Origin: Undibacterium pigrum
GTDB lineage: Bacteria; Pseudomonadota; Gammaproteobacteria; Burkholderiales; Burkholderiaceae_D
Assembly: GCF_003201815.1 (NCBI RefSeq)
Contig: NZ_QJKB01000005.1
Coordinates: forward strand, 124,001-188,000
Length of the DNA: 64,000 nucleotides
Direction: 5' to 3'
Below are positions 1 to 64,000 of the stretch, one piece after another. Each line of letters opens with the position of its first letter. Position 1 is the first letter of the stretch. The notes under the pieces were generated by a model. The model saw only the letters and a program-made list of their open reading frames with translations. It was not told the DNA's origin and did not search any database. The translations under genes and the position numbers were made by a program.

Positions 1-567
1 ATCCTGTTGTACAACGTCTGGCACAAGGGCAATCCGCTTAGCCCGCTGATCATGGGCCTGTGCCGCTCGCTCGTCTACTTTGTTGCTGCCGCCAGTGTCA
101 TGATGGTAGAACTCAATACTGCTGTTGATCCGCTGCAGACCGGCACTGTACTACTCAATACTACAGTGGTGCTGGCTGCACTGGCTATTTGGGCGCATGT
201 GGTGGGCCTGACGTATGTTGCAAAACAAGAGAGCCTGAACCGCCTTGGCAGCCTGTGGCCCTTGCTGATACTGGCCTTGCCTGTGCTTTTGTATGGCAGC
301 CGTTCCGTCATCACTGGGGCTGATGGTGGCCTGGCTTTGCTGATGCTGCTGGCACTGATCGTGGCAGACGTTATCGCTGTGCGTCTGTTGATTACCCGCC
401 ATATGGCAGGTTCGGTGCCAAAGGCCGTGGCGCAGTTGATTGCGGCAACATCCTTGCTCGATGCACTGGTGATTGCTATCGCCGGTGGTGGTGTTACGGC
501 AGTCGCGTTTTGCCTCTGCGCCTTTGTCCTGACCAGGGTCTTGCAGCGTGTCATTCCCGGAACCTGA
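1..567 (+). CDS. eboC: UbiA-family prenyltransferase, EboC-like, 5'-truncated by window edge
   Basis: The reading frame is open to the first base of the window, so this is the C-terminal 188 residues of a longer membrane protein; the TTG at base 7 is not a credible start. The visible part begins with a YNVWHKGNPLSP-type segment, typical of the cytosolic loop of UbiA-family prenyltransferases, followed by about five or six hydrophobic helices. Such enzymes attach isoprenoid chains to acceptors inside the membrane. The catalytic Asp-rich first motif lies outside the window. The next gene is an EboA homologue, which suggests this is EboC of an ebo cluster, known from cyanobacterial scytonemin loci and some proteobacteria and linked to export of metabolite precursors to the periplasm. 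The substrate cannot be read from sequence. Confidence 0.72.
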   Translation: MLLYNVWHKGNPLSPLIMGLCRSLVYFVAAASVMMVELNTAVDPLQTGTVLLNTTVVLAALAIWAHVVGLTYVAKQESLNRLGSLWPLLILALPVLLYGSRSVITGADGGLALLMLLALIVADVIAVRLLITRHMAGSVPKAVAQLIAATSLLDALVIAIAGGGVTAVAFCLCAFVLTRVLQRVIPGT

Positions 568-589
568 TTCATCATTTGAGGCGGCCATC

Positions 590-1489
590 ATGCGACATCC
601 ATCTTTAGAAGAAATGCAGGCTCTCACACCAACCGCTACGGCATTGTCGCAACTCGATATCTGGATAGCCGCACGCAGCACACCAGAAGCCTTGTTGTGG
701 TTCCGCCTGCAATGCCAGCAGATCAGCACCGCGAAACAGGAGCGTGATGTTTATCGTGCCATGGGCATGGCTTCACGCAAACTGGGTAAGCTGGATTTGA
801 ATTTAAACGGCGATGAACTGGCCGAAGCAGGCAGGCTGCGCTCTGGTTTTGATCCCTCAGGCTGGAGTGTGGACATGACAGCCAGAGTCGCTTTCATACT
901 CGCCAGTTATGCTGGTGATGAGGCACAATTCGCCAGGCAACTGGACAGTATCGCTGACAGTGCTGAAATCAATGAACTGATAGCCCTGTATTCCGGCTTT
1001 CCGCTGTATCCGGCAGCGATGGCGATAGAGCATCGTGCCCGTGAAGCCATACGCTCAAGCATGCGCCCCATCTTTGAAGCAATGGCGCACCGTAATCCCT
1101 ATCCCATGCAGGCATTCGATGAAGCCGCATGGAACCAGATGGTCGTCAAATGTTTTTTTCTCGACAGCCCGCTGTGGCCAATACAGGGACTGGAGCAAAG
1201 AAATAATCCTGCCCTGGCCACTATCCTGATTGACCTCGCGCATGAACGCTGGGCAGCAGGGCGTGCAGTCAGCCCTGAGCTATGGCGTTGCGTGACCCCC
1301 CATCTTGATGTGCTGGGTGAAGCAGAATTGATGCGTGTTCTTGAACAAGGCAGCATGGCAGAAAAGCTGGCGATTGCGAAAAGCCTGCCAGGCCATGACA
1401 GCAAAATCTACAGGCTATGCCAGCAACAGAATCTGATCACGGCAGCGAAAGACCTGAGCTGGCAGGAACTGCTGGAAGAGTCACATTGA
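590..1489 (+). CDS. eboA: EboA-family metabolite-traffic protein
   Basis: A soluble, helical protein of 299 residues. The stretch with NPYPMQAFDEAAWNQM and, further on, AHERWAAGR and PELWRCV is the conserved core I recognise from EboA proteins. I chose the ATG at 590 because GAGG lies about 8 bases upstream; a GTG at 548 would extend the protein by 14 residues into eboC and has no ribosome site. It follows the UbiA-like gene by 22 bases and is probably co-transcribed with it. In ebo clusters EboA is needed, with EboB-F, for moving scytonemin-type precursors across the membrane, but its biochemical role is unknown. The remaining ebo genes are presumably left of the window. Confidence 0.75.
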   Translation: MRHPSLEEMQALTPTATALSQLDIWIAARSTPEALLWFRLQCQQISTAKQERDVYRAMGMASRKLGKLDLNLNGDELAEAGRLRSGFDPSGWSVDMTARVAFILASYAGDEAQFARQLDSIADSAEINELIALYSGFPLYPAAMAIEHRAREAIRSSMRPIFEAMAHRNPYPMQAFDEAAWNQMVVKCFFLDSPLWPIQGLEQRNNPALATILIDLAHERWAAGRAVSPELWRCVTPHLDVLGEAELMRVLEQGSMAEKLAIAKSLPGHDSKIYRLCQQQNLITAAKDLSWQELLEESH

Positions 1490-1521
1490 TTGATATATTG
1501 ATAGACGCAAGGAGAAGCATT

Positions 1522-1956
1522 ATGTTTGAAAAAAACACAGAGCACCAGCAATGGCTGGAAGACAGCATCGCCAATCTCGATGCTGCCGCAGGCACTATCC
1601 ATGTACAGCGCGGTGAAGACTTATACCTGAGTGCCGCCTTGCGCATACCAGAACCTGTACTCGCCATCGTCGCCCATGTCAGTCATGGCAAAGGCATGGC
1701 AGGTGCGGCGCAGTTGAGCAAGACGCCAGTGCAAACCTGCAATCTGCAAGACGATAAAAGCGGCTATATACGACCCGGTGCCAAAGCTGTTGGCGCGCAG
1801 GCGGCAATTGCCATTCCCTTGCTGAGCAAGGCAGGCGATGTGATGGCCGTGGTGGGTTTTGCGTGGCAAAAAGAAGGTGACCCGGCAGAGTGGGTGGCAC
1901 AGGCACCTTTCCCCGCCAAACTGGCTGAACTGACTGCGCGTTTACAGGCGGTCTAG
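1522..1956 (+). CDS. Small GAF-domain protein
   Basis: A 144-residue protein that starts at an ATG preceded by AAGGAGA. Upstream in-frame codons overlap eboA and are unlikely to be used. The body reads as a single GAF-like sensor fold: an N-terminal helix, alternating strands, and a hydrophobic AAIAIPLLSKAGDVMAVVGF strand pair typical of GAF domains. No output domain is attached, so it may bind a small ligand or partner rather than signal alone. It lies 32 bases after eboA and is probably the last gene of that operon. Its end overlaps the converging propeller gene by 4 bases. The ligand is unknown. Confidence 0.6.
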   Translation: MFEKNTEHQQWLEDSIANLDAAAGTIHVQRGEDLYLSAALRIPEPVLAIVAHVSHGKGMAGAAQLSKTPVQTCNLQDDKSGYIRPGAKAVGAQAAIAIPLLSKAGDVMAVVGFAWQKEGDPAEWVAQAPFPAKLAELTARLQAV

Positions 1957-3038
1957 TTTTCAGGCAATATCAGTTTGCGCACATAGCCTTCGAGGACCAC
2001 GGTTTCTCCATCTGCATTGGCGATGGGGCGGCCGGGCAAGCCCATGCCTTCGCTGATGAAGACAGTATTGCCTGCCACGCACAGGTTGGATGGTGTATCC
2101 AGATGTCTGGCAAGGCAAGTTACCGTGCGCTTGTCTAGATCAAAGCGAAGCAGGCGACCGGAATAGCGCTTGAAGCCACCATGCCAGGCGGTTTGTGGTA
2201 CTTCATTTGCAGGCATGGGTTCTAAAAAATCCTCGCATAATTCCAGCACCAGCAATTGCCCTTGTTCAGTGAATGCCATGCCGGTGGCCAGCGTCAGGCC
2301 TGCTATGACTGTGCTGACTTCACCCGTAGCCAGATCGAGCCTGACGATCTGGCTGACGCCTTTTTCAAAGTTGATGCCCATCTTGTCGGCATCGCCTTGC
2401 AACTCTCCCGAGAACAGGGAAATCAATACGGGCTGATCGCCACTACCTGCTTTTGAATGTTGATCAAGGATAATCGTCACTGGTACGGCGTGTTGACCAC
2501 CTGATAAATCTGCCAGCAAACCGACCACTGCTTCTGGCTGGCCATCAATGAATTCTATCGCCTGGTTGGTATCTGGCTTGACCGTCAGCCAGCTTCGTCT
2601 TTGTGGGTGATAGCAAAGCGCATTTAAATTGCCACTGCTTTGTATCAGTGGCTGAGGCGGCAAGCTAGTCAAATCAAGGATACGCGAACCGGCAACATAA
2701 TCTGTCTGGCTCAACAACCAGCGACCATCACCATAAGCAATGTCCGCCAGGCCAAATATTTCATCCCTGCACATGCGTGCCTGCATATTCATGGAACGAA
2801 AGCCATCAGCAAGTACCTCGTACCTTGCATACCCGCCATCAGCATTTTGTTTGAATTGCAGCAGTCGTCCTGAGAATGGCTGACCTGCATCACCACTGCC
2901 TGCTTCCACCAGCAACAGGCTGCTATCTTGTTTGAGTTTGATGCCGCGTGGATTATTCAGACCGCGCAGCACAATGCTGGATATGCATCGCTGCTGCATC
3001 ATGAGTTGCGGCACAAGGATGGGTAGCGGGTTTGCCAT
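1953..3038 (-). CDS. ScyD/ScyE-like beta-propeller protein
   Basis: A 361-residue protein from the ATG at 3038; a TTG at 3062 would add 8 residues. It begins with a GLNNPRGIKL blade followed by LLVEAGSGD, then repeated short strand motifs such as IVRLDLATGEVSTVIAGL and GQLLVLEL. This pattern matches the ScyD/ScyE family of NHL-like propellers, known from cyanobacterial scytonemin gene clusters. No signal peptide is visible on this start, whereas cyanobacterial ScyD and ScyE are thought to act outside the cytoplasm. Its position beside ebo genes fits a shared pathway. The role here is inferred only from context. A generic SMP-30/gluconolactonase-like propeller is the alternative. Confidence 0.55.
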   Translation of the reverse strand: MANPLPILVPQLMMQQRCISSIVLRGLNNPRGIKLKQDSSLLLVEAGSGDAGQPFSGRLLQFKQNADGGYARYEVLADGFRSMNMQARMCRDEIFGLADIAYGDGRWLLSQTDYVAGSRILDLTSLPPQPLIQSSGNLNALCYHPQRRSWLTVKPDTNQAIEFIDGQPEAVVGLLADLSGGQHAVPVTIILDQHSKAGSGDQPVLISLFSGELQGDADKMGINFEKGVSQIVRLDLATGEVSTVIAGLTLATGMAFTEQGQLLVLELCEDFLEPMPANEVPQTAWHGGFKRYSGRLLRFDLDKRTVTCLARHLDTPSNLCVAGNTVFISEGMGLPGRPIANADGETVVLEGYVRKLILPEN

Positions 3039-3137
3039 GTACTGAGCCTGAAATGAGTTCAATGCAGGTCAGTGTTTCACAAAAGATAATTGTGGTCAAT
3101 ATGATACGTATGCTTACACCTTTGTATTTTTGTAGCG

Positions 3138-3761
3138 TTACGATGTTGCACGTCTGAATGCCAGCCGTGTCCATGTCACTCCGCTTTGCTGGTTCAGTTT
3201 TTGTATTGACGCTGCCTCTATATGCAAAACAGGTTCCAGGTTTTGCTGAGCAGCTAGCTCTATGGTTTCTGCTGCGCTGACATCAAACATCCTTCGCCCG
3301 GCAGGCACGGGGCCATGGCGCAGCGACAGTATCAGGGTCGCAGATGCATTCATCAAACTGGCCAGTCTGGGCATGGCGCACTGGCGTTGAAGCTCGTCCA
3401 GATGCATCCACACGGCACTCAGCATGATGAGGTCGAAAGTCTCATTCCTGACGCTGAGTAATGACAAGTCTGGCAGGCTGTCATCCAGCCAGGTGATCAG
3501 AGCTGAGTCATGCAAGGCAATGCCAGGCAGGCGCAATTCACTGACCGGTTCTACGGCAACAACACGATGCCCCATCGCTGCAAAGGCCGCTGCATCACTG
3601 CCTATGCCAGAACCAATATCAAGTACACGGGCGGGTGATACCGGCAGCAGGTGCAAGACGGCAGCGTGATGTTCTTCGAAAGAAATTTCCTGCCATTGCT
3701 GTACCAGATAATCCGCCATTTCTGCATAGCCTTCGGTACCACTGACTTTATCCGTATTCAT
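3138..3761 (-). CDS. Class I SAM-dependent methyltransferase
   Basis: A 207-residue protein with a clear motif I (VLDIGSGIGSDAAAF), the acidic end of strand 2 (VVAVEP) and a motif IV-like FDLIMLSAVW. These bind S-adenosylmethionine in a Rossmann-like fold. The acceptor substrate cannot be predicted; the short length and absence of extra domains fit a small-molecule methyltransferase. It lies about 100 bases upstream of the propeller gene on the same strand, so the two may be co-transcribed. The ATG at 3761 has no strong ribosome site. Confidence 0.8.
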   Translation of the reverse strand: MNTDKVSGTEGYAEMADYLVQQWQEISFEEHHAAVLHLLPVSPARVLDIGSGIGSDAAAFAAMGHRVVAVEPVSELRLPGIALHDSALITWLDDSLPDLSLLSVRNETFDLIMLSAVWMHLDELQRQCAMPRLASLMNASATLILSLRHGPVPAGRRMFDVSAAETIELAAQQNLEPVLHIEAASIQKLNQQSGVTWTRLAFRRATS

Positions 3762-3856
3762 GTTCTGTTTGATGTTTCACCGGGTTGATAAGTGTAAGGC
3801 ATCAGTCTGGATGATTCCTTTGTTCTTTAAATTTAATTAAAAAAAGAATAACGACA

Positions 3857-3884
3857 TTGACTTTTCAATAATTGAAAATATACT
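3857..3884 (+). promoter_or_regulatory. Sigma-70-type promoter of the DUF1843/radical SAM operon
   Basis: TTGACT at 3857-3862 and TATACT at 3879-3884 are separated by 16 bases in an AT-rich stretch of the 220-base gap. It lies about 100 bases before the first DUF1843 gene and nothing else needs a rightward promoter here. The rest of the gap (3762-3981) holds only AT-rich sequence and the AAGGAG ribosome site at 3969-3974. Confidence 0.65.
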
Positions 3885-3981
3885 AAGTAAGCTTGCCATA
3901 TTGATAGCAGGCAGGTTTCCAGAATTCTATAGATACCCACCCTCAGTTTCATAAGCCGTACTCACCTTAAGGAGTAATTTT

Positions 3982-4434
3982 ATGACTACCAGTAAAGAAT
4001 CTTATGGCGGTTTTATCCCTCTGTATGCAGTCGCAATGAGCGATGCCATTGCCAGTGGCGACGCTGCAAAAATGAGCGCAGCACGTGATGCCGCTTTCAG
4101 CCACCTGGCAGCCGCTGCCGATGTTGCCCGTCTGCTGCCTGAGCTGGAAAGCGCGATCAAAAGCAAGGGCGGTGTCATCCGCCCTCTGTATGCAGTCACG
4201 ATACAAGATGCCGTCGCCCGTGGCGATCAGGTGGAAATTGCCCGCATCAAATCTGAACTTGCTTCCTACGGCAATCTGCTCGGCGGTGCCAGTAACTCTG
4301 CCGCGGCTTTTCACCCTGTCACACCTTATGGCGTCGCCATACAGGACGCGCAGGCACGTGGCGATCAGGCCGAAGTGGATCGCCTGAAAGAGCTTGCCCA
4401 AAGCCTGCTGGCACAACTCAACGCCGGTAAATAA
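3982..4434 (+). CDS. DUF1843 repeat protein, candidate substrate of the adjacent radical SAM enzyme
   Basis: A 150-residue protein with an excellent AAGGAG ribosome site. It carries three copies of a motif built on (L/P)Y(A/G)V followed by about eight residues and a GD pair: Y15 to GD26-27, Y70 to GD81-82 and Y116 to GD127-128. This is the DUF1843 signature as I know it. There is no Cys and no signal peptide. A radical SAM/SPASM gene follows by 55 bases and a second, two-repeat DUF1843 protein lies beyond it. A small repeat protein next to a SPASM enzyme usually indicates a ribosomally made peptide that is post-translationally modified. I recall a family name referring to a GDL-motif peptide and its radical SAM maturase but cannot verify it. 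Which residues are modified is unknown. Confidence 0.75.
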   Translation: MTTSKESYGGFIPLYAVAMSDAIASGDAAKMSAARDAAFSHLAAAADVARLLPELESAIKSKGGVIRPLYAVTIQDAVARGDQVEIARIKSELASYGNLLGGASNSAAAFHPVTPYGVAIQDAQARGDQAEVDRLKELAQSLLAQLNAGK

Positions 4435-4489
4435 GCACCGCCCATGATCCCGGATGCCAGCTTGCTGGCATTTGCCACCGGAGCCAAGT

Positions 4490-5968
4490 ATGGAACAAAT
4501 TCTCGCATCTGAATCATCTACACCATTTCAAGCGTCGCAGCCCGCCAGGGCACGCACTCTGTCTGACCTCAATGGCCATACGCCTGTGCATGTGGTGTGG
4601 GAAATTACCCTCTCCTGCAATTTGAAATGCAGTCACTGCGGCTCACGTGCAGGCAAGCGCAGGGTAGGTGAACTCTCCACTGAAGAAGCTTTCTCGGTGA
4701 TTGATCAACTGGCCGCTCTGGGCACGCGTGAAATCACTTTGATCGGTGGCGAAGCTTTCTTGCGCAAGGACTGGCTGCAACTGGTAGAACGCATAGCCGG
4801 TCATGGCATACGGGTAGGCATGCAAACCGGTGCCCGTAACCTCAATACTGCCAGGCTGGAAGCAGGCAAGCAGGCTGGTCTGTTTGGTATAGGTGTGTCC
4901 ATCGATGGCATGAAGGATTATCACGACAGGGTGCGCGGTGTCATCGGCTCCTGGAATGATGCCCTGCGTGCCATGGAAACTGCCAGGTCCCTGGGGCTGG
5001 GTGTCAGCTGCAATACCCAGATAGGTGCAGAAACCATAGATCAGCTGGAGCCACTGTTCAACCGCATCATCGAAGCAGGTGCCACTCACTGGCAATTGCA
5101 AATTACGGTGGCCATGGGCAATGCTGTAGATAACGACCACCTGTTGCTGCAGCCACACCGTGTGCTGGAACTCATGCCCTTGCTGAACCGGCTTTACCAT
5201 GAAGGCCAGCAACGCGGCCTGTTGCTGACCTTTGGCAACAACCTTGGCTACTTTGGTCCCTTCGAGCATCACTGGCGTGGCCTGGGGGATGAAACCCTGC
5301 ACTGGACGGGATGTGCTGCCGGCCAGAATGTCATCGGCCTTGAAGCTGATGGCACCATCAAGGGCTGCCCATCACTGGCGACAGAAACCTATGGTGGTGG
5401 CAATGTCCGTGACACTGCCGTGGCAGAGTTGTGGAACACGTCCGAGGCTTTGCACTTTGGCCGCATGCGCAATATCGATTCACTGTGGGGCCATTGCCGC
5501 ACCTGCTACTACGCCGATGTTTGTCGTGGTGGTTGTACCTGGACTTCAGATTCCCTGTTCGGCAAGCCTGGCAATAATCCCTATTGCCATTACCGCGCAC
5601 TGAAGCTGGAAAAACGTGGCATCCATGAAAAAATCCGCAAAGTGGCAGCAGCGCCTGACAAGCCTTTTGCCATAGGCAGGTTTGAATTGTATGAGGAAGC
5701 CATTCCAGGCCGCCAGGTGTTACCTGCAGAACCTGAAGCAGCGCCACGCGTGGCAGAACGTACCAGCAGCAATCCCCTGCCTGAACTGGATCTGTGCCGA
5801 GGCTGCAATGAATACATCTGGCCAGATGAAACCGAGTGCCCGCATTGCCATGCCGATGTCGCCGCAGCTGCAAAAAAATACGCAGTTGAAGAAGCCAGGC
5901 GGCAAGCCGTCATGACAGAACTTAAGAGCGTACTCGACCGCTTGCAAGTGCTTACCAGCACAGCCTGA
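4490..5968 (+). CDS. Radical SAM/SPASM peptide maturase with C-terminal zinc ribbon
   Basis: A 492-residue enzyme from the ATG at 4490 (GGAG seven bases upstream); an ATG at 4454 lacks a ribosome site. The SAM-binding cluster is C43-x3-C47-x2-C50, followed by GGE at 86-88. The SPASM region holds C275, C293, C336, C339, C345, C349 and C366, enough to bind auxiliary Fe-S clusters. After it comes an unusual tail: a four-Cys zinc ribbon (C436, C439, C450, C453) and a charged helix. SPASM enzymes modify ribosomal peptides by forming thioether, C-C or other bonds. The substrates here contain no Cys, so a thioether is unlikely. Flanking DUF1843 genes are the obvious substrates; the zinc ribbon may help hold them. 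Confidence 0.85.
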   Translation: MEQILASESSTPFQASQPARARTLSDLNGHTPVHVVWEITLSCNLKCSHCGSRAGKRRVGELSTEEAFSVIDQLAALGTREITLIGGEAFLRKDWLQLVERIAGHGIRVGMQTGARNLNTARLEAGKQAGLFGIGVSIDGMKDYHDRVRGVIGSWNDALRAMETARSLGLGVSCNTQIGAETIDQLEPLFNRIIEAGATHWQLQITVAMGNAVDNDHLLLQPHRVLELMPLLNRLYHEGQQRGLLLTFGNNLGYFGPFEHHWRGLGDETLHWTGCAAGQNVIGLEADGTIKGCPSLATETYGGGNVRDTAVAELWNTSEALHFGRMRNIDSLWGHCRTCYYADVCRGGCTWTSDSLFGKPGNNPYCHYRALKLEKRGIHEKIRKVAAAPDKPFAIGRFELYEEAIPGRQVLPAEPEAAPRVAERTSSNPLPELDLCRGCNEYIWPDETECPHCHADVAAAAKKYAVEEARRQAVMTELKSVLDRLQVLTSTA

Positions 5969-5995
5969 TGGTCAAAGCCTGGCCATTATTTTTTT
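5968..5995 (+). terminator. Weak hairpin plus T-run after the radical SAM gene
   Basis: ATGGTC and GGCCAT (with one G-T pair) flank a 7-base loop and are followed by seven T at 5989-5995. It starts at the stop codon of the maturase gene and may act as an attenuator before the second DUF1843 gene. Confidence 0.45.
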
Positions 5996-6088
5996 GATGG
6001 CCGGGATGATTTTGGTGTTGAAAAATATTTTCCTTAATCCGCATGGCAGATAACTGATTTTCTGCCAGCATTTCTTGAAGGAGCAGAT

Positions 6089-6388
6089 ATGGTTTCCCCA
6101 ACTAACATCGCACCCACGGCCGCCTTGTATGGTGTCCCTATCCACGAAGCTATCGCCAGTGGTGATCTCAGCAAGATCGTCGCCATCCGCAACCAGGCAC
6201 TCGATTATCTGGCCGCTGCATCAGAAATAGAACGTCTCTTGCCATCCCTTGAATCTGCCATGAAAGCCAAGGGTTTGCCACCACAGGCTTTGTATGGCGT
6301 TGCAATACAGGATGCTGTGACACGTGGTGACCAGGCAGAAATCGCGCGTTTGAAAGCACAAGTGGCTTATTACAGTCGTTTGTTTTAA
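6089..6388 (+). CDS. Second DUF1843 repeat protein
   Basis: A 99-residue protein with an AAGGAG ribosome site 7 bases before its ATG. It has two copies of the same motif as the 150-residue protein upstream: ALYGVPIHEAIASGD near residues 12-26 and ALYGVAIQDAVTRGD near 67-81, joined by a helical segment. There is no Cys. It lacks the third repeat and the linker of its larger paralogue, so the pair probably arose by duplication and gain or loss of a repeat. It is probably a second substrate of the radical SAM enzyme between the two genes. The first copy contains a GDL tripeptide at residues 25-27, the others GDQ or GDA. Confidence 0.75.
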   Translation: MVSPTNIAPTAALYGVPIHEAIASGDLSKIVAIRNQALDYLAAASEIERLLPSLESAMKAKGLPPQALYGVAIQDAVTRGDQAEIARLKAQVAYYSRLF

Positions 6389-6418
6389 GGTTTAAAAAGA
6401 CAAACGTCAGTTTATCTC

Positions 6419-6519
6419 GTAGGTTGGGCTACGCTTCATCAGCCCAACACTTGGCCTAAACAAACGTAGACGTTATTTAAACGCCGAGTGTTGGGCTGAT
6501 ACCCCGTAGCCCAACCTAC
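6419..6519. repeat. Long interrupted inverted repeat between converging genes
   Basis: 6419-6433 pairs perfectly with 6505-6519 (15 bp, GTAGGTTGGGCTACG) and 6438-6451 pairs perfectly with 6487-6500 (14 bp), leaving an AT-rich loop. It resembles dispersed GTAGGTTGGG palindromes that I know from many proteobacterial genomes and could be a small non-autonomous mobile element. It sits between the ends of the DUF1843 gene and the LanC gene, where the folded RNA could stop transcription from either side. Confidence 0.75.
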
Positions 6520-6543
6520 AAAATTACCATGATTTGTGACACA

Positions 6544-7881
6544 TCAACCCACCACCTTCTCCGGCGGCGTCACAATCAACACCGAAGGCACAGCCTCAGG
6601 ATTATAAAGACGCAAATAAAAATGCCCTATCCCCGCCGTCCCCAGCATCAGGTTAGGTGTCTCACCTGTACCTGCCACGCCGCAAGGCCAGGGCATGTCT
6701 GACTGGCCGTAATGCTGCCAGCCTTCCTGTCCTATTTTTTCTGCGATCTGGGTCAGGTCAGGGCGCTTCAGATATTGTCCTGCCATGATCATCAATTCAG
6801 CATTGCCGCAGGCACCATGGCAGAGTGAAAAATTACCTATGCCATGTACCCAGGCTGGCATCAGCGAACTGGCGGTAGTTTGTATGGCAGCGTTCAATTC
6901 CTGCATGAGCATGGTATCGTCCGGCATCAGGGCAACATTACGCAGGCGTGAAAGACCTATGCCGGGTGCGCCATGGCACCAGGCCATGTTATAGACAGGT
7001 GGGGCTTCAGCCTGGCTGGCGTCCATGATGCGCAAGTCCGGCCAGTTATTGTGCTGGGCGCTGAACAGGCCGCGTTCATAACGCAAGCCTTCATTGGCCC
7101 CATCCAGATAGCGCTGTTCACCCGTGGCGCGATACAGTTCCAGCAAGGCAGTGACTATGCCAGCTACGCCATGTGAATGCCCGGTCAGGTGTTTTTGTCC
7201 TGGCACATGCATGGTTTCCCATGACCAGCCAGCGTCGCTTTTGCTGGCATGCGCCAGCAAATAATCGCCGTGGCTTTGCGCCATGCTGATGAAGTCAGGG
7301 CGCTGATGTTCCATCCCCAGTTTCAACATCGCTGGTATGGCACCGGCACTGCCACCGATGACATCGATGAACATGGCATCAGGTGCCTGTTCTGCCAGGT
7401 TGGCCATTTCACGCAGACCGCGGGCGATCAGGGCTTCATTTTTTAATAATGTACCTATGCGTACCAGCACATAGGCAAAGCCGCTGCTACCTGCATAAAA
7501 ACCACTGCGCGCTGCACCCTGCAGTTTGTCGGATAGCGATAAGGCCTGGTTCAATGCGCCTTCGAGTACCCGCTTTTGTTGTTTGTCAGCGCTGAACTGA
7601 TGCAACTCAGCCAGGAACAAGGCGATACCGCTGGTGCCACCATACAAGTCACCGGCGAAGGAACGATAAGCGGGCACCCATGCCTGATTCACAGCTTCCA
7701 TGGACCAGCCCAGCCAGTTGCAACGCGCGCCATCCCAGACGGCATCGCGGCATAAATTGCGGCCTATGCGGTCGGCCACGTCGAGATAAACTTCTTTGTA
7801 CGGATTGATAACCACATTGACAGGTGCAGTCATAGGCGCAGTGACAGGTGTAGTCATAGGTACATTGATAGGTGCATTCAT
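6544..7881 (-). CDS. LanC-like zinc lanthionine cyclase
   Basis: A 445-residue protein with the full LanC motif set: a GHSHGVAG box with the probable acid/base His at 237, WCHGAPG with zinc ligand C302, and LCHGACG with ligands C354 and H355. The repeated Gly-rich turns (DLYGGTSGIALFL, FYAGSSGFAYVL) are those of the alpha/alpha toroid. LanC enzymes add Cys thiols to dehydrated Ser or Thr to close (methyl)lanthionine rings. The N-terminus (residues 2-24) is an odd low-complexity Thr/Pro/Val repeat absent from usual LanC proteins. The gene overlaps the HopA1-like gene by 4 bases, implying translational coupling. It is a free-standing cyclase, with no LanM or LanB dehydratase in the window. Confidence 0.9.
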   Translation of the reverse strand: MNAPINVPMTTPVTAPMTAPVNVVINPYKEVYLDVADRIGRNLCRDAVWDGARCNWLGWSMEAVNQAWVPAYRSFAGDLYGGTSGIALFLAELHQFSADKQQKRVLEGALNQALSLSDKLQGAARSGFYAGSSGFAYVLVRIGTLLKNEALIARGLREMANLAEQAPDAMFIDVIGGSAGAIPAMLKLGMEHQRPDFISMAQSHGDYLLAHASKSDAGWSWETMHVPGQKHLTGHSHGVAGIVTALLELYRATGEQRYLDGANEGLRYERGLFSAQHNNWPDLRIMDASQAEAPPVYNMAWCHGAPGIGLSRLRNVALMPDDTMLMQELNAAIQTTASSLMPAWVHGIGNFSLCHGACGNAELMIMAGQYLKRPDLTQIAEKIGQEGWQHYGQSDMPWPCGVAGTGETPNLMLGTAGIGHFYLRLYNPEAVPSVLIVTPPEKVVG

Positions 7882-8915
7882 AACTGCAAGCCTCCGTTAA
7901 ATACGGGTGTTTCAAATAAATTGACTGAATGGCGGTTCAGGTAAGGTGTGCGCATATCTATGCCATTGCTGGCAAAACGCTTTTCTACCGCATTGGCACG
8001 TGCATCCACATTCTGCGAACCCGCCAGCCATGCATCGACCATGCCCTCAGCCACCAGCCTGCATCTGTGCATGCCAAAGCTTTCACCTGTGCCAGGCTCT
8101 TCTGCCACGCCTACGCCATCGGCCAGGGTTTTACAAAACATGGGCGTGACTGGGCGCAGCTTGTTGCCCAGGCTGGCATGCAAGTCCTGTATCAGCGCAG
8201 CCACCATGGAGTAATGGCGTTTGGCGATATATAAAACCGCTGCATCAGCGCGGCGATAGGCACTGGCATCGACCAGGGTTTTATAACGGAAGGGCAGGGC
8301 ATAACGGTTCAGTTGCGTAGTGAGGCCGTACAACAATTCTGCCGCTGCATGAGCTGGTGCATTGAAATAAAAACGGATGAGTTCATAGTCATCAAACTGA
8401 TCAGACAGATTGCTGCCAAAGGCATAGTAAAAGCCCTGCTGCATATCAGCTGTGCCAGGATAGACGCGCAAGTTCACCAGTTCGCCTGCCACCGGAGCCA
8501 TGCCCGGCCATTTGTTGGCGGCGTACTCACCAACGACTGCGGTACGGCTACGTTCACCTTTTTGTATCATGACGCGGCCATCGGGGCTTTGCTGGTAAAT
8601 TTTCCAGCCGGGGTCCCAGCGGTCTGGTGTCTGGTTGGCCTGGCTCAGGTTCGGCACCAGGCTTTGTGATGGCTGTACAGGTTCACCCGCGGCATCGCGT
8701 ACATAGTACATGCCATACAGGCTGGTATTGATGGCGCTGATCAGTGCCTGCACCGGATTGCTCTGGCCGTTTGCCATGGCGACAGGGATGGCTGTGCCGC
8801 CTGCAAATGCATAGCTATTCTGGCTGTGAATTTGCAAGGCCGCGTAGATGCTTTTTAATTCTTCATGTATGGTTGCATTGTTCGTGGCTGCATTGTTTGT
8901 AGATGCGTCATTCAT
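7878..8915 (-). CDS. HopA1-family protein, candidate phosphothreonine lyase
   Basis: A 345-residue protein matching the type III effector HopA1 family through the central QLNRYALPFRYKTL segment near residue 205, a YRRADAAVLY segment near 220-229 and a C-terminal ESFGMHRCRLVAEGM segment near 278-292. In class V lanthipeptide systems such as lexapeptide, a HopA1-like subunit removes phosphate from phospho-Ser/Thr to leave dehydro residues. Here the gene overlaps both the kinase gene (4 bases) and the LanC gene (4 bases), the arrangement expected for a three-part synthetase. No secretion signal or type III genes are nearby, so an effector role is unlikely. Residues 2-15 are a short Asn/Ala/Thr repeat. 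Confidence 0.82.
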   Translation of the reverse strand: MNDASTNNAATNNATIHEELKSIYAALQIHSQNSYAFAGGTAIPVAMANGQSNPVQALISAINTSLYGMYYVRDAAGEPVQPSQSLVPNLSQANQTPDRWDPGWKIYQQSPDGRVMIQKGERSRTAVVGEYAANKWPGMAPVAGELVNLRVYPGTADMQQGFYYAFGSNLSDQFDDYELIRFYFNAPAHAAAELLYGLTTQLNRYALPFRYKTLVDASAYRRADAAVLYIAKRHYSMVAALIQDLHASLGNKLRPVTPMFCKTLADGVGVAEEPGTGESFGMHRCRLVAEGMVDAWLAGSQNVDARANAVEKRFASNGIDMRTPYLNRHSVNLFETPVFNGGLQL

Positions 8916-10021
8916 GATGCCAACTCCCCGGCAAACCCATACAGGGCTGATGCAGCCTGGCGTGGGTTGCGTAAAATATTCTGGCTGACTTGTAATAAGA
9001 TCGCTGCATGATTGGTCATGACGGGTGAGTAATACAAGGATTCAAAAGCAGTTTGCACCATGCGTGCCGCGCCGTATTCTATGCAGCGCATCAGGTAGGG
9101 GTAAGCCTGTGCCTGATCTATACCTGCCGTTTGCACATAGCTGCGCCAGAAGGCGTGGATGGACGGATACATGCCTTCCAGCGGATAGAGGGCCTTGTCA
9201 ACAAAGCTGGATGGATTGAATTCCTGATACAGCGGCATGGAATATATCCATGATGTCAGGTAGGCTTGCAGGATCGCACCTATATCCCAGCTGGCATCAC
9301 CATAGTCAACCAGTTCCCAGTCTATGATGCGAAATGTCAGTTCTCCATTATCGCCGGGATAGACCACACAGTTATCCCACTTCATGTCGCCATGGATGAT
9401 GCTGTCATGACGCCAGCCCTGCGCCAGCCGAGCCAGGTTTTGTTGCAGGTCAGGGTATTGCCTGATGATGCTGCCTAGCTGTTGTACACCACCGCTCAGC
9501 GTATTGCCAGCCTGCATGCTGTTTTGATGAAAGCTTAAAATCCACGGCGTCATGCGCGGAAAATTCTTCAGGTCTTCTGTCTGTAAAGTCTTGCCACGCA
9601 AGGTCTGGTGATAGCTGCCCAGTGCTGCGCCCACCAGATGACCAACTTCAGCAGGAAATGACTTTTTGCGGGCATGAAATTCCGTCAGATTCTCGCCGCC
9701 GGGCAAGAGCCTTATGGTCAGGCAATGGCGGGCTGCATCATGCTCGACAAAACCGGGCATGAGGTTTGCCAGCGCTTCATAACCCTCTTTTTGCGCCATG
9801 CGATAACAGACAGCTTCGCGCTGCATGGTGGAGATTGCCATGGGCTCGACTTCCTTGATTTGCTTGACGAACAAGCCAGAGCCATCGCGCCGTATGATTT
9901 TGTAATTGCGGTTGCGGCGGCCTGCTTCTACCACCATGAAATCACCATCGACGACCACGGCGGGTGGTATCGTGCCTCGCGCCAGCAGATAGTGGGCCAT
10001 ATTGGAAGCGGTCAAAAACAT
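8912..10021 (-). CDS. APH/protein-kinase-fold enzyme, candidate peptide kinase of the lanthipeptide system
   Basis: A 369-residue kinase of the aminoglycoside phosphotransferase fold. K53 and E69 fit the ATP-binding Lys-Glu pair, the catalytic loop is HGDMKWDN at 210-217 (D212, N217) and the metal-binding motif is IDWE with D234. All key residues are present, so it should be active. AAGGAG lies 9 bases before the ATG. In class V lanthipeptide clusters an APH-like kinase phosphorylates Ser/Thr of the precursor, and a HopA1 lyase then eliminates phosphate. Its stop overlaps the HopA1-like start by 4 bases. A true antibiotic kinase is the alternative, but the coupling with HopA1 and LanC argues against it. 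Confidence 0.85.
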   Translation of the reverse strand: MFLTASNMAHYLLARGTIPPAVVVDGDFMVVEAGRRNRNYKIIRRDGSGLFVKQIKEVEPMAISTMQREAVCYRMAQKEGYEALANLMPGFVEHDAARHCLTIRLLPGGENLTEFHARKKSFPAEVGHLVGAALGSYHQTLRGKTLQTEDLKNFPRMTPWILSFHQNSMQAGNTLSGGVQQLGSIIRQYPDLQQNLARLAQGWRHDSIIHGDMKWDNCVVYPGDNGELTFRIIDWELVDYGDASWDIGAILQAYLTSWIYSMPLYQEFNPSSFVDKALYPLEGMYPSIHAFWRSYVQTAGIDQAQAYPYLMRCIEYGAARMVQTAFESLYYSPVMTNHAAILLQVSQNILRNPRQAASALYGFAGELAS

Positions 10022-10071
10022 TCCTGATACTCCTTAGGTTACAGCAAGAAATTTGGTTTGCCAGTATGCCG

Positions 10072-10104
10072 AAACCCCAGGTGCAAAATTTGCACTTGGG
10101 GTTT
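10072..10104. other. Near-perfect 33-base palindrome between precursor and kinase genes
   Basis: An AAACCCCA arm and its complement flank GTGCAAA and its complement, with one mismatched pair and almost no loop. It lies about 50 bases before the kinase ATG and is transcribed with it. It could stabilise the upstream precursor mRNA end, be a processing site or bind a regulator. Confidence 0.6.
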
Positions 10105-10123
10105 ACCAAGAATGAGTCAGCCC

Positions 10124-10151
10124 ACGGTCGGGAATATATCCCGACCGTTTT
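10124..10151. terminator. Strong hairpin, T-run oriented rightward
   Basis: ACGGTCGGG at 10124-10132 and CCCGACCGT at 10140-10148 form a perfect 9-bp stem with an AT loop. The TTTT tail lies on the right side, so it is a classical terminator only for rightward transcripts. For the leftward operon it is a stable structure 55 bases after the precursor stop codon. Confidence 0.6.
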
Positions 10152-10202
10152 ATTCAGACTGATCAAACTGCTCTGTACAGCTTTAGTTCATGCACTTTTC
10201 CG

Positions 10203-11348
10203 TTAGCAAAGTCCAGTTGCAGTGACATTGCCGCAAATTGGCATGTTGTGAGTAGGAATAACAGGACCTATCGTCATAGGCAGGCAAGTGTGGCCGCAAA
10301 TTGGCATGTTATGGGTAGGGATAACCGGACCCACCGTCATAGGCAAGCAAGTGTTGCCACAAATTGGCATATGATTGGTAGGGATAACAGGGCCAACAGT
10401 CATGGGCAGGCAAGTGCAACCCAGCAGGTGCGTAGGTGCTACAGTTTGCGTACACACCGTGGCAGCTGTATGGCAAACAGCGGCAGCAACGGTGGGGCAA
10501 TTCGGTGGTGCCGACAGCGGTGGCTGGCAACCATGCCACGCGGTATGACCGCAAAATTGTGGCGCGGCCGTGCAATGCTGGACACCGGTTGGACCGACTT
10601 GCTGTTGTGCCTCCAGAGTAGGTGGTGGGCAAACAAAGCAATGCGTAGCGGCAGTCGGATTCATTGCCTGAGCTTGTTGTGGTGCTGCCTGATAGGCGTC
10701 AACAGTGGCTGGAGGGCAAACGAAGCAATGGGTATTGGCAGTAGGATTGGTGGTTGGATGAGCCGCCATTTGTGCCTGTGGAGGAGGGCAAGCCTGCCAC
10801 GCCGTATTGCCGCAAACTTGAGGTGCCGCAGTGCAATGCTGAACGCCAGTAGGACCAATCGGAGGGCAAGGCTGCCACGCAGTGTTGCCGCAAAATTGTG
10901 GAGCAGCGGTGCAATGCTGGACTCCTGTTGGACCGACATTGGCTTGTGCTGCATATTGTGGTGCAGGCGCTGCTGCACCCGCGAAATTTTGCGCTTGTGC
11001 CGGTGCAGCCAGGCCGCCATGGAGTACGGGTGTCTGCGTTTGTACGATGGTGGTATTGAAGGTCGTCGTCACCGGGATATGCGTACCCGCCTGGCATTGT
11101 ATGCCGCACAGAGGGTTATTGTGGGTAACGATATGGCATATCACTGGGCTGGTGACATGCTGGCAAACCGGTCCGACCAGCGTCTGCGGCAGGCACTGAG
11201 GTGGCTGTGTCACATGGCAGATGACAGGTGAGGTATGGGGCAGGCATTGTGGTGGTTGTGTCACGATGTGACAAACCACGGGGCTGGTCTGTGGCAGGCA
11301 TTGTGGTAGCAATGTCTGTATGTGGCAAATTGGTAATTGAGTAGTCAT
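10203..11348 (-). CDS. Giant Cys/Thr repeat protein, candidate multi-ring lanthipeptide precursor
   Basis: A 381-residue protein with AGGAG ten bases before its ATG. I count 34 Cys, about 52 Thr, 4 Ser, no Lys, no Arg, one Asp and one Glu. Four repeat types occur. Residues 3-81 alternate Thr and Cys with a period near nine. GPTGVQHCTAAPQ-type modules lie at 139-162, 165-188 and 252-275. THCFVC modules lie at 201-215 and 230-244. Three 21-residue CLPMT modules lie at 313-375. Twenty Cys have Thr exactly five residues before, nine have Thr six before and one has Ser five before. That regularity suits methyllanthionine rings made by the kinase, lyase and cyclase downstream. There is no recognisable leader or signal peptide. 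A structural, metal-binding or disulfide-rich protein remains possible. Confidence 0.8.
   Translation of the reverse strand: MTTQLPICHIQTLLPQCLPQTSPVVCHIVTQPPQCLPHTSPVICHVTQPPQCLPQTLVGPVCQHVTSPVICHIVTHNNPLCGIQCQAGTHIPVTTTFNTTIVQTQTPVLHGGLAAPAQAQNFAGAAAPAPQYAAQANVGPTGVQHCTAAPQFCGNTAWQPCPPIGPTGVQHCTAAPQVCGNTAWQACPPPQAQMAAHPTTNPTANTHCFVCPPATVDAYQAAPQQAQAMNPTAATHCFVCPPPTLEAQQQVGPTGVQHCTAAPQFCGHTAWHGCQPPLSAPPNCPTVAAAVCHTAATVCTQTVAPTHLLGCTCLPMTVGPVIPTNHMPICGNTCLPMTVGPVIPTHNMPICGHTCLPMTIGPVIPTHNMPICGNVTATGLC
10224..10412 (-). repeat. Three tandem 63-bp repeats encoding CLPMT modules
   Basis: Residues 313-375 of the repeat protein consist of three 21-residue units that start with CLPMT(V/I)GPVIPT and end in PICG(N/H). 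The only differences are V/I, N/H swaps and NH/HN order. In each unit a Thr lies six residues before the second Cys. Confidence 0.85.
10524..10595 (-). repeat. Third copy of the GPTGVQHC module
   Basis: Residues 252-275 repeat the T-C-T-C-T-C module with Thr-to-Cys spacings of 5, 6 and 5, about 63 residues after the second copy. The copy differs at three positions near its end (His and Gly substitutions). Confidence 0.8.
10785..10934 (-). repeat. Two adjacent copies of the GPTGVQHC module
   Basis: Residues 139-162 and 165-188 are two 24-residue copies separated by two residues. Each has three Thr and three Cys in strict alternation with spacings 5, 6 and 5. A fourth, divergent copy ends the separate peptide encoded at 11573-12013. 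Confidence 0.85.
11106..11342 (-). repeat. N-terminal Thr-x4-Cys array
   Basis: Residues 3-81 contain nine Thr-Cys pairs: T3-C8, T12-C17, T21-C26, T30-C35, T39-C44, T47-C52, T56-C62, T66-C71 and T75-C81. Recurrent units are TSPV(V/I)CH(I/V) and TQPPQCLP. Confidence 0.85.
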
Positions 11349-11572
11349 AGTAAACTCTCCTGAGAGTGGCGCTACAATTCATGAATGAAAAAAGGAACAC
11401 AGAGGAAAACTACAGCAACAAACTGATGGCAACACTGCATGCCTGCAATAAAAATGAGGCAATGAAGCGCACCATGCTTCACACATTCGCATGAGAAAAA
11501 GGACATCGATCAAAGGACGCCAACCAAGGCCCCTTCACATCACGAATATTCAATTCAATGATTTCAATTTTT

Positions 11573-12013
11573 TTATTTAGGTGTATCCGGGCAGCCCTGC
11601 CATGCAGTGTTACCGCACTGGGCAGGGGCTTGTGTGCAGTTCTGTACACCCGTAGGTCCACCAGCCACCGCGGCCTGGGCCGCATTGGCAGCCGCTTGCC
11701 CGCTTTGTATCGGGCCACTGAAAAAGCTGAGTCTGGTGTCAGCCACGGTCTTGCCTTTGCGTATCAGTTCGGCATCTGCCTTGATCCAGACGTAGCTGGT
11801 CTCCAGTGGATTATTGGCGCTGGCAGATGCCGTGGCCGTATGTAAAATCGCCTCGCTGGGGATTTCATAATATTCATTCAGTACCGCATTCAGATAAAGG
11901 CGCGTATAGCCTTCCAGAGCGGAGTTACCCACAAAGCCATTGAGCAAAACCATATCGGGAATATTCGCCGGATCTGCTGCCAGTACCTCTACAAAATACT
12001 TGTCTTTCGCCAT
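11573..12013 (-). CDS. Leader-type peptide with one Thr/Cys core module, candidate lanthipeptide precursor
   Basis: A 146-residue protein from the ATG at 12013 with GGAG seven bases upstream (a GTG one codon earlier is less likely). Residues 1-90 form a folded-looking, charged domain (LLNGFVGNSALEGYTRLYLN, then YYEIPSEAILH). An Ala-rich linker follows and ends in Gly-Gly at 118-119. The last 27 residues carry the same module as the repeat protein next door: T121-C126, T127-C133 and T136-C141, spacings 5, 6 and 5. These are its only Cys. This is the layout of a leader plus core peptide with a double-glycine boundary. It is the first identified gene of the putative operon, 224 bases before the repeat-protein gene. 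It may be a conventional precursor or supply a leader in trans. Confidence 0.75.
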   Translation of the reverse strand: MAKDKYFVEVLAADPANIPDMVLLNGFVGNSALEGYTRLYLNAVLNEYYEIPSEAILHTATASASANNPLETSYVWIKADAELIRKGKTVADTRLSFFSGPIQSGQAAANAAQAAVAGGPTGVQNCTQAPAQCGNTAWQGCPDTPK

Positions 12014-12142
12014 CACAGTTCTCCATTCGGTTGAAACTGAAACACACTCAGGGACAGGCTTTTTTGAAATCCCTGAAGCAGGTTTCAGAAATTGGGTGCA
12101 ACACGATCAAAAACAGGCAGAAGCCTGGCATCTGCCTTGCAG

Positions 12143-12262
12143 CTAAAGCGCGCATCTGTTTATGCCAGAGAAGCAGTCAATACAGCCAATACCACCAGAA
12201 AGCGCGCCTACAACAAATCCCGGTGCCGGTGATGCAATGTCAGCTACAAAAAAAAGCGACAA
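12143..12262 (-). CDS. Speculative 39-residue peptide upstream of the precursor genes
   Basis: A short frame starts at TTG 12262 with AGGTGG a few bases upstream. It reads like a hydrophobic leader ending in GALSGG, followed by a 15-residue tail with three Cys (IGCIDCFSGINRCAL). It is on the same strand as the lanthipeptide genes, 130 bases upstream of the first one. There is no ATG or GTG start and the composition could be chance. I list it because the Gly-Gly/Cys pattern fits a small precursor peptide. Confidence 0.2.
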   Translation of the reverse strand: MSLFFVADIASPAPGFVVGALSGGIGCIDCFSGINRCAL

Positions 12263-12586
12263 AAATCCACCTGAGCTGGCTGGAGGCTGGCTCAAAATGA
12301 TGTGACTGGATGGAAGTTTGCTTTGCCGGAGAGAGAAAATTTACCGCATATGCTTATTACTTTATTTGCATGTCAATTATGCAAGGTTAGTTTATTATTA
12401 ATATTTGTCAAGGACGAAATGCGTAACAAATTATTACTATCTTGATTTGTCAGGAATATTGCTTTTAGAACAGGAATGCCATCGCAGGCAGGATTGAGAT
12501 GGATGCTGACAACGAGGTGGTAGGCGATGCAAAAAGTCAGTCACCGGGACAATGATGGCCGTGGCTGGCACGTATGCACGTATGCA

Positions 12587-12612
12587 CCAATGCCAAAAGT
12601 GGATGGCATTGG
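12587..12612. terminator. Hairpin after arsH
   Basis: CCAATGCCA at 12587-12595 pairs perfectly with TGGCATTGG at 12604-12612 around an 8-base loop. It starts 17 bases after the arsH stop on the leftward transcript. There is no T-run, so termination would be weak or Rho-dependent. Confidence 0.45.
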
Positions 12613-12628
12613 CGATGATATTTCTTGA

Positions 12629-13348
12629 TCAGATACTGCGTTGATTTACTCGTTTGGCCAATTGCTCTGCAGTTTCTTTGCGTTCGCTATACCTGTCCAC
12701 CAAATAAGGCGCAACGTCGCGAGTCAGCAATGTGAACTTCATCAGCTCTTCCATCACGTCAACCACACGGTCGTAATATGAAGAAGGCTTCATGCGCCCA
12801 GCTTCGTCAAATTCAAGAAAAGCTTTTGCCACCGATGATTGATTTGGTATCGTGATCATGCGCATCCAACGCCCTAATATCCTCATTTGATTGACGGCAT
12901 TGAATGACTGTGAACCGCCGGAGACTTCCATCACTGCCAGCGTTTTGCCCTGGGTGGGCCGGACCGCACCAACGGACAAAGGTATCCAGTCTATTTGTGC
13001 CTTCATGATGCCCGTCATCGCGCCATGGCGCTCCGGTGAAGTCCACACCATGCCTTCAGACCATTGCGCCAGTTCACGCAGCTCACGTACTTTAGGATGA
13101 CTGTCCGGTACCTCATCTGGCAACGGCAGACCGTGAGGATCAAAGACGCGAGTTTCAGCGCCCATTGCCTGCAGCAGACGAGCTGCTTCCAGCGTCAGCA
13201 GTTTGCTGTAGGAACGTTCACGCAATGAACCGTAAAGAAGCAGGATGCGTGGTGCATGACTGGCACGTGCCGGTGCAAATAATTGCTCAGCTTCCGGCAG
13301 CTGGAATAAATCCTGATGCAGGCTGGGCAACTCATTTGTTAAGGACAC
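12629..13348 (-). CDS. arsH: ArsH, NADPH-dependent FMN reductase / organoarsenical oxidase
   Basis: A 239-residue flavoprotein. [12 protein letters not shown] near the start is the FMN phosphate-binding loop; [12 protein letters not shown] and [14 protein letters not shown] are conserved ArsH segments. ArsH oxidises trivalent methylated and aromatic arsenicals to less toxic pentavalent forms. The start is GTG at 13348, backed by AGGAGGG just upstream and lying inside the end of arsC (17-base overlap), so translation is probably coupled. It is the last gene of the arsR-aqpS-arsC-arsH operon. Confidence 0.92.
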
Positions 13349-13760
13349 GATTACCCTCCTTGTCGATGACTTTTTCGCCGTCTTCCTTGATGAATTCGCT
13401 TAGCTGTGGAGCAGGCAATATATCCAGCACGACTTCTGAGGGGCGGCATAGTCTCGTACCCACAGGCGTGACTACCACAGGGCGGTTCATCAGTATGGGA
13501 TGTGCGACCATGAAGTTGATGAGTTCATCATCCGTCCATTTGCCATCATCCAGATCGAGAGCTTCATAAGGCGTATCTTTTTTGCGCAAGAGTTCGCGCA
13601 CCGGCATATTCATCGCGGCAATCAGCTCTTGCAGTTTTGCCTTGCCTGGCGGCTGCTTCAGGTATTCAATCACTTCTGGTTCTGCGCCACTATTGCGTAT
13701 CAGCGCCAGGGTATTGCGTGAGGTGCCGCAATCAGGGTTGTGGTAGATGGTAATCGTCAT
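13332..13760 (-). CDS. arsC: ArsC, glutaredoxin-dependent arsenate reductase
   Basis: A 142-residue enzyme starting at ATG 13760; a TTG four codons upstream is less likely. The catalytic Cys is C11 in [11 protein letters not shown], the signature of the Escherichia coli plasmid-type ArsC. The later RLCRPSE segment supplies an arsenate-binding Arg. It reduces As(V) to As(III) with glutathione and glutaredoxin. No ArsB or Acr3 pump gene is present. As in Sinorhizobium meliloti, the As(III) product may leave through the aquaglyceroporin encoded 17 bases upstream. Confidence 0.93.
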
Positions 13761-13777
13761 ATGCTTATCCAAAAAAA

Positions 13778-14449
13778 TTAATCATGCTGGGGTTTTTTTA
13801 ACGGATACAGCCAGCAAAATACTGCTGTGGCTACAGCCGCCCCCAGTAGCTGGGCAATAATGAAACCTGGTGTATCTACAGGGCGTATGCCTGCAAAAGT
13901 ATTGCTGGCGGCGCGCGCCAGAGTGACTGCAGGGTTGGCAAATGAAGTTGATGCTGTGAACCAGTATGCCGCCGTGATGTAAGCAGCAACGGCAAAGGGT
14001 GTCACTGCCGGGCGGCTGCGGTTACAGGAAATGATGACGGCGATCAAACCAAAGCTGGCGACAAACTCACTCCACCATTGCGCCATGCCGGTGCGCACAT
14101 GTTCCGATGCAAAAAACAGCGGTGCGTCAAACATGGCATGGGCTGCAGCGACACCAGCAAAAGCCCCCAGCACTTGCACCACAATATATGGCAGCACTTC
14201 CTTGCCAGGCATATTCTTCTGGTAAGCTTCCGACAGCGTAACTATAGGATTGAAATGCGCGCCCGATATAGTCCCAAACATCAATATCAAAGCGATCAGG
14301 CCAGCACCAGTGGCTATCGCATTCGCCAGCAAGGCGATAGCGACATTGCCTCCTGCCAGGCGTTCTGCCATGATGCCAGAACCAAGCACCACGGCCAGCA
14401 GGAATGCCGTACCCAGGCCTTCAGAAACCAGGCGTCGTGTCATGCTCAT
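13778..14449 (-). CDS. aqpS: AqpS-like aquaglyceroporin of the ars operon
   Basis: A 223-residue membrane protein with six predicted helices and two half-helix pore motifs: GAHFNPIVT, where the usual NPA is NPI, and TSFANPAVTLAR. MIP channels conduct water, glycerol and uncharged As(OH)3. The gene order arsR-aqpS-arsC-arsH is that of Sinorhizobium meliloti, where AqpS releases arsenite formed by ArsC down its gradient and replaces an active pump. The NPI variant in the first motif is common in this subgroup. The start is ATG 14449; a second ATG lies two codons in. Confidence 0.9.
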   Translation of the reverse strand: MSMTRRLVSEGLGTAFLLAVVLGSGIMAERLAGGNVAIALLANAIATGAGLIALILMFGTISGAHFNPIVTLSEAYQKNMPGKEVLPYIVVQVLGAFAGVAAAHAMFDAPLFFASEHVRTGMAQWWSEFVASFGLIAVIISCNRSRPAVTPFAVAAYITAAYWFTASTSFANPAVTLARAASNTFAGIRPVDTPGFIIAQLLGAAVATAVFCWLYPLKKPQHD

Positions 14450-14537
14450 GATGGACTTTTCATTATGTGTGAGGCCAGTCTGAGGTCAATGTGACGCAGT
14501 TCATAAAATACTTTACTAAGCATAAGGGCAAGAGAAT

Positions 14538-14867
14538 TTATTGAGGTATCACGCATTGCTGGATTTGCACTGGCGTGCAAGGATTGCCACCGCAGCAGTT
14601 CTCAGTCAGAAACCCTAGCATCTGGTTCATCGTTGACATATTTGCTGAATAAAACACAAAGCGCCCTGCCTGGCGTGAAATTACCAGGTCAGCATGTGAT
14701 AACTCTTTTAAATGAAATGAAAGGGAAGAGGGCGGTATCCCCAGTTGCTCACTGATCTTGCTGGCAGCCAGACCGGCCGGCCCTACCTGCACCAGCAAAC
14801 GGAATAAAGCCAGGCGCGATTCTTGTGCCAGCGCTGCCAGTGCTAGCAATACTTTTTTCGTTTCCAT
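14538..14867 (-). CDS. arsR: ArsR arsenite-responsive repressor
   Basis: A 109-residue winged-helix protein of the ArsR/SmtB family, with the recognition helix around PPSSLSFHLKELSHADLV. It lacks the usual CxC site in the DNA-binding helix. Instead it has C91, C92, C97 and C105 near the C-terminus. That resembles the Acidithiobacillus-type ArsR, which binds As(III) through three C-terminal Cys. It should repress the downstream aqpS-arsC-arsH genes and itself from the palindrome just upstream. Confidence 0.92.
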   Translation of the reverse strand: METKKVLLALAALAQESRLALFRLLVQVGPAGLAASKISEQLGIPPSSLSFHLKELSHADLVISRQAGRFVFYSANMSTMNQMLGFLTENCCGGNPCTPVQIQQCVIPQ

Positions 14868-14907
14868 GATTGTCTGCTTATTTTATGCCACGCATGAATA
14901 ATTGATT

Positions 14908-14946
14908 CTATATTTCGATAATAGTCGAAATATAGTTGTATGGCAA
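14908..14946 (-). promoter_or_regulatory. ars promoter with overlapping ArsR operator
   Basis: CTATATTTCG at 14908-14917 and its exact complement at 14926-14935 form a 10-bp inverted repeat with an 8-base spacer. On the minus strand, TTGCCA (14946-14941) and TATTAT (14923-14918) are 17 bases apart, so the -10 lies in the centre of the palindrome. Bound ArsR would block polymerase. It sits 41 bases upstream of the arsR start. Confidence 0.8.
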
Positions 14947-15017
14947 AGTAAATTTGATTAAGCCCAAAACTGCATGGCATTGATATGGGAAGAGGCCTGC
15001 CCGGTATCGTGCAAGGC

Positions 15018-15043
15018 GCCCCCTGAAATCTTGCCAGGGGGGC
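15018..15043. other. GC-rich hairpin upstream of the sensor kinase gene
   Basis: GCCCCCTG and CAGGGGGGC flank a 9-base loop, with one bulged G. It has no T-run and lies about 50 bases before the kinase start. It could be a 5' leader structure or a regulator site. Confidence 0.4.
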
Positions 15044-15090
15044 ATGGGCCTATTGTCTATTATTAGCCTATTAAGAGCAGACGACATACA

Positions 15091-17166
15091 ATGCCTGCTA
15101 TTGCCATCAGCTCAGAGTCGGTTTTATATCTTCGTATGCAGACACTATTTTCAGCAAAGCGACCATCCAGCAAGTTAGCCATGTATGTGTTCATCGCCCT
15201 GGTTTGCATTGTACTGACGGGAAACAGCGCTTGGCAGATGTGGAAAACACATGAAATGGCAATGCATGCCGGTGATGTTGCAGCTGGCAACCTGGCACAG
15301 GCGATGGCCCAGCATTCTGGTGACACGCTCAGGGCTGTTGATGTCGCCATCCTGTCTGTCGCAGACAGGATAGAACAGGATGAGGGCTATTTGCTGCAAG
15401 CTGAAAAACTCAGGCTTTTGCTAAAGCGTGAGATGGAGAAATTGCCGCAACTCAAATTGATGACCGTGATTGCTGCTGACGGCAAGCTACTGGCATCCAG
15501 CAAACCAGACCCTGCACAGATCAGCGATCTGGAACGCGATAATCTCAATTACCACCAGACGCATGGCAGCAGTGACTGGTATGTCAGCAAATCAGCCAGA
15601 CTCATGCAGGACGGTAGCTGGTCGCTGTTAATGTCGCACCGCCTCAATGACAAACAAGGTGCATATGCTGGCATAGTCCTGGCGCATATTGACGTTGATT
15701 TTTTGTTGAAATATTTTAATAGCATCAACCTCGGAAAAAAGGGCTCGATTGCCATGCTGACGGATGATGGCACCCTGATATTGCGCCGCCCGCTGATAGT
15801 CAGTGCCCTCGGTAAAAAATATGTCAATAGCCCTATCTTCCGCGAACAGCTTGCAGTGGCAAGCGCTGGCACATTTACCACCACTTCCAAGCTCGACCGG
15901 GTAGAGCGTATAGTCGGTTACAGCAGACTGGAACACTTCCCCCTGATTGCCGTGGCAGCTTTGTCCAAGGGCGAAGTGCTGGAAGCCTGGCGTTCCAGCG
16001 CCATCGTACAATTGATAGGCAATGGCGTACTCATCATCATCTTGCTGATCTTTGGTGGTGTGATTGCCAGTCAATTTGAGCGGCAATTACGGGCCGCAGC
16101 GCAGCTCTCACAGCTATCAGCGATCATAGACAGTTCTGAAGATGCCATCTTTGGTGTCAGCACAGAGGGTATTATCACCAGCTGGAATACCGGAGCAGAA
16201 AAATTGTTTGGCTATAGCGCCCGTGAAATCATTGGCAAGTCAGCCAAGTCCCTGTATGCCGATGATGAAGGGGAAGTCAGTTCCTTGCGACTCCATAGTA
16301 TCGCCAGGGGTGAGCGCGTCAGTCATTTTGACAGCACAGGCCTGCGCAAGAATGGTGAGAAAATTCAACTCTCTATAGTCATGTCACCAGTACATGATGG
16401 TGAGCACAACGTCGTCGCTGCCTCAACAATAGCCCGCGATATTACCGAGCGCAAGCAAATGGATAATATGAAGGCGGCCTTCATTTCTACTGTGAGCCAT
16501 GAATTGCGTACGCCGATTACCTCCATACGCGGCGCTCTGGGATTAATGGAGTCGGGGACTCTGGGTGAACTCTCACCCAAGGCCATGCAACTGGTGCGTA
16601 TTGCCCACAATAACAGCAAACGCCTGACTGGCCTGGTCAATGATATTCTCGATATGGAAAAAATCACCTCAGGCTATATGCGCTTTGAAATCCAGCGGGT
16701 AGATTTGAAAGCCATCGCCATGCAGGCGATGGAAGCCAATGCCAGTTATGCACAAGAGCACCAGACTTCATTTGTGCTGACTGAATATCCCGAGTCTGCC
16801 TGGGTCATGGGTGACACTGATCGCATCATGCAGGTATTTGCCAACCTCTTGTCCAATGCTGCCAAATACTCGCCACCCAATGAGTGCATAGAAGTCCACA
16901 TCAAGCACCTCGATGAAGTTTTCAAAATCGAAGTAGAGGACCACGGCGCAGGTATTCCAGAAGTATTTCGTCCCCGTATTTTCGGCAAGTTTGCCCAGGC
17001 AGAAGAGCATGGCGAGAAAAACCTGGGTGGTGCAGGGCTGGGCTTGAATATTACCAGAACCCTGGTTGAAAAAATGGGTGGCAGTATAGGCTTTGAATCC
17101 GAGCTTGGTGTGCGTACGGTGTTCTGGTTTACCTTGCCTGCATCTGAACAGCGCCGGACAAGCTAG
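15091..17166 (+). CDS. Membrane sensor histidine kinase (Cache-PAS-HisKA-HATPase)
   Basis: A 691-residue sensor. One transmembrane helix lies near residues 30-50, then a periplasmic sensing region of about 250 residues of the double-Cache type, a second helix near 305-328, and a PAS domain beginning AIIDSSEDAIFGVSTEG. The phosphoacceptor is H470 in SHELRTPITS, and an ATPase domain with NLLSNAAKYSPP and GGAGLGLNI follows. No receiver domain is attached and no response regulator gene is adjacent, so the partner lies elsewhere. The start is uncertain: neither the ATG at 15091 nor the one at 15136 has a good ribosome site. Confidence 0.88.
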   Translation: MPAIAISSESVLYLRMQTLFSAKRPSSKLAMYVFIALVCIVLTGNSAWQMWKTHEMAMHAGDVAAGNLAQAMAQHSGDTLRAVDVAILSVADRIEQDEGYLLQAEKLRLLLKREMEKLPQLKLMTVIAADGKLLASSKPDPAQISDLERDNLNYHQTHGSSDWYVSKSARLMQDGSWSLLMSHRLNDKQGAYAGIVLAHIDVDFLLKYFNSINLGKKGSIAMLTDDGTLILRRPLIVSALGKKYVNSPIFREQLAVASAGTFTTTSKLDRVERIVGYSRLEHFPLIAVAALSKGEVLEAWRSSAIVQLIGNGVLIIILLIFGGVIASQFERQLRAAAQLSQLSAIIDSSEDAIFGVSTEGIITSWNTGAEKLFGYSAREIIGKSAKSLYADDEGEVSSLRLHSIARGERVSHFDSTGLRKNGEKIQLSIVMSPVHDGEHNVVAASTIARDITERKQMDNMKAAFISTVSHELRTPITSIRGALGLMESGTLGELSPKAMQLVRIAHNNSKRLTGLVNDILDMEKITSGYMRFEIQRVDLKAIAMQAMEANASYAQEHQTSFVLTEYPESAWVMGDTDRIMQVFANLLSNAAKYSPPNECIEVHIKHLDEVFKIEVEDHGAGIPEVFRPRIFGKFAQAEEHGEKNLGGAGLGLNITRTLVEKMGGSIGFESELGVRTVFWFTLPASEQRRTS

Positions 17167-17168
17167 CT

Positions 17169-17216
17169 GATCTGGAATGCAGTGCAAGAACGAAAATCTC
17201 TGCCTGCATCCAGATC
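17169..17216. terminator. Hairpin between converging genes
   Basis: GATCTGG-A-ATGCAG at 17169-17182 pairs with CTGCAT-CCAGATC at 17204-17216, a 13-bp stem with one bulge and a 21-base loop. It fills the 67-base gap between the sensor kinase and the Ter-operon kinase and probably ends transcripts from both sides. Confidence 0.55.
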
Positions 17217-17233
17217 GTCTCTATGCCCGATGT

Positions 17234-18730
17234 TTAGTTGAGCACCATCTGCACCACAATCAGGCGGCCACCATCCTGTTTTGACATCAGCAATTGCTTG
17301 CCATCTTCCAGCGCTATTTTTTCACCTATGGGCACCAGCGTTTTGCTGGCGACATCGGTCAGTTCAGGCATGCCTTCATTGACCAGATACCAGATGTCAT
17401 TGTGATAGACGAAATAGCCAACCCGCTTTTTCTGATCATCCGTCAGGCGTTCATTGGGGACGATATTGCGGTTGATATGCCACTGGAACAAGGATTGATT
17501 GGTGTACACCATCAAGCGGTGATTGTCAGGGCGGAAGTTGGCATCCTTGCGTGAAGAATATAAATTCAGTACCGGCAAGGGACCAGAAAACGGCGTCTTG
17601 CAGAAAGGGCAAACCGCCTTCGTCTTATTGTCGAAGATATACCATTTTTGTTCGCAAGACTTATTGCTGCATGGTTGCAGTAAATCGATAGACTTGACCA
17701 GGGCATTTTCCCATTCATCTGCCGTAGGACGTGCATTTGGGTCTTGCAAGCCTTCGGTAAATGCTTTCAGTATCAGCTCAGACAGATATGGTCCGGTAAT
17801 CTGGTAAGGGATCTTGCTGGTATCTTTCCACGGTAATTCAGATGGCTTGACATTGGCCAGCTTGATGCGGTTGCTGGCATCTGTAGGATGCTCGATGAAC
17901 AGCGCATTCTTACCCATCGTCAATTCTTCATCCTGCTGGGCGTCAGCAGCATGTACCTTGTCACCACGCAGGGGATGGCGGAACAGCAGATACATATAGA
18001 TGAGTACCGCCAGGGCATGCCTGTCAGTCACAATGGATGGCAATTTACGGTTGGGGTCATGCTTGTCCAGATGCGCCGTGGCGACACATTCCGGTGCGAT
18101 GAAATCAGGCGTGCCAACCACATCCGGCGGGTATTTGCCAGGCACAACCAGGCCGTCGATATCAATCAGGCAGGCGCGTCCAGTCGACGGGTCTATCAAG
18201 ACATTGCGATAACTGAGATCACTGTGAGCCAGGCCAGCCGAGTGCATGCGCCTCACCGCGCGCGCTATCATCAGGCATAGCTTGAGTTGCAGCATCCAGT
18301 CGCCCAGTTCACGCGGGTCTAGGAACTTATTGCGATTGCTGGCAGAGGCAAACCATTTACCTTCTTTTTCCTTGCCCTTGATTTGCAACATATCATTGTT
18401 GCGCGAACCAATCTTGAAGAAAAACTCAGGGTCGTAAAATGGCACGACCACACCTATCTTGCCATTGTATTCAACCATGGCGGTTGGCCAGCAAAACAGT
18501 TTTTTCCAGTAATCGCCACCAATCTGATTAAAAATCCGGTCGCGGTAAGTGCCGGTGATGACAGCGACACGTTCTTTGGTAGCGACGTCGGCTTCACCGC
18601 GAAAAAAGGCGACGACATAATTTTTGGTCGGTGAAAAATACACATCCTTCATGCCGCCAGATGCCTTGATTTCGTCGAAAAATTCAACGGTACTTCCATC
18701 AGAAGCGGTAAGGGAAACAATTTTACTCAT
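17234..18730 (-). CDS. Ter-associated Ser/Thr-type protein kinase with zinc ribbon
   Basis: A 498-residue protein with a kinase domain over residues 20-340. The catalytic loop is HSDLSYRN at 169-176 (D171, N176), the metal motif IDIDG at 189-193 and the activation-loop end GTPDFIAPE to 214. A two-pair Cys zinc ribbon follows near 350-380, then a C-terminal beta-rich domain that could be FHA-like. AAGGA lies six bases before the ATG, nine bases after the PP2C gene. A kinase, a PP2C phosphatase and vWA proteins next to TerD genes form the TerY-P triad described for tellurium-resistance loci. They are thought to control the Ter membrane complex by phosphorylation. The target is unknown. Confidence 0.85.
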   Translation of the reverse strand: MSKIVSLTASDGSTVEFFDEIKASGGMKDVYFSPTKNYVVAFFRGEADVATKERVAVITGTYRDRIFNQIGGDYWKKLFCWPTAMVEYNGKIGVVVPFYDPEFFFKIGSRNNDMLQIKGKEKEGKWFASASNRNKFLDPRELGDWMLQLKLCLMIARAVRRMHSAGLAHSDLSYRNVLIDPSTGRACLIDIDGLVVPGKYPPDVVGTPDFIAPECVATAHLDKHDPNRKLPSIVTDRHALAVLIYMYLLFRHPLRGDKVHAADAQQDEELTMGKNALFIEHPTDASNRIKLANVKPSELPWKDTSKIPYQITGPYLSELILKAFTEGLQDPNARPTADEWENALVKSIDLLQPCSNKSCEQKWYIFDNKTKAVCPFCKTPFSGPLPVLNLYSSRKDANFRPDNHRLMVYTNQSLFQWHINRNIVPNERLTDDQKKRVGYFVYHNDIWYLVNEGMPELTDVASKTLVPIGEKIALEDGKQLLMSKQDGGRLIVVQMVLN

Positions 18731-18739
18731 CAGGCATCC

Positions 18740-20599
18740 TTAGTAAACAATTGCGATGGTGCGGTCGTCGTGATTTCCTTGTGACCAGAAATCCAGCCAG
18801 TCCAGTAATTTCTGTGCTTTTTCATCGGTTTCTTCGTCATGCACAATCGCTACCGTCGCATTCAGGTCTTGCCATAGCGCGTCCCAGTCCTTGCTGCGTG
18901 CCAGGCGTGCCTCAGTTTCAAATTTCGGGTCAGAGACGCCATCCGACATCAGGATGAAGGCGGTGACATCGTCATACACATCGAAACGCAGGCGTTTCTC
19001 CAATGCTTCAGCGGTGACTTCATCCTTGTCCAGAAAGCGCGTCTGTCCCGAGAATTCACCACTGTCCACTTCACCTAGCAAACTAACGCCTTTTGTCGCG
19101 CTATACACTCCGACAGCGCCATCGCCTACCCAATAGGCTGCGCACAAAGTGCCGAATGAAAATTTCTTGCAAATGGAAATCAATGCTGTACTGGAAAAAT
19201 CCTTGGGCTTTGCATCAGCCACTTTATTGACTTCTTCCATAATTTTGACAACAGAGTGATAAGCCGCATGCGAGACTGTCAGGTATAACTCATTGCGTAG
19301 TTCTGACCACAATTTCTTGGTAAGGGCCGCATCCAGATTTTCCGTGCGCGCGCGTGAATACTTTTCAGCCGCAAGAGCGATGGAATCAGACTTGCCGGCA
19401 TTCAGAGTGTTCCTGATATGCTGCAAGGCAGTGTCGCAAATAATCTGCGAACCACGACGTGAATAACTGCAACTACCAGCGCCATCTGACACGATGGCAA
19501 TATTCCAGTCAGACTCTGCCAGATATTCTATGCTGAAATCATCATCGCGAAATGAACCCACATGCGCATGTGAACGACCGCGCTTGCTGGCAGCGACGAT
19601 ATTAAAATCCTTGCCCTTGACGAATTTTGCATCTTCATCAGGCTTCCAGTAAATTGCATCTTTATCAGAAGGCTTATTGAGCCACATGGATTTTGGATTA
19701 GGCGTCACCGTGATATTCAAGGTCGCCAGGCGATTTGATTTTTCATTGGTAAACCGGTAAGTGATGCGGATAGGGAAGTCCCCCTGAACCGCAGGTGTAC
19801 CACTCAATTCTTCCAGCTCATCGTTGTATCTCAAGCCCAGTTGTTCAGGAATGACGATATCAAGTATCTGATAATTCTCGCTTTGCGGCTGGTCTGGTGT
19901 TACTTTTGAAGTATAGGCTTCCTGGCATCGCGCATTCGAGACCACAAAGCGGATATTCTTGTGATCTGAAACGATGACAGGAGCTTTCGTTGTAGGCATA
20001 TCGCTGCTCGCAGTTGCCTGCGCGGTTGTCGGGGCAATTGTAGGTGCGATTGTCGGTGCGGCAGTGCCGGGCGCAGCGGGGGCCGATGCAGTAGCAGAGT
20101 CAGCAGCAGAAGCTGGGACAGGAGCAGAAGCAGTATCAATAGCCGGAGCCGGAGCAGGAGCCTGGCCGGTTACGGTATCAGGGGCAGGGCCTGTGTTGAT
20201 ATCGGCACCAGGAACAACTTGAGATGGTATTTTCATTGCATCACTTTCTGTATGACGCGCCAGGGCAGGGTTTTCAGGCCTGGCTTCTTGAGACTGGGTG
20301 GGCTTGGGTGGGGCGTAAGCAAGAGGAGGCAGTTCGCTAAATTCATGCTTTTTGACGCCGGCAGGCGTGGGCAAATCTCGTGGCGGGAAAAATTTCGATG
20401 CAGCAGAATGAGGATTGACCGATACAGGTATGGTCCTCTTGTAGGCATTGAAATCCTTGAGCATGTACTCCTCAAGTTTGTTGACAAAATTCTCAAAGCG
20501 TACATCACCAATGTATTGATCAATCTCGGATTTGCTGTTGCCATTTTGTTCCAGCAGTATGTGCGCATACAATCCTATCGCAGTGCTTTTTGAGCTCAC
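18740..20599 (-). CDS. PP2C-type phosphatase with Pro/Ala linker and Ig-like domain
   Basis: A 619-residue protein in four parts. Residues 1-60 are helical. Residues 130-205 are a low-complexity Pro/Ala/Thr linker with TIAP repeats. Residues 212-300 look like a putative Ig-like fold (ELSGTPAVQGDFPIRITY is typical of He_PIG-type domains). Residues 335-619 are a PP2C phosphatase with RDDDF, SDGAGS (D372), LMSDGVSD and HDDRT metal-binding motifs. PP2C enzymes remove phosphate from Ser/Thr; here the obvious counterpart is the kinase encoded just downstream. An Ig-like domain in a cytosolic phosphatase is unusual and may dock on vWA or TerD partners. Confidence 0.85.
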   Translation of the reverse strand: MSSKSTAIGLYAHILLEQNGNSKSEIDQYIGDVRFENFVNKLEEYMLKDFNAYKRTIPVSVNPHSAASKFFPPRDLPTPAGVKKHEFSELPPLAYAPPKPTQSQEARPENPALARHTESDAMKIPSQVVPGADINTGPAPDTVTGQAPAPAPAIDTASAPVPASAADSATASAPAAPGTAAPTIAPTIAPTTAQATASSDMPTTKAPVIVSDHKNIRFVVSNARCQEAYTSKVTPDQPQSENYQILDIVIPEQLGLRYNDELEELSGTPAVQGDFPIRITYRFTNEKSNRLATLNITVTPNPKSMWLNKPSDKDAIYWKPDEDAKFVKGKDFNIVAASKRGRSHAHVGSFRDDDFSIEYLAESDWNIAIVSDGAGSCSYSRRGSQIICDTALQHIRNTLNAGKSDSIALAAEKYSRARTENLDAALTKKLWSELRNELYLTVSHAAYHSVVKIMEEVNKVADAKPKDFSSTALISICKKFSFGTLCAAYWVGDGAVGVYSATKGVSLLGEVDSGEFSGQTRFLDKDEVTAEALEKRLRFDVYDDVTAFILMSDGVSDPKFETEARLARSKDWDALWQDLNATVAIVHDEETDEKAQKLLDWLDFWSQGNHDDRTIAIVY

Positions 20600-20614
20600 A
20601 ATATCTCCTGGACG

Positions 20615-21664
20615 CTAGCCGCGTGAACGATTGACATCAAAGCCATCGCCTTCACTATAGCCAAAATTACCCTCCTTGTTACAGGCCGGGCAAGTGGCTG
20701 CTCCCGGCCCTTTCAGGCACATGATCTGGCCACAGGCGCACATCGCAAAACCGATGGGGTTGCCGCAATGCGGGCAACCCGGGCTGCCGAGCAAGGCATC
20801 AGAATTGACGGTGCTGACCAGGGCACGCTGGTCTGAGTAATCATAATAATCTTTTTCCATGGGATAAACCCCGGTCAGATTAAACTGATCTATCTTGAAT
20901 GCATGGCCTTCCAGTTGCAGATGGTTTTGCAGGCGCTCATATTTGATCAGGTAAGGCAGTTTATTGGTCGAACACTGGCCAGTGACTACGACAATATCTT
21001 CATCAACCACAGCCGCATCGACGATATCACCAATTTTTTTCATGATGGAATCATCCAGCTTGGCCAGATTGACACCCTCTACATTGCTCATGGAGACGCT
21101 GCGGCTTTGCGCAACCACCGACATGGTGACCCAGTCGACAAAGCGTTTGAAATCTTCTTCAGAATTGGTATCAAGCAGGATGACATTCTCGGTCAACTGG
21201 CGCAGTGTGCCCAGTGCCGCATGTTTGCCTATGCCTATCGCCACCAGGGTGACTTTGCTGGCATATTCAGCCTTCCAGCGTGTCATGGCCTTGCTGATGT
21301 CGTCGGTAGGTTTGCCATCGGTCATGAGATAGACTACCGGCTTCCAGTCGCCTTTTTTGTCCATGGTGCTCTTGACTACATTGCGGTCTATCTCATCCAT
21401 CAGATGCATGAGGCCCGCACCCAGGGAGGTGCCGGAACCTACTGGCAAACGTGGCGGGTAGAAAAACACCAATTCCGTCAAAGGAGTCAGGGTGCGCGGC
21501 TTTCCCGCAAAGACAATGGTGGACAGATACACCGTTTCCAGTGCGTGCGGATCAGTTCTCAGCTTTGTCACAAGGCGCTCCAGGCCCTGCTGCAACTGAC
21601 GCAGATTATCTCCGACCATGGACTCAGAAACGTCGAGCATCAGGAAAATAGGTAGGCGGCGCAT
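20615..21664 (-). CDS. vWA protein with C-terminal zinc ribbons (TerY-C type)
   Basis: A 349-residue protein from ATG 21664 with AAGGA just upstream; an upstream TTG is rejected. The vWA domain has an intact metal-ion site: DVSES near the start, a conserved Thr in GSGTSLGAG and Asp in MTDGKPTDD. The last 60 residues hold CPHCGNP, CACG, and CPAC pairs that form one or two zinc ribbons, as in TerY-C domains. vWA proteins scaffold complexes through bound metal. It lies 15 bases upstream of the PP2C gene in the same operon. Confidence 0.85.
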   Translation of the reverse strand: MRRLPIFLMLDVSESMVGDNLRQLQQGLERLVTKLRTDPHALETVYLSTIVFAGKPRTLTPLTELVFFYPPRLPVGSGTSLGAGLMHLMDEIDRNVVKSTMDKKGDWKPVVYLMTDGKPTDDISKAMTRWKAEYASKVTLVAIGIGKHAALGTLRQLTENVILLDTNSEEDFKRFVDWVTMSVVAQSRSVSMSNVEGVNLAKLDDSIMKKIGDIVDAAVVDEDIVVVTGQCSTNKLPYLIKYERLQNHLQLEGHAFKIDQFNLTGVYPMEKDYYDYSDQRALVSTVNSDALLGSPGCPHCGNPIGFAMCACGQIMCLKGPGAATCPACNKEGNFGYSEGDGFDVNRSRG

Positions 21665-21687
21665 CAAAAATCCTTGCAAGAATAATG

Positions 21688-22329
21688 TTAGAGAACGACC
21701 TGGACTTCTGGTGGCGGGGGCGGCAATTCCACTGCAGTAGTCGTACCCAGGCTGGTTGTACCCGAGGTGACGGCATCACTGACCCATTGGAAGAAACTGG
21801 AAAAACTATTGCTGTCCATGGTATCCAGACTGACTACAGTATCTGTCAGCGCCTTGAGTTGGTCAGGCACACTTTTAGGGCCAGCTGCACAGGCAATGAT
21901 GGTGCCAAAATTTGCCTGCTTGACGCGTGGAATACTTTCATTGAATTGCAAGGTGTCCGACGGTTTGCCATCGGTCATGATGAACAACAGGGGACGCCAG
22001 TCACCCTTGGTTTCTTGCGTGGATTTCCTGACTTCGACAGCAGCCTTGTCGCAGATGAAATGCAAGGCCTCACCCAAAAATGTCGGCCCTGACTCAGGGC
22101 AGACTATTTCAGGAATGCGTACATCTTCAAGTGCAGTCATCGGCAAAATCTCGGTCACCTTGCCATCAAAAGTAATGATGGACAGGTAAACACTCTCCAG
22201 CGCAAATGGATTCTGGCGCAAGGATGCCAGCATCGCCTGTATGCCAACATTCACGGAGTGTATGGGTTCACCACGCATGGACCCAGAAGTATCAAGGGCT
22301 ATATAAACAGGTAAGCGGCGTCCGGACAT
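21688..22329 (-). CDS. terY: TerY-like vWA protein
   Basis: A 213-residue single vWA domain of the usual TerY length. The metal site is ALDTSGSMRG, with TDGKPSDT later. It ends in an unusual LPPPPPEVQVVL tail that is almost identical in the second TerY protein at 23021-23659. The two proteins are paralogues that flank a TerD gene. TerY proteins are part of the phosphorylation branch of Ter stress systems together with a kinase and PP2C. Confidence 0.85.
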   Translation of the reverse strand: MSGRRLPVYIALDTSGSMRGEPIHSVNVGIQAMLASLRQNPFALESVYLSIITFDGKVTEILPMTALEDVRIPEIVCPESGPTFLGEALHFICDKAAVEVRKSTQETKGDWRPLLFIMTDGKPSDTLQFNESIPRVKQANFGTIIACAAGPKSVPDQLKALTDTVVSLDTMDSNSFSSFFQWVSDAVTSGTTSLGTTTAVELPPPPPEVQVVL

Positions 22330-22343
22330 AGTGGTCTTTCAGT

Positions 22344-22997
22344 TTAAGTTGGGTCAAAGAGATAAGGACGGATGATTTGCATCAGATTGTCCGAATCCAG
22401 CGGCGTGCCTATGGCCTTGAATGCCCAGTTGTTGCCTTCACGCGCAAATTCTGCAAAAGTCAGTGCACTGCGGTTGTTGAATGAATTGTCACCACTGACG
22501 TCATAACGGCAGATTTCCTTGTTTTTGGCATCAACAGCGCGAATAAAGGCATTGCTGATCCTGCCAAAATGCTGCTTGCGCTCTTGCCCCTGATAGATGG
22601 CCACGATGAAGACGATGCGCTCATAGATAGCCGGTATCTGGTCGAGCTTGACGATGATCTGTTCATCATCGCCATCACCATCGCCAGTGCGGTTGTCGCC
22701 GGTCAGCCAGATGGCTCCTGAGGGATGCTTGAGCGAATTAAAGAAAATAACGTCACTGCCAGCAATGCTGGGCTGACCATTTTCGTCTTTGCCCAGATGC
22801 TGAATATTACCCTTGGGACCAAGCAGGACAGCTATCGCATCCAGATCAAATTCCTCTGCGGGGCCACTGAAGAGTTTTCCCAGAAAACCTTTTTTTTCTT
22901 CAGCAACGTCCCAACCAAGACCTATCGTCACTGTAGAAAGGTCATTTTCTTCCTTGCGCAGGCTGACGCCTTGTCCCTTTTTTAAACTGACTGCCAT
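22344..22997 (-). CDS. TerD-family tellurium-resistance/stress protein
   Basis: A 217-residue TerD-domain protein. It has the N-terminal VSLKKGQGVSL strand, GLGWDV, the calcium-binding LTGDNRTGDGDGDDEQI segment and the RKQHFG motif. A 20-residue insert (KKGFLGKLFSGPAEEF) before the first acidic loop separates it from the rightward TerD copies but is shared with the one at 29621. TerD proteins bind calcium and assemble at the inner membrane face with TerC. It sits between two terY genes in the leftward operon. Confidence 0.88.
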   Translation of the reverse strand: MAVSLKKGQGVSLRKEENDLSTVTIGLGWDVAEEKKGFLGKLFSGPAEEFDLDAIAVLLGPKGNIQHLGKDENGQPSIAGSDVIFFNSLKHPSGAIWLTGDNRTGDGDGDDEQIIVKLDQIPAIYERIVFIVAIYQGQERKQHFGRISNAFIRAVDAKNKEICRYDVSGDNSFNNRSALTFAEFAREGNNWAFKAIGTPLDSDNLMQIIRPYLFDPT

Positions 22998-23020
22998 AGC
23001 TACTCCTGAAATGTAAGAAA

Positions 23021-23659
23021 TTAAAGAACTACATTGACTTCGGGTGGTGGTGGTGGCAGGTCACTCAAACCTGTCGTTTCTTTCTTCTGCAAATCCACTT
23101 TCTGGCTGGTCGTCGCGATGGATGCGCTGACCCATTTGAAGAAAGCCTTGATGGTGTTGCTGTCAGCGGTGTCAAGCTTGACGACTGAGTCTGTGATTTG
23201 CGATAAATGAGTGGTGTTGGCATTTGGGCCAGCGGCGCAGGCAATAAAGGTGCCGACCTTGGCTTTTTTCAACTCGGCGATGCTATTGGTCATGTCATCA
23301 GTGGCTTCACCATCGGTCATCAGGAACACGATAGGCTTCCAGTCACCCTTGACTTCAGCACTGGTCACGGCCACTTCACGGGAAATACATTCCACCAGCA
23401 GGCTCAGGGCTGCGCCCATGGACGTGGTGCCGCTGGCAGTGATGCTTGGTATCTGGAATTGTCCCAGTTCTGTCAATGGCACGACTTGTTGTGCGGCATC
23501 TGAAAAAGTAATGACCGACAAATAGGCGGATTCCAGTGCATGCGGGTCTTGACGCAATGCAGCAACCAGCGTCTGCAGGCCATTGCGCACCGCTTCAATA
23601 GGCTCACCATGCATGGAGCCAGAGGAGTCCAGCAACAAATAAACAGGTAATTTTCTCAT
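23021..23659 (-). CDS. terY: TerY-like vWA protein
   Basis: A 212-residue vWA domain, the standard TerY length. It has LLDSSGSMHG as the metal site, ASGTTSMGAAL with the conserved Thr and MTDGEATDD. It shares the LPPPPPEV-x-VVL tail with the neighbouring paralogue. GAGGAA lies before the ATG at 23659. It is 54 bases downstream of the transposase-like gene, probably in the same transcript. Confidence 0.86.
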   Translation of the reverse strand: MRKLPVYLLLDSSGSMHGEPIEAVRNGLQTLVAALRQDPHALESAYLSVITFSDAAQQVVPLTELGQFQIPSITASGTTSMGAALSLLVECISREVAVTSAEVKGDWKPIVFLMTDGEATDDMTNSIAELKKAKVGTFIACAAGPNANTTHLSQITDSVVKLDTADSNTIKAFFKWVSASIATTSQKVDLQKKETTGLSDLPPPPPEVNVVL

Positions 23660-23713
23660 TTTTTTCTTCCTCAGGAAATGTAAGGGCTACAGAACAATTT
23701 TACGGCATTACTT

Positions 23714-24901
23714 CTACGACGAACTGACTGGTGAATTGAGCGCGCTCAAGCGGGCATTGAGTAGTTTAATCTGCGTACCATAATCCATTTTTTGGTAATC
23801 GAACTGATTTACAGTGCCAGTATGCGTTTTATTTTTTTGTATGCGCTTGAATTTATGCAAATGCTGGTCAAGTATCATGACCGAATGCATGACTTCATAC
23901 GACCTGCGGGCAAACTGGCTGTTGATGGCACTGGCCAGGGTTTCCAGTTGCAGATGACACTCCTCTGAAATTTTTTCAAATAATGGGTATTGTGTCGCTG
24001 GAAACAAGGCCAGGGCCGACAATATATTCTTCATTTTACTTTTAATGGGCTTGGGGGGCTGCAATACCAAGGTATGCAGGCGCTGATATTCACTGGCAGA
24101 TGGCTTGCCCGTCAACTGGCTGAAATGCTGCAGATACGTCGTCACTTCCTTGCTATCCGGAAAGCCTTCACGGATAGCACTGACCTGGCGCAGACAAACC
24201 CGGCTATCGAGCCGGAGCGGGATGGTGGCGGTCTTTTGAATTGCCTTGATCAGCACCGGGTCGGGCGGCACGATAATGTGTTTTGTATGCTGTGCAGCAA
24301 TTAATTTATCCAGCGTCTCTTGCAGCGATGCTGCCTTGATGTTCCCCTGCATTTCATACAGCGTCAGTTCTGCCAGGTTAATCCAGATGCTGCGCGCATG
24401 CTTTAGCAGTGGGGGTGTCCATAGCAGGGCTATTTCAGGGGCAATGACAGGACTTTTGCCCTTGCGGTGATGCTGGGCTTCATTAAAAATATTGCGTATG
24501 GTTTTTTCGTCGAGCCGGTATTGCCTGGAAATCGCCGTAAATGACATCTGCAAGGCCAGATTTCCTATATGCTCGATAAATCTCTCGGTAGCACGGTGAC
24601 GTTCGGAAATATGGCGAATACTTTCATTGAAAGTGCTCAGGCATTGCTGGCAGCGGAACCTGCGCCTTCTGATATCAAGGAACACCACCCGCGAACCCAG
24701 ATTAACGTCGCGGATTTTGATGTTGAGCCGCCCGTAGCCTGTCACCCGGGCAGATGTGCAGCGCGGGCAAACGCTGAGCGTGTCGGAATTGGTGTCGGAT
24801 GTTTCCAAACCTATGGTCAGCTCATCCTGATTGGCCTCTTCAATATGCAGTAATTCCATACCAGGCAAGGGCATTAACCAGTGATGACTTAGTTTATCCA
24901 T
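23714..24901 (-). CDS. ISL3-transposase-like protein, probably domesticated DNA-binding regulator
   Basis: A 395-residue protein whose first 150 residues match the N-terminus of ISL3-family transposases. It has zinc finger C45/C48 and C84/C87 around a VFLDIRRRRFRC strand, then a helix-turn-helix near 117-140 (FTAISRQYRLDEKTIRNIF). In the part where the DDE catalytic core should be, I cannot find the usual Asp motifs: the first is replaced by IWINLAELTLYE. No terminal inverted repeats flank the gene. It heads the leftward Ter operon and faces the divergent one, so a regulator role is likely. A decayed transposase is the alternative, but the frame is intact. Confidence 0.65.
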   Translation of the reverse strand: MDKLSHHWLMPLPGMELLHIEEANQDELTIGLETSDTNSDTLSVCPRCTSARVTGYGRLNIKIRDVNLGSRVVFLDIRRRRFRCQQCLSTFNESIRHISERHRATERFIEHIGNLALQMSFTAISRQYRLDEKTIRNIFNEAQHHRKGKSPVIAPEIALLWTPPLLKHARSIWINLAELTLYEMQGNIKAASLQETLDKLIAAQHTKHIIVPPDPVLIKAIQKTATIPLRLDSRVCLRQVSAIREGFPDSKEVTTYLQHFSQLTGKPSASEYQRLHTLVLQPPKPIKSKMKNILSALALFPATQYPLFEKISEECHLQLETLASAINSQFARRSYEVMHSVMILDQHLHKFKRIQKNKTHTGTVNQFDYQKMDYGTQIKLLNARLSALNSPVSSS

Positions 24902-25228
24902 GTTGACATCCTAGCACTGATTTTCTTTATTCACAATTACGGAATAATTTGTGTGTTAAAGAAAGTTTTTCTCCTATAGTGAGTTGCCAGAGCTTGAGCA
25001 AGCAAAGCACATCTGGATGAAAATTCAGAGTGTCATCAGGAAGTAATATTTGCTTACAGCAAAAAACTTGTAGCATAGTAAGCTTCTCCAGACGCAATCA
25101 AAATAAACAGATAAATCCGGATTGAATGGACAAAATTGCATTGCAACGGTAAATTCTTTGTTGTTTTACCTTTTTCAATTTTTATTAGCATCGTTACACT
25201 TCATTAAATTATTCTTTTAGGGAACAAA
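24902..25228. promoter_or_regulatory. Divergent control region of the two Ter operons
   Basis: This 327-base AT-rich gap separates the two operons and must hold both promoters. It contains an imperfect palindrome at 24932-24953 (CACAA-TTA ... TAA-TTTGTG arms around CGGAA), close to the leftward start and a candidate operator. A GGTAAA/TTTACC hairpin followed by five T lies at 25148-25175, about 55 bases before the rightward gene, and looks like an attenuator. No promoter with good hexamers was found by eye. Confidence 0.5.
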
Positions 25229-26272
25229 ATGAAACATTTCAGGTTTTCCTTCCTCATAACGCTAGTCTGCCTGGGGCTTGCTGCTTATTGGGGTTATATC
25301 CATTCGGGCGTTGGCGGCGCTGTTACTGCCGTAAGCATCGCCGCGATTTTGGGCGTGATGGAGATTTCCCTCTCTTTTGATAATGCAGTGGTAAATGCTT
25401 CGGTTCTCAAAAACTGGAATGCGTTTTGGCAATCCATCTTTTTAACCGTGGGTATTCTGATTGCGGTATTCGGCATGCGCCTGGTGTTCCCACTGGTGAT
25501 CGTGGCTCAGGCGGCAGACCTGGGTATGCTGGAAGTCTGGAACCTGGCATTGAATGATCCCAAGCAATTCTCTACGCATCTGATCAATCACCATGCTGAA
25601 GTTGCGGCTTTTGGTGGTGTGTTCCTGCTGCTGGTATTTTTGAACTTTATTTTTGATGAAGACAAAGAACTTCACTGGATGGGCAATGTCGAAGAAAAGC
25701 TGGCTGCATTTGGCAAAGTAGGTTCCGTCCCGATTTTGCTTGCCCTGCTGGTGGTGATATTCAGTGTCTCCATGGTAGAAGAAGCCAAACGTTTTGTCGT
25801 GTTGATGGCAGGTGTCTGGGGCATTATCGTCTACGTAGGCGTGGACTTCATCAGTGGCTTGCTGGAGAAGGAAGAAGAAACCGATGTCAATATCGGTGCC
25901 GTGGTCAAGGGTGGTGGTATTGGTGGTTTCCTCTACCTTGAAGTACTGGATGCATCCTTCTCTTTTGATGGTGTGATCGGTGCATTTGCGATTACCAATG
26001 ACGTTGTCATCATCATGCTGGGCCTGGCGATTGGTGCGATGTTTGTGCGCTCCATGACGGTTTATCTGGTCAAGCAAGGCACGCTGGAAGAGTTCGTGTA
26101 TCTGGAACATGGTGCGCACTATGCTATCGGTATCCTGGCGCTGATCATGTTTGCCAGCATGAAATACCATATCCCTGAAATTTTCACGGGTTTGATTGGT
26201 GTTGCATTTATCGTGGCGTCTTTGTGGTCATCCATTAAACACAAACGTCAATCAGTAGCAGAGAGTAAATAA
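25229..26272 (+). CDS. DUF475/TerC-superfamily membrane protein
   Basis: A 347-residue membrane protein with about nine hydrophobic helices. Two acidic intramembrane motifs stand out: MEISLSFDNAVVNA near residue 50 and LDASFSFDGVIGAFAITND near 235. They are the internal repeat typical of the TerC superfamily, in the DUF475 branch. TerC-type proteins are thought to form the membrane core around which TerD proteins assemble and may move metal ions. AGGGA lies before the ATG. It is the first gene of the rightward Ter operon. Confidence 0.88.
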   Translation: MKHFRFSFLITLVCLGLAAYWGYIHSGVGGAVTAVSIAAILGVMEISLSFDNAVVNASVLKNWNAFWQSIFLTVGILIAVFGMRLVFPLVIVAQAADLGMLEVWNLALNDPKQFSTHLINHHAEVAAFGGVFLLLVFLNFIFDEDKELHWMGNVEEKLAAFGKVGSVPILLALLVVIFSVSMVEEAKRFVVLMAGVWGIIVYVGVDFISGLLEKEEETDVNIGAVVKGGGIGGFLYLEVLDASFSFDGVIGAFAITNDVVIIMLGLAIGAMFVRSMTVYLVKQGTLEEFVYLEHGAHYAIGILALIMFASMKYHIPEIFTGLIGVAFIVASLWSSIKHKRQSVAESK

Positions 26273-26284
26273 ACAGGAGCGTAT

Positions 26285-26863
26285 ATGGCTATCAGTTTGC
26301 AAAAAGGCGGTAACGTCAATTTATCTAAAACAGATCCTAACCTGAACAATGTGCTCATCGGCCTGGGCTGGTCTTCACGTGCCTCTGACGGGCATGATTT
26401 TGACCTCGATGCCAGCCTGTTCATGGTTGGTGAAAGCGGCAAGGTGCGTAGTGATAATGACTTTATCTTTTACAACCAGTTGAAATCCACCTGTGGATCA
26501 GTAGAACACACAGGTGACAATAAAACCGGTGCTGGCGATGGTGATGATGAAGCAATCAAGCTGACCCTGAGCCTGGTGCCTGCCGAAATCAAGCGTCTGG
26601 TGGTGGCTGTCACCATTCATGATGCGGGTGTCAGAAAGCAGAATTTCGGTCAGGTGCATGATGCCTATATCCGCATCGTCAACAATGAAACGAATGGTGA
26701 GATCGCCAGGTTTGATTTGTCAGAGGATTATTCGACAGAGACGGCCATGGTGTTTGGTGAAGTGTATCGCCACAATGGCGAATGGAAATTCAAGGCAGTA
26801 GGGCAGGGGTTTGCTGGAGGCTTGTCAGCACTGGCGACACAACATGGTGTACAGATCGCCTGA
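26285..26863 (+). CDS. terD: TerD-family protein
   Basis: A 192-residue TerD protein of standard length. It has [16 protein letters not shown], a [10 protein letters not shown] acidic strand, the [15 protein letters not shown] calcium loop and the [15 protein letters not shown] segment. GGAG lies before the ATG, 12 bases after the DUF475 gene. It is closely similar to the next gene, a tandem duplication. TerD proteins bind calcium and protect against tellurite and other stresses by a mechanism that is still unclear. Confidence 0.93.
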
Positions 26864-26933
26864 TGACAAGATGTGTTAAGTGTGGTTAGCTTTTTTTTGC
26901 AATCAAATTCATCTAATTTACAAAGGAAATAAA

Positions 26934-27509
26934 ATGGCTATTAGTTTACAAAAAGGTGGTAACGTCAACTTGAGCAAAGAAGCGCCAGGTTTGAAAAAAA
27001 TCGTTATCGGTCTGGGCTGGGATCCACGTGCAACTGACGGTGCCGCATTCGATCTGGATGGTAGCGCCTATCTGTTGAAAGCAGACGGCAAAGTACGCGC
27101 TGATTCTGACTTCATTTTCTACAACAACCTGAAGTCCACAGATGGTTCTGTTACCCATTCCGGTGACAACACTACAGGCGGTGGCGATGGCGACGACGAA
27201 AAAGTACTGGTTGACCTGACACTGGTGCCTGCAGAAATCGACAGAATCGCTGTTTGCGTCACTATCCACCAGGCAGAAGAGCGCAAGCAAAACTTTGGTC
27301 AGGTAGGCAAGGCTTACATGCGCTGCCTGAATGGCGATGGCAATGCAGAAATCGCCCGCTTTGATTTGTCTGAAGATGGCTCGGTTGAAACCGCCATGAT
27401 CTTTGGTGAAATCTACCGTGCTGGCGCAGAATGGAAATTCAAGGCCATCGGTCAGGGCTTCAAAGGCGGCCTGGGCCCATTGGCAAGATCCTTCGGCGTC
27501 AACGCTTAA
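26934..27509 (+). CDS. terD: TerD-family protein
   Basis: A 191-residue protein starting at ATG 26934, preceded by AAAGGAAA; in-frame codons upstream are spurious. Its first 13 residues match those of the preceding TerD, and it has the same calcium loop ([15 protein letters not shown]) and [14 protein letters not shown] motif. The two genes are recent paralogues; this one is nearer the canonical TerD/TerE sequence. A 70-base AT-rich gap before it could carry an internal promoter. Confidence 0.93.
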
Positions 27510-27532
27510 TCATCTTTAATTGAGATCCTGGT

Positions 27533-28846
27533 ATGACACCGTTACTTAAAGGGCAGCGATTACCGCTTGCTAATATCCTGACAGATAATCGCTGCCAGAT
27601 TGACATGACAGTGACTGGTCATGCCGTGGATTTTTCATGCTTTGCGCTGGATGCAGCTGACAAGCTGGTTGATGAAAGTTATATGACTTTCTTCAACCAG
27701 CCAGCTTCACCCTGTGGCGGCGTACGGTTTTCACAACTGAACGCCGTAAGCAGCTTCAACTTTCATTTGAATGTATTGCCCGCTACCATACACAGGCTGG
27801 TGATCGCCATGAGTATCGATGGCCAGGGCAATATGCAAGCGATACAGTCTGGTTCAGTGGTCTTGAAAGACCATGCCAGTTATGCGTTTTCAAAAGCAGA
27901 TTTTGAAAATGAAAAGGCAGTCATGCTGGCTGAGCTTTATCGCAAGGACGGCCAATGGCGACTCATGATAGTTGGCCAGGGCTTTAATGGCGGCCTGGAT
28001 GCGCTGGTACAGCATTTTGGCGGTGAAGTGGCTGCTGCCGAACCCGCAACGGCATCAAATAATGCCACTAATGAACAAAGAATTTCACTCGAAAAACGAG
28101 TAGAAAAAGAAGCGCCCCAATTAGTCAGCCTAGTGAAAAAAGCTGCCGTCTCTCTGGAAAAAGTGGGTCTGGGATCGCACAAGGCCAAGGTTTGCCTGGT
28201 GCTGGATATTTCGGGTTCCATGAATGGCTTGTACAAGTCGGGAGCAGTGCAGAAATTTGCAGAAAAAATCCTGGCGCTGGGCTGCAGGTTTGATGATGAT
28301 GGCGAAATTGATGTTTTCCTGTTTGGAAAAAATGTACATCAGCCAGCGGCGATGGGCTTGCAGAATTGCCAGGCTTTTGTCCAGCAGGCTCTCCACACCT
28401 ATCCGCTGGAAGGTGATACCAGATATGGTCTTGCCATGGAAGCAGTGCGCAAATTCTATGCGCCTGCCAATAATGGGCAGGCAGCAAGCCAGGTCAGTCC
28501 TGCCAAAATACCGGTGTATGTCATGTTTGTGACTGATGGCTCAACATCGGATCAGGCCTTTACTGAAAAACAGCTCAAGTGGGCTAGTTATGAACCGATT
28601 TTCTGGCAATTCATGGGCATAGGCAAGGGCAGGAAATCCAAGAGCAAAAAATTGCTGTCCTTTGCAAGTTCTGATTTTCCATTTTTGGAAAAACTCGATG
28701 AATTGCAAGGCCGCTGTATCGACAATGCCAGCTATTTCTCGGTAGCAGCACCTGATGAATTAAATGATGAGGAGTTGTATGACTTGCTCATGGATGAATA
28801 TCCGCAGTGGATCAAGCTGGCCAAGAACAGCGGCATTTTAATTTAA
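27533..28846 (+). CDS. terF: TerF-like fusion of a TerD-type domain and a vWA domain
   Basis: A 437-residue protein. Residues 1-170 form a divergent TerD/TerA-like domain (LLKGQRLPLANI at the start, LYRKDGQWRLMIVGQGFNGG at the end). A Lys/Glu-rich linker follows. Residues 220-437 are a vWA domain with the metal site LDISGSMNG and FVTDGST. This is the arrangement of TerF. It can link TerD-type calcium proteins to vWA-mediated assembly. Its first domain is closely related to that of the terA gene at 35544, showing duplication within the operon. Confidence 0.85.
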   Translation: MTPLLKGQRLPLANILTDNRCQIDMTVTGHAVDFSCFALDAADKLVDESYMTFFNQPASPCGGVRFSQLNAVSSFNFHLNVLPATIHRLVIAMSIDGQGNMQAIQSGSVVLKDHASYAFSKADFENEKAVMLAELYRKDGQWRLMIVGQGFNGGLDALVQHFGGEVAAAEPATASNNATNEQRISLEKRVEKEAPQLVSLVKKAAVSLEKVGLGSHKAKVCLVLDISGSMNGLYKSGAVQKFAEKILALGCRFDDDGEIDVFLFGKNVHQPAAMGLQNCQAFVQQALHTYPLEGDTRYGLAMEAVRKFYAPANNGQAASQVSPAKIPVYVMFVTDGSTSDQAFTEKQLKWASYEPIFWQFMGIGKGRKSKSKKLLSFASSDFPFLEKLDELQGRCIDNASYFSVAAPDELNDEELYDLLMDEYPQWIKLAKNSGILI

Positions 28847-28864
28847 TTTTAGAAAGACTGAATC

Positions 28865-29587
28865 ATGCCTACATTTACAACGACTGGTGACGTGGACCCA
28901 TTTCTCCATGTGTCCATGAAAAGAGGTGAAAAAATCTATTGTGAATCAGATGCCATGGTCATGATGGAAGCCAACCTGGAACTCAAGGGCAAGATGCAGG
29001 GTGGCCTGATTTCCTCATTGATGCGCCGCATGGCGAATGGCGAGTCATTCTTCCAGCAACACATAGAAGCAGTCAACGGTGATGGTGACTGTCTGTTGTC
29101 GCCGGTATTACCAGGTGCGATGCAGGTAGTTGATATAGGCCCGCGTCAATACATACTCAACGATGGCGCTTTTGTCGCAGCGACCGCAGGTGTAGAAATG
29201 AAAACCCGCATGCAAAATCTGGGCAATGCCCTGTTTGCTCAGTCGGGCGGCTTCTTTGTCATGGAATCTTCAGGCTCCGGGCAAATGGTGGTATCCGGTT
29301 TTGGTTCCATGTTTGAGCTGGAAGTGGCTCCTGGAAAAGATGTGATTATCGATAATTCACATGTGGTCTGCTGGGACCATACCCTGCACTACGAAATATC
29401 CGTCACCACGGGTTCCACGGGTGGCGGCGTCGGTGGATTCCTGGGCAACATCGTCAATAGTGTGACCAGTGGTGAAGGCATAGTCTTGCGTTTTAAAGGT
29501 AGTGGAAAAGTATATATCTGTTCCCGCAATCGCGATGCTTTCGTGGAATGGATGCAAAAAGTAGCCGGTGGCCGTTCTGGCCGATAG
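28865..29587 (+). CDS. AIM24/TIGR00266-family protein
   Basis: A 240-residue beta-rich protein with the pattern of the AIM24 family: ESDAMVMMEANLELKGKMQGG, then FVAATAGVEMKTRMQN and a Gly-rich SGSGQMVVSGFGSM core. The family is found in bacteria and in mitochondria, where it is linked to membrane organisation. Its biochemical role is not known. It lies between terF and a terD gene, with gaps of 18 and 33 bases, so it is a true member of the operon. The ribosome site is weak. Confidence 0.75.
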   Translation: MPTFTTTGDVDPFLHVSMKRGEKIYCESDAMVMMEANLELKGKMQGGLISSLMRRMANGESFFQQHIEAVNGDGDCLLSPVLPGAMQVVDIGPRQYILNDGAFVAATAGVEMKTRMQNLGNALFAQSGGFFVMESSGSGQMVVSGFGSMFELEVAPGKDVIIDNSHVVCWDHTLHYEISVTTGSTGGGVGGFLGNIVNSVTSGEGIVLRFKGSGKVYICSRNRDAFVEWMQKVAGGRSGR

Positions 29588-29620
29588 TGGTAATCATCAA
29601 TACAGAAATGGAGTAACAAG

Positions 29621-30202
29621 ATGGCAGTGAATCTCAGTAAGGGACAAAAGATTTCCCTCGACAAAGAAGCAGGCACAACTTTGTCCAAGATCATTATGGG
29701 TTTGGGTTGGGACGCCGTGAAATCAAAAGGTTTCCTGGGCTTTGGTGGCTCTGCGCCAACCATCGATCTGGATGCATCCTGCCTGATGTTTGATGAACAA
29801 AGCAATCTGGTTGACGTAGTCTGGTTCCGTCAATTGAAATCCAAAGATGGTTCCATCGTCCATAGTGGTGATAACCGCACTGGCGAAGGCGATGGTGATG
29901 ATGAACAGATCGCCGTGGATCTGACACGCGTTCCAGCCAATGTCAAAAGCCTGGTGTTTACTGTCAACAGCTTTACCGGTCAGAATTTCTCGCAGGTGGA
30001 CAATGCCACATGCCGTATTTTGAATGGTGCAAATAACCAGGAAGTAGCGCGCTTCAATCTGACGACACTGGGCAACCATAGCGCGCAGATCATGAGCAAG
30101 GTATACCGCCACAATGGTGAATGGAAAATGCATGCTATCGGTGAAATCGGCTCCGGTCGTACATTCAATGATCTGATGCCACAAATCACACCTCACCTGT
30201 AA
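29621..30202 (+). CDS. TerD-family protein (divergent)
   Basis: A 193-residue TerD protein with GGAG before its ATG. It carries the calcium loop HSGDNRTGEGDGDDEQI but lacks the RKQNFG motif, having TGQNFSQV instead. It has the extra KGFLGFGG insert that also marks the leftward TerD at 22344. This suggests that the two operons exchanged or inherited one TerD lineage each. It precedes the biosynthetic genes by 7 bases. Confidence 0.88.
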   Translation: MAVNLSKGQKISLDKEAGTTLSKIIMGLGWDAVKSKGFLGFGGSAPTIDLDASCLMFDEQSNLVDVVWFRQLKSKDGSIVHSGDNRTGEGDGDDEQIAVDLTRVPANVKSLVFTVNSFTGQNFSQVDNATCRILNGANNQEVARFNLTTLGNHSAQIMSKVYRHNGEWKMHAIGEIGSGRTFNDLMPQITPHL

Positions 30203-30209
30203 GCGATAC

Positions 30210-31235
30210 ATGCATCTTTGGTTTAACCGGACTTTTTCGTCTGTCTATGCAGCCATCGGCCTGATCAAACAGGCTGATGTGACAAACGAATTTACGATTA
30301 CGTACAGTCACCCCAACCCACACGCAGCTGCGCAGCGTGTGGCAGATCAATTCTTGTCAGAGCCCAAGGATTTACGTGCTGAAGACTACGTAGACTGGTG
30401 CTTGCAAACATGTCTTGATCATAAAGTGGATTTGTTTTGGCCCGGCCATGAAGCCAGGCTGATCGCCGCCAACAAGGCGCGTTTTGAAGCCCAGGGCACA
30501 CGTGTGATGAATGTGGCGACGCCAGAAGTATTACGGCTGCTCAATGACAAGGCAGCATTTTGCGCAGAAGTGCAAATGTCTGATGCCCTGCCAGCCCAAT
30601 ACCGCGTATTCACCAGTGTTGCTGAATTTGACGCTGCCTATGATGAATTGAAGCCACGTTTCCCGCGCTTGTGCGTGAAACCTTCCATCTCGGTATATGG
30701 CCTGGGTTTTGGCATTCTGGATGAAGAACGCAATGCCGCGCAATTATTGATTGCGGGCGAACAGTATAAAGTCGGTTTGCAGGATTTCAGACGCGGCCTG
30801 GCAGATATGGGTGAGTGCAAGCCCATGCTCTTGATGGAGTATCTGGAAGGGCCGGAATACAGTGTTGACTGTGTCGGCAATGCAGGTGAAGTAGTGGTCG
30901 CCATACCGCGCAAGAAGTCGCCAGTAGCAGGCTATGGACAAACCATAGAATGCGACCCCGTCATCATGCAGGCGGTCAGCGAACTGACCAGGCAATTCAA
31001 GTTAAGCGGCATCTATAACGTGCAGTTTAAAGAAACCCAGGGCAAGCCACGACTGCTGGAAATTAATGCACGCATGTCTGGCGGTATCGCCATGGCATGC
31101 CAGGCCGGGCCTAACTTGCCTTATCTTGCAGTCAAAGGTTTTGTAGATGGTTTTGACAAGCTGGAAATACCAGCAATAGCTCAGGGCATCCGTGTGATGG
31201 AAATTTCAGTACCAATAACGATGGCTTCTGTATGA
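30210..31235 (+). CDS. ATP-grasp ligase of the Ter biosynthetic module
   Basis: A 341-residue ATP-grasp enzyme. Lys in LCVKPSISVYGLGF, the MEYLEGPEYSVD strand and the metal-binding EINARMSGG motif are all in place. Such enzymes join a carboxylate to an amine or thiol through an acyl phosphate. In many Ter loci an ATP-grasp gene is followed by PRTase, HAD, StiP/PELOTA and CitE-like genes. These have been proposed to make a nucleoside- or ribonucleotide-like metabolite. The stop overlaps the next start (ATGA). Confidence 0.85.
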   Translation: MHLWFNRTFSSVYAAIGLIKQADVTNEFTITYSHPNPHAAAQRVADQFLSEPKDLRAEDYVDWCLQTCLDHKVDLFWPGHEARLIAANKARFEAQGTRVMNVATPEVLRLLNDKAAFCAEVQMSDALPAQYRVFTSVAEFDAAYDELKPRFPRLCVKPSISVYGLGFGILDEERNAAQLLIAGEQYKVGLQDFRRGLADMGECKPMLLMEYLEGPEYSVDCVGNAGEVVVAIPRKKSPVAGYGQTIECDPVIMQAVSELTRQFKLSGIYNVQFKETQGKPRLLEINARMSGGIAMACQAGPNLPYLAVKGFVDGFDKLEIPAIAQGIRVMEISVPITMASV

Positions 31236-32428
31236 CGATCATGGCGCAACAATCATCACCCGAAATGAGTACAAAAATAAGACAGCAGTTGCCTACCGGC
31301 CTGCTGTCCGTGGCTGTGCACGAGCAATTATTCAGCCTGGACTCATTGATGGGTTTTGCCGCGCGTGCCAATCTGAAACGCGGTTTCCTGTTCCTCAGCA
31401 AGGTACTGGGCAAGCACTGGCCTGTCCGTCCCTCGCTCATGAAAGAGATACATGAAGCACTGGCGGCACAGATTGCTGCTGACTTGCCTGAGCCTGTGGT
31501 TTTTATCGCCATGGCAGAAACTGCAGTAGGCCTGGGCCAGGGTGTTTTTGAAGCATATCAGCGCATGCATCCAGAAAAGTCTGTGCTGTTCATTCACACC
31601 ACCCGCTATCACGTCGCTGATTATGAATTGATCGAATTTGAAGAAGCGCATAGCCATGCACCGCGTCAGTTTATTCATATGCCCAAAGATGCGGCGATGA
31701 AAAACAAGATTATGCAGGCGCAGTCCCTGGTGATGGTGGATGATGAAGCCAGCACAGGCAATACTTTCTTGAATTTGAAAAACGCTTTCCAGCAATTCAA
31801 TCCGAATATCAAGCGCCTGCATTTATCGACGATTACCAATTTCATGGGGCAGGAGAGAAACAATAGCCTGTCCGCCAGATTTGGGCTGGAAGTCACCATA
31901 GGCTCGGCGCTGACTGGTGAATATGAATTTCAACAGGGCGAATACCAGGTGCCGCACGTAGCTGCGCAAGCCTTCCAGGCTGCCGCAGATCGCGGTGCCA
32001 GCACCGAGTTTGGCCGGGTTGGCATGGAACGTGAGCTGGTGCTGGATGAGTCGCAAGTCAGTGCGCTGGCAATGGCCTTGCCGGCGGGCGCAAAAATCCT
32101 GGTGCTGGGCACAGGTGAATTCATGCATCCCGCATATAGCCTGGGCATTGCTCTCGAAGCACGCGGCCTTGATGTCAGGGTGCAGTCCACTACACGCTCA
32201 CCCATCATGCAGTGGGGTGATGTCAGCAGCATTTTGCAATTTGCCGATAATTATGGAGAAGGTATTTCCAATTTCGTCTACAACGTCGCAGACCGCCAGT
32301 ATGGCCAGGTGTTCTTGTGTCATGAAACCCCCGTCAATGCTGCACTGCTGGAAATAGCAAGACAGACTGGCGCAGATTTAATTCACTTCACCAAGGAGGC
32401 GCATTTTGAAAAAATTTCTCTTTGTTGA
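31232..32428 (+). CDS. Phosphoribosyltransferase with TRSP domain
   Basis: A 398-residue protein. Residues 1-240 resemble an orotate-PRTase-like domain with the PRPP loop VMVDDEASTGNTF; a FIAMAETAVGLG segment precedes it. Residues 270-398 match the TRSP domain that accompanies it (LGTGEFMHPAY, then VQSTTRSPIMQWGD, the source of the name). It is translationally coupled to the ATP-grasp gene by a 4-base overlap. It probably forms or cleaves an N-glycosidic bond using PRPP in the Ter-linked pathway; the product is unknown. Confidence 0.85.
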   Translation: MTIMAQQSSPEMSTKIRQQLPTGLLSVAVHEQLFSLDSLMGFAARANLKRGFLFLSKVLGKHWPVRPSLMKEIHEALAAQIAADLPEPVVFIAMAETAVGLGQGVFEAYQRMHPEKSVLFIHTTRYHVADYELIEFEEAHSHAPRQFIHMPKDAAMKNKIMQAQSLVMVDDEASTGNTFLNLKNAFQQFNPNIKRLHLSTITNFMGQERNNSLSARFGLEVTIGSALTGEYEFQQGEYQVPHVAAQAFQAAADRGASTEFGRVGMERELVLDESQVSALAMALPAGAKILVLGTGEFMHPAYSLGIALEARGLDVRVQSTTRSPIMQWGDVSSILQFADNYGEGISNFVYNVADRQYGQVFLCHETPVNAALLEIARQTGADLIHFTKEAHFEKISLC

Positions 32429-33158
32429 TCTGGATGACACATTATTCCAGTCCATGGAAAAATGTGGCGATGCCACTGATTTGAAACCTATCGCTTTCCT
32501 CAAGGACGGCGCACCGATTTCTTATTCCACCCACAAGCAGCGCGAGTTGCTGGGCATGTTTGAACAATCGATGACGCTGATCCCGACGACGGCAAGAAAC
32601 TTCGACGCCTATAATCGCGTCAAGCTCGATTTCAATAGCTATGCCATCATCAATTATGGCGGCGTGATTCTGAGTGAAGACGGACAGGCAGACTTGTCTT
32701 ATCTGTCAGCCAAACAATCACAAATGCATCTGGCCCTGCCGGGTTTGATGGATGTCATGCAGCATATCGATGACTATGGCCGCAAGGTGGGATTCACTGG
32801 CAAAGCCCGTTTGATCGAGGACTTTGGCACGCCATTTTATATGGTGTTGAAAGACCCGCACAAAAAGCCAGAACCATTGGCCGAAGTGGAAAAACATGTG
32901 GTTGCCCCCTGGCTGGCATCTGATGGCAAAGACTATTATCTGCACCGCAATGGCAATAACCTGGCCGTGTTACCAAAGGCATTGAACAAGGCCAATGCGG
33001 TCTTGCATCTGAAAGCAGTTTTGTCTGAACAACACGGCGAGATACTCAGCTTTGGCATGGGCGACAGCAAGTCTGATGCCTGCTTCATGTCGCAATGCGA
33101 TTACGCGATTATCCCCAGGTCCACGCAATTGGCTGGTGTTGCGCTGGAGGCTCTATGA
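32406..33158 (+). CDS. HAD-family phosphatase of the Ter module
   Basis: A 250-residue HAD hydrolase with the nucleophile motif FVDLDDTLFQS at the N-terminus and GMGDSKSDACF as the metal-binding motif near residue 218. The start is TTG at 32406, supported by a perfect AAGGAGG at 32393-32399 and by the position of the FVDLDD motif right after it. The gene overlaps the PRTase gene by 23 bases. It should dephosphorylate a small phosphorylated intermediate, presumably a sugar or nucleotide of the same pathway. Confidence 0.87.
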   Translation: MKKFLFVDLDDTLFQSMEKCGDATDLKPIAFLKDGAPISYSTHKQRELLGMFEQSMTLIPTTARNFDAYNRVKLDFNSYAIINYGGVILSEDGQADLSYLSAKQSQMHLALPGLMDVMQHIDDYGRKVGFTGKARLIEDFGTPFYMVLKDPHKKPEPLAEVEKHVVAPWLASDGKDYYLHRNGNNLAVLPKALNKANAVLHLKAVLSEQHGEILSFGMGDSKSDACFMSQCDYAIIPRSTQLAGVALEAL

Positions 33159-34243
33159 GTTTCAGTGGAAGTTATCGTCCAGATGATGTGAAGTTCTTGT
33201 TGAAGCAACTGCCACTGATGAACTTCACCAAGGTGTCAGAAAAAGAATTGCTGATACAGACAGGGCAGCGCCATTACAGTGAAATGCTATCACCTGAAGC
33301 CTTGCCTTCGCCTGCCTACCTGCATATCTTTGAGCAGGCCTGTGCTGCCAATAATCAAAAAATGGCTGAAGACTGCGTTGCACTGGCGGCGATTATCCGT
33401 GAACGCAAAGGGCCAGAGTTGACGATAGTTTCACTGGCGCGTGCAGGCACACCGGTAGGCGTGATACTCAAACATGTGCTGGAAGCAGGCATGGGTGCCA
33501 GGGTTGCGCATTATTCGATTTCCATTATCCGTGACCGAGGGATAGACACGGTCGCCTTGCAGCATATCTTGCAAACGCATAAGGATACGTCCATCGTGTT
33601 TGTCGATGGCTGGACTGGTAAAGGCGTCATCTCCAGGGAGTTGCACAAGACCATAGAAGATTTCAATCAGGCTCATGGCACCTCGATAGAGCCGGGCTTG
33701 TATGTCTTGTCTGACCTCGCCGGTACGGCAGCATTTGCCGCAAGCAGTGACGATTATTTAATCCCGTCCAGCATACTCAATGCCACTGTCTCTGGCCTGG
33801 TCAGCCGCTCGATTTTGAATGCAGATATCGCTGAAGATGATTTTCATGGCTGTGTTTTCTATGATGAATTCCTGCCGCATGACAGGTCCATCAGTTTTGC
33901 CGATGACATTATTCAACTGGCCAGGCAGGTGCTCAAACAAGGCCAGGCATTGGATGCCAAACCGGTAGATCGTGACAAGGCAGCCGCCATCTCGCTTGCC
34001 TGCCTGCAAACCATGATGCAGCGCTATCAGGTCAGCGATATCAACCTGATCAAGCCAGGCATAGGCGAGGCCACCCGCGTGTTATTGCGGCGTGTGCCCA
34101 GAGTCGTCATCGTCAGGGACGTGAATGCCATAGATGTACAGCATCTCATCGTCCTGGCGAAAGAAAAGCAGGTTCCTTTGGAAGTCGATGTTCATTTACC
34201 TTATCAGGCTGTATCGATTATACGGAGTGCGTTAGATGGCTAA
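33155..34243 (+). CDS. StiP-like PRTase/protease-domain protein with PELOTA-type RNA-binding end
   Basis: A 362-residue protein from ATG 33155, whose ATGA overlaps the HAD stop and which has GGAGG upstream. Residues 1-260 match the StiP family: SFSGSYRPDDVKFLL at the start, SLARAGTPVGVIL and VDGWTGKGVI resembling PRTase-type loops. The last 90 residues, with IKPGIGEATRVLLRRVPRVV, resemble the PELOTA RNA-binding domain seen in Ter-associated proteins. StiP has been called a cysteine protease in databases, but the PRPP-loop look suggests a transferase. The reaction is not established. Confidence 0.78.
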   Translation: MSFSGSYRPDDVKFLLKQLPLMNFTKVSEKELLIQTGQRHYSEMLSPEALPSPAYLHIFEQACAANNQKMAEDCVALAAIIRERKGPELTIVSLARAGTPVGVILKHVLEAGMGARVAHYSISIIRDRGIDTVALQHILQTHKDTSIVFVDGWTGKGVISRELHKTIEDFNQAHGTSIEPGLYVLSDLAGTAAFAASSDDYLIPSSILNATVSGLVSRSILNADIAEDDFHGCVFYDEFLPHDRSISFADDIIQLARQVLKQGQALDAKPVDRDKAAAISLACLQTMMQRYQVSDINLIKPGIGEATRVLLRRVPRVVIVRDVNAIDVQHLIVLAKEKQVPLEVDVHLPYQAVSIIRSALDG

Positions 34244-35159
34244 TAAATTTATGGGCGCATCCCTGTATGTGCCGGCAAATCACAAGAACCTGCTGGCAAT
34301 TGCCAATGGTGAATTGCTCCCGAATGCGCGCTCCCTGATCTTTTGTACAGAAGATGCAGTCTCGGAAGAAGCGCTGGGTTATGCACTCTTCAATCTGCAA
34401 CTGACGCTGGAAAACATGCATCCTTCATGCAGGGCAGATCGCTTCGTCCGCGTCAGAAATACGGATGTGCTCAAGCGTGTGCTGGCCATGCATGGTTCAG
34501 AAAAATTGACAGGCTTCGTCATCCCCAAAGCCAGTGCAGAAAATTTCCATGATTACTTTGAGATGGTCAGGGACACCAAGCATCTGCTGATGCCTACGTT
34601 GGAAACCGCAGAAGTATTTTGCGATGACGCCATGCGTGACTTGCGCTCCATCTTGCTGGCGCCGGAAGTCAAACCACGCATACTCGCTCTAAGAATAGGT
34701 GGTAATGATTTGCTGGCATTGCTGGGCTTGCGCAGGCCGCGTTCGGTTTCGATTTATCAGACACCGCTGGGCAGCGTGATTGCCAAGCTGGTGGTCATTT
34801 TCAAGCCACATGGTTTTGAACTGACTGCACCGGTATTTGAATATCTTGATTTGCCTGAATTGCTGGACCAGGAAGTGATACAAGACCTGGCCCATGGCCT
34901 GGTTGGGAAAACAGCCATACATCCTGACCAGATTGAAGAGATAGAGTGCCATTACCGCGTCTCAAATTCAGACATGGAATCGGCAAGCGCCATCCTGAAT
35001 GTGAATAGCCCGGCGGTATTCAAAATGCATAATGCCATGTGTGAAATTGCCACCCACAAGGCATGGGCTATCAGGACCCTGGAGAGATCAGAATTATTTG
35101 GCCAGCATTCCCACGATGTATCACTACCAGTGAATGAGGAACAAAATGCAAGTTACTAG
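34236..35159 (+). CDS. CitE/HpcH-type lyase of the Ter module
   Basis: A 307-residue TIM-barrel protein of the HpcH/HpaI/CitE family: FCTEDAVSEEA with metal-binding acids near residue 37, RFVRVRN, LMPTLETAEVF, and GKTAIHPDQIEEI near the end. Family members split or form C-C bonds of CoA thioesters or acids. In Ter loci this gene ends the biosynthetic module. The ATG overlaps the StiP-like gene by 8 bases, continuing the chain of coupled genes. Confidence 0.85.
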   Translation: MANKFMGASLYVPANHKNLLAIANGELLPNARSLIFCTEDAVSEEALGYALFNLQLTLENMHPSCRADRFVRVRNTDVLKRVLAMHGSEKLTGFVIPKASAENFHDYFEMVRDTKHLLMPTLETAEVFCDDAMRDLRSILLAPEVKPRILALRIGGNDLLALLGLRRPRSVSIYQTPLGSVIAKLVVIFKPHGFELTAPVFEYLDLPELLDQEVIQDLAHGLVGKTAIHPDQIEEIECHYRVSNSDMESASAILNVNSPAVFKMHNAMCEIATHKAWAIRTLERSELFGQHSHDVSLPVNEEQNASY

Positions 35160-35520
35160 AAAAGTGAAATTGATTATTGCAGGCTTTGCACTGCTCCCTT
35201 TCATCCTTTTTATCTTGTACACATGGGTCACCCTCAGCTTTGCTTTTTCTGAAGGTGAACGTGCCGGTTACATGCAAAAAATGTCCAAGCGTGGCTGGGT
35301 ATGCAAGTCATGGGAAGGTGAGCTTGCACTCGTGACCATGCCTGGTGCCATCCCCGAAAAATTCCAGTTCACCGTCAGGGATGATGCCGTCGCCAAAAAA
35401 ATCAGCGATGCCGCCGGTAAGAGGGTAGTGCTCAAGTATGGGCAGCACAAAGGCGTGCCTACCTCATGCTTTGGCGACACTGAGTATTTCGTGACTGATG
35501 TTATTGTTCCCGCCAATTAA
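35146..35520 (+). CDS. Small single-pass membrane protein
   Basis: A 124-residue protein starting at ATG 35146 with GAGGA five bases upstream; an ATG at 35134 is less well placed. One transmembrane helix lies near residues 6-28, followed by a beta-rich domain with two Cys. Similar small proteins carrying SEGERAGY and GWxCKxWEGELA segments occur widely and are often misnamed 6-phosphogluconate dehydrogenase; there is no such domain. Its start lies within the end of the CitE-like gene, so it belongs to the operon. Function unknown. Confidence 0.7.
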   Translation: MQVTRKVKLIIAGFALLPFILFILYTWVTLSFAFSEGERAGYMQKMSKRGWVCKSWEGELALVTMPGAIPEKFQFTVRDDAVAKKISDAAGKRVVLKYGQHKGVPTSCFGDTEYFVTDVIVPAN

Positions 35521-35543
35521 ACTCATACAGCATCAGGATCATC

Positions 35544-36815
35544 ATGGAAAATCTCGCCAGAGGCCAGCGCCTGCCATTGTCTAATATCGTCGCTGGCACT
35601 ACAGTAAGAATAGGCCTGCAAGGCCAGGGCCTGAGCCTGGACTTCGCCTGTTTTGGACTCGATGCCCAGGGCAAGCTGTCGGATGACCGTTACATGATTT
35701 TTTTCAACCAGCCCACTTCACCTTGTGGTGGTGTCGCGCTCAGCGATGTAGCTGGTGATTTGCAGGGCTTTCAGTTTGACCTGAGCAAGCTGCCGCAGAC
35801 GATAGAGCGTATCGTTATCACCAGCAGCATTGATGGCAGCGGGACCATGTCGCAACTGCAGAGCGGGTATTTGCGCCTGCTGGACCAGGACATTGAAAAA
35901 GCCAGGTTTGCATTTTCTGGCACAGACTTCAGTGCAGAAAAAGCCGTCATGCTGGGCGAGTTTTATCGCAAGGATGGGCTGTGGCGTTTCATGACTATAG
36001 GCCAGGGTTTCAATGGCGGCCTGGATGCCCTGGTCACGCATTTTGGTGGCAGCCTGGCCGAAGCGGCGCCAACTCCATCTCTACCACCAACAGCGCCAGC
36101 AGAAGTCAAAAAAGTATCCCTGTCCAAGGTATCACTCACCAAGGCCGGACAAAGCCACAAAGTCTCACTGGAAAAAGGCGCGGGCGCACCCAAAAAACTT
36201 ATCGTCAAGGCGACCTGGCTGGATAACGGCGATGATGCTGATGATAATGATGACCTGGACTTGCGCGTGGGCCTCTTGCTGCCAGACGGCAAGATGAAGT
36301 TCATCACTGCACCAGATGCGCCGGGCAGCTTCGCGTCCGCCCCTTATGCATTGCATCTTGGCGATACCGTCACTGCCTCAGCCAAAGAGCCTGCGACTGA
36401 AACCGTGGAAGTCAATCCTGATATCGCCAGACTCTCAGGCGGTCAGGTAGTCATGGTATTCAGCGTGTATTCTGCCCTGTCCAATGGCGCAGTTTCTGTG
36501 GCTTCCATGCGCCCCAAAATGGTCATGCAATATGGCGAGCAAATCGTCGAATGCGATTTTGATTTCAGAACATCCAAACATGCAGATGATGACACTGTGT
36601 ACACCTATGTCATCGGCACCGCCATCATCAATGAAGACAGCATTACCCTGGCACCTTCAGGTAAAACCTCAGAACCCGGCAGTGAAAACACGCCCTGGAT
36701 ATTCATGAATGGCAACGAGCCACGCATAGAGGTAATAGGGCCTGTAGTCTTCAAGGGTAAGGAAAAGAGCAAGGAAGCCCAGTTCAATCAGGGTAATCCT
36801 TACAGATACGTGTGA
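35544..36815 (+). CDS. terA: TerA-like protein with two TerD-related domains
   Basis: A 423-residue protein. Residues 1-170 are a divergent TerD domain (LARGQRLPLSNI, FYRKDGLWRFMTIGQGFNGG). A linker with repeated KVSL(S/T)K units (about 190-215) follows. The second half, with WLDNGDDADDNDDLDLRVG, is an acidic TerA-type domain likely to bind calcium. The first domain closely parallels that of the terF gene upstream. It is the last gene of the rightward operon, 23 bases after the small membrane protein gene. Confidence 0.82.
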   Translation: MENLARGQRLPLSNIVAGTTVRIGLQGQGLSLDFACFGLDAQGKLSDDRYMIFFNQPTSPCGGVALSDVAGDLQGFQFDLSKLPQTIERIVITSSIDGSGTMSQLQSGYLRLLDQDIEKARFAFSGTDFSAEKAVMLGEFYRKDGLWRFMTIGQGFNGGLDALVTHFGGSLAEAAPTPSLPPTAPAEVKKVSLSKVSLTKAGQSHKVSLEKGAGAPKKLIVKATWLDNGDDADDNDDLDLRVGLLLPDGKMKFITAPDAPGSFASAPYALHLGDTVTASAKEPATETVEVNPDIARLSGGQVVMVFSVYSALSNGAVSVASMRPKMVMQYGEQIVECDFDFRTSKHADDDTVYTYVIGTAIINEDSITLAPSGKTSEPGSENTPWIFMNGNEPRIEVIGPVVFKGKEKSKEAQFNQGNPYRYV

Positions 36816-36828
36816 GCTTGCTGTTAGC

Positions 36829-36855
36829 AAAAAGCCCGGCGCTTTAGTGCCGGGC
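36829..36855 (-). terminator. Intrinsic terminator for the leftward periplasmic-protein gene
   Basis: GCCCGGC at 36834-36840 and GCCGGGC at 36849-36855 form a 7-bp GC stem. Read leftward it is followed by TTTTT. The stem may also slow rightward transcripts leaving terA. Confidence 0.8.
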
Positions 36856-36869
36856 CATACCGCAGCAAT

Positions 36870-37394
36870 TTATATCTGACGGTCTTCTGCCTTGAAAGTG
36901 CCTTCTGTGATGCTCAGGATGGCTTTGGTTTTCTTGTCCCTGAGTTCAAAAGAAAATTTGCCTTCGATGACTTTACCGCTGACGGAGGTGATCTCCAGCA
37001 TGTTCTTGCCATCGCGCGCATCGTATTCAGCGACAGGTTCTCCAAATGGTTGCTTGCTTTGGCCCTTGGTGAATTTGACTTCGCAGCCGTTGTTACCAAA
37101 ATCCTTGGCCTGATATTTGACAGGTTTGCCATCAAAATTCCTGCAGATGATGCCCAGGCGGTCTGACAGGGTTTTTGGAGGCGGATAGGCAGATGCACCC
37201 TTGGTGACGGCAATCAGATTTAAGACACCCTTGGTTGGTATCAGATAGGTGATGCCATCATCGTCGCTTTCAAATACCTTGCCGTCGATTTTTGCGCTGA
37301 GTTGCTGCGTTATCTTGGCATGGGCCAGCAAGGCTGGCGTCAGGCTGAATACTGCCAGCGAGGCCGCAGCAAGGACAGAATGGGATAGTTTCAT
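36870..37394 (-). CDS. Secreted or periplasmic protein of unknown function
   Basis: A 174-residue protein with a clear Sec signal peptide (MKLSHSVLAAASLAVFS, cleavage near ALLAHA at 21-26). The mature part is rich in short beta strands, has two Cys and ends in a FSFELRDKKTKAILSITEG segment. I do not recognise the family. It stands alone on the minus strand, converging with terA and with its own terminator. A role in the Ter response is not indicated. Confidence 0.7.
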   Translation of the reverse strand: MKLSHSVLAAASLAVFSLTPALLAHAKITQQLSAKIDGKVFESDDDGITYLIPTKGVLNLIAVTKGASAYPPPKTLSDRLGIICRNFDGKPVKYQAKDFGNNGCEVKFTKGQSKQPFGEPVAEYDARDGKNMLEITSVSGKVIEGKFSFELRDKKTKAILSITEGTFKAEDRQI

Positions 37395-37552
37395 ATGATT
37401 CCTTTGTAAATAGAACTCATTTCTAATGACTTATCATGACAATAGCATATTCGACTACTTTACTGGCTATGCATCAAAGTAGCCTGCCCTTGTCCAGGAA
37501 TGCCCTATGGATCTATTCACTACCCCAAAAGCGCTGGCTTAGCTATTCACTA

Positions 37553-38557
37553 TCACGCATTCAGGCCTTTCATGCCTTCCTCGGTATAGCGTTCTCCCGC
37601 CGCCATGCCCGGTGGCAATGCCTGAGAAATTTTATCCAGGTCGGCCTTGCTGAGTGACACCTGAGTCGCTGCCAGGTTTTCATGCAGATAGCTGATGCGT
37701 TTGGTACCGGGAATAGGAATGATGTCCTCGCCCTGCGCCAGCAACCAGGCCAGTGCCAGTTGCGCAGGAGTGCAGGATTTTTCCAGAGAGAATTGCCTGA
37801 TGACTTCAACAATTGCCAGATTATGCGATAGATTTTCGTCCGAGAAGCGCGGGTTGAAAATGCGGAAATCCCCCTGGCCCAGACTACTCTTACCATTGAT
37901 GCTTCCGGTTAAAAAGCCGCGTCCCAGAGGGCTGTAGGCAAAGAAGCTGGCACCAACTTCACGGCAAGCCTGCAGCACGCCAGCTTCAGGGTCTCTGGTC
38001 CAGAGCGAGTATTCGCTTTGTACCGCGGCGATGGGGTGAATCGCCGCCGCCTGACGCAAAGTTGCTGGCGACACTTCACACAGACCAATCGCACGTACTT
38101 TGCCTTCAGCTACCAGGTCGCTCAAAGTACCTATGGATGCTTCCAGTGGCGTATCAAGGTTCAGCCGGTGTATGTAGTAAAGATCGATGGCTTCAATACC
38201 CAGCCTGCGTAAAGTAGCTTCAACCGCTGTACGGATATACTCAGGGCTGTTGTCTATCCTGCGTTCGTAACGGCCTTCCTGGCGCACCAGGCCAAACTTG
38301 CTGGCGATACGCAGCTTGTCAGCTTTACCCTTGCCCTTGAGTTTGCCCTTGATAAAGCGCCCCAGCAGTTCTTCATTCTTTCCCATGCCATACGAATCGG
38401 CAGTATCAAATAAAGTGACGCCAGCTTCAAAGGCGGCTTCCAGGGTAGCGAGTGAACTGGCGTCGTCAGTATCGCCATAAAATTCAGACATGCCCATGCA
38501 ACCCAGTCCCATGGCGGAAACTGACATACCACTGCGGCCTATTTTTCTTTGTTCCAT
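37553..38557 (-). CDS. Aldo/keto reductase
   Basis: A 334-residue NADPH-dependent reductase. It begins VSAMGLGCMGMSEFYG, has catalytic D and Y in DTADSYGMGKNEELLG, Lys in RIASKFG and His in DLYYIHRLN, and ends with the cofactor-binding IPIPGTKRISYLHEN. Enzymes of this subgroup reduce aldehydes and ketones; the natural substrate is not predictable. AAGGAAAG lies before the ATG. A LysR-family gene is divergently transcribed 86 bases away and probably controls it. Confidence 0.92.
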   Translation of the reverse strand: MEQRKIGRSGMSVSAMGLGCMGMSEFYGDTDDASSLATLEAAFEAGVTLFDTADSYGMGKNEELLGRFIKGKLKGKGKADKLRIASKFGLVRQEGRYERRIDNSPEYIRTAVEATLRRLGIEAIDLYYIHRLNLDTPLEASIGTLSDLVAEGKVRAIGLCEVSPATLRQAAAIHPIAAVQSEYSLWTRDPEAGVLQACREVGASFFAYSPLGRGFLTGSINGKSSLGQGDFRIFNPRFSDENLSHNLAIVEVIRQFSLEKSCTPAQLALAWLLAQGEDIIPIPGTKRISYLHENLAATQVSLSKADLDKISQALPPGMAAGERYTEEGMKGLNA

Positions 38558-38606
38558 GATGCTTTCCTTGTGTTGAGTGAAAACGACAGACTAAGCAGTA
38601 CAAGGC

Positions 38607-38625
38607 ATTTGTGGAATTACCAAAT
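38607..38625. promoter_or_regulatory. Candidate LysR-type operator
   Basis: ATTTG and CAAAT are separated by 9 bases in the 86-base divergent region between the reductase and the LysR gene. The spacing and the T-N11-A form match LysR-family binding sites. Confidence 0.5.
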
Positions 38626-38643
38626 ACGTGATACCTTTTTTGC

Positions 38644-39531
38644 ATGAGTAAAATCAATACCCACTTATTGCAGATATTTGCAGTCACTGCACAGACACTT
38701 AACTTTCGTCTGGCGGCAGAGCAATTGCATATCACGCAGCCACCTTTATCGCGGGCGATTCAAAACCTGGAACAGCGCCTGGGCGTCAAATTGTTCTTGC
38801 GTGATACGCAAAGCGTACAACTGACAAGTGCTGGCAAACTCTTGCTGCCACGCGCACTGGCCATACTGGCGATGCTGGATGACACTGAGACTTTCATGAG
38901 CAGCCTGGTTGAACCATCCCAACTACGTCTGGGCCTGACGACCTCGGTAGAAGCGGGCAGTTTCAGCCAGTTAACTGAGGCATTGGCAATTGCCTTGCCC
39001 GGCATGTCTGTAGAACTTACTTACGATAATTCACCAAAGCTGGTCGCGGCGATCAAGGCCGGGCGTATTGATGCCGCCGTGATAGCCATGCCGACCCGGA
39101 CGCTGGATTTTCCTGTGCAGTCGCTGGGCCAGCAGCCCATGATGGTGGCAATATCCAGCAAACATCCACTGGCCAACCGCCGGCAATTGTCATTGGCTGA
39201 TATCGCCAGCGAGCCTGTATATCACTTTGAGCGAGCGCGCCAGCCGGCATTTTTTGATTACTGCCATGAGATTTTCAGGCGTCACCATTTTGCGCCTCGT
39301 TTCTTGCTGGAACCGAATGACCATCATGTCCTGCTAAGTGACATTGCCGCCGGAAAAGGTGTCGCTTTGTTACCTGCATCTTTTAAGGCATTGCGCCTGA
39401 CTGGTGTGTCTTATCGCAAGCTGAAAGAAGGTGATGAGCTGGCACTTAAGCTGGCACTGATCACTGGAGCAAACGCGCATCCCCAGACAAATTTGTTATT
39501 CGATCTGGCTGGCAAATACCTGCAGACTTAA
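38644..39531 (+). CDS. LysR-family transcriptional regulator
   Basis: A 295-residue regulator. The N-terminal helix-turn-helix is unmistakable (FRLAAEQLHITQPPLSRAIQNLEQRLGVKLF), followed by an effector-binding domain (LRLGLTTSVEAGSFSQL onward). It probably autoregulates and activates the divergent aldo/keto reductase gene on binding an unknown ligand. The order is the classic LysR/target divergent pair. Confidence 0.93.
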   Translation: MSKINTHLLQIFAVTAQTLNFRLAAEQLHITQPPLSRAIQNLEQRLGVKLFLRDTQSVQLTSAGKLLLPRALAILAMLDDTETFMSSLVEPSQLRLGLTTSVEAGSFSQLTEALAIALPGMSVELTYDNSPKLVAAIKAGRIDAAVIAMPTRTLDFPVQSLGQQPMMVAISSKHPLANRRQLSLADIASEPVYHFERARQPAFFDYCHEIFRRHHFAPRFLLEPNDHHVLLSDIAAGKGVALLPASFKALRLTGVSYRKLKEGDELALKLALITGANAHPQTNLLFDLAGKYLQT

Positions 39532-39563
39532 TGCTTGAAGAAATGAAACTGGAGTAGAAATTA

Positions 39564-39854
39564 ATGACAATGCTTTACCCCGCACTTAAAGAATTTGTCG
39601 AGAGAAAATTGCCAAGAAGTTTGAGAGAAGCTGAAAAAGCTAGCGTTGCTTCATTTTCGTTGTTGTCGAAAGAAAACATTGAGGATTTAAATGCGCTGAA
39701 AAAATCATCTGCTCTTTTTGCGATTGCGTATCTGGAATATATATTGACGGAAGATATTGCGTCGTCAGCTAATTCTTACGTTTACGATGTTTTGATCGGC
39801 AAGATGGATATCGAGGCTTTTAATAAAATTCATGGCTCCACATCAAACGTATGA
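39564..39854 (+). CDS. Small helical protein of unknown function
   Basis: A 96-residue protein with GGAG about 10 bases before its ATG and a strong terminator directly after its stop. It is helical, charged and AT-rich compared with neighbours (Lys AAA, Asn and Ile codons frequent), which suggests a foreign origin. It contains no Cys and no signal peptide. I do not recognise a family. Immunity-like or stress proteins of this size exist, but nothing specific supports such a role. Confidence 0.6.
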   Translation: MTMLYPALKEFVERKLPRSLREAEKASVASFSLLSKENIEDLNALKKSSALFAIAYLEYILTEDIASSANSYVYDVLIGKMDIEAFNKIHGSTSNV

Positions 39855-39886
39855 AAAGCCGTTCAATTTTCAACTGAACGGCTTTT
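39854..39886. terminator. Strong bidirectional terminator
   Basis: AAAAGCCGTTCA and TGAACGGCTTTT form a perfect 12-bp stem with a 9-base loop, with A- and T-runs at the ends. It begins at the stop codon of the 96-residue gene. Confidence 0.85.
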
Positions 39887-39918
39887 GCAATTGCTTTTCT
39901 GGTTGCCTGCACGCTTAG

Positions 39919-40010
39919 TCACGTAATCACAAGTTGTGCAGGTTTAGTGATTTCCTTGATCAGTTCTTCAGAGAGCAGTTGCTTATCTAAATTACCTTCC
40001 AGGATTTTTG
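39919..40010 (-). pseudogene. Possible decayed C-terminal coding fragment
   Basis: On the minus strand about 30 codons read as a plausible, charged protein end (KILEGNLDKQLLSEELIKEI, then TKPAQLVIT and stop). There is no start codon, and stop codons lie directly upstream in the frame. It could be the remnant of a gene truncated by the insertion of the large two-gene unit next to it, or chance. Confidence 0.25.
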
Positions 40011-40068
40011 TTTATTAGTAATCTCTACTTTTGAATAAGTCGTATCTACTTTCTTTGATTTGAATGGA

Positions 40069-40107
40069 CCGGGCGGCTCCCCTATCGAGAAAAGAGGAAC
40101 CGCCCGG
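40069..40107 (-). terminator. GC-rich hairpin after the giant LamG protein gene
   Basis: CCGGGCGG-C-TCC and GGA-A-CCGCCCGG pair around a 15-base loop, 15 bases after the stop codon of the leftward gene. There is no T-run on that strand, but the stem is long and stable. Confidence 0.6.
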
Positions 40108-40121
40108 AAATCAGCACTCAC

Positions 40122-43100
40122 CTAATCCTCGTTACCGTATTTCAAACTAGCCAAACTGTGCGTTACCAGCGCAGTACCGCTTGCCAACGCGCGCACGCCA
40201 GTCACTACTGCGTAGATTGCCGTCGCGGCACCGCCAGTCGACTGTCGGAACCAGTTCGCGCCTGTCTGGGTGAACATGAACCAGGGCATGCGCGCCACGA
40301 TCATGGAGACGTCCCGGATAAAATACAAACGCGTTTGCATCTTGAGATTCTCGTGTGCCTTATCCTGTTCAAGAACGGTCATCGCTTGATGGTAAATTAT
40401 AGTCCGTGCGACAAGCAGGGCTATGCATGCAACAGGCGCCCACTTGGCAATCATGGCTTCTTTCTTGTCGAGCCAACTACCAGCGATCCCGCCTAGCTCG
40501 CCCAATTGCTGAGGGACAGGCGGACTCAGGACTTGCCAGACACCGCCGAGCAACGTGATTGCGTCACCCACGACCAGTACGCTGAAAACACTACACGTCA
40601 TCCACTCTTTAGGTTTGACAATCCCCCAAGCTTCGGGGCTCAGTCCGCTCTCCATTCGGTCGTTGAATGCTGGCGTCCACTTGAAAGTCTGCAAACTGGA
40701 AGCGGCTATTCCAGTCGCGCCCTTTAGCACTTTCATCATTCCGCGCACACGTGCTTCGCCCTGTGACGCCGCGCCGATACCACCTGAGCTCACGCTCTTG
40801 GTGAAGAGAGCGTCGGATGCCAGGCCGGAGATGAGATTGATCGAGCGCAGCACGATGATTAAAGTTTCGCTGGACGTGTCCATTTCATATGGTTCTTTGG
40901 GTACGACGGACAGCTGTAGAGAACCTGTAGTCTTGCGTAAGGTGCGCGGTGCCTTGCCCTGTTCGGCACGCTTCATGCTCTCAACGAGGCCCCTGTTGTC
41001 TTCAGCAAAAGTGCTCATCCGGCCTGACAGCGTCGTGACGACCAGATGTGCTATATGCACTGGCACAGCAAGGCCGAGACAGACCAGATCGAGGAGTGAT
41101 AGTTCCGAACCTGTGATCCATCGGTACAAATCGCTGAGGAAGGGAACCCTGATTTCTGTTTTCAGAATCTTCATTATCCAGTCCAGTCCTTCGATCAGCG
41201 CGCCACTCACAGCAGTGAGCTCCTTGATCATTAGCCGGATGCTCGTCTCTGCGCCTTTCTTCAGGGCAGCGAGAAGTTTGTCCACCATCTCGGAAAGCGA
41301 TGTGTCGAGCAAGCCGGAAATCAATGACGGAATGCTGCTGATCAGATCGTCGAAAGGACTTTCGCTACTGACGGCGATAGTTGGCCCGGCTGAAGTCACA
41401 CCGGTAACCGGGTTTTCCCGCGACTTTTGTATCACCATCTGCCCCTGCACACCGCGCGATTCATTGAAAGCTGGCGAGTCGCATTCTCCTGCGCTAGCCG
41501 CCCCTCCATTCACACTCTCGTTCCTCATCTTCGGTTTGACCGCAATCGCGTCTATGAGAGGCAGAAATGCAGCCTCAAGTTTTGCGGGTGACATGGCGCG
41601 CTTGGTGGCGTCAAGGCTCAGTTCAATGACACCTTTGATGATGTTCTTTGCTTCGATAATCGCCTTCCAGTTGAAGAGGGCGCGCAGGAACTCGATCGCT
41701 TTCATGATCATCACGCCGATTTGCTCGAAGAAGCCCGCGACAGCATTGGCCGCCTCGACCACCGAATTAACGACGGTATGGACCACGCTCAGCACGCCAT
41801 CGACCATCTTGGTGATCGCGAGTTCGACTGTATCGGCGATGGAGACCACGATTTTCACGGCACCTTCATAGATATCCGTTGCCACATCCTTGATACCCTC
41901 CCACAGGTCGCCGAAAAAACCACGCAGCAACACGCGTTCAGGAGTCGCCTCGCCGCGTTCCTCGTCTACCTCTGCCTGCGTTTCAAGCATCTCAAAGCGC
42001 AGACCCTGATTGCCGTGCGGGTCGTTGACGGCTTCAAACACAAATCCAAGATTGGATTTGAGCGCTGCACGGGTCGCTTCGGGATTGAGCGCCTGCTGCA
42101 TAGGTACGTGCGTTATGGTGCGGAAGGTCGCGACGCGGTCGCTGCCTGCAGCGCGCTGTGGTTGACGCATAGGCTGCGCATCAAAAAGTGCTCTTTCAGC
42201 ACCATGCAGATTTCGCTTGGCCTGCTTGCGTGCTTTTGAACGCAGCATATGCGCATCGCCGCGCGGCTCCTTGGACGCAGCCGGATCAACTGGTTTTGCC
42301 GATGCCATTACAGTCGTGATTGCATTGGCCACCTTGTCTGCATGCGGCGCATAGTCTGGCGCGAGCAAGGCTTCACCATCGCCTTCTTTCATGCCTGGTT
42401 TCCATCGCGTGGTGCGCTTTTCCATAAAGTCAGAACCGCGCACGTTGGCAAGTTTGCGGTGCAACTCCTGATCGGCCGCGATCACTACCCGGTCATTCCT
42501 GTGCATGAAGCCAGCCCGTGCCATCAGGATGGGCGCAGTCAAGGCTGATGCATCAGAGATGATGATGACTTCGCCCTGGCTGTCGGTCGTGAGCTCTGCA
42601 CTGTTCTCTTTGTTGATCGCATACGAGCGGCCCGCAACCTGCACGGTGGTTTGCTCGTCACCCCACAAGGATACAGGTTCACCGATCACGACCCCACCGT
42701 CAGGGTTGGTAACGCGGATTACTGTTCTCCAGGTCGAACGATCGCGGCTCTCGTCGATCTTGTTGCCACTGGTATAGGCATAGTCCTGGATCAGCTTGCT
42801 TTGTACGCTGAGCGTGGGTGGTGTTGCTGGCACCAGCATCTGTTCGTCCATCAGGACGTTGACGTGGAAGCGTTCATAACTCGCCATGAAACCTGCACGC
42901 AGGTCAATGGCTGGTGTGTGATCCACGCGTGAGGGCGTCACGAAGAAGGAAACTGTTCCGTCGTTGCCCGTGGTCGCCGAGAATACACGTTGCTTGCCAT
43001 CTGGCGAAGCTACGCCCGGTTCGGGTTCCTCTGCTGATCGCGAGCCGGTGATGCCGTCTGAATTGAATAGAACCGATTCAGGCTGGTCGTCACGATTACG

Positions 43101-46100
43101 CACATACCACAGGTTCATCGCTTGCCCTGCCATACCAGTGCCGTCGGCACGGTGTACCTTGCAAGTCATCTTGTAGGTCTTGGGCTCGCCAGCGACATTG
43201 CGTACTATGCTCGCCTGGGTTGAAACGTAAGGATACGAGGGTTTCTCGAAAACCAGATCTGACAACCACCAGACCGGGTCCTGGCCCGCGCCAACGACCG
43301 TGCCGTGGTGATGGTCGACACCAGCGTCATTGACGTTCTGACGGTCGAAGTTCCAGAAGGCCAGCAGGTCAGGCTCGCTGCCGCGCAGCTTTACGTGCAT
43401 GCGTGCCGCAATTTCCGCAGGCTTGAGATAGGTGTCCCACACACGTACATCCGCGATCATGCCGCAGAAGGGGCGCACCGCGTCCAGATTCGGGCCTGCT
43501 GCCGCACCGATGAAGGCTTTCAGGCCAGGTGAGGTGTGCGATGGTGCTTCCTCGACCAGGGTGCTGGTCAAATTTGGCACGGCCACGCCGTCGATATAGA
43601 TGATCGCCGACTGCTCGGTCGAGCGTGAGACAGCGATGTGATGCCAGCTGCCGTCACTCAGTTTGGCATCTGCACTCAGCTTCAGCATTTTCCACTTGCC
43701 GCGTTGCAGAGAGCGTGCGTGGTAGTGCAACGTACCGTCTTCATCGATTTCGAGATTGACGTCAAACTCGCCGTTTTGTGTCGGGCATATGCCCAGCACA
43801 CCACCACCTGGCCGTCGTTTGGAATCTACTTGCGCATCCGGCACGTTGACCCAGGCTTCGATACAACTGAAGGAAGGGTCCATCAAATGCAGGGTGTGTT
43901 TTGCAGCATCAACCGCTGGAATATCGACCATGGCATAAGGTTCTGCCTTGGAAGGCATGCCCAGTTCATTGAGCCCGAGTCGCAGCACCATGGTGTCGCC
44001 GAAGACGACGCTGTGTAGCGCGCCGTCTCTGAAGGCGTCAGCATCAACCGCGTCGGCGCAGCCATAGTAAGCCGTGGCGGCGGAAAATGCAGCAGGCGTT
44101 ACTATGCCCTGGTTATTGAAATACAGGCCGACGCGCGCGCCTGTCACAGGATCGAGAATGGCAATCGTTCCCGAGCTTGTTGTGCAGCAAACACGTCCGG
44201 CGGCATCGAACACCGGCGCATAAACCGAATGAGCTTCATGCGTTTTGAGTGTGTGACTTGCTGGCAACTTCACGCTCCAGCGTAGCGCCAGGTCAGAGAT
44301 GGCAAATCCGTAGACTTCGCCCTTGTCGGTTCCTACGACGACAAGGTCGCGGTCCAGTCTGGCGGCGATCCCGCTTATCGCGCCATTGACAGCGGCATTG
44401 GTCTGCAGAACCACAGCAGCATTATCGGCCGCAACACGTGTGAGTTTGGCGTCGCGCACGCAGAACAGCCATTCGCGGCTCGCTGCGTAGGCATCTGCGC
44501 TTACTGGCGTACTCGCCTGGTTGCCACTTGCCAGATCGATGCTGACCATCTTGAGTGCGCCCGGTGCACCACATAAGGCGAACAGATGTTTGTCGCCGAG
44601 TGTCAACTGGCGTACCGCAGCCGATACAGAAATATTGCGAACGCCGGCAGGTACAGCGAGCCGGTCAATGATACGAATTTCACCAGCAGGCGTGCCTGCC
44701 GCAAGATGTGTCTGTGTGACGGCTGGCGCGGCGAGCTGCGCATTGGTCGGTTTCATGAACCCGGCGAACGCATCGATGCGTGCGTATTCACCGCTCACCG
44801 CATTGACGCCGATAAGACCATCATCGCTGGTCAATACGAAAAAGCGACCTGAGTCTGCCACTGGTGCTGAAGCTGCACCTGGCATGTCGATCTGCCACAT
44901 CCGGCGTCCATCGGCGCGACGAACGCCGTATAGCGCGTTGCTGGTGCCAAATGCAATTGCACCGCCTGTCAGCGCTGCCGCTGTATCTACCGGTTGCTGG
45001 CCGCGTGCAGCCCAGGTGCCAGCATAAGGCCAGTGACTCTGCACTTCATGCAACAGATATGGGAAGCCGGCATTGTCGAGTGTGAGGTCGGTGGGTGTCG
45101 AGGCCGCATTTTTAAAAATTGCTTTGCTGGCGTGTCTTGCGACGGCATTGACTACTGGTGTTTCCCTGCCAGGAAGATGCTTTTCTGACAGTGTCCACAG
45201 GCCTTTCAGCCGCGGTTCATTGCCAGTGAGCGCCACGTGACGGTTGTTTTGTACGGTAGCGACGTCGAGTGCGCGGTCCCAGATACGCAATTCGCGGATC
45301 AGGCCGTTGAAATGCTGTTCTGCCGGTTTGCCTGCTGAAGGCCGCGCCGCACCGATAGTGAGCGCGCTCTTGCCACCGATAGAGAGGCCTGCCTGCGAAT
45401 CGTCGCGGAAGAACACGTCCAGCGACTTGCCATCAAGCAGCGCGAGCAGTGTCTGGTCACGCCGTATCAGCGCAATGTGATGCCACTCGCCATCGTTGGC
45501 ATGTGTTTCGCGCGTGCGGCCTGCATGCACACGCTTCGCTGTTGCATCGACGATCGCGACGCGCAATTCACCGTTTTCGCCAAGGTTAAGACGAAAACCA
45601 TGTTCTTTTGAGTCAGCCTCTGTGACGTGGCTGGAGACGATCTCGCCACCTTCGCTGGAACGTATCCACGCTTCGATACTGAAGTCTTCCATGCCAAAGT
45701 CGAACTGCTTGCCATCTGCCTGTATATCTATACAGGAACTGATACCGTCGAACAGTGCGGCATGCTGGCGCGCAAAAGGCCGCGCTTCAAGCGAGCCGCC
45801 AACGTCAGGAATAAACACCGTGTCGTTCGCGACGACAGGTGAATGATCACCCGCGATTTCGGGAAGTTCCATACGGCGTTCTATCTCGCCGGTAGACAAT
45901 AGTAGCGTCGAGAGCATCCTGCGATTATCTGAGGTCACCATGACTCGGCCTGCAAGCAGCGATGGCAAACCGGGCTTGTTGAGCCTGGTGCGCCAGGCGA
46001 CGCTGCCATCCGTGGTGCGTACTGCAATTACTTCACTGCTATTGCTTGCGATGAACAGGCCTGCTTTTTCAGCCAGCACTGGCGACAACCATACATCATT

Positions 46101-46868
46101 TGCATTCGTGGGCTTAATGGCCGAAAACACTTCAGCACCTGTCTTGACATCGAAGAAATGCAGCGACGAGCTGGCAGCGATGACGACGTCCCGGGCAACG
46201 CAGGGTTTCACGTTTGCATGCAGGGGCTCTGAAGAAATTCCGCCTTTCGTGTACTTGAACCTGTCATCGCCAAAATCGACGTTGACTGCGTGCAGCTTGC
46301 CGTCGGCCACGAAGAATACTGCGCCTTCGCCATAGCTGACAGTGCCGGGACTCAGGTCACTGATGACAAGCGGGCCAAATGCAGGCTCGCCGTTGACGGC
46401 CACAAAACCGGAAACTTCCGTGTTACCCGAATCGCCGATATGCACGGCGATGATTTTGTCCTTTGCGGCGACCAGGCCGCTGACCTGTGAGAGCCGCGGC
46501 GCTTCCCAGAGTTCCCAGTCGCCTTTCTTGTTACGCTTCTTCAATGGCTGGCCATCAGCCAGGCGCAATGCAGTAAGTTCTTCACCATCCATGAAATACA
46601 CAACGCCTGCCGCCGCGACAAGATAAGGGTCATCACCGTAATGCGACTTGAACGTGTAAGGAAAACCCGGCTCGGCAACCTGTGCATCGGGCACGGGTTC
46701 TTTACCACGAAAGATGTCGATCGCGAACAGTGTGCTTCCCGCAACGCCGAGTAGACGGTCACCTGCGACAACCAGGGGTTGTTGCGGCGAGAGTGTGCCA
46801 AAGCCATCGAAACGCCATAGTTCGCCAAGGCGCTCGGGTGTGGGGAGTGCAGCAATAGTAGTGGTCAT
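40122..46868 (-). CDS. Giant PQQ-propeller/LamG multidomain protein
   Basis: A 2248-residue protein. Residues 10-365 are a PQQ-type beta-propeller (LWRFDGFGTLS, LFAIDIFRGKEPV). A LamG/concanavalin-like domain lies at about 370-560 (SCIDIQADGKQFDFGMEDFS, then SIEAWI). A second propeller is at 600-970, and a second LamG at 980-1180. Two Ig-like beta domains are at 1200-1480. From about 1640 it becomes helical and amphipathic, and hydrophobic stretches near 1936 and after 2100 could enter a membrane. There is no N-terminal signal peptide. The architecture suggests a large carbohydrate- or surface-binding protein, possibly a toxin- or adhesin-like one. I know of no named family. It overlaps its upstream neighbour by 4 bases. 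Confidence 0.75.
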   Translation of the reverse strand: MTTTIAALPTPERLGELWRFDGFGTLSPQQPLVVAGDRLLGVAGSTLFAIDIFRGKEPVPDAQVAEPGFPYTFKSHYGDDPYLVAAAGVVYFMDGEELTALRLADGQPLKKRNKKGDWELWEAPRLSQVSGLVAAKDKIIAVHIGDSGNTEVSGFVAVNGEPAFGPLVISDLSPGTVSYGEGAVFFVADGKLHAVNVDFGDDRFKYTKGGISSEPLHANVKPCVARDVVIAASSSLHFFDVKTGAEVFSAIKPTNANDVWLSPVLAEKAGLFIASNSSEVIAVRTTDGSVAWRTRLNKPGLPSLLAGRVMVTSDNRRMLSTLLLSTGEIERRMELPEIAGDHSPVVANDTVFIPDVGGSLEARPFARQHAALFDGISSCIDIQADGKQFDFGMEDFSIEAWIRSSEGGEIVSSHVTEADSKEHGFRLNLGENGELRVAIVDATAKRVHAGRTRETHANDGEWHHIALIRRDQTLLALLDGKSLDVFFRDDSQAGLSIGGKSALTIGAARPSAGKPAEQHFNGLIRELRIWDRALDVATVQNNRHVALTGNEPRLKGLWTLSEKHLPGRETPVVNAVARHASKAIFKNAASTPTDLTLDNAGFPYLLHEVQSHWPYAGTWAARGQQPVDTAAALTGGAIAFGTSNALYGVRRADGRRMWQIDMPGAASAPVADSGRFFVLTSDDGLIGVNAVSGEYARIDAFAGFMKPTNAQLAAPAVTQTHLAAGTPAGEIRIIDRLAVPAGVRNISVSAAVRQLTLGDKHLFALCGAPGALKMVSIDLASGNQASTPVSADAYAASREWLFCVRDAKLTRVAADNAAVVLQTNAAVNGAISGIAARLDRDLVVVGTDKGEVYGFAISDLALRWSVKLPASHTLKTHEAHSVYAPVFDAAGRVCCTTSSGTIAILDPVTGARVGLYFNNQGIVTPAAFSAATAYYGCADAVDADAFRDGALHSVVFGDTMVLRLGLNELGMPSKAEPYAMVDIPAVDAAKHTLHLMDPSFSCIEAWVNVPDAQVDSKRRPGGGVLGICPTQNGEFDVNLEIDEDGTLHYHARSLQRGKWKMLKLSADAKLSDGSWHHIAVSRSTEQSAIIYIDGVAVPNLTSTLVEEAPSHTSPGLKAFIGAAAGPNLDAVRPFCGMIADVRVWDTYLKPAEIAARMHVKLRGSEPDLLAFWNFDRQNVNDAGVDHHHGTVVGAGQDPVWWLSDLVFEKPSYPYVSTQASIVRNVAGEPKTYKMTCKVHRADGTGMAGQAMNLWYVRNRDDQPESVLFNSDGITGSRSAEEPEPGVASPDGKQRVFSATTGNDGTVSFFVTPSRVDHTPAIDLRAGFMASYERFHVNVLMDEQMLVPATPPTLSVQSKLIQDYAYTSGNKIDESRDRSTWRTVIRVTNPDGGVVIGEPVSLWGDEQTTVQVAGRSYAINKENSAELTTDSQGEVIIISDASALTAPILMARAGFMHRNDRVVIAADQELHRKLANVRGSDFMEKRTTRWKPGMKEGDGEALLAPDYAPHADKVANAITTVMASAKPVDPAASKEPRGDAHMLRSKARKQAKRNLHGAERALFDAQPMRQPQRAAGSDRVATFRTITHVPMQQALNPEATRAALKSNLGFVFEAVNDPHGNQGLRFEMLETQAEVDEERGEATPERVLLRGFFGDLWEGIKDVATDIYEGAVKIVVSIADTVELAITKMVDGVLSVVHTVVNSVVEAANAVAGFFEQIGVMIMKAIEFLRALFNWKAIIEAKNIIKGVIELSLDATKRAMSPAKLEAAFLPLIDAIAVKPKMRNESVNGGAASAGECDSPAFNESRGVQGQMVIQKSRENPVTGVTSAGPTIAVSSESPFDDLISSIPSLISGLLDTSLSEMVDKLLAALKKGAETSIRLMIKELTAVSGALIEGLDWIMKILKTEIRVPFLSDLYRWITGSELSLLDLVCLGLAVPVHIAHLVVTTLSGRMSTFAEDNRGLVESMKRAEQGKAPRTLRKTTGSLQLSVVPKEPYEMDTSSETLIIVLRSINLISGLASDALFTKSVSSGGIGAASQGEARVRGMMKVLKGATGIAASSLQTFKWTPAFNDRMESGLSPEAWGIVKPKEWMTCSVFSVLVVGDAITLLGGVWQVLSPPVPQQLGELGGIAGSWLDKKEAMIAKWAPVACIALLVARTIIYHQAMTVLEQDKAHENLKMQTRLYFIRDVSMIVARMPWFMFTQTGANWFRQSTGGAATAIYAVVTGVRALASGTALVTHSLASLKYGNED

Positions 46869-48886
46869 GAAAGTTTCCTCGGGAAGCGGCCGCCGCCTGT
46901 ATCAAGCGGTTTAACGTAATAAATGATGATTTCGTTACCTGTCCTGCCCTTAAGCTCGGTGGTCAAGGAACGTGCTCTGGAGTCGACCGCCCGGGGAGCG
47001 GCGGAGGCGGATGTGACGGTGAATCCCAGTCGCGAGAACGGGAGGGCGGCGTCGCCATTTGCATCGGTACTTGTACTTATGCGGTCGCCATTGCTAAATT
47101 GAAGTTCTATGCGCTCGTTCGCCAGAGGGTGCGATCTGTGGTTGACTTCTGTACCGCCCCAGGCTTCCTCCGAGTATGTGTAGATAACACGCACGATTAC
47201 CGGACTTGCAAGATCGCGCATGCGCTCCAGTACCTTGCGTGCGTTTTCAGCATCCTCGCTGGTGACAGCGGCACCTACCTGGTAGGAATAGAGGGCGTGT
47301 TTGCCAGCCATTGGTGGCAGCGGCAGTTCGCCTAATGCGGCGCCTGCCGCGGCAGCATCTGCATAGGGTTTCAGAATTTTTTCCTTGTGCGAGTGCCAGG
47401 ATGTCGCGCCGTCTGCCAGCAGCGCAAGCAATTGCTCGCGTGTGCTGCTGTCCCGCGCAATCATATACGCATCGATCATGGAAATCGTCACCTGAGTGCG
47501 TATGCTCACAGGAGGTTTGGCTGCCGGGGAAAACGCTTCCAGCGTGCCATTGCGTATACTTTCTGCTGGTGGTGGATACCAGGCGACCGCCCTTTGGTCG
47601 GCTGCATCCACGTTGTTTGCAACCAGTACCCTGAAGCTCAGGGCGCCACCAGGCTGGCGGGGTTCTCGATCGAATTCAGCGACCATGAGAGGCCTGCCCT
47701 CAGTTTCGAGGAAGCTGCTGTAATGCGGCGTGCTGTCTTTACGTGCGCCCCATCGTTCAGGCGTGACATTACTCTTGGCGAACGAGATCAGGCGCGATGA
47801 GGTATCGGTGCAAACAAGCGCGAGCTGCCCTTTTTTGGGCAGTTCCAGCCAGCGCCATTCTTCACCCTGTGTAAGCTTGATACGTGATGCTGAACCTGGT
47901 TCATCTACAGGTAGCGCAAACACCCCGGTCTCTTGCGCATCGTTTCCCCAGAGCATGCCAGAGTCTATACGTGGTCTGATGCCGGGCTGCAGGCTGGAGC
48001 GCCCGCGGGCTCTCCATTCACCTTTGACCGCAGGCGGCAATGAATTGCCTTCAATCTCGCGCACCAGACCTTCTCCAGTCACGTAGAAAAGGCGACACGC
48101 AAATTCGTCGCTATGGGCTTCGGTTTCTGACTCTATCATCGCAAGCGCGGGCCGTGCGCTGTTGTCATGACGGGCGGTACCCATGCGCTGCAGCTTGTCA
48201 TCAAGCGGATGGAGAGTTCCGTCACGGCCTATCACATAGACCAGTGCGCCAGCCTTTGCTGCCACCTGATGAGTGCGGACTACCGGCGCCGAGAAAATCA
48301 TTTGTGCTGCGGCCTCCTCGGCTGCGGCCAACTGGGCGCGAATCTGGCCACAGTTTGCACCGACGAGTTGCGCCAGGTCGGCGATCATCGCGAGCAGCTT
48401 TGCCTGTTCGTCAGGCGTGCGCGGTGCGGAGGTATCGCGCTGGAATGCTTCGCAGTTTTCAAGCAGCGTGAGCCATTCGGCCTTGCGGCGTGCATGCGCC
48501 AGTGCGAGTTTCGTTTCGGTTTGCGCATTATCAAGCGTGTGCAGCTTGCTCCAGTTCACCGCGCCGTCAGCGAGTTTCCATGCAAGCTTGGGATTGAGCA
48601 AGTTGATGGCGGCCACGCAGGTGCCGTTGGTGAGCTCCCATCGACTCAATACTGGCCCGTCCTGCAAGAAAAGCTCGCCCGAATGCACGGCGAATCCGGT
48701 GATGCGTGACTGGGCCTGGATCGGCGTCATCAGGTAGGGATTCGCATTTACCTTGATGAGTGACAGACCCAAAGGTCCGCCAGCAACGACGACAGCTTTA
48801 CCCTTGTCGAGGTAGGGTTGCAAGGCGGAATCGCCATAGGGGGCGATGTCGCCCGGAAGAGGAATCGGTTGCCATCTCGGTTTCAT
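46865..48886 (-). CDS. Large propeller-like partner of the giant LamG protein
   Basis: A 673-residue protein with AGGG before its ATG. The first 110 residues and residues 230-450 read like beta-propeller blades (AVVVAGGPLGLSLIKV, LVYVIGRDGTLHPLDDKLQ). A helical segment with many Ala and Glu (about 120-215) interrupts them. The C-terminal 130 residues look like an Ig-like or transthyretin-like fold (NERIELQFSNGDRISTSTDA). No signal peptide is visible. Its stop overlaps the start of the giant gene by 4 bases, so the two proteins are made together and probably form a complex. Function unknown. Confidence 0.7.
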   Translation of the reverse strand: MKPRWQPIPLPGDIAPYGDSALQPYLDKGKAVVVAGGPLGLSLIKVNANPYLMTPIQAQSRITGFAVHSGELFLQDGPVLSRWELTNGTCVAAINLLNPKLAWKLADGAVNWSKLHTLDNAQTETKLALAHARRKAEWLTLLENCEAFQRDTSAPRTPDEQAKLLAMIADLAQLVGANCGQIRAQLAAAEEAAAQMIFSAPVVRTHQVAAKAGALVYVIGRDGTLHPLDDKLQRMGTARHDNSARPALAMIESETEAHSDEFACRLFYVTGEGLVREIEGNSLPPAVKGEWRARGRSSLQPGIRPRIDSGMLWGNDAQETGVFALPVDEPGSASRIKLTQGEEWRWLELPKKGQLALVCTDTSSRLISFAKSNVTPERWGARKDSTPHYSSFLETEGRPLMVAEFDREPRQPGGALSFRVLVANNVDAADQRAVAWYPPPAESIRNGTLEAFSPAAKPPVSIRTQVTISMIDAYMIARDSSTREQLLALLADGATSWHSHKEKILKPYADAAAAGAALGELPLPPMAGKHALYSYQVGAAVTSEDAENARKVLERMRDLASPVIVRVIYTYSEEAWGGTEVNHRSHPLANERIELQFSNGDRISTSTDANGDAALPFSRLGFTVTSASAAPRAVDSRARSLTTELKGRTGNEIIIYYVKPLDTGGGRFPRKLS

Positions 48887-49344
48887 GCAGGAACCCTAGG
48901 AGGAGTTAATAGTGGTGATGCGGACTCAACACTGGTTCCCCAGGTGAGCGCGAGGGATACGATTACGGATAAACGGATATGACATTCAGCCGTGGAATGC
49001 CATTATTGCATGTATTTAAGATAATGACATGTAGTCAATTGGTTCTATTGTGTTTGCCAGTGAATACTGATAGCCCTCTGGGCTTGCGTGGTTAATTGAA
49101 CCAGAAGGGGTAAATCAGCTGCTAAGCGAAAACAGGGTTGATTCGTGTGTGCAATTGTCTGGTGAAACATCAATTGCCTCACTGCCTGACTTGAATACTT
49201 TGATTAAAATAAAAAATGGGAAGTTCGAAAATTCGAACTTCCCATTCTATTTAATGCCTTTGAAGCGCAATCTGGGCTGAAATTTACAAGAGCAGTCGGC
49301 TCAGAATTTCGTAGCTTCACTCACTTAAAAGTTTCCCGCAAATA
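48887..49344. other. 458-base gap between the two-gene unit and nrdJ
   Basis: It should contain the leftward promoter of the propeller/LamG genes. A minus-strand TTGACT lies near 49040, but without a good -10. The gap also holds the nrdJ terminator at 49206-49246. I see no gene. Confidence 0.5.
49206..49246 (-). terminator. Strong terminator of nrdJ
   Basis: AATGGGAAGTTCGAA at 49215-49229 pairs perfectly with 49232-49246 (15 bp, tight loop). Read leftward it ends in TTTTTTATTTT. It lies about 100 bases after the nrdJ stop. Confidence 0.85.
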
Positions 49345-51912
49345 TCAACCACAAGCACCAACATAGCCACAAGAAACACAACGGCTGCAGCCATCTATTT
49401 TTTGCAGGGCATGTGCGCCGCAATCCGGGCATTTTTTGCCGGTGGGGATATAGCTGATGGGGGCTGCGTTTTCGCCTTCATAGGCCAGGTCGTCCATGCC
49501 GTAGTGGTGGCTTCTTTGCTTGAACTTTTCTGCCAGCACGGTGATAGGGATCTGGTTACCAGCGGCGTCGAGGAAGCCGCGTTTCATCAGTATGCGTTGC
49601 AGCGAGTAACCGATGGCGGCGACTTCTGACTCATGGAACAGCGGTGCCTGTGAGCCATCGTCCTTGGTGATCATACCGCAGCGTACCGTACCCTTGTCCC
49701 ACACCACTTCACGCATGTCTGCCAGTGCCTTGGCGATGGAACCGCCTGAACGCGCAGCCATGGACAGCAAGCGCATGCTGGCGGATATCCATTGCTGGCC
49801 GTCATTCTTCTGGCCCGCAGGCATAAAGAATTCAAACGGGCGTTCAATAGTCACGCGCTCACCACCGACCATGCCGTCTATGTGGATGAAGCTGACTGTC
49901 AGGTAGACAGTTTTCTTGCCTTCATACGTCATGTACTGCACTTTGGAAGTGACAGATTCGAGGTCGCCAAATGGACGGCCATCGAATTGTTTGCGCAGCA
50001 GGTCATCGTCAGGTATCTGCTTGACTTCTGGTGCTGGCTCAGTAGAGACAGAAAGGACGCTGCCGAGTATATTATTCGGGCGATAGGTTGCCAGGCCTTT
50101 GAGGCCAGCGCGCCAGGCATCCATGTACAGGTTCTGGAAATCTTCGTAAGGATAATCTGCCGGTACGTTAACGGTTTTGGAAATCGCAGAATCAATGTAA
50201 GGCTGCACGACCTGCAACATTTTCATGTGGTCGCTGGCAGACATATTCAATGCAGTGACAAACTGTTTTGGCAGTTTGCTGTCGTCAGATACGTCATTGC
50301 CCTGATGGCGGTACAGGCGCCATGCATGGTCAGCCACTTCATAGATTTTTGGATCGCCCGCCGCCATGCGCTTCTTGCGGTTATACACCCAGGAGAAAGC
50401 CGGTTCTATACCATTCGATGCGTTGTCAGCAAAGGCCAGGGTGATGGTGCCGGTAGGGGCAATGGACAGCAAATGGGAATTGCGCAAGCCGTGTTTGGAA
50501 ATCGCATTGCGTACATTTTTAGGCAGGCGTTTGGCGAAAGTACCGGACAGGTATTTTGTGCTGTCAAACAGAGGGAACTGGCCTTTTTCTTTCGCCAGTT
50601 CTGCCGATGCCAGATAGGCTGCATCGCGCATGACTTCAGATACTTTTTGTGCGAATGCGCGACCGGCGTCGGAATCATAACGCTGGCCCAGCATGACCAG
50701 GCTGCTGCCCAGACCGAGGAAGCCCAGGCCGACGCGACGCTTGGACATGGCTTCAGCTTTTTGCTGAGGTAAAGGCCAGGCTGTAGCATCGAGCACATTG
50801 TCGAGCATGCGTGTTGCTACTGTTACGACAGCTTCAAATGCAGTGAAATCAAATTCGGCAGCATCAGTGAATGCACCCTTGATGAAGCGTGTCAGGTTGA
50901 TGGAACCCAGGCAGCAGCAGCCATAATCAGGCAGTGGTTGTTCTGCACATGGATTGGTGGCTTCGATCTTTTCGCAATAGTAGAGATTATTCTCTGCATT
51001 CATGCGCGACAAAAACAGGATGCCCGGTTCTGCATGGTCGTAAGTCGATTTCATGACCTCATCCCACAGGTCACGCGCGCGCACTGTTTGATAGACCCAC
51101 AAGCCATCTTCACGCTGGTAGGCACCGGCTTCTTTCTTGTCTTCACCAGGTTCCGCTTTGTGGACCAGACAGTATTCTGTATCCTTGGCCACAGCTTCCA
51201 TGAATTCATCGGTAACACCGATGGAGATATTGAAGTTGGTCAAACCGCCCTGATCCTTGGAACGGATGAATTCAAGGATATCAGGATGGTCACCACGCAA
51301 GACGCCCATCTGCGCACCGCGACGCGCACCGGCAGATTCAACTGTTGAGCATGATGCATTGAAGACCTGCATGAAAGACACAGGGCCAGAAGCGCGTGAA
51401 CGCGTGCCGCGTACCAGTGCATCCTTGGGGCGTATGGTGGAGAAATCATAGCCTACACCGCCACCGCGACGCATGGTTTCTGCGGCATCTGCCAGGGCCG
51501 TATAAATACCAGGCTTGCCATCGGTGGCGCTGGAAACAGAATCACCTACCGGTTGTACGAAGCAATTGATGAGGGTTGCGTGCAAGTCCATGCCAGCGGC
51601 AGAATTGATGCGGCCTGCCGGTACAAAACCATTCTTTTGCGCCCACAAGAATTTTTCTTCGTAATACGCCTGGAAGTCTGGCTGTTCTACACTGGCCAGT
51701 GCTTTGGCAACACGAGACTGCACATCATGGATGGTGACTTCATCGCCTTTGGCATATTTTTCCAGCAAGACATCGAGGGAGATTTCCTGAGGAGACATTT
51801 CCGTCAATCCTAAAATTTTTTCGTTTGCGTTCATATGAAGAAGTTTTTTCTTTGTTACTTGTTGCTGAGATAAATCTGACAGCCCAACAGTCTGGACCAG
51901 CAAATCATTCAT
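49345..51912 (-). CDS. nrdJ: Class II (adenosylcobalamin-dependent) ribonucleotide reductase
   Basis: An 855-residue enzyme that reduces ribonucleotides to deoxyribonucleotides with a cobalamin-generated thiyl radical, with or without oxygen. [14 protein letters not shown] holds the active-site N-x-C-x-E motif, [22 protein letters not shown] is the conserved substrate loop, and [21 protein letters not shown] is the finger-loop region. The C-terminus has two Cys pairs ([17 protein letters not shown]) that form a zinc site and shuttle electrons from thioredoxin. The start at 51912 lacks a good ribosome site; an ATG 26 codons in is an alternative. No nrdAB genes lie nearby. Confidence 0.93.
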
Positions 51913-52511
51913 GGAAAATGGCTGCCGGGCGCAAGCTCAGGGGCTGTGTTATAGGGAGGAAACAGGATGGCATTGCTCAATAAAAAACTATCTGTCAAAG
52001 CAACATTGTTCAATTGAAAACCGGGCACTGAGGTGCCTGCCATCCTGATGTCGGATGCCTCCATTATAAACCTCGTCAGCAGATTTTTTCTTGAGCGGCT
52101 TCAAGATAAAAACAAATTGCCAGACCAGACGTAGCAAAATTACCAAGCCAAAATTGCCCGAAAAACAGTGTGGTTTTTGTGGGGGAAGCGGTCATCCGGT
52201 TTTTGCCGGAATTTGCGCCAAAAATGCCTGAAGTTGAGCTGAAACTTGCTTGATAGTCTCTGATGCTGATATGACAAGGTGCGATTTTCCAGTACAAAAA
52301 ATTCGCTAACGAAGTTGCTGTATGGATATATGTTTTTGCAAACAATATGAGTACTTTGCAATTTCTCTGGTAAATCCTGCATCACCAGGCCTTGTCATCC
52401 TGGCTGCAATTTCGCGAATTACCGACAATTCGCTACAAACTGTAAAAATCTGATGGTTGGAAAGATATATCTGTGTTTTATTGATGTCTGAATAACATAT
52501 ACTTAACTTAT
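51913..52511. other. Long AT-rich gap upstream of nrdJ and the hybrid kinase
   Basis: It must hold the nrdJ promoter. A 10-bp AGATATATCT palindrome lies at 52463-52472, faintly like an NrdR box core but 550 bases from nrdJ. No clear cobalamin riboswitch or gene was recognised, and open frames on the minus strand have no coding character. Confidence 0.45.
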
Positions 52512-52614
52512 AGGACTTACGCAAAATTGTCCCAGCAAGGCGTAGCGACGAAGACAGTACTTTTTAGTACGGCTAGGCGCTGCAACGCAGCTGGGGCGGT
52601 TTTGCGTAAGTCCT
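52512..52614. mobile_element. MITE-like palindromic element, about 103 bp
   Basis: AGGACTTACGCAAAA at 52512-52526 and its exact complement at 52600-52614 form 15-bp terminal inverted repeats. Inside, CCCAGC/GCTGGG and GTACT/AGTAC pair further, so the whole element can fold into one long hairpin. GGACTTACGCA ends occur on small non-coding elements in many Burkholderiales, as I recall. There is no room for a transposase. It ends 36 bases before the hybrid-kinase gene and may affect its expression. Confidence 0.75.
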
Positions 52615-52650
52615 CACTTAAAAAAACAAGTATATTCAGAGGAAAGATAA

Positions 52651-55600
52651 ATGAGGCAGGACAGTGTGGCCGGGCGATACCTAAACCCTCAGTTGTTGTT
52701 CGCTTTTTTCTGCCTGCTGTGTTTTGTTTCCCTGGGCTTTTGCCTGCCAGTTTCTGCGGCCAGCGTACAAAGCCTGCGCTTTGAGCAAGTCGGGCGCGAC
52801 CAGGGTTTCCAGCATGAATCGGTGCAATCCATGCTGCAAGACCGTCAGGGCTATATGTGGTTTGGTACCCAGGGCGGCCTGCATCGCTATGACGGTGCCA
52901 AGGTAGTCTTTTTCCGCCATGACCCCAACCGCCCGGACAGCTTGGCAGATAACTGGGTATGGGCCCTGCATCAGGACGACAAGGGCAGGATCTGGGTAGG
53001 CACGCGCAATGGCGGCCTGCATCGCTATGACATGGCGACCGAGACCATGGTCAGGTATAAACCCAATCTGGCAGATATCCGCAGTTCTGGCGGCAATCAG
53101 ATACAGGCTATCATCAGCGACAGTGCGGCCGGGTTATGGCTGGCGACCGGCGATGGGCTGGCGCATTTTGATCCTGACAGCGGGCGTTTCCAGATTTTGC
53201 GCCATGATGACAAAGACCCCGCCAGTATCGCCAGCGATCAGTTGAATGCCCTGAGCCTCGATAAAGAGGGTAATTTGTGGGTAGGCACAAACGCTGGTTT
53301 GAGTGTCATGTATCGCGGCAAGACTGTGTTTGAGAATTTCCGCCTCGACAATGACTCTAAGCCCGACCCGCGTCACAATAATGTACAAAGTCTGCTTAAT
53401 GACAAACAGGGTAATTTGTGGATAGCCACGGCAGCCGGTCTTGAAGTATGGAACAAGGAACGCACCAGCAAACGCCGCCTGGGCCAAGCCGATGGCCTTG
53501 ATCCCGGCCCTGTCACTTCTTTGCTCGAAGACCGCGACGGCATACTCTGGATAGGCACGGATGATGGCCTCAAGCGCTGGAATCCCGAAGTCCGGAGGTT
53601 CACTTCCTACCGCCATCATGCCAGCGACAGGCATAGCCTGGCTGACAACCGCGTCACTCGCTTGTTGCAAGACCGTTCCGGCACCTTGTGGGTAGGCACC
53701 TGGCTGGGCGGTGCCAGCCGCACCAGTCTGGCCAGCGGTGGCTTTGAGCGCCTGCTGCATTTGCCGGGCGAAGCAAAAACCCTGAGCAACAATACCGTTT
53801 CTGCCATTACCAGCAAGGATGATGTGATCTGGATAGGTACTGGCGATGGCCTGAACCGGCTGGAAAAAGCCAGCGGCCAGATACGTGCCTACCATCACCA
53901 GGCCAACCGGGCAGACAGCCTCAGCAATAGCAAGATCAGGGCGCTCAAGCTGGCACCCGATGGCAAGCTCTGGGTGGGTACGCAAGATGGTTTGAACCTG
54001 TTTGATCCCGTCACGGAACGTGCCACGCATTTCCAGAATGACCCCAAAAAGCCTGACAGTCTCAGTTCCAGCATCGTGCATACCCTGGCGTATGACAAGC
54101 AGGGTAACTTGTGGGTGGCCAGTGATGATGGCCTCAATCTCATGCAGGACGGCAAGTTCCGTCGCTATATGTCCAATCCCAAAGACAGCGACAGCCTCAG
54201 TCATGGCCGCGTTGTGTCGCTGTTGTTTGACCGTCGTGACCGCTTCTGGGCAGGTACCTTTGGTGGCCTCGATAAACTGGACCGTAGCACGGGCCGCTTT
54301 GAGCATTATCGTCATGAACCGGATAATCCCAACAGTCTCAGCCATAGCCGCGTTTATGCTGTCTATGAAGACAAGGCTGGTGTGATCTGGGTGGGTACTG
54401 CCAGTGGCCTGAACCAGATGGTGCAGGGGGCAGATGGCAAGATCAGTTTCATCCGTTATGGCGGCGGGCTAGGCAATGATGCAACTGCCGGTTTTGCCGA
54501 GGATGATAACGGCAATCTGTGGATCAGTACCGATGGTGGTCTGTATAAGCTGGGGCCAGACCGCAAGGCAGTGAAAAAATATTCTGCTGACGATGGCTTG
54601 ATCGATGGCACCTACACGGTAGGTGCCAGTTACCGGGATAGCGATGGCGCATTGTACTTTGGCGGCTTTCAGGGTATGGCCTGGTTTTATCCAGCTGCCA
54701 TCCGCGACAATACCAATAAGCCAGTAACGACGATTACTGATTTCCTGATTTTCAATCAGTCGGTGCGTGGCGGTAAATTGCCCCTGGGTGTCAAGATGGA
54801 TGGCAATATCTCGGATGCCAAATCGATTACCCTGTCTTATACACATAGCGTAGTGTCGATAGAATTTGCAGCCCTGAATTATTCTGACCCCCTGCATTAT
54901 CGCTATGCCTACAAGCTTGATGGTTTTGATAAAGACTGGGTAGAGATAGATGGCACCCACCGCGCCGCCAATTACACCAACCTTGGGTCAGGAGAATATA
55001 TTTTCAGAACCAGGGCAGCGACCAAGGATGGCGAATGGAATGATGAAGGTGCCAGTCTGCTGATCACCATCACGCCACCATTCTGGATGGAATGGTGGTT
55101 CAGGATTATTGTCAGCCTGGTTTTGCTGGCCCTGATCTATGCGATTTATCGCTGGAGAGTAGGGCGTTTTTCTGACCAGCAAAGCCTGCTGGAAGAACTG
55201 GTCAGGCAAAGAACCGCAGAGGCTGACAGGGAGCGCAAGCGCCTGACTGATCTGACCGACGTCTTGCCATTGTCGGTCTACCAGTTCCGCGAACGGCCTG
55301 ATGGGCACAGGGAATATGCCTATGTCAGCGAGAACGTCAAAAACGTCATGGGCGTGCCCGCCGCTGATATCCTGGCCGACAAGTCTGCGCGCTGGCGCAC
55401 GACGCTGGAAGAGGACCGGGAAACCGCCGAAGCCTGTCTGAAACGGGCAGTAGATGGCCGCACTTCCAGCAACTTCCATCAGCGCGTCCTGGTCGATGGC
55501 AAGGTACGCTGGCTGCGCTCGCAAACCGTGGCACCCAAGCGTGTCAATGGTGACTGGATATGGAATGGTTTCTGGATAGATGAAACCGAAACCTATCTGC

Positions 55601-57954
55601 AAAAAGATGAGCTGCGCGAAGCCAAGGAACAAGCCGAGCAGGCCACGGTTGCCAAGTCTTATTTCCTGGCGAATATGAGTCATGAAATCCGCACGCCGAT
55701 GAACGCCATCATCGGTCTTTCGCACCTGGCCAAGAAAACCCGTCTGACTTTGAAGCAGCGTGACTATATCGATAAAATCCACAGCGCCGGTACGTCCTTG
55801 CTGGGAGTGGTGAATGACATCCTTGATTTCTCCAAGATAGAAGCAGGCAAGCTCGATATTGAATCTGCTGAATTTGTACTGGCGGATGTCATTGATGACG
55901 TTGCCACCATCGTCAGCCATAAGGTCGCAGAAAAAGATATAGAGCTGGTGTTTGATATCGACACCCATGTGCCGCATAGCATGCGCGGTGACCCCTTGCG
56001 TCTGGGGCAGGTCATTACCAACCTGGTCAACAATGCCATCAAGTTTACTGACCAGGGCTCGGTCATTATCCTCGTCAAGCAGGTGCAGGCAGAAGTCGAC
56101 AAGGTGCAACTGCAGTTCAGCGTGCAGGATACTGGTGTGGGTATGACTGAGGAGCAGCAACAAAACCTGTTCCAGGCCTTCACCCAGGCCGATAGTTCAA
56201 CCACGCGCAAATATGGCGGCACGGGCCTGGGCCTGACGATATCGCGGCACCTGGTGGAACTCATGGGTGGCTCTATCTGGGTAGAAAGTCAGGTGGGTGT
56301 GGGCAGCACTTTCCACTTCAATTGCTGGTTTGCCTTTGCCACTGCTGCGCCGCTGACGCAGTTGCCGCCGCATATACAAAACCTCAGACTGCTGGTCGTT
56401 GATGACCATGATGTGGCACGTCAGCATTTGCAAAAACTGGGGCAACAACTGGGCCTGACCGTGAATGCCGCCAGCAGCGGCAAGCTGGCACTGCATATGT
56501 TGAGCGAGGCTCGGGTACATGGTCACCCCTATGACTTGCTGCTGCTCGATGCCCATATGCCTGACATGGATGGTGCCGCCACCATGCATGCCATCGCCGC
56601 CAGCATGGGTAAGGAAGCGCCGCAAGTGGTCATGCTGACCACCATGAACTTTGATGAAACCACCATGCAGGCCAGGACATATGCGCCAGTTGCTTACCTG
56701 TCCAAACCCACGGGCATGGCAGGCTTGCTGGAAATTCTGTTACGCATCCGTGCCGACACGCTGGAAACACCAGTCAATACCGCTGCTGAACACCGTAGTG
56801 ATTGCCGCTTTGAAGGCATGCGTGTCTTGCTGGTAGAAGACAATCACATCAACCAGCAAATTGCCGCAGAACTGATGACTGAGGCAGGCATCATCGTTGA
56901 CGTGGCAGACAATGGCCGCATCGCCATCGACAAGCTCAACCATGGCAACCCTTACGATATCGTGCTCATGGATTTGCAAATGCCTGAGATGGATGGCTAT
57001 GCTGCCACCACCGTGATCCGCTCTTACCCGGAATGGCTGGACTTGCCCATCATCGCCATGACCGCCCATGCCATGAATGAAGAGCGCCAGCGCTGCCTTG
57101 ATACCGGCATGAACGACCATATCGCCAAACCCATAGACCCGGACAGCTTCTTTGAAACCCTGAGCCGCTGGTGTGGTCACCGCATGCCTGATTATCAGAT
57201 CGATGTACCTGTGAATACCGGCAGCCAGCCGCCAGCCGCAGCGATGCCAGCGAAAACAGCAGCGCCAGTAAGCAAAGCTGAGCCTGCGAAAGCAGAAGTG
57301 CCGCAACATGATCTGACCATACCAGGCGTTGATGTTGCTCCTGCCTTGCGCCGTTGCGGTCAAAATCTTGACCTGTATCTGCGCCTGTTGCAAATCTTTG
57401 TCGACAGCGCCGCATCCACGCCAGACAAGATCAGGCTGGCACTGGAAAAAGGAGACCGAGGCACCGCAGAACGCGAAGCACATACCATGCGCGGTGCTGC
57501 TGGCAATATCGGTGCAACGGCGCTGGCAGCCGTATCAACCGAGCTGGAACTGGCGATAGAAAAATCAGAAGAAAATGAGGCGCTGATACAAAAATTCAGC
57601 GCTGTCAGTGCTGAGTTGATTGATGCCCTGAAGCAGGCTTTGCAAGAGCAGGCGGAGAAAGAGGCAGAGAAGGAAGCACAGAAAGAAGCAGTTAAAATTG
57701 AACCGCAAGCCAAGGATGCTGATGCAGCAGAAATAGCCCAGCTATTTGCCACGCTGCGCCAGTATCTGGAAGACTCGGACAGCGAAGCCCTGGATTATTT
57801 CAATATCCACCAGCGCGACATGCGCAAGGTGCTGGGGGCGCGGGCAGACGAGTTTGCGCTGTCGCTGCAAGTCTTTGATTTTGAAATCACACTACAGATA
57901 CTGGACAGAGTCGCACCTGCAGGTATGGCCCCGATAGGCAGCAGTAATTTATAA
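52651..57954 (+). CDS. Hybrid two-component sensor with periplasmic propeller and phosphorelay
   Basis: A 1767-residue protein with GAGGAAAG before its ATG. A signal peptide or N-terminal anchor (1-36) is followed by about 14 regulator-propeller repeats of the D-x-x-G-x-(L/I)W(I/V)GT form to about residue 690. A Y_Y_Y domain, a transmembrane helix near 816-838 and a PAS domain come next. The histidine kinase core has H1011 in [10 protein letters not shown]. Two receivers carry D1300 ([13 protein letters not shown]) and D1441 ([12 protein letters not shown]), and an Hpt domain has H1611 ([10 protein letters not shown]). A Glu/Lys-rich stretch ends the protein. It has every step of a phosphorelay. 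Homologues in other bacteria often sense glycans, but here no glycan-use genes are near. Confidence 0.93.
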
Positions 57955-59226
57955 ATACTTCTCCAGCATCTGCATGGTGCGCGCAGTCGCCCCTTGGTGC
58001 TGCAGGAAGAAGGTATAGGCTGCTGCACCCATGCGCTGGCATTGTTTTTCATCTGCCAGCAAGGAATGCGCTTGCTGGAACAGACTGAGTGCGCCATCAA
58101 CGCGGAAAGCTGCGCCGCTGGCAATCGCCTGCTCGGTGATTTCAGAAAAATTAAAGGTATGCGTACCCGTCAGCACAGGCTTGCCCATGGCGCAGGCTTC
58201 GATGAGGTTATGTCCACCCAGCGGCACCAGGCTGCCGCCAACAAAGGCGATATCACAGGCGGCATAGTACATATACATCTCACCCATGCTGTCACCGAGT
58301 ATGACCTGTATGTCTGTTCCTATGGGGGCGATCTCTTCATGGTTCAGGCTGGAGCGGCGCAGATACCTGATGCCATGCGATTCCAGCAGGCTGGCCACAT
58401 GATCAAAGCGTTGCGGGTGGCGTGGCGTGATGATCAGCAGGGGGTTGGTTTGCAGTAAAGGGACTTGCTCGACAAAGGCTTGCAGTATCAGTTCTTCTTC
58501 GCCATCACGGGTACTGGCGCACAGGATCACCTGGCGCTCACCAAAGCTGCGGCGCAGGGCTGCACCGCGCTCACCCATCAATGGTGGCGGCGTCACATCA
58601 AACTTCATATTGCCAGTGACACCCGGCTGCTCTATGCCCAGCTCATGCAGGCGCAGGGCATCAGGATTCGATTGCGCTGCCACGCTGCTGATGGCACGTG
58701 CCGCAGGCAAGATCAGCGAAGCCAGGCGTTGGGCCTTGCGTAAAGACTTTTCTGACAGACGAGCATTTACCAGCGTCACCGGTATGGACTTTTCCTGGCA
58801 CTGGGCGATCAGGTTGGGCCAGACTTCTGTCTCTATCAGTATGCATAGTTGCGGCGAAAAATGCCGCAGGAAGCGTACGATCATCCAGTTGATGTCATAG
58901 GGTAAAAACGCCTGTTGCAGCCGCGGGCCTACATCGGCAAACAGCTTGCCGCCAGTTTCACGTCCGGTGGCGGTCATGTGCGTCAGCAGGATGCGGTGCT
59001 CAGGGCAACGTGCCAGCAGGGCGCGTATCAGCGGTTCTGCCGCACGAGTTTCACCGGCAGAGACGGCGTGCACCCAGATCGTTGGAATGTTTGCATAAGC
59101 CGGATAAAAACCCAGACGCTCGCCTATATGCTGGCGATAGCCTGGCTCAAGGCGGCCACGCCACCAGAGGCGGAACAGGGCAAACGGCAGGGAAAGACCC
59201 CATACCAGGGAGTAAAGAAGACGCAT
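57949..59226 (-). CDS. waaA: 3-deoxy-D-manno-octulosonic acid (KDO) transferase
   Basis: A 425-residue GT-B glycosyltransferase that adds KDO to lipid A at the inner membrane. The N-terminal membrane-anchoring helix, the [17 protein letters not shown] loop with the probable catalytic Glu, the LIETEVWPN segment and the C-terminal [20 protein letters not shown] sugar-nucleotide motif are all present. Its end overlaps the converging hybrid-kinase gene by 6 bases. The KDO synthesis gene kdsA lies 2.3 kb away. Confidence 0.94.
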
Positions 59227-59229
59227 GCT

Positions 59230-60144
59230 TTATGTCCGACGGAAATTCACCAATACAATACCACCACAGACCAGCACTGCACCCAGCGCAAAGCGCGGGC
59301 TAATGGGATCGTGCATAAGAATGACACCAGCGGCAACGCCGAACAAGGGTGTCAGGAAAGAAAAGACAGAAAGACGCGAAGCCAGATAACGTCGCATCAA
59401 CCAGAACCAGGTCAGGTAACTGGCAAAGGCAATCACCACCGTCTGAAAAAACAGACTGACGATGCTGGTCATATCCCATTGCGTGGGCAGGCTCTCGCCG
59501 CGCAACATGACAAATACCAGCAAGATCGCCGCGCCTACCGCCAACTGGTAAAACAGCGTGGTCGTTGGTTCAGCTTCAGACAGGCTGGACTTGCGTATGG
59601 TAATCGTCGTTGCTGCCCACAACACGGCTGCCGCCACGCCAAAGCTGTCACCGATGAGCATATCAGCCATATCACGCTGGCTGCTGCCTGATGTATCAAA
59701 CAAGGCACCAGAGAAAGCGACTGCCACGCCAGCAAAGGCCGACAGGATACCCAGCCACTGTGTTGACTGCAAACGCTCAGCCGGTATCAGCCAGTGCAGG
59801 CCCAGCACGGTAAAGATAGGGGCGGTATACAAGAACACCGACATATGTGAAGCCGTCGTGTATTTCAAACCCAGCGATATGCATAAAAATTCGATGGCAA
59901 ACAGAACACCCGCCGCAATACCAGGCCAGACATGTTTGTCACGCAGGGAAAATGGAATCTTTTTGATAAGTATCAATAACAATACCAATACCGCCGCCAG
60001 CCCCGACCGCAAGCCCAGTTGCATAGTGGCACCAATCACTGGCGCAGCCAGCTTGACAGCCACCTGCTGCAAACCCCAGCACAGGCAAAGCAAAAGCATA
60101 AGCGAAATGGCAAAACCATCAAGATTTTTACGATGAGCGGACAT
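59230..60144 (-). CDS. EamA/DMT-family transporter
   Basis: A 304-residue membrane protein from ATG 60144; an upstream ATG at 60207 would add 21 hydrophilic residues. It has ten predicted helices in two EamA halves (LLCLCWGLQQVAVKLAAPVI, then the second half starting GDSFGVAAAVLWAATT). Members export amino acids or other metabolites. The substrate is not predictable. It lies 3 bases upstream of waaA and may be co-transcribed with it. Confidence 0.87.
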   Translation of the reverse strand: MSAHRKNLDGFAISLMLLLCLCWGLQQVAVKLAAPVIGATMQLGLRSGLAAVLVLLLILIKKIPFSLRDKHVWPGIAAGVLFAIEFLCISLGLKYTTASHMSVFLYTAPIFTVLGLHWLIPAERLQSTQWLGILSAFAGVAVAFSGALFDTSGSSQRDMADMLIGDSFGVAAAVLWAATTITIRKSSLSEAEPTTTLFYQLAVGAAILLVFVMLRGESLPTQWDMTSIVSLFFQTVVIAFASYLTWFWLMRRYLASRLSVFSFLTPLFGVAAGVILMHDPISPRFALGAVLVCGGIVLVNFRRT

Positions 60145-60495
60145 CTGGCTTGGGGAGTGTAGGCGAAGAGGTGGGAATATACCTGAAAACGGTGTGCAGG
60201 GGTGCATGTCTTGCTTGGGGATTTACTCATCCCTTTCAGGGCAAGCTCGGCATAGGGGTGGAGTTTTGTAGTAAATTTAATAAGTGGGCATTCGACAGTA
60301 AGCCGTCCCCACCCTAAGCCTCGCTCTTTAAGGGGACTCATTAGTAATTTTCAGTTCTTTCAGATTGCTTAAAATAGCAATCTAGTTGCCTTCACTGCAA
60401 CACCATACAAAATCACCCCCATAAAATGATATCCTATGCCTCTTAAACAACATGCAAGGACATGTTGAGCCTTCCACTATCATGGACATGAACAG

Positions 60496-62402
<1,907 letters not shown>

Positions 62403-62488
62403 TGTATGTAAAAATGCTAATAAATATTGAGTAGTGAAACTCACTAAAGTTAGCGATAACCAGATTTTTTTTGCGCGGAGGCATTGAG

Positions 62489-63613
62489 ATGATTACCATA
62501 CATCACTGGCTTCAAGAAATGGCTATATGTAAAGCGACCGATCTTTGCGAGCGGCCATTCCCAATACTTATACCGGGAATGCATCCTATAGATATCGAGG
62601 GTGCATTGATTCGAATAGAGCCTAAACAGGCTATCCCAACTAGACTTGGTGACTCAAATCCATTTACTGTTTCGTTAGTTTGTTATCCAGATAAGGTAAA
62701 CGGTCCTGAGTTCGACATATTTAGGCATGAGGCAATTACAAAAGAGTTTGGCGCGATTTTGTCGATCGTAATTAACAGACGAATCTTATCTCCAACTACA
62801 TTTCCCGCATCTGTTAGTGGTGAAAATAGCGTGACTTTCATGAGTATGCAGTCTGCCGCAGATAGAAGCGTTGATGGTCCAATACCAGAAAATATTGCAC
62901 CAATGTTGACAAGTTTCTTCGCAAAAATTAAAGATATGCCAGAAGATATTTGTGAAACGCTTAGTGCAGCATCTAGTTTGCACCATTCAGCATTGCAATT
63001 GTTTGGACAGGATTTAAGATCGGCGTATTTGTTGTGTATTTCTGCACTTGAGCATCTATCAAGAAAATTTGGTAATCCCCCTAGCGATTGGAGTGATTGG
63101 GATGTAGCTAATAAATGGGACGCTTTTTTCTCAAAAAATGGAGTGGATTCAATAGTTGCTCAGGCCTTCCGAGATGAACTCATGCGAGACCGACACTTAC
63201 GACTTCAGGCTACATTCACAAGATACATAATTGATTCACTCTCCGAAAATTTTTGGAACGACGAATACGATGAATGGCTGTATGGAATCGATTTGTCACG
63301 CCAACAATGGCTTGCCCCAAATAATTATTCTACAAAAAAAATGTCAGATTTCATCCCGCGTGACCTTGATATTCTTTATAAGATGGCGAAATCATCATAT
63401 AAACTTCGCAATGATCTCGTTCATAACGGAAAGCATATTTCATTGAAGGAAGTTATTTTGCCATTTACTGACGGGATTGACTCAGATGCCCCGTTCCCTT
63501 TCTTTATAATACGTCGAATTCTGAGAGATATCATATTGCAAGAAATTAATAAGTACCCCGAATCTCAAACTATGCCGAAATTTACAGCTCACCACAGGAC
63601 ATCAACTGAATAA
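62489..63613 (+). CDS. AT-rich unknown protein with a HEPN-like end
   Basis: A 374-residue protein from ATG 62489 with GGAGG upstream. It is markedly AT-rich compared with kdsA, a sign of horizontal transfer. The N-terminal half is an unfamiliar alpha/beta region. The C-terminal third is helical and contains YKLRNDLVHNGK, an R-x4-H motif like those of HEPN ribonuclease domains, including Apea-type ones in phage-defence proteins. A role in abortive infection is possible, but no partner gene is visible and the motif match is by eye. Confidence 0.5.
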   Translation: MITIHHWLQEMAICKATDLCERPFPILIPGMHPIDIEGALIRIEPKQAIPTRLGDSNPFTVSLVCYPDKVNGPEFDIFRHEAITKEFGAILSIVINRRILSPTTFPASVSGENSVTFMSMQSAADRSVDGPIPENIAPMLTSFFAKIKDMPEDICETLSAASSLHHSALQLFGQDLRSAYLLCISALEHLSRKFGNPPSDWSDWDVANKWDAFFSKNGVDSIVAQAFRDELMRDRHLRLQATFTRYIIDSLSENFWNDEYDEWLYGIDLSRQQWLAPNNYSTKKMSDFIPRDLDILYKMAKSSYKLRNDLVHNGKHISLKEVILPFTDGIDSDAPFPFFIIRRILRDIILQEINKYPESQTMPKFTAHHRTSTE

Positions 63614-63734
63614 GTTTGATGAGTGTAGAAGTAAACTTTGAATACGCTACACATAAAACGCGAGTTCAAATAAGAAGTACAACAGATGTCAAATGAATCT
63701 ACTTTGAAAATTCACTATTGAAAAAGGAATTGCA

Positions 63735-63923
63735 ATGGAAAAGCAAAGTCTTAAAAAGCAAATTCTATTTGGTGCAATTTTCGGATTGATATTTTCTTAC
63801 TCTGCAATACTAAAAAACTCTGAAGCAGAATTGAATTTATACGTTATTGGAGAATTAATTGGGGGAGCGATAGGTGGTGCGGTTCTTTATTGCATTTTAT
63901 ATCGGTTTTGGCCGAAAAAATAA
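63735..63923 (+). CDS. Small two-helix membrane protein
   Basis: A 62-residue protein with AAAGGA before its ATG. Two hydrophobic helices (about 10-26 and 34-56) flank a short polar loop; the second has a GGAIGGA glycine zipper. It is AT-rich like the gene before it. Small proteins of this type can be toxins, holin-like or assembly factors. The gaps on either side (63614-63734 and 63924-64000) hold nothing I recognise. Confidence 0.6.
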   Translation: MEKQSLKKQILFGAIFGLIFSYSAILKNSEAELNLYVIGELIGGAIGGAVLYCILYRFWPKK

Positions 63924-64000
63924 GCTGATTTAAGTAGGGAAATTAAAACTTTGGGCCAACTATTGCTCGCACTTTTAATGTTCCGTTGTGTGCCTCGAGA

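Follow-up and report, generated by a model that had tools for sequence, protein, structure and literature searches.

Lanthipeptides are known as short peptides that are often antibiotics. Class Vb is described in passages of PMC12328550 and PMC12291118 as class V with a LanC and is known from SmoA. A passage of PMC12328550 limits the class V systems found to date to actinobacteria, and a passage of PMC7794033 mentions distant pairs of the genes in Cyanobacteria, Planctomycetes and Proteobacteria. HopA1 proteins near or fused to LanC were mined in 2021, and part of that survey suggests a lanthionine synthetase (PMC8153245). The Undibacterium locus analysed here carries an enzyme set of this kind, and an earlier note on this DNA had set its canonical zinc LanC and its probable betaproteobacterial host against the known class V systems. 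The LanC is present, whereas the novelty of the enzyme set itself is rejected because class Vb is already in print (passages of PMC12328550 and PMC12291118) and the HopA1-LanC association has been mined (part of PMC8153245). What is new is the architecture of the substrates that the class Vb enzymes serve. Among the results listed in literature searches there was no published repeat-type or large lanthipeptide and nothing on HopA1 in Undibacterium.

Organisation of the locus and its enzymes

The window, the whole stretch of 64,000 nucleotides that was analysed, is part of a 6.4-Mb Undibacterium genome and contains five genes of interest, all on the minus strand. The first encodes a 146-aa protein (11573-12013) with a Cys-free N-terminal domain (approximately residues 1-100) and a Thr/Cys tail, as defined by translation, alignment and AlphaFold2, and the second encodes a 381-aa Thr/Cys/Pro repeat protein (10203-11348), defined by composition, alignment and dN/dS. 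These are followed by a LanK-like Ser/Thr kinase of the APH family (8912-10021), a LanY-like phosphothreonine lyase of the HopA1 family (7878-8915) and a LanC-like zinc cyclase (6544-7881), with a 4-base overlap at each of the HopA1/APH and LanC/HopA1 junctions; the coordinates confirm the gene set, strand and coupling given in the earlier note. The dN/dS values, each against four relatives for the substrates, are 0.06-0.11 for the 146-aa protein and 0.09-0.16 for the repeat protein, the latter similar to those of the enzymes (0.05-0.15), and because they are low both substrate ORFs behave as real genes. Neither substrate protein reaches any family cut-off in Pfam or NCBIfam.

The kinase scores 36.4 bits against PF01636 (cut-off 23.2) and 88 bits against NF038156 (LxmK), well under the cut-off of 315, and is not a class Va LxmK-type kinase by that measure. 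Its residues K53, E69, H210, D212, N217 and D234 are invariant in 24/24 aligned sequences. The HopA1 protein matches PF17914 with 138 bits, above the Pfam cut-off; the predicted model of the lyase matches LxmY, and this stand-alone lyase has the Arg/Lys/Arg/Tyr positions of CaoY. The LanC matches PF05147 with 201 bits, also above the Pfam cut-off, and the structure 6st5 with an E value of 4.8e-22. Residues H237, C302, C354 and H355, which we take to be the catalytic His and the zinc ligands, are invariant in 25/25 aligned sequences. The match to TIGR03897 (292.7 bits, under the cut-off of 304) is restricted to profile positions 544-932 of 932 with the LanM dehydratase part absent, showing the protein is not equivalent to a class II LanM. 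The class Vb features found are a stand-alone LanK (PF01636), a stand-alone LanY (PF17914) and a LanC (PF05147) with zinc-ligand positions; the short precursor with N-terminal leader and C-terminal core, which is typical of class Vb though not strictly defining, is not seen here.

Two strong hairpins identified by folding lie on the minus strand between the repeat and kinase genes at 10072-10148 (10124-10148 and 10072-10104) with a fold z of -4.39. Among four relatives folded, a similar pair is present in L002 (z -3.1), L006 (z -4.3) and L042 (z -9.2), and L003 has a single hairpin (z -1.85). The pair may form an attenuator favouring substrate over enzyme. Arsenic genes at 12629-14867 adjoin the cluster, likewise in four of the five relatives with the same (type 1) arrangement (not L003); neither these nor a radical SAM/DUF1843 set are taken as part of the system. 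S8 peptidases flank the distant relatives L014 and L069.

The repeat protein and the spacing of Ser/Thr to Cys

The 381-aa protein contains 34 Cys, 52 Thr, 4 Ser, 1 Asp and 1 Glu with no Lys or Arg, and its repeat units are parted by Pro/Gln/Ala-rich linkers. It contains the same Thr/Cys unit as the C-terminal tail of the 146-aa protein, GPTGVQNCTQAPAQCGNTAWQGCP (11588-11659, minus strand, by translation), in which three Thr-Cys pairs are spaced x4, x5 and x4. The two proteins had been described as Thr/Cys peptides, a reading that stands for their Thr/Cys content and fails on size for the 381-aa protein; in the 146-aa protein it applies to the short tail, the remainder being mostly a predicted folded domain. 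In an alignment with five relatives, the repeat protein has its Cys conserved in 154/170 cells (91%) and its Thr in 84%, with Pro, Gln and Gly conserved about as well as Thr, whereas His is kept in 62/115 cells (54%). With His conservation this poor, the repeats are unlikely to serve mainly in metal binding through His.

No recognisable leader was found in the 381-aa protein, which counts against our preferred explanation that the enzymes act on both substrates. The leader-like domain is placed instead in the 146-aa protein, which could be the sole true substrate, the 381-aa protein being left unmodified in an accessory role such as metal binding; the arsenic genes adjoining the cluster here and in 4/5 type 1 relatives would fit this. 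This arrangement appears improbable given that the nine type 2 loci of the genus combine repeat proteins with the enzymes and show no match to the domain, that fused relatives link the domain to long repeats, that His is so much less conserved than Cys, and that the upstream Ser/Thr spacing described below is unexpected for a metal-binding protein.

In the 381-aa protein a Ser or Thr occurs at -2 to -6 of 30/34 Cys, compared with a shuffled mean of 18.5, and 0/1000 shuffles equal this count. The same rule is obeyed by 485/522 Cys in 22 substrates (shuffled 328, downstream count 397), a set without L044, L020, L023, L024, L068 and L069, and by 728/747 core Cys in 35 relatives (shuffled 372, downstream 610). 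The 35 relatives were picked via the Bradyrhizobium N-terminal domain and not by Cys content, and the gene neighbourhood was viewed for one of them (P0160, which is L018). In unique windows Ser/Thr peaks at -5 (52% in the 22 substrates and 50% in the 35 relatives) and at -3 (29% and 28%). Ser/Thr is flat at 8-13% in 152 control ORFs, the longest non-overlapping ORFs of at least 250 aa in 12 loci and themselves putative genes, where 385/890 Cys obey the rule compared with 381.5 after shuffling. An extra Ser/Thr peak at +2 (43%) in the 35-relative set fits the recurring C-P-T-x4-C pattern of these proteins. Ser/Thr is also raised downstream in both sets, a further point against the preferred explanation.

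Tested singly, 13/21 substrates have at most 9/1000 shuffles as high as the observed count. For L007-L011, L015, L054 and L060 the figure is 23-231/1000 and the bias is not clear in the single protein, in most cases because Ser and Thr together are so common; in L060, 12/34 Cys are without Ser/Thr at -2 to -6. Counting Thr alone, L009 (8 compared with 9.7 shuffled) and L016 (3 compared with 9.5) fall under the shuffles, and the bias is weak in L011, L017 and L060. The acidobacterial L016 has Thr upstream of 3/23 Cys and Ser or Thr upstream of 23/23, as expected if the rule concerns dehydratable residues, and a Thr-only rule is rejected since L016 uses Ser. The earlier preference for Thr over Ser accordingly describes some branches and not the system as a whole.

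The spacing bears on the fate of the Cys residues. Dehydrobutyrine could be made with the Cys left free, disulfide-bonded or reacting with other thiols and LanC acting elsewhere. In favour of this, kinase and lyase are paired with Cys-poor Thr-rich substrates in L019 (no LanC; its substrate contains 42 Thr and lacks Cys) and L069. We regard dehydration alone as highly improbable for the present locus, where the LanC belongs to the same translationally coupled operon with its zinc and catalytic positions conserved and the spacing of Cys to upstream Ser/Thr is strongly marked.

The linkers raise a different alternative, in which rings are made and proteases encoded elsewhere cut the repeat protein into a mixture of short lanthipeptides. 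Multi-core precursors occur in other RiPP families, and the S8 peptidases beside L014 and L069 would be consistent with such processing. However, the units in many substrates run on without a visible shared cleavage site and none of the 13 scanned proteins flanking the genes in the window was recognised as a peptide exporter or peptidase, a range over which the earlier statement that no transporter or protease lies nearby holds. Cutting into short products is considered rather unlikely.

The N-terminal domain and the related loci

The smaller substrate has 146 aa if the start is the ATG at 12013 and 147 aa if it is the GTG at 12016. Its AlphaFold2 model is β-rich with block-mean pLDDT above 90 at residues 21-60 and 71-80, and a PDB search with the modelled N-terminal domain gave no match worth naming. 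Among the 31 homologues found, the tail is mostly conserved in the close ones, is missing or truncated in P0034 and P0036, and is not conserved in five distant alignment rows. The 146-aa protein search matches 6/43 genus genomes, these being the six with the type 1 cluster.

A profile of the N-terminal domain (about 100 residues) matches 15/28 loci, including Beta- and Alphaproteobacteria, Magnetococcales, Acidobacteria and Thermomicrobiaceae; 13 of the 15 belong to the alignment behind the profile or are near kin of its rows, which leaves L068 (E 8e-15) and L023 (E 1.7e-7) as independent matches. The domain forms its own protein beside a separate repeat protein in Undibacterium type 1, Sideroxydans and Magnetococcales and is fused to the repeats in Bradyrhizobium, L016 and L068. 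Residues 1-115 are without Cys in 33/35 of the relatives found via the Bradyrhizobium domain. The profile has no match in the other 13/28 loci, which include the nine type 2 loci of the genus, and for this reason the domain, which is likely a leader, would not be indispensable. The type 2 loci encode repeat proteins such as GPTSSECTQTCEA repeats, and in the eight of these nine loci that were examined the repeat protein adjoins Ser/Thr-kinase-TPR proteins and a 436-454-aa protein, three members of which were run against Pfam and gave no match.

Related loci were obtained from a pattern-based scan of a species-genome collection (23 loci) and from PF17914 searches of genus, order, phylum, family and class samples. 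HopA1 is present in 16/43 genus genomes, 2/399 order-sample genomes and 4/398 phylum-sample genomes (own genome included in each) and in 2/298 and 2/385 genomes around G650 (G650 included), and is sparse outside the genus. A LanC match occurs in 16/16 genus genomes with HopA1; three genus genomes have LanC without HopA1, one of these at a contig end.

The earlier note had proposed searching genomes for neighbourhoods of the enzyme trio, and of the 28 loci that have the full set of enzyme functions together with upstream sequence, 25 carry a Ser/Thr-Cys repeat protein, as do 15/15 of those in the genus. This pairing, with the invariant catalytic residues and the similarity of the lyase model to LxmY, bears out the reading of a kinase, lyase and LanC set alongside Thr/Cys substrates. 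The exceptions are L069 (LanC present, a Thr/Ser repeat PQTISFAQ and only 3 Cys), L023 (N-terminal domain and a tail with 1 Cys) and L024 (N-terminal domain and a short Cys tail). The highest Cys count is 47, in a magnetococcal 459-aa protein that is partly masked (L013). L020 was scored as a repeat locus from a small ORF containing three units, L054 from two units that together hold 7 Cys and L014 from 7 Cys; L004 (LanC) and L023 (fused HopA1-LanC) are counted though cut by a contig end. The 28 loci leave out L012/L057 and L043 (contig stops short of the upstream region), L022 (begins within HopA1), L062 (LanC at contig end), L019 (without LanC), and L059 and L061 (HopA1-domain match without matching kinase or LanC). 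Also left out are the duplicates L045-L050, L052, L053, L055, L056 and L058, each of which shares a 400-base probe with its twin; the probe was shared in 12/12 pairs of loci compared, one pair being magnetococcal.

Proposed chemistry and comparison with known systems

In the explanation we prefer, the class Vb-type LanK, LanY and LanC quite probably act on both co-encoded substrates to give a polypeptide with many rings, the N-terminal domain likely serving as leader. Against this explanation, besides the points given above, stand the 13 loci without a match to the domain profile, the exceptional loci L069, L023 and L024, the low LxmK score of the kinase and the lack of a recognised exporter or protease among the flanking proteins scanned. 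The chemistry is proposed on the basis of the enzyme families. LanK would phosphorylate Thr side chains, LanY would eliminate the phosphate to give dehydrobutyrine, and LanC would add the Cys thiol, with Cys mostly 3 or 5 residues on, forming small methyllanthionine rings. About 30 possible Thr-to-Cys pairs are present in the 381-aa protein and 3 in the 146-aa protein, and since the substrates are long repeats the product would be a polypeptide carrying many rings. The Cys-free β-rich domain is most likely the recognition domain; in Bradyrhizobium and others it is joined to the repeats in one protein, and in Undibacterium it would recruit the enzymes in trans from a separate protein. More tentatively, and somewhat short of an even chance, the loci may make poly-thioether proteins with tens of lanthionines that are used whole as structural, surface or stress material and not as peptide antibiotics, the β-rich domain being a new folded leader in cis, or in trans where split (Undibacterium, Sideroxydans).

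Should the enzymes modify repeat proteins that each contain tens of Cys, thioether stapling would yield long covalently stiffened polypeptides, the enzyme set could be transferred to laboratory strains, and class V chemistry would extend well beyond Actinobacteria. The loci also form a natural series in which the residue used is Thr or Ser, LanC is present or absent and the domain is fused, separate or lacking, so that leader use and the choice of rings can be tested directly. Mining for short peptides beside HopA1 alone is likely to miss such substrates.

The locus resembles class Vb SmoA/SmoC of Streptomyces, as described in passages of PMC12328550 and PMC12291118, in having separate LanK (PF01636), LanY (PF17914) and LanC proteins. 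The product described there is a peptide from an actinobacterium, whereas the enzymes here are paired with long Ser/Thr-Cys repeat proteins, many of which have a large N-terminal domain, and the hosts are Proteobacteria, Acidobacteria, a planctomycete and others. Compared by description with 'Family 11/20' and 'Family 22' of the HopA1-LanC survey, the HopA1 partners in that part of the survey are short peptides (PMC8153245). Unlike class Va lexapeptide (LxmKYXD) and cacaoidin (CaoKY), a LanC is present and the NF038156 cut-off is not reached, and no LanD or LanX was noticed among the window proteins given to Pfam, a subset of the ORFs. The LanC is closest to the cyclase part of class II LanM enzymes such as LicM2, from which it differs in being a stand-alone cyclase without the LanM dehydratase part.

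Genes adjoining the cluster in the window

The lanthipeptide cluster (- strand) runs convergent with a set on the + strand at 3982-6388, in which a radical SAM/SPASM protein is flanked by two DUF1843 proteins having repeats of the PLYGVxIxDA type. The radical SAM/SPASM protein scores 672 bits with TIGR03913 (cut-off 592), and its second-best model is TIGR04103, which may point toward the tyramine-excising spliceases. The TIGR03913 cut-off is passed in 7 of the 43 genus genomes; in the six that have the window's type of cluster, the passing protein adjoins the cluster, and in the remaining genome (G018) it lies elsewhere.

The cluster is also adjoined by an arsenic-type set (FMN reductase, ArsC, MIP channel and ArsR-type regulator; 12629-14867, - strand), which is present, whole or in part, in four of the five type-1 relatives (those with a separate N-terminal-domain protein and a repeat protein) and absent beside the cluster of the fifth, L003. 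A module composed of a kinase-like protein, a PP2C phosphatase and a VWA/TerY_C protein is located on the - strand at 17234-21679.

Enzyme architectures and neighbors in related loci

The cyclase LanC is fused to HopA1 in a 776-amino acid protein from Elioraea (L024, 9980-12310) and in a Thermomicrobiaceae protein interrupted by the contig end (L023, 4355-5845). In an Oxalobacteraceae metagenome-assembled genome LanC is split between two overlapping ORFs of 147 and 285 amino acids (L012, 1977-3274), reflecting either a sequencing error or decay. In L069 (5870-8774 and 10033-11643) the APH kinase and HopA1 form a single 725-amino acid ORF with LanC adjoining, and the substrate is nearly Cys-free with PQTISFAQ repeats; an S8 peptidase is placed downstream in this locus and, in L014, upstream of the substrate.

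A conserved protein of 436-454 amino acids, nitrilase-like by eye and with no Pfam match in the three members scanned (L008, L009 and L054), is encoded upstream of the repeat gene in L007-L011, L015, L021 and L054, a group in which Ser/Thr-kinase-TPR proteins adjoin the cluster (two scanned, L008 and L021).

Repeat substrates in distant genomes

The PTHxLGCPNTxTC unit is almost identical in Sideroxydans (L004/L005) and in L068, whose genome is placed with the window only at the level of the same phylum, a likeness arising from either common descent of the units or transfer.

The acidobacterial locus L019 (2925-6453) encodes a TTxxxGEE repeat protein (225 amino acids, 42 Thr and 0 Cys), HopA1, the APH kinase and a 299-amino acid protein, with LanC absent from the locus. 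The 299-amino acid protein appears ATP-grasp-like by eye, and a Pfam scan of it returned no match. The TTxxxGEE motif is one we take to be of the graspetide type, and L019 is perhaps a multi-core graspetide combined with the class V dehydration enzymes.
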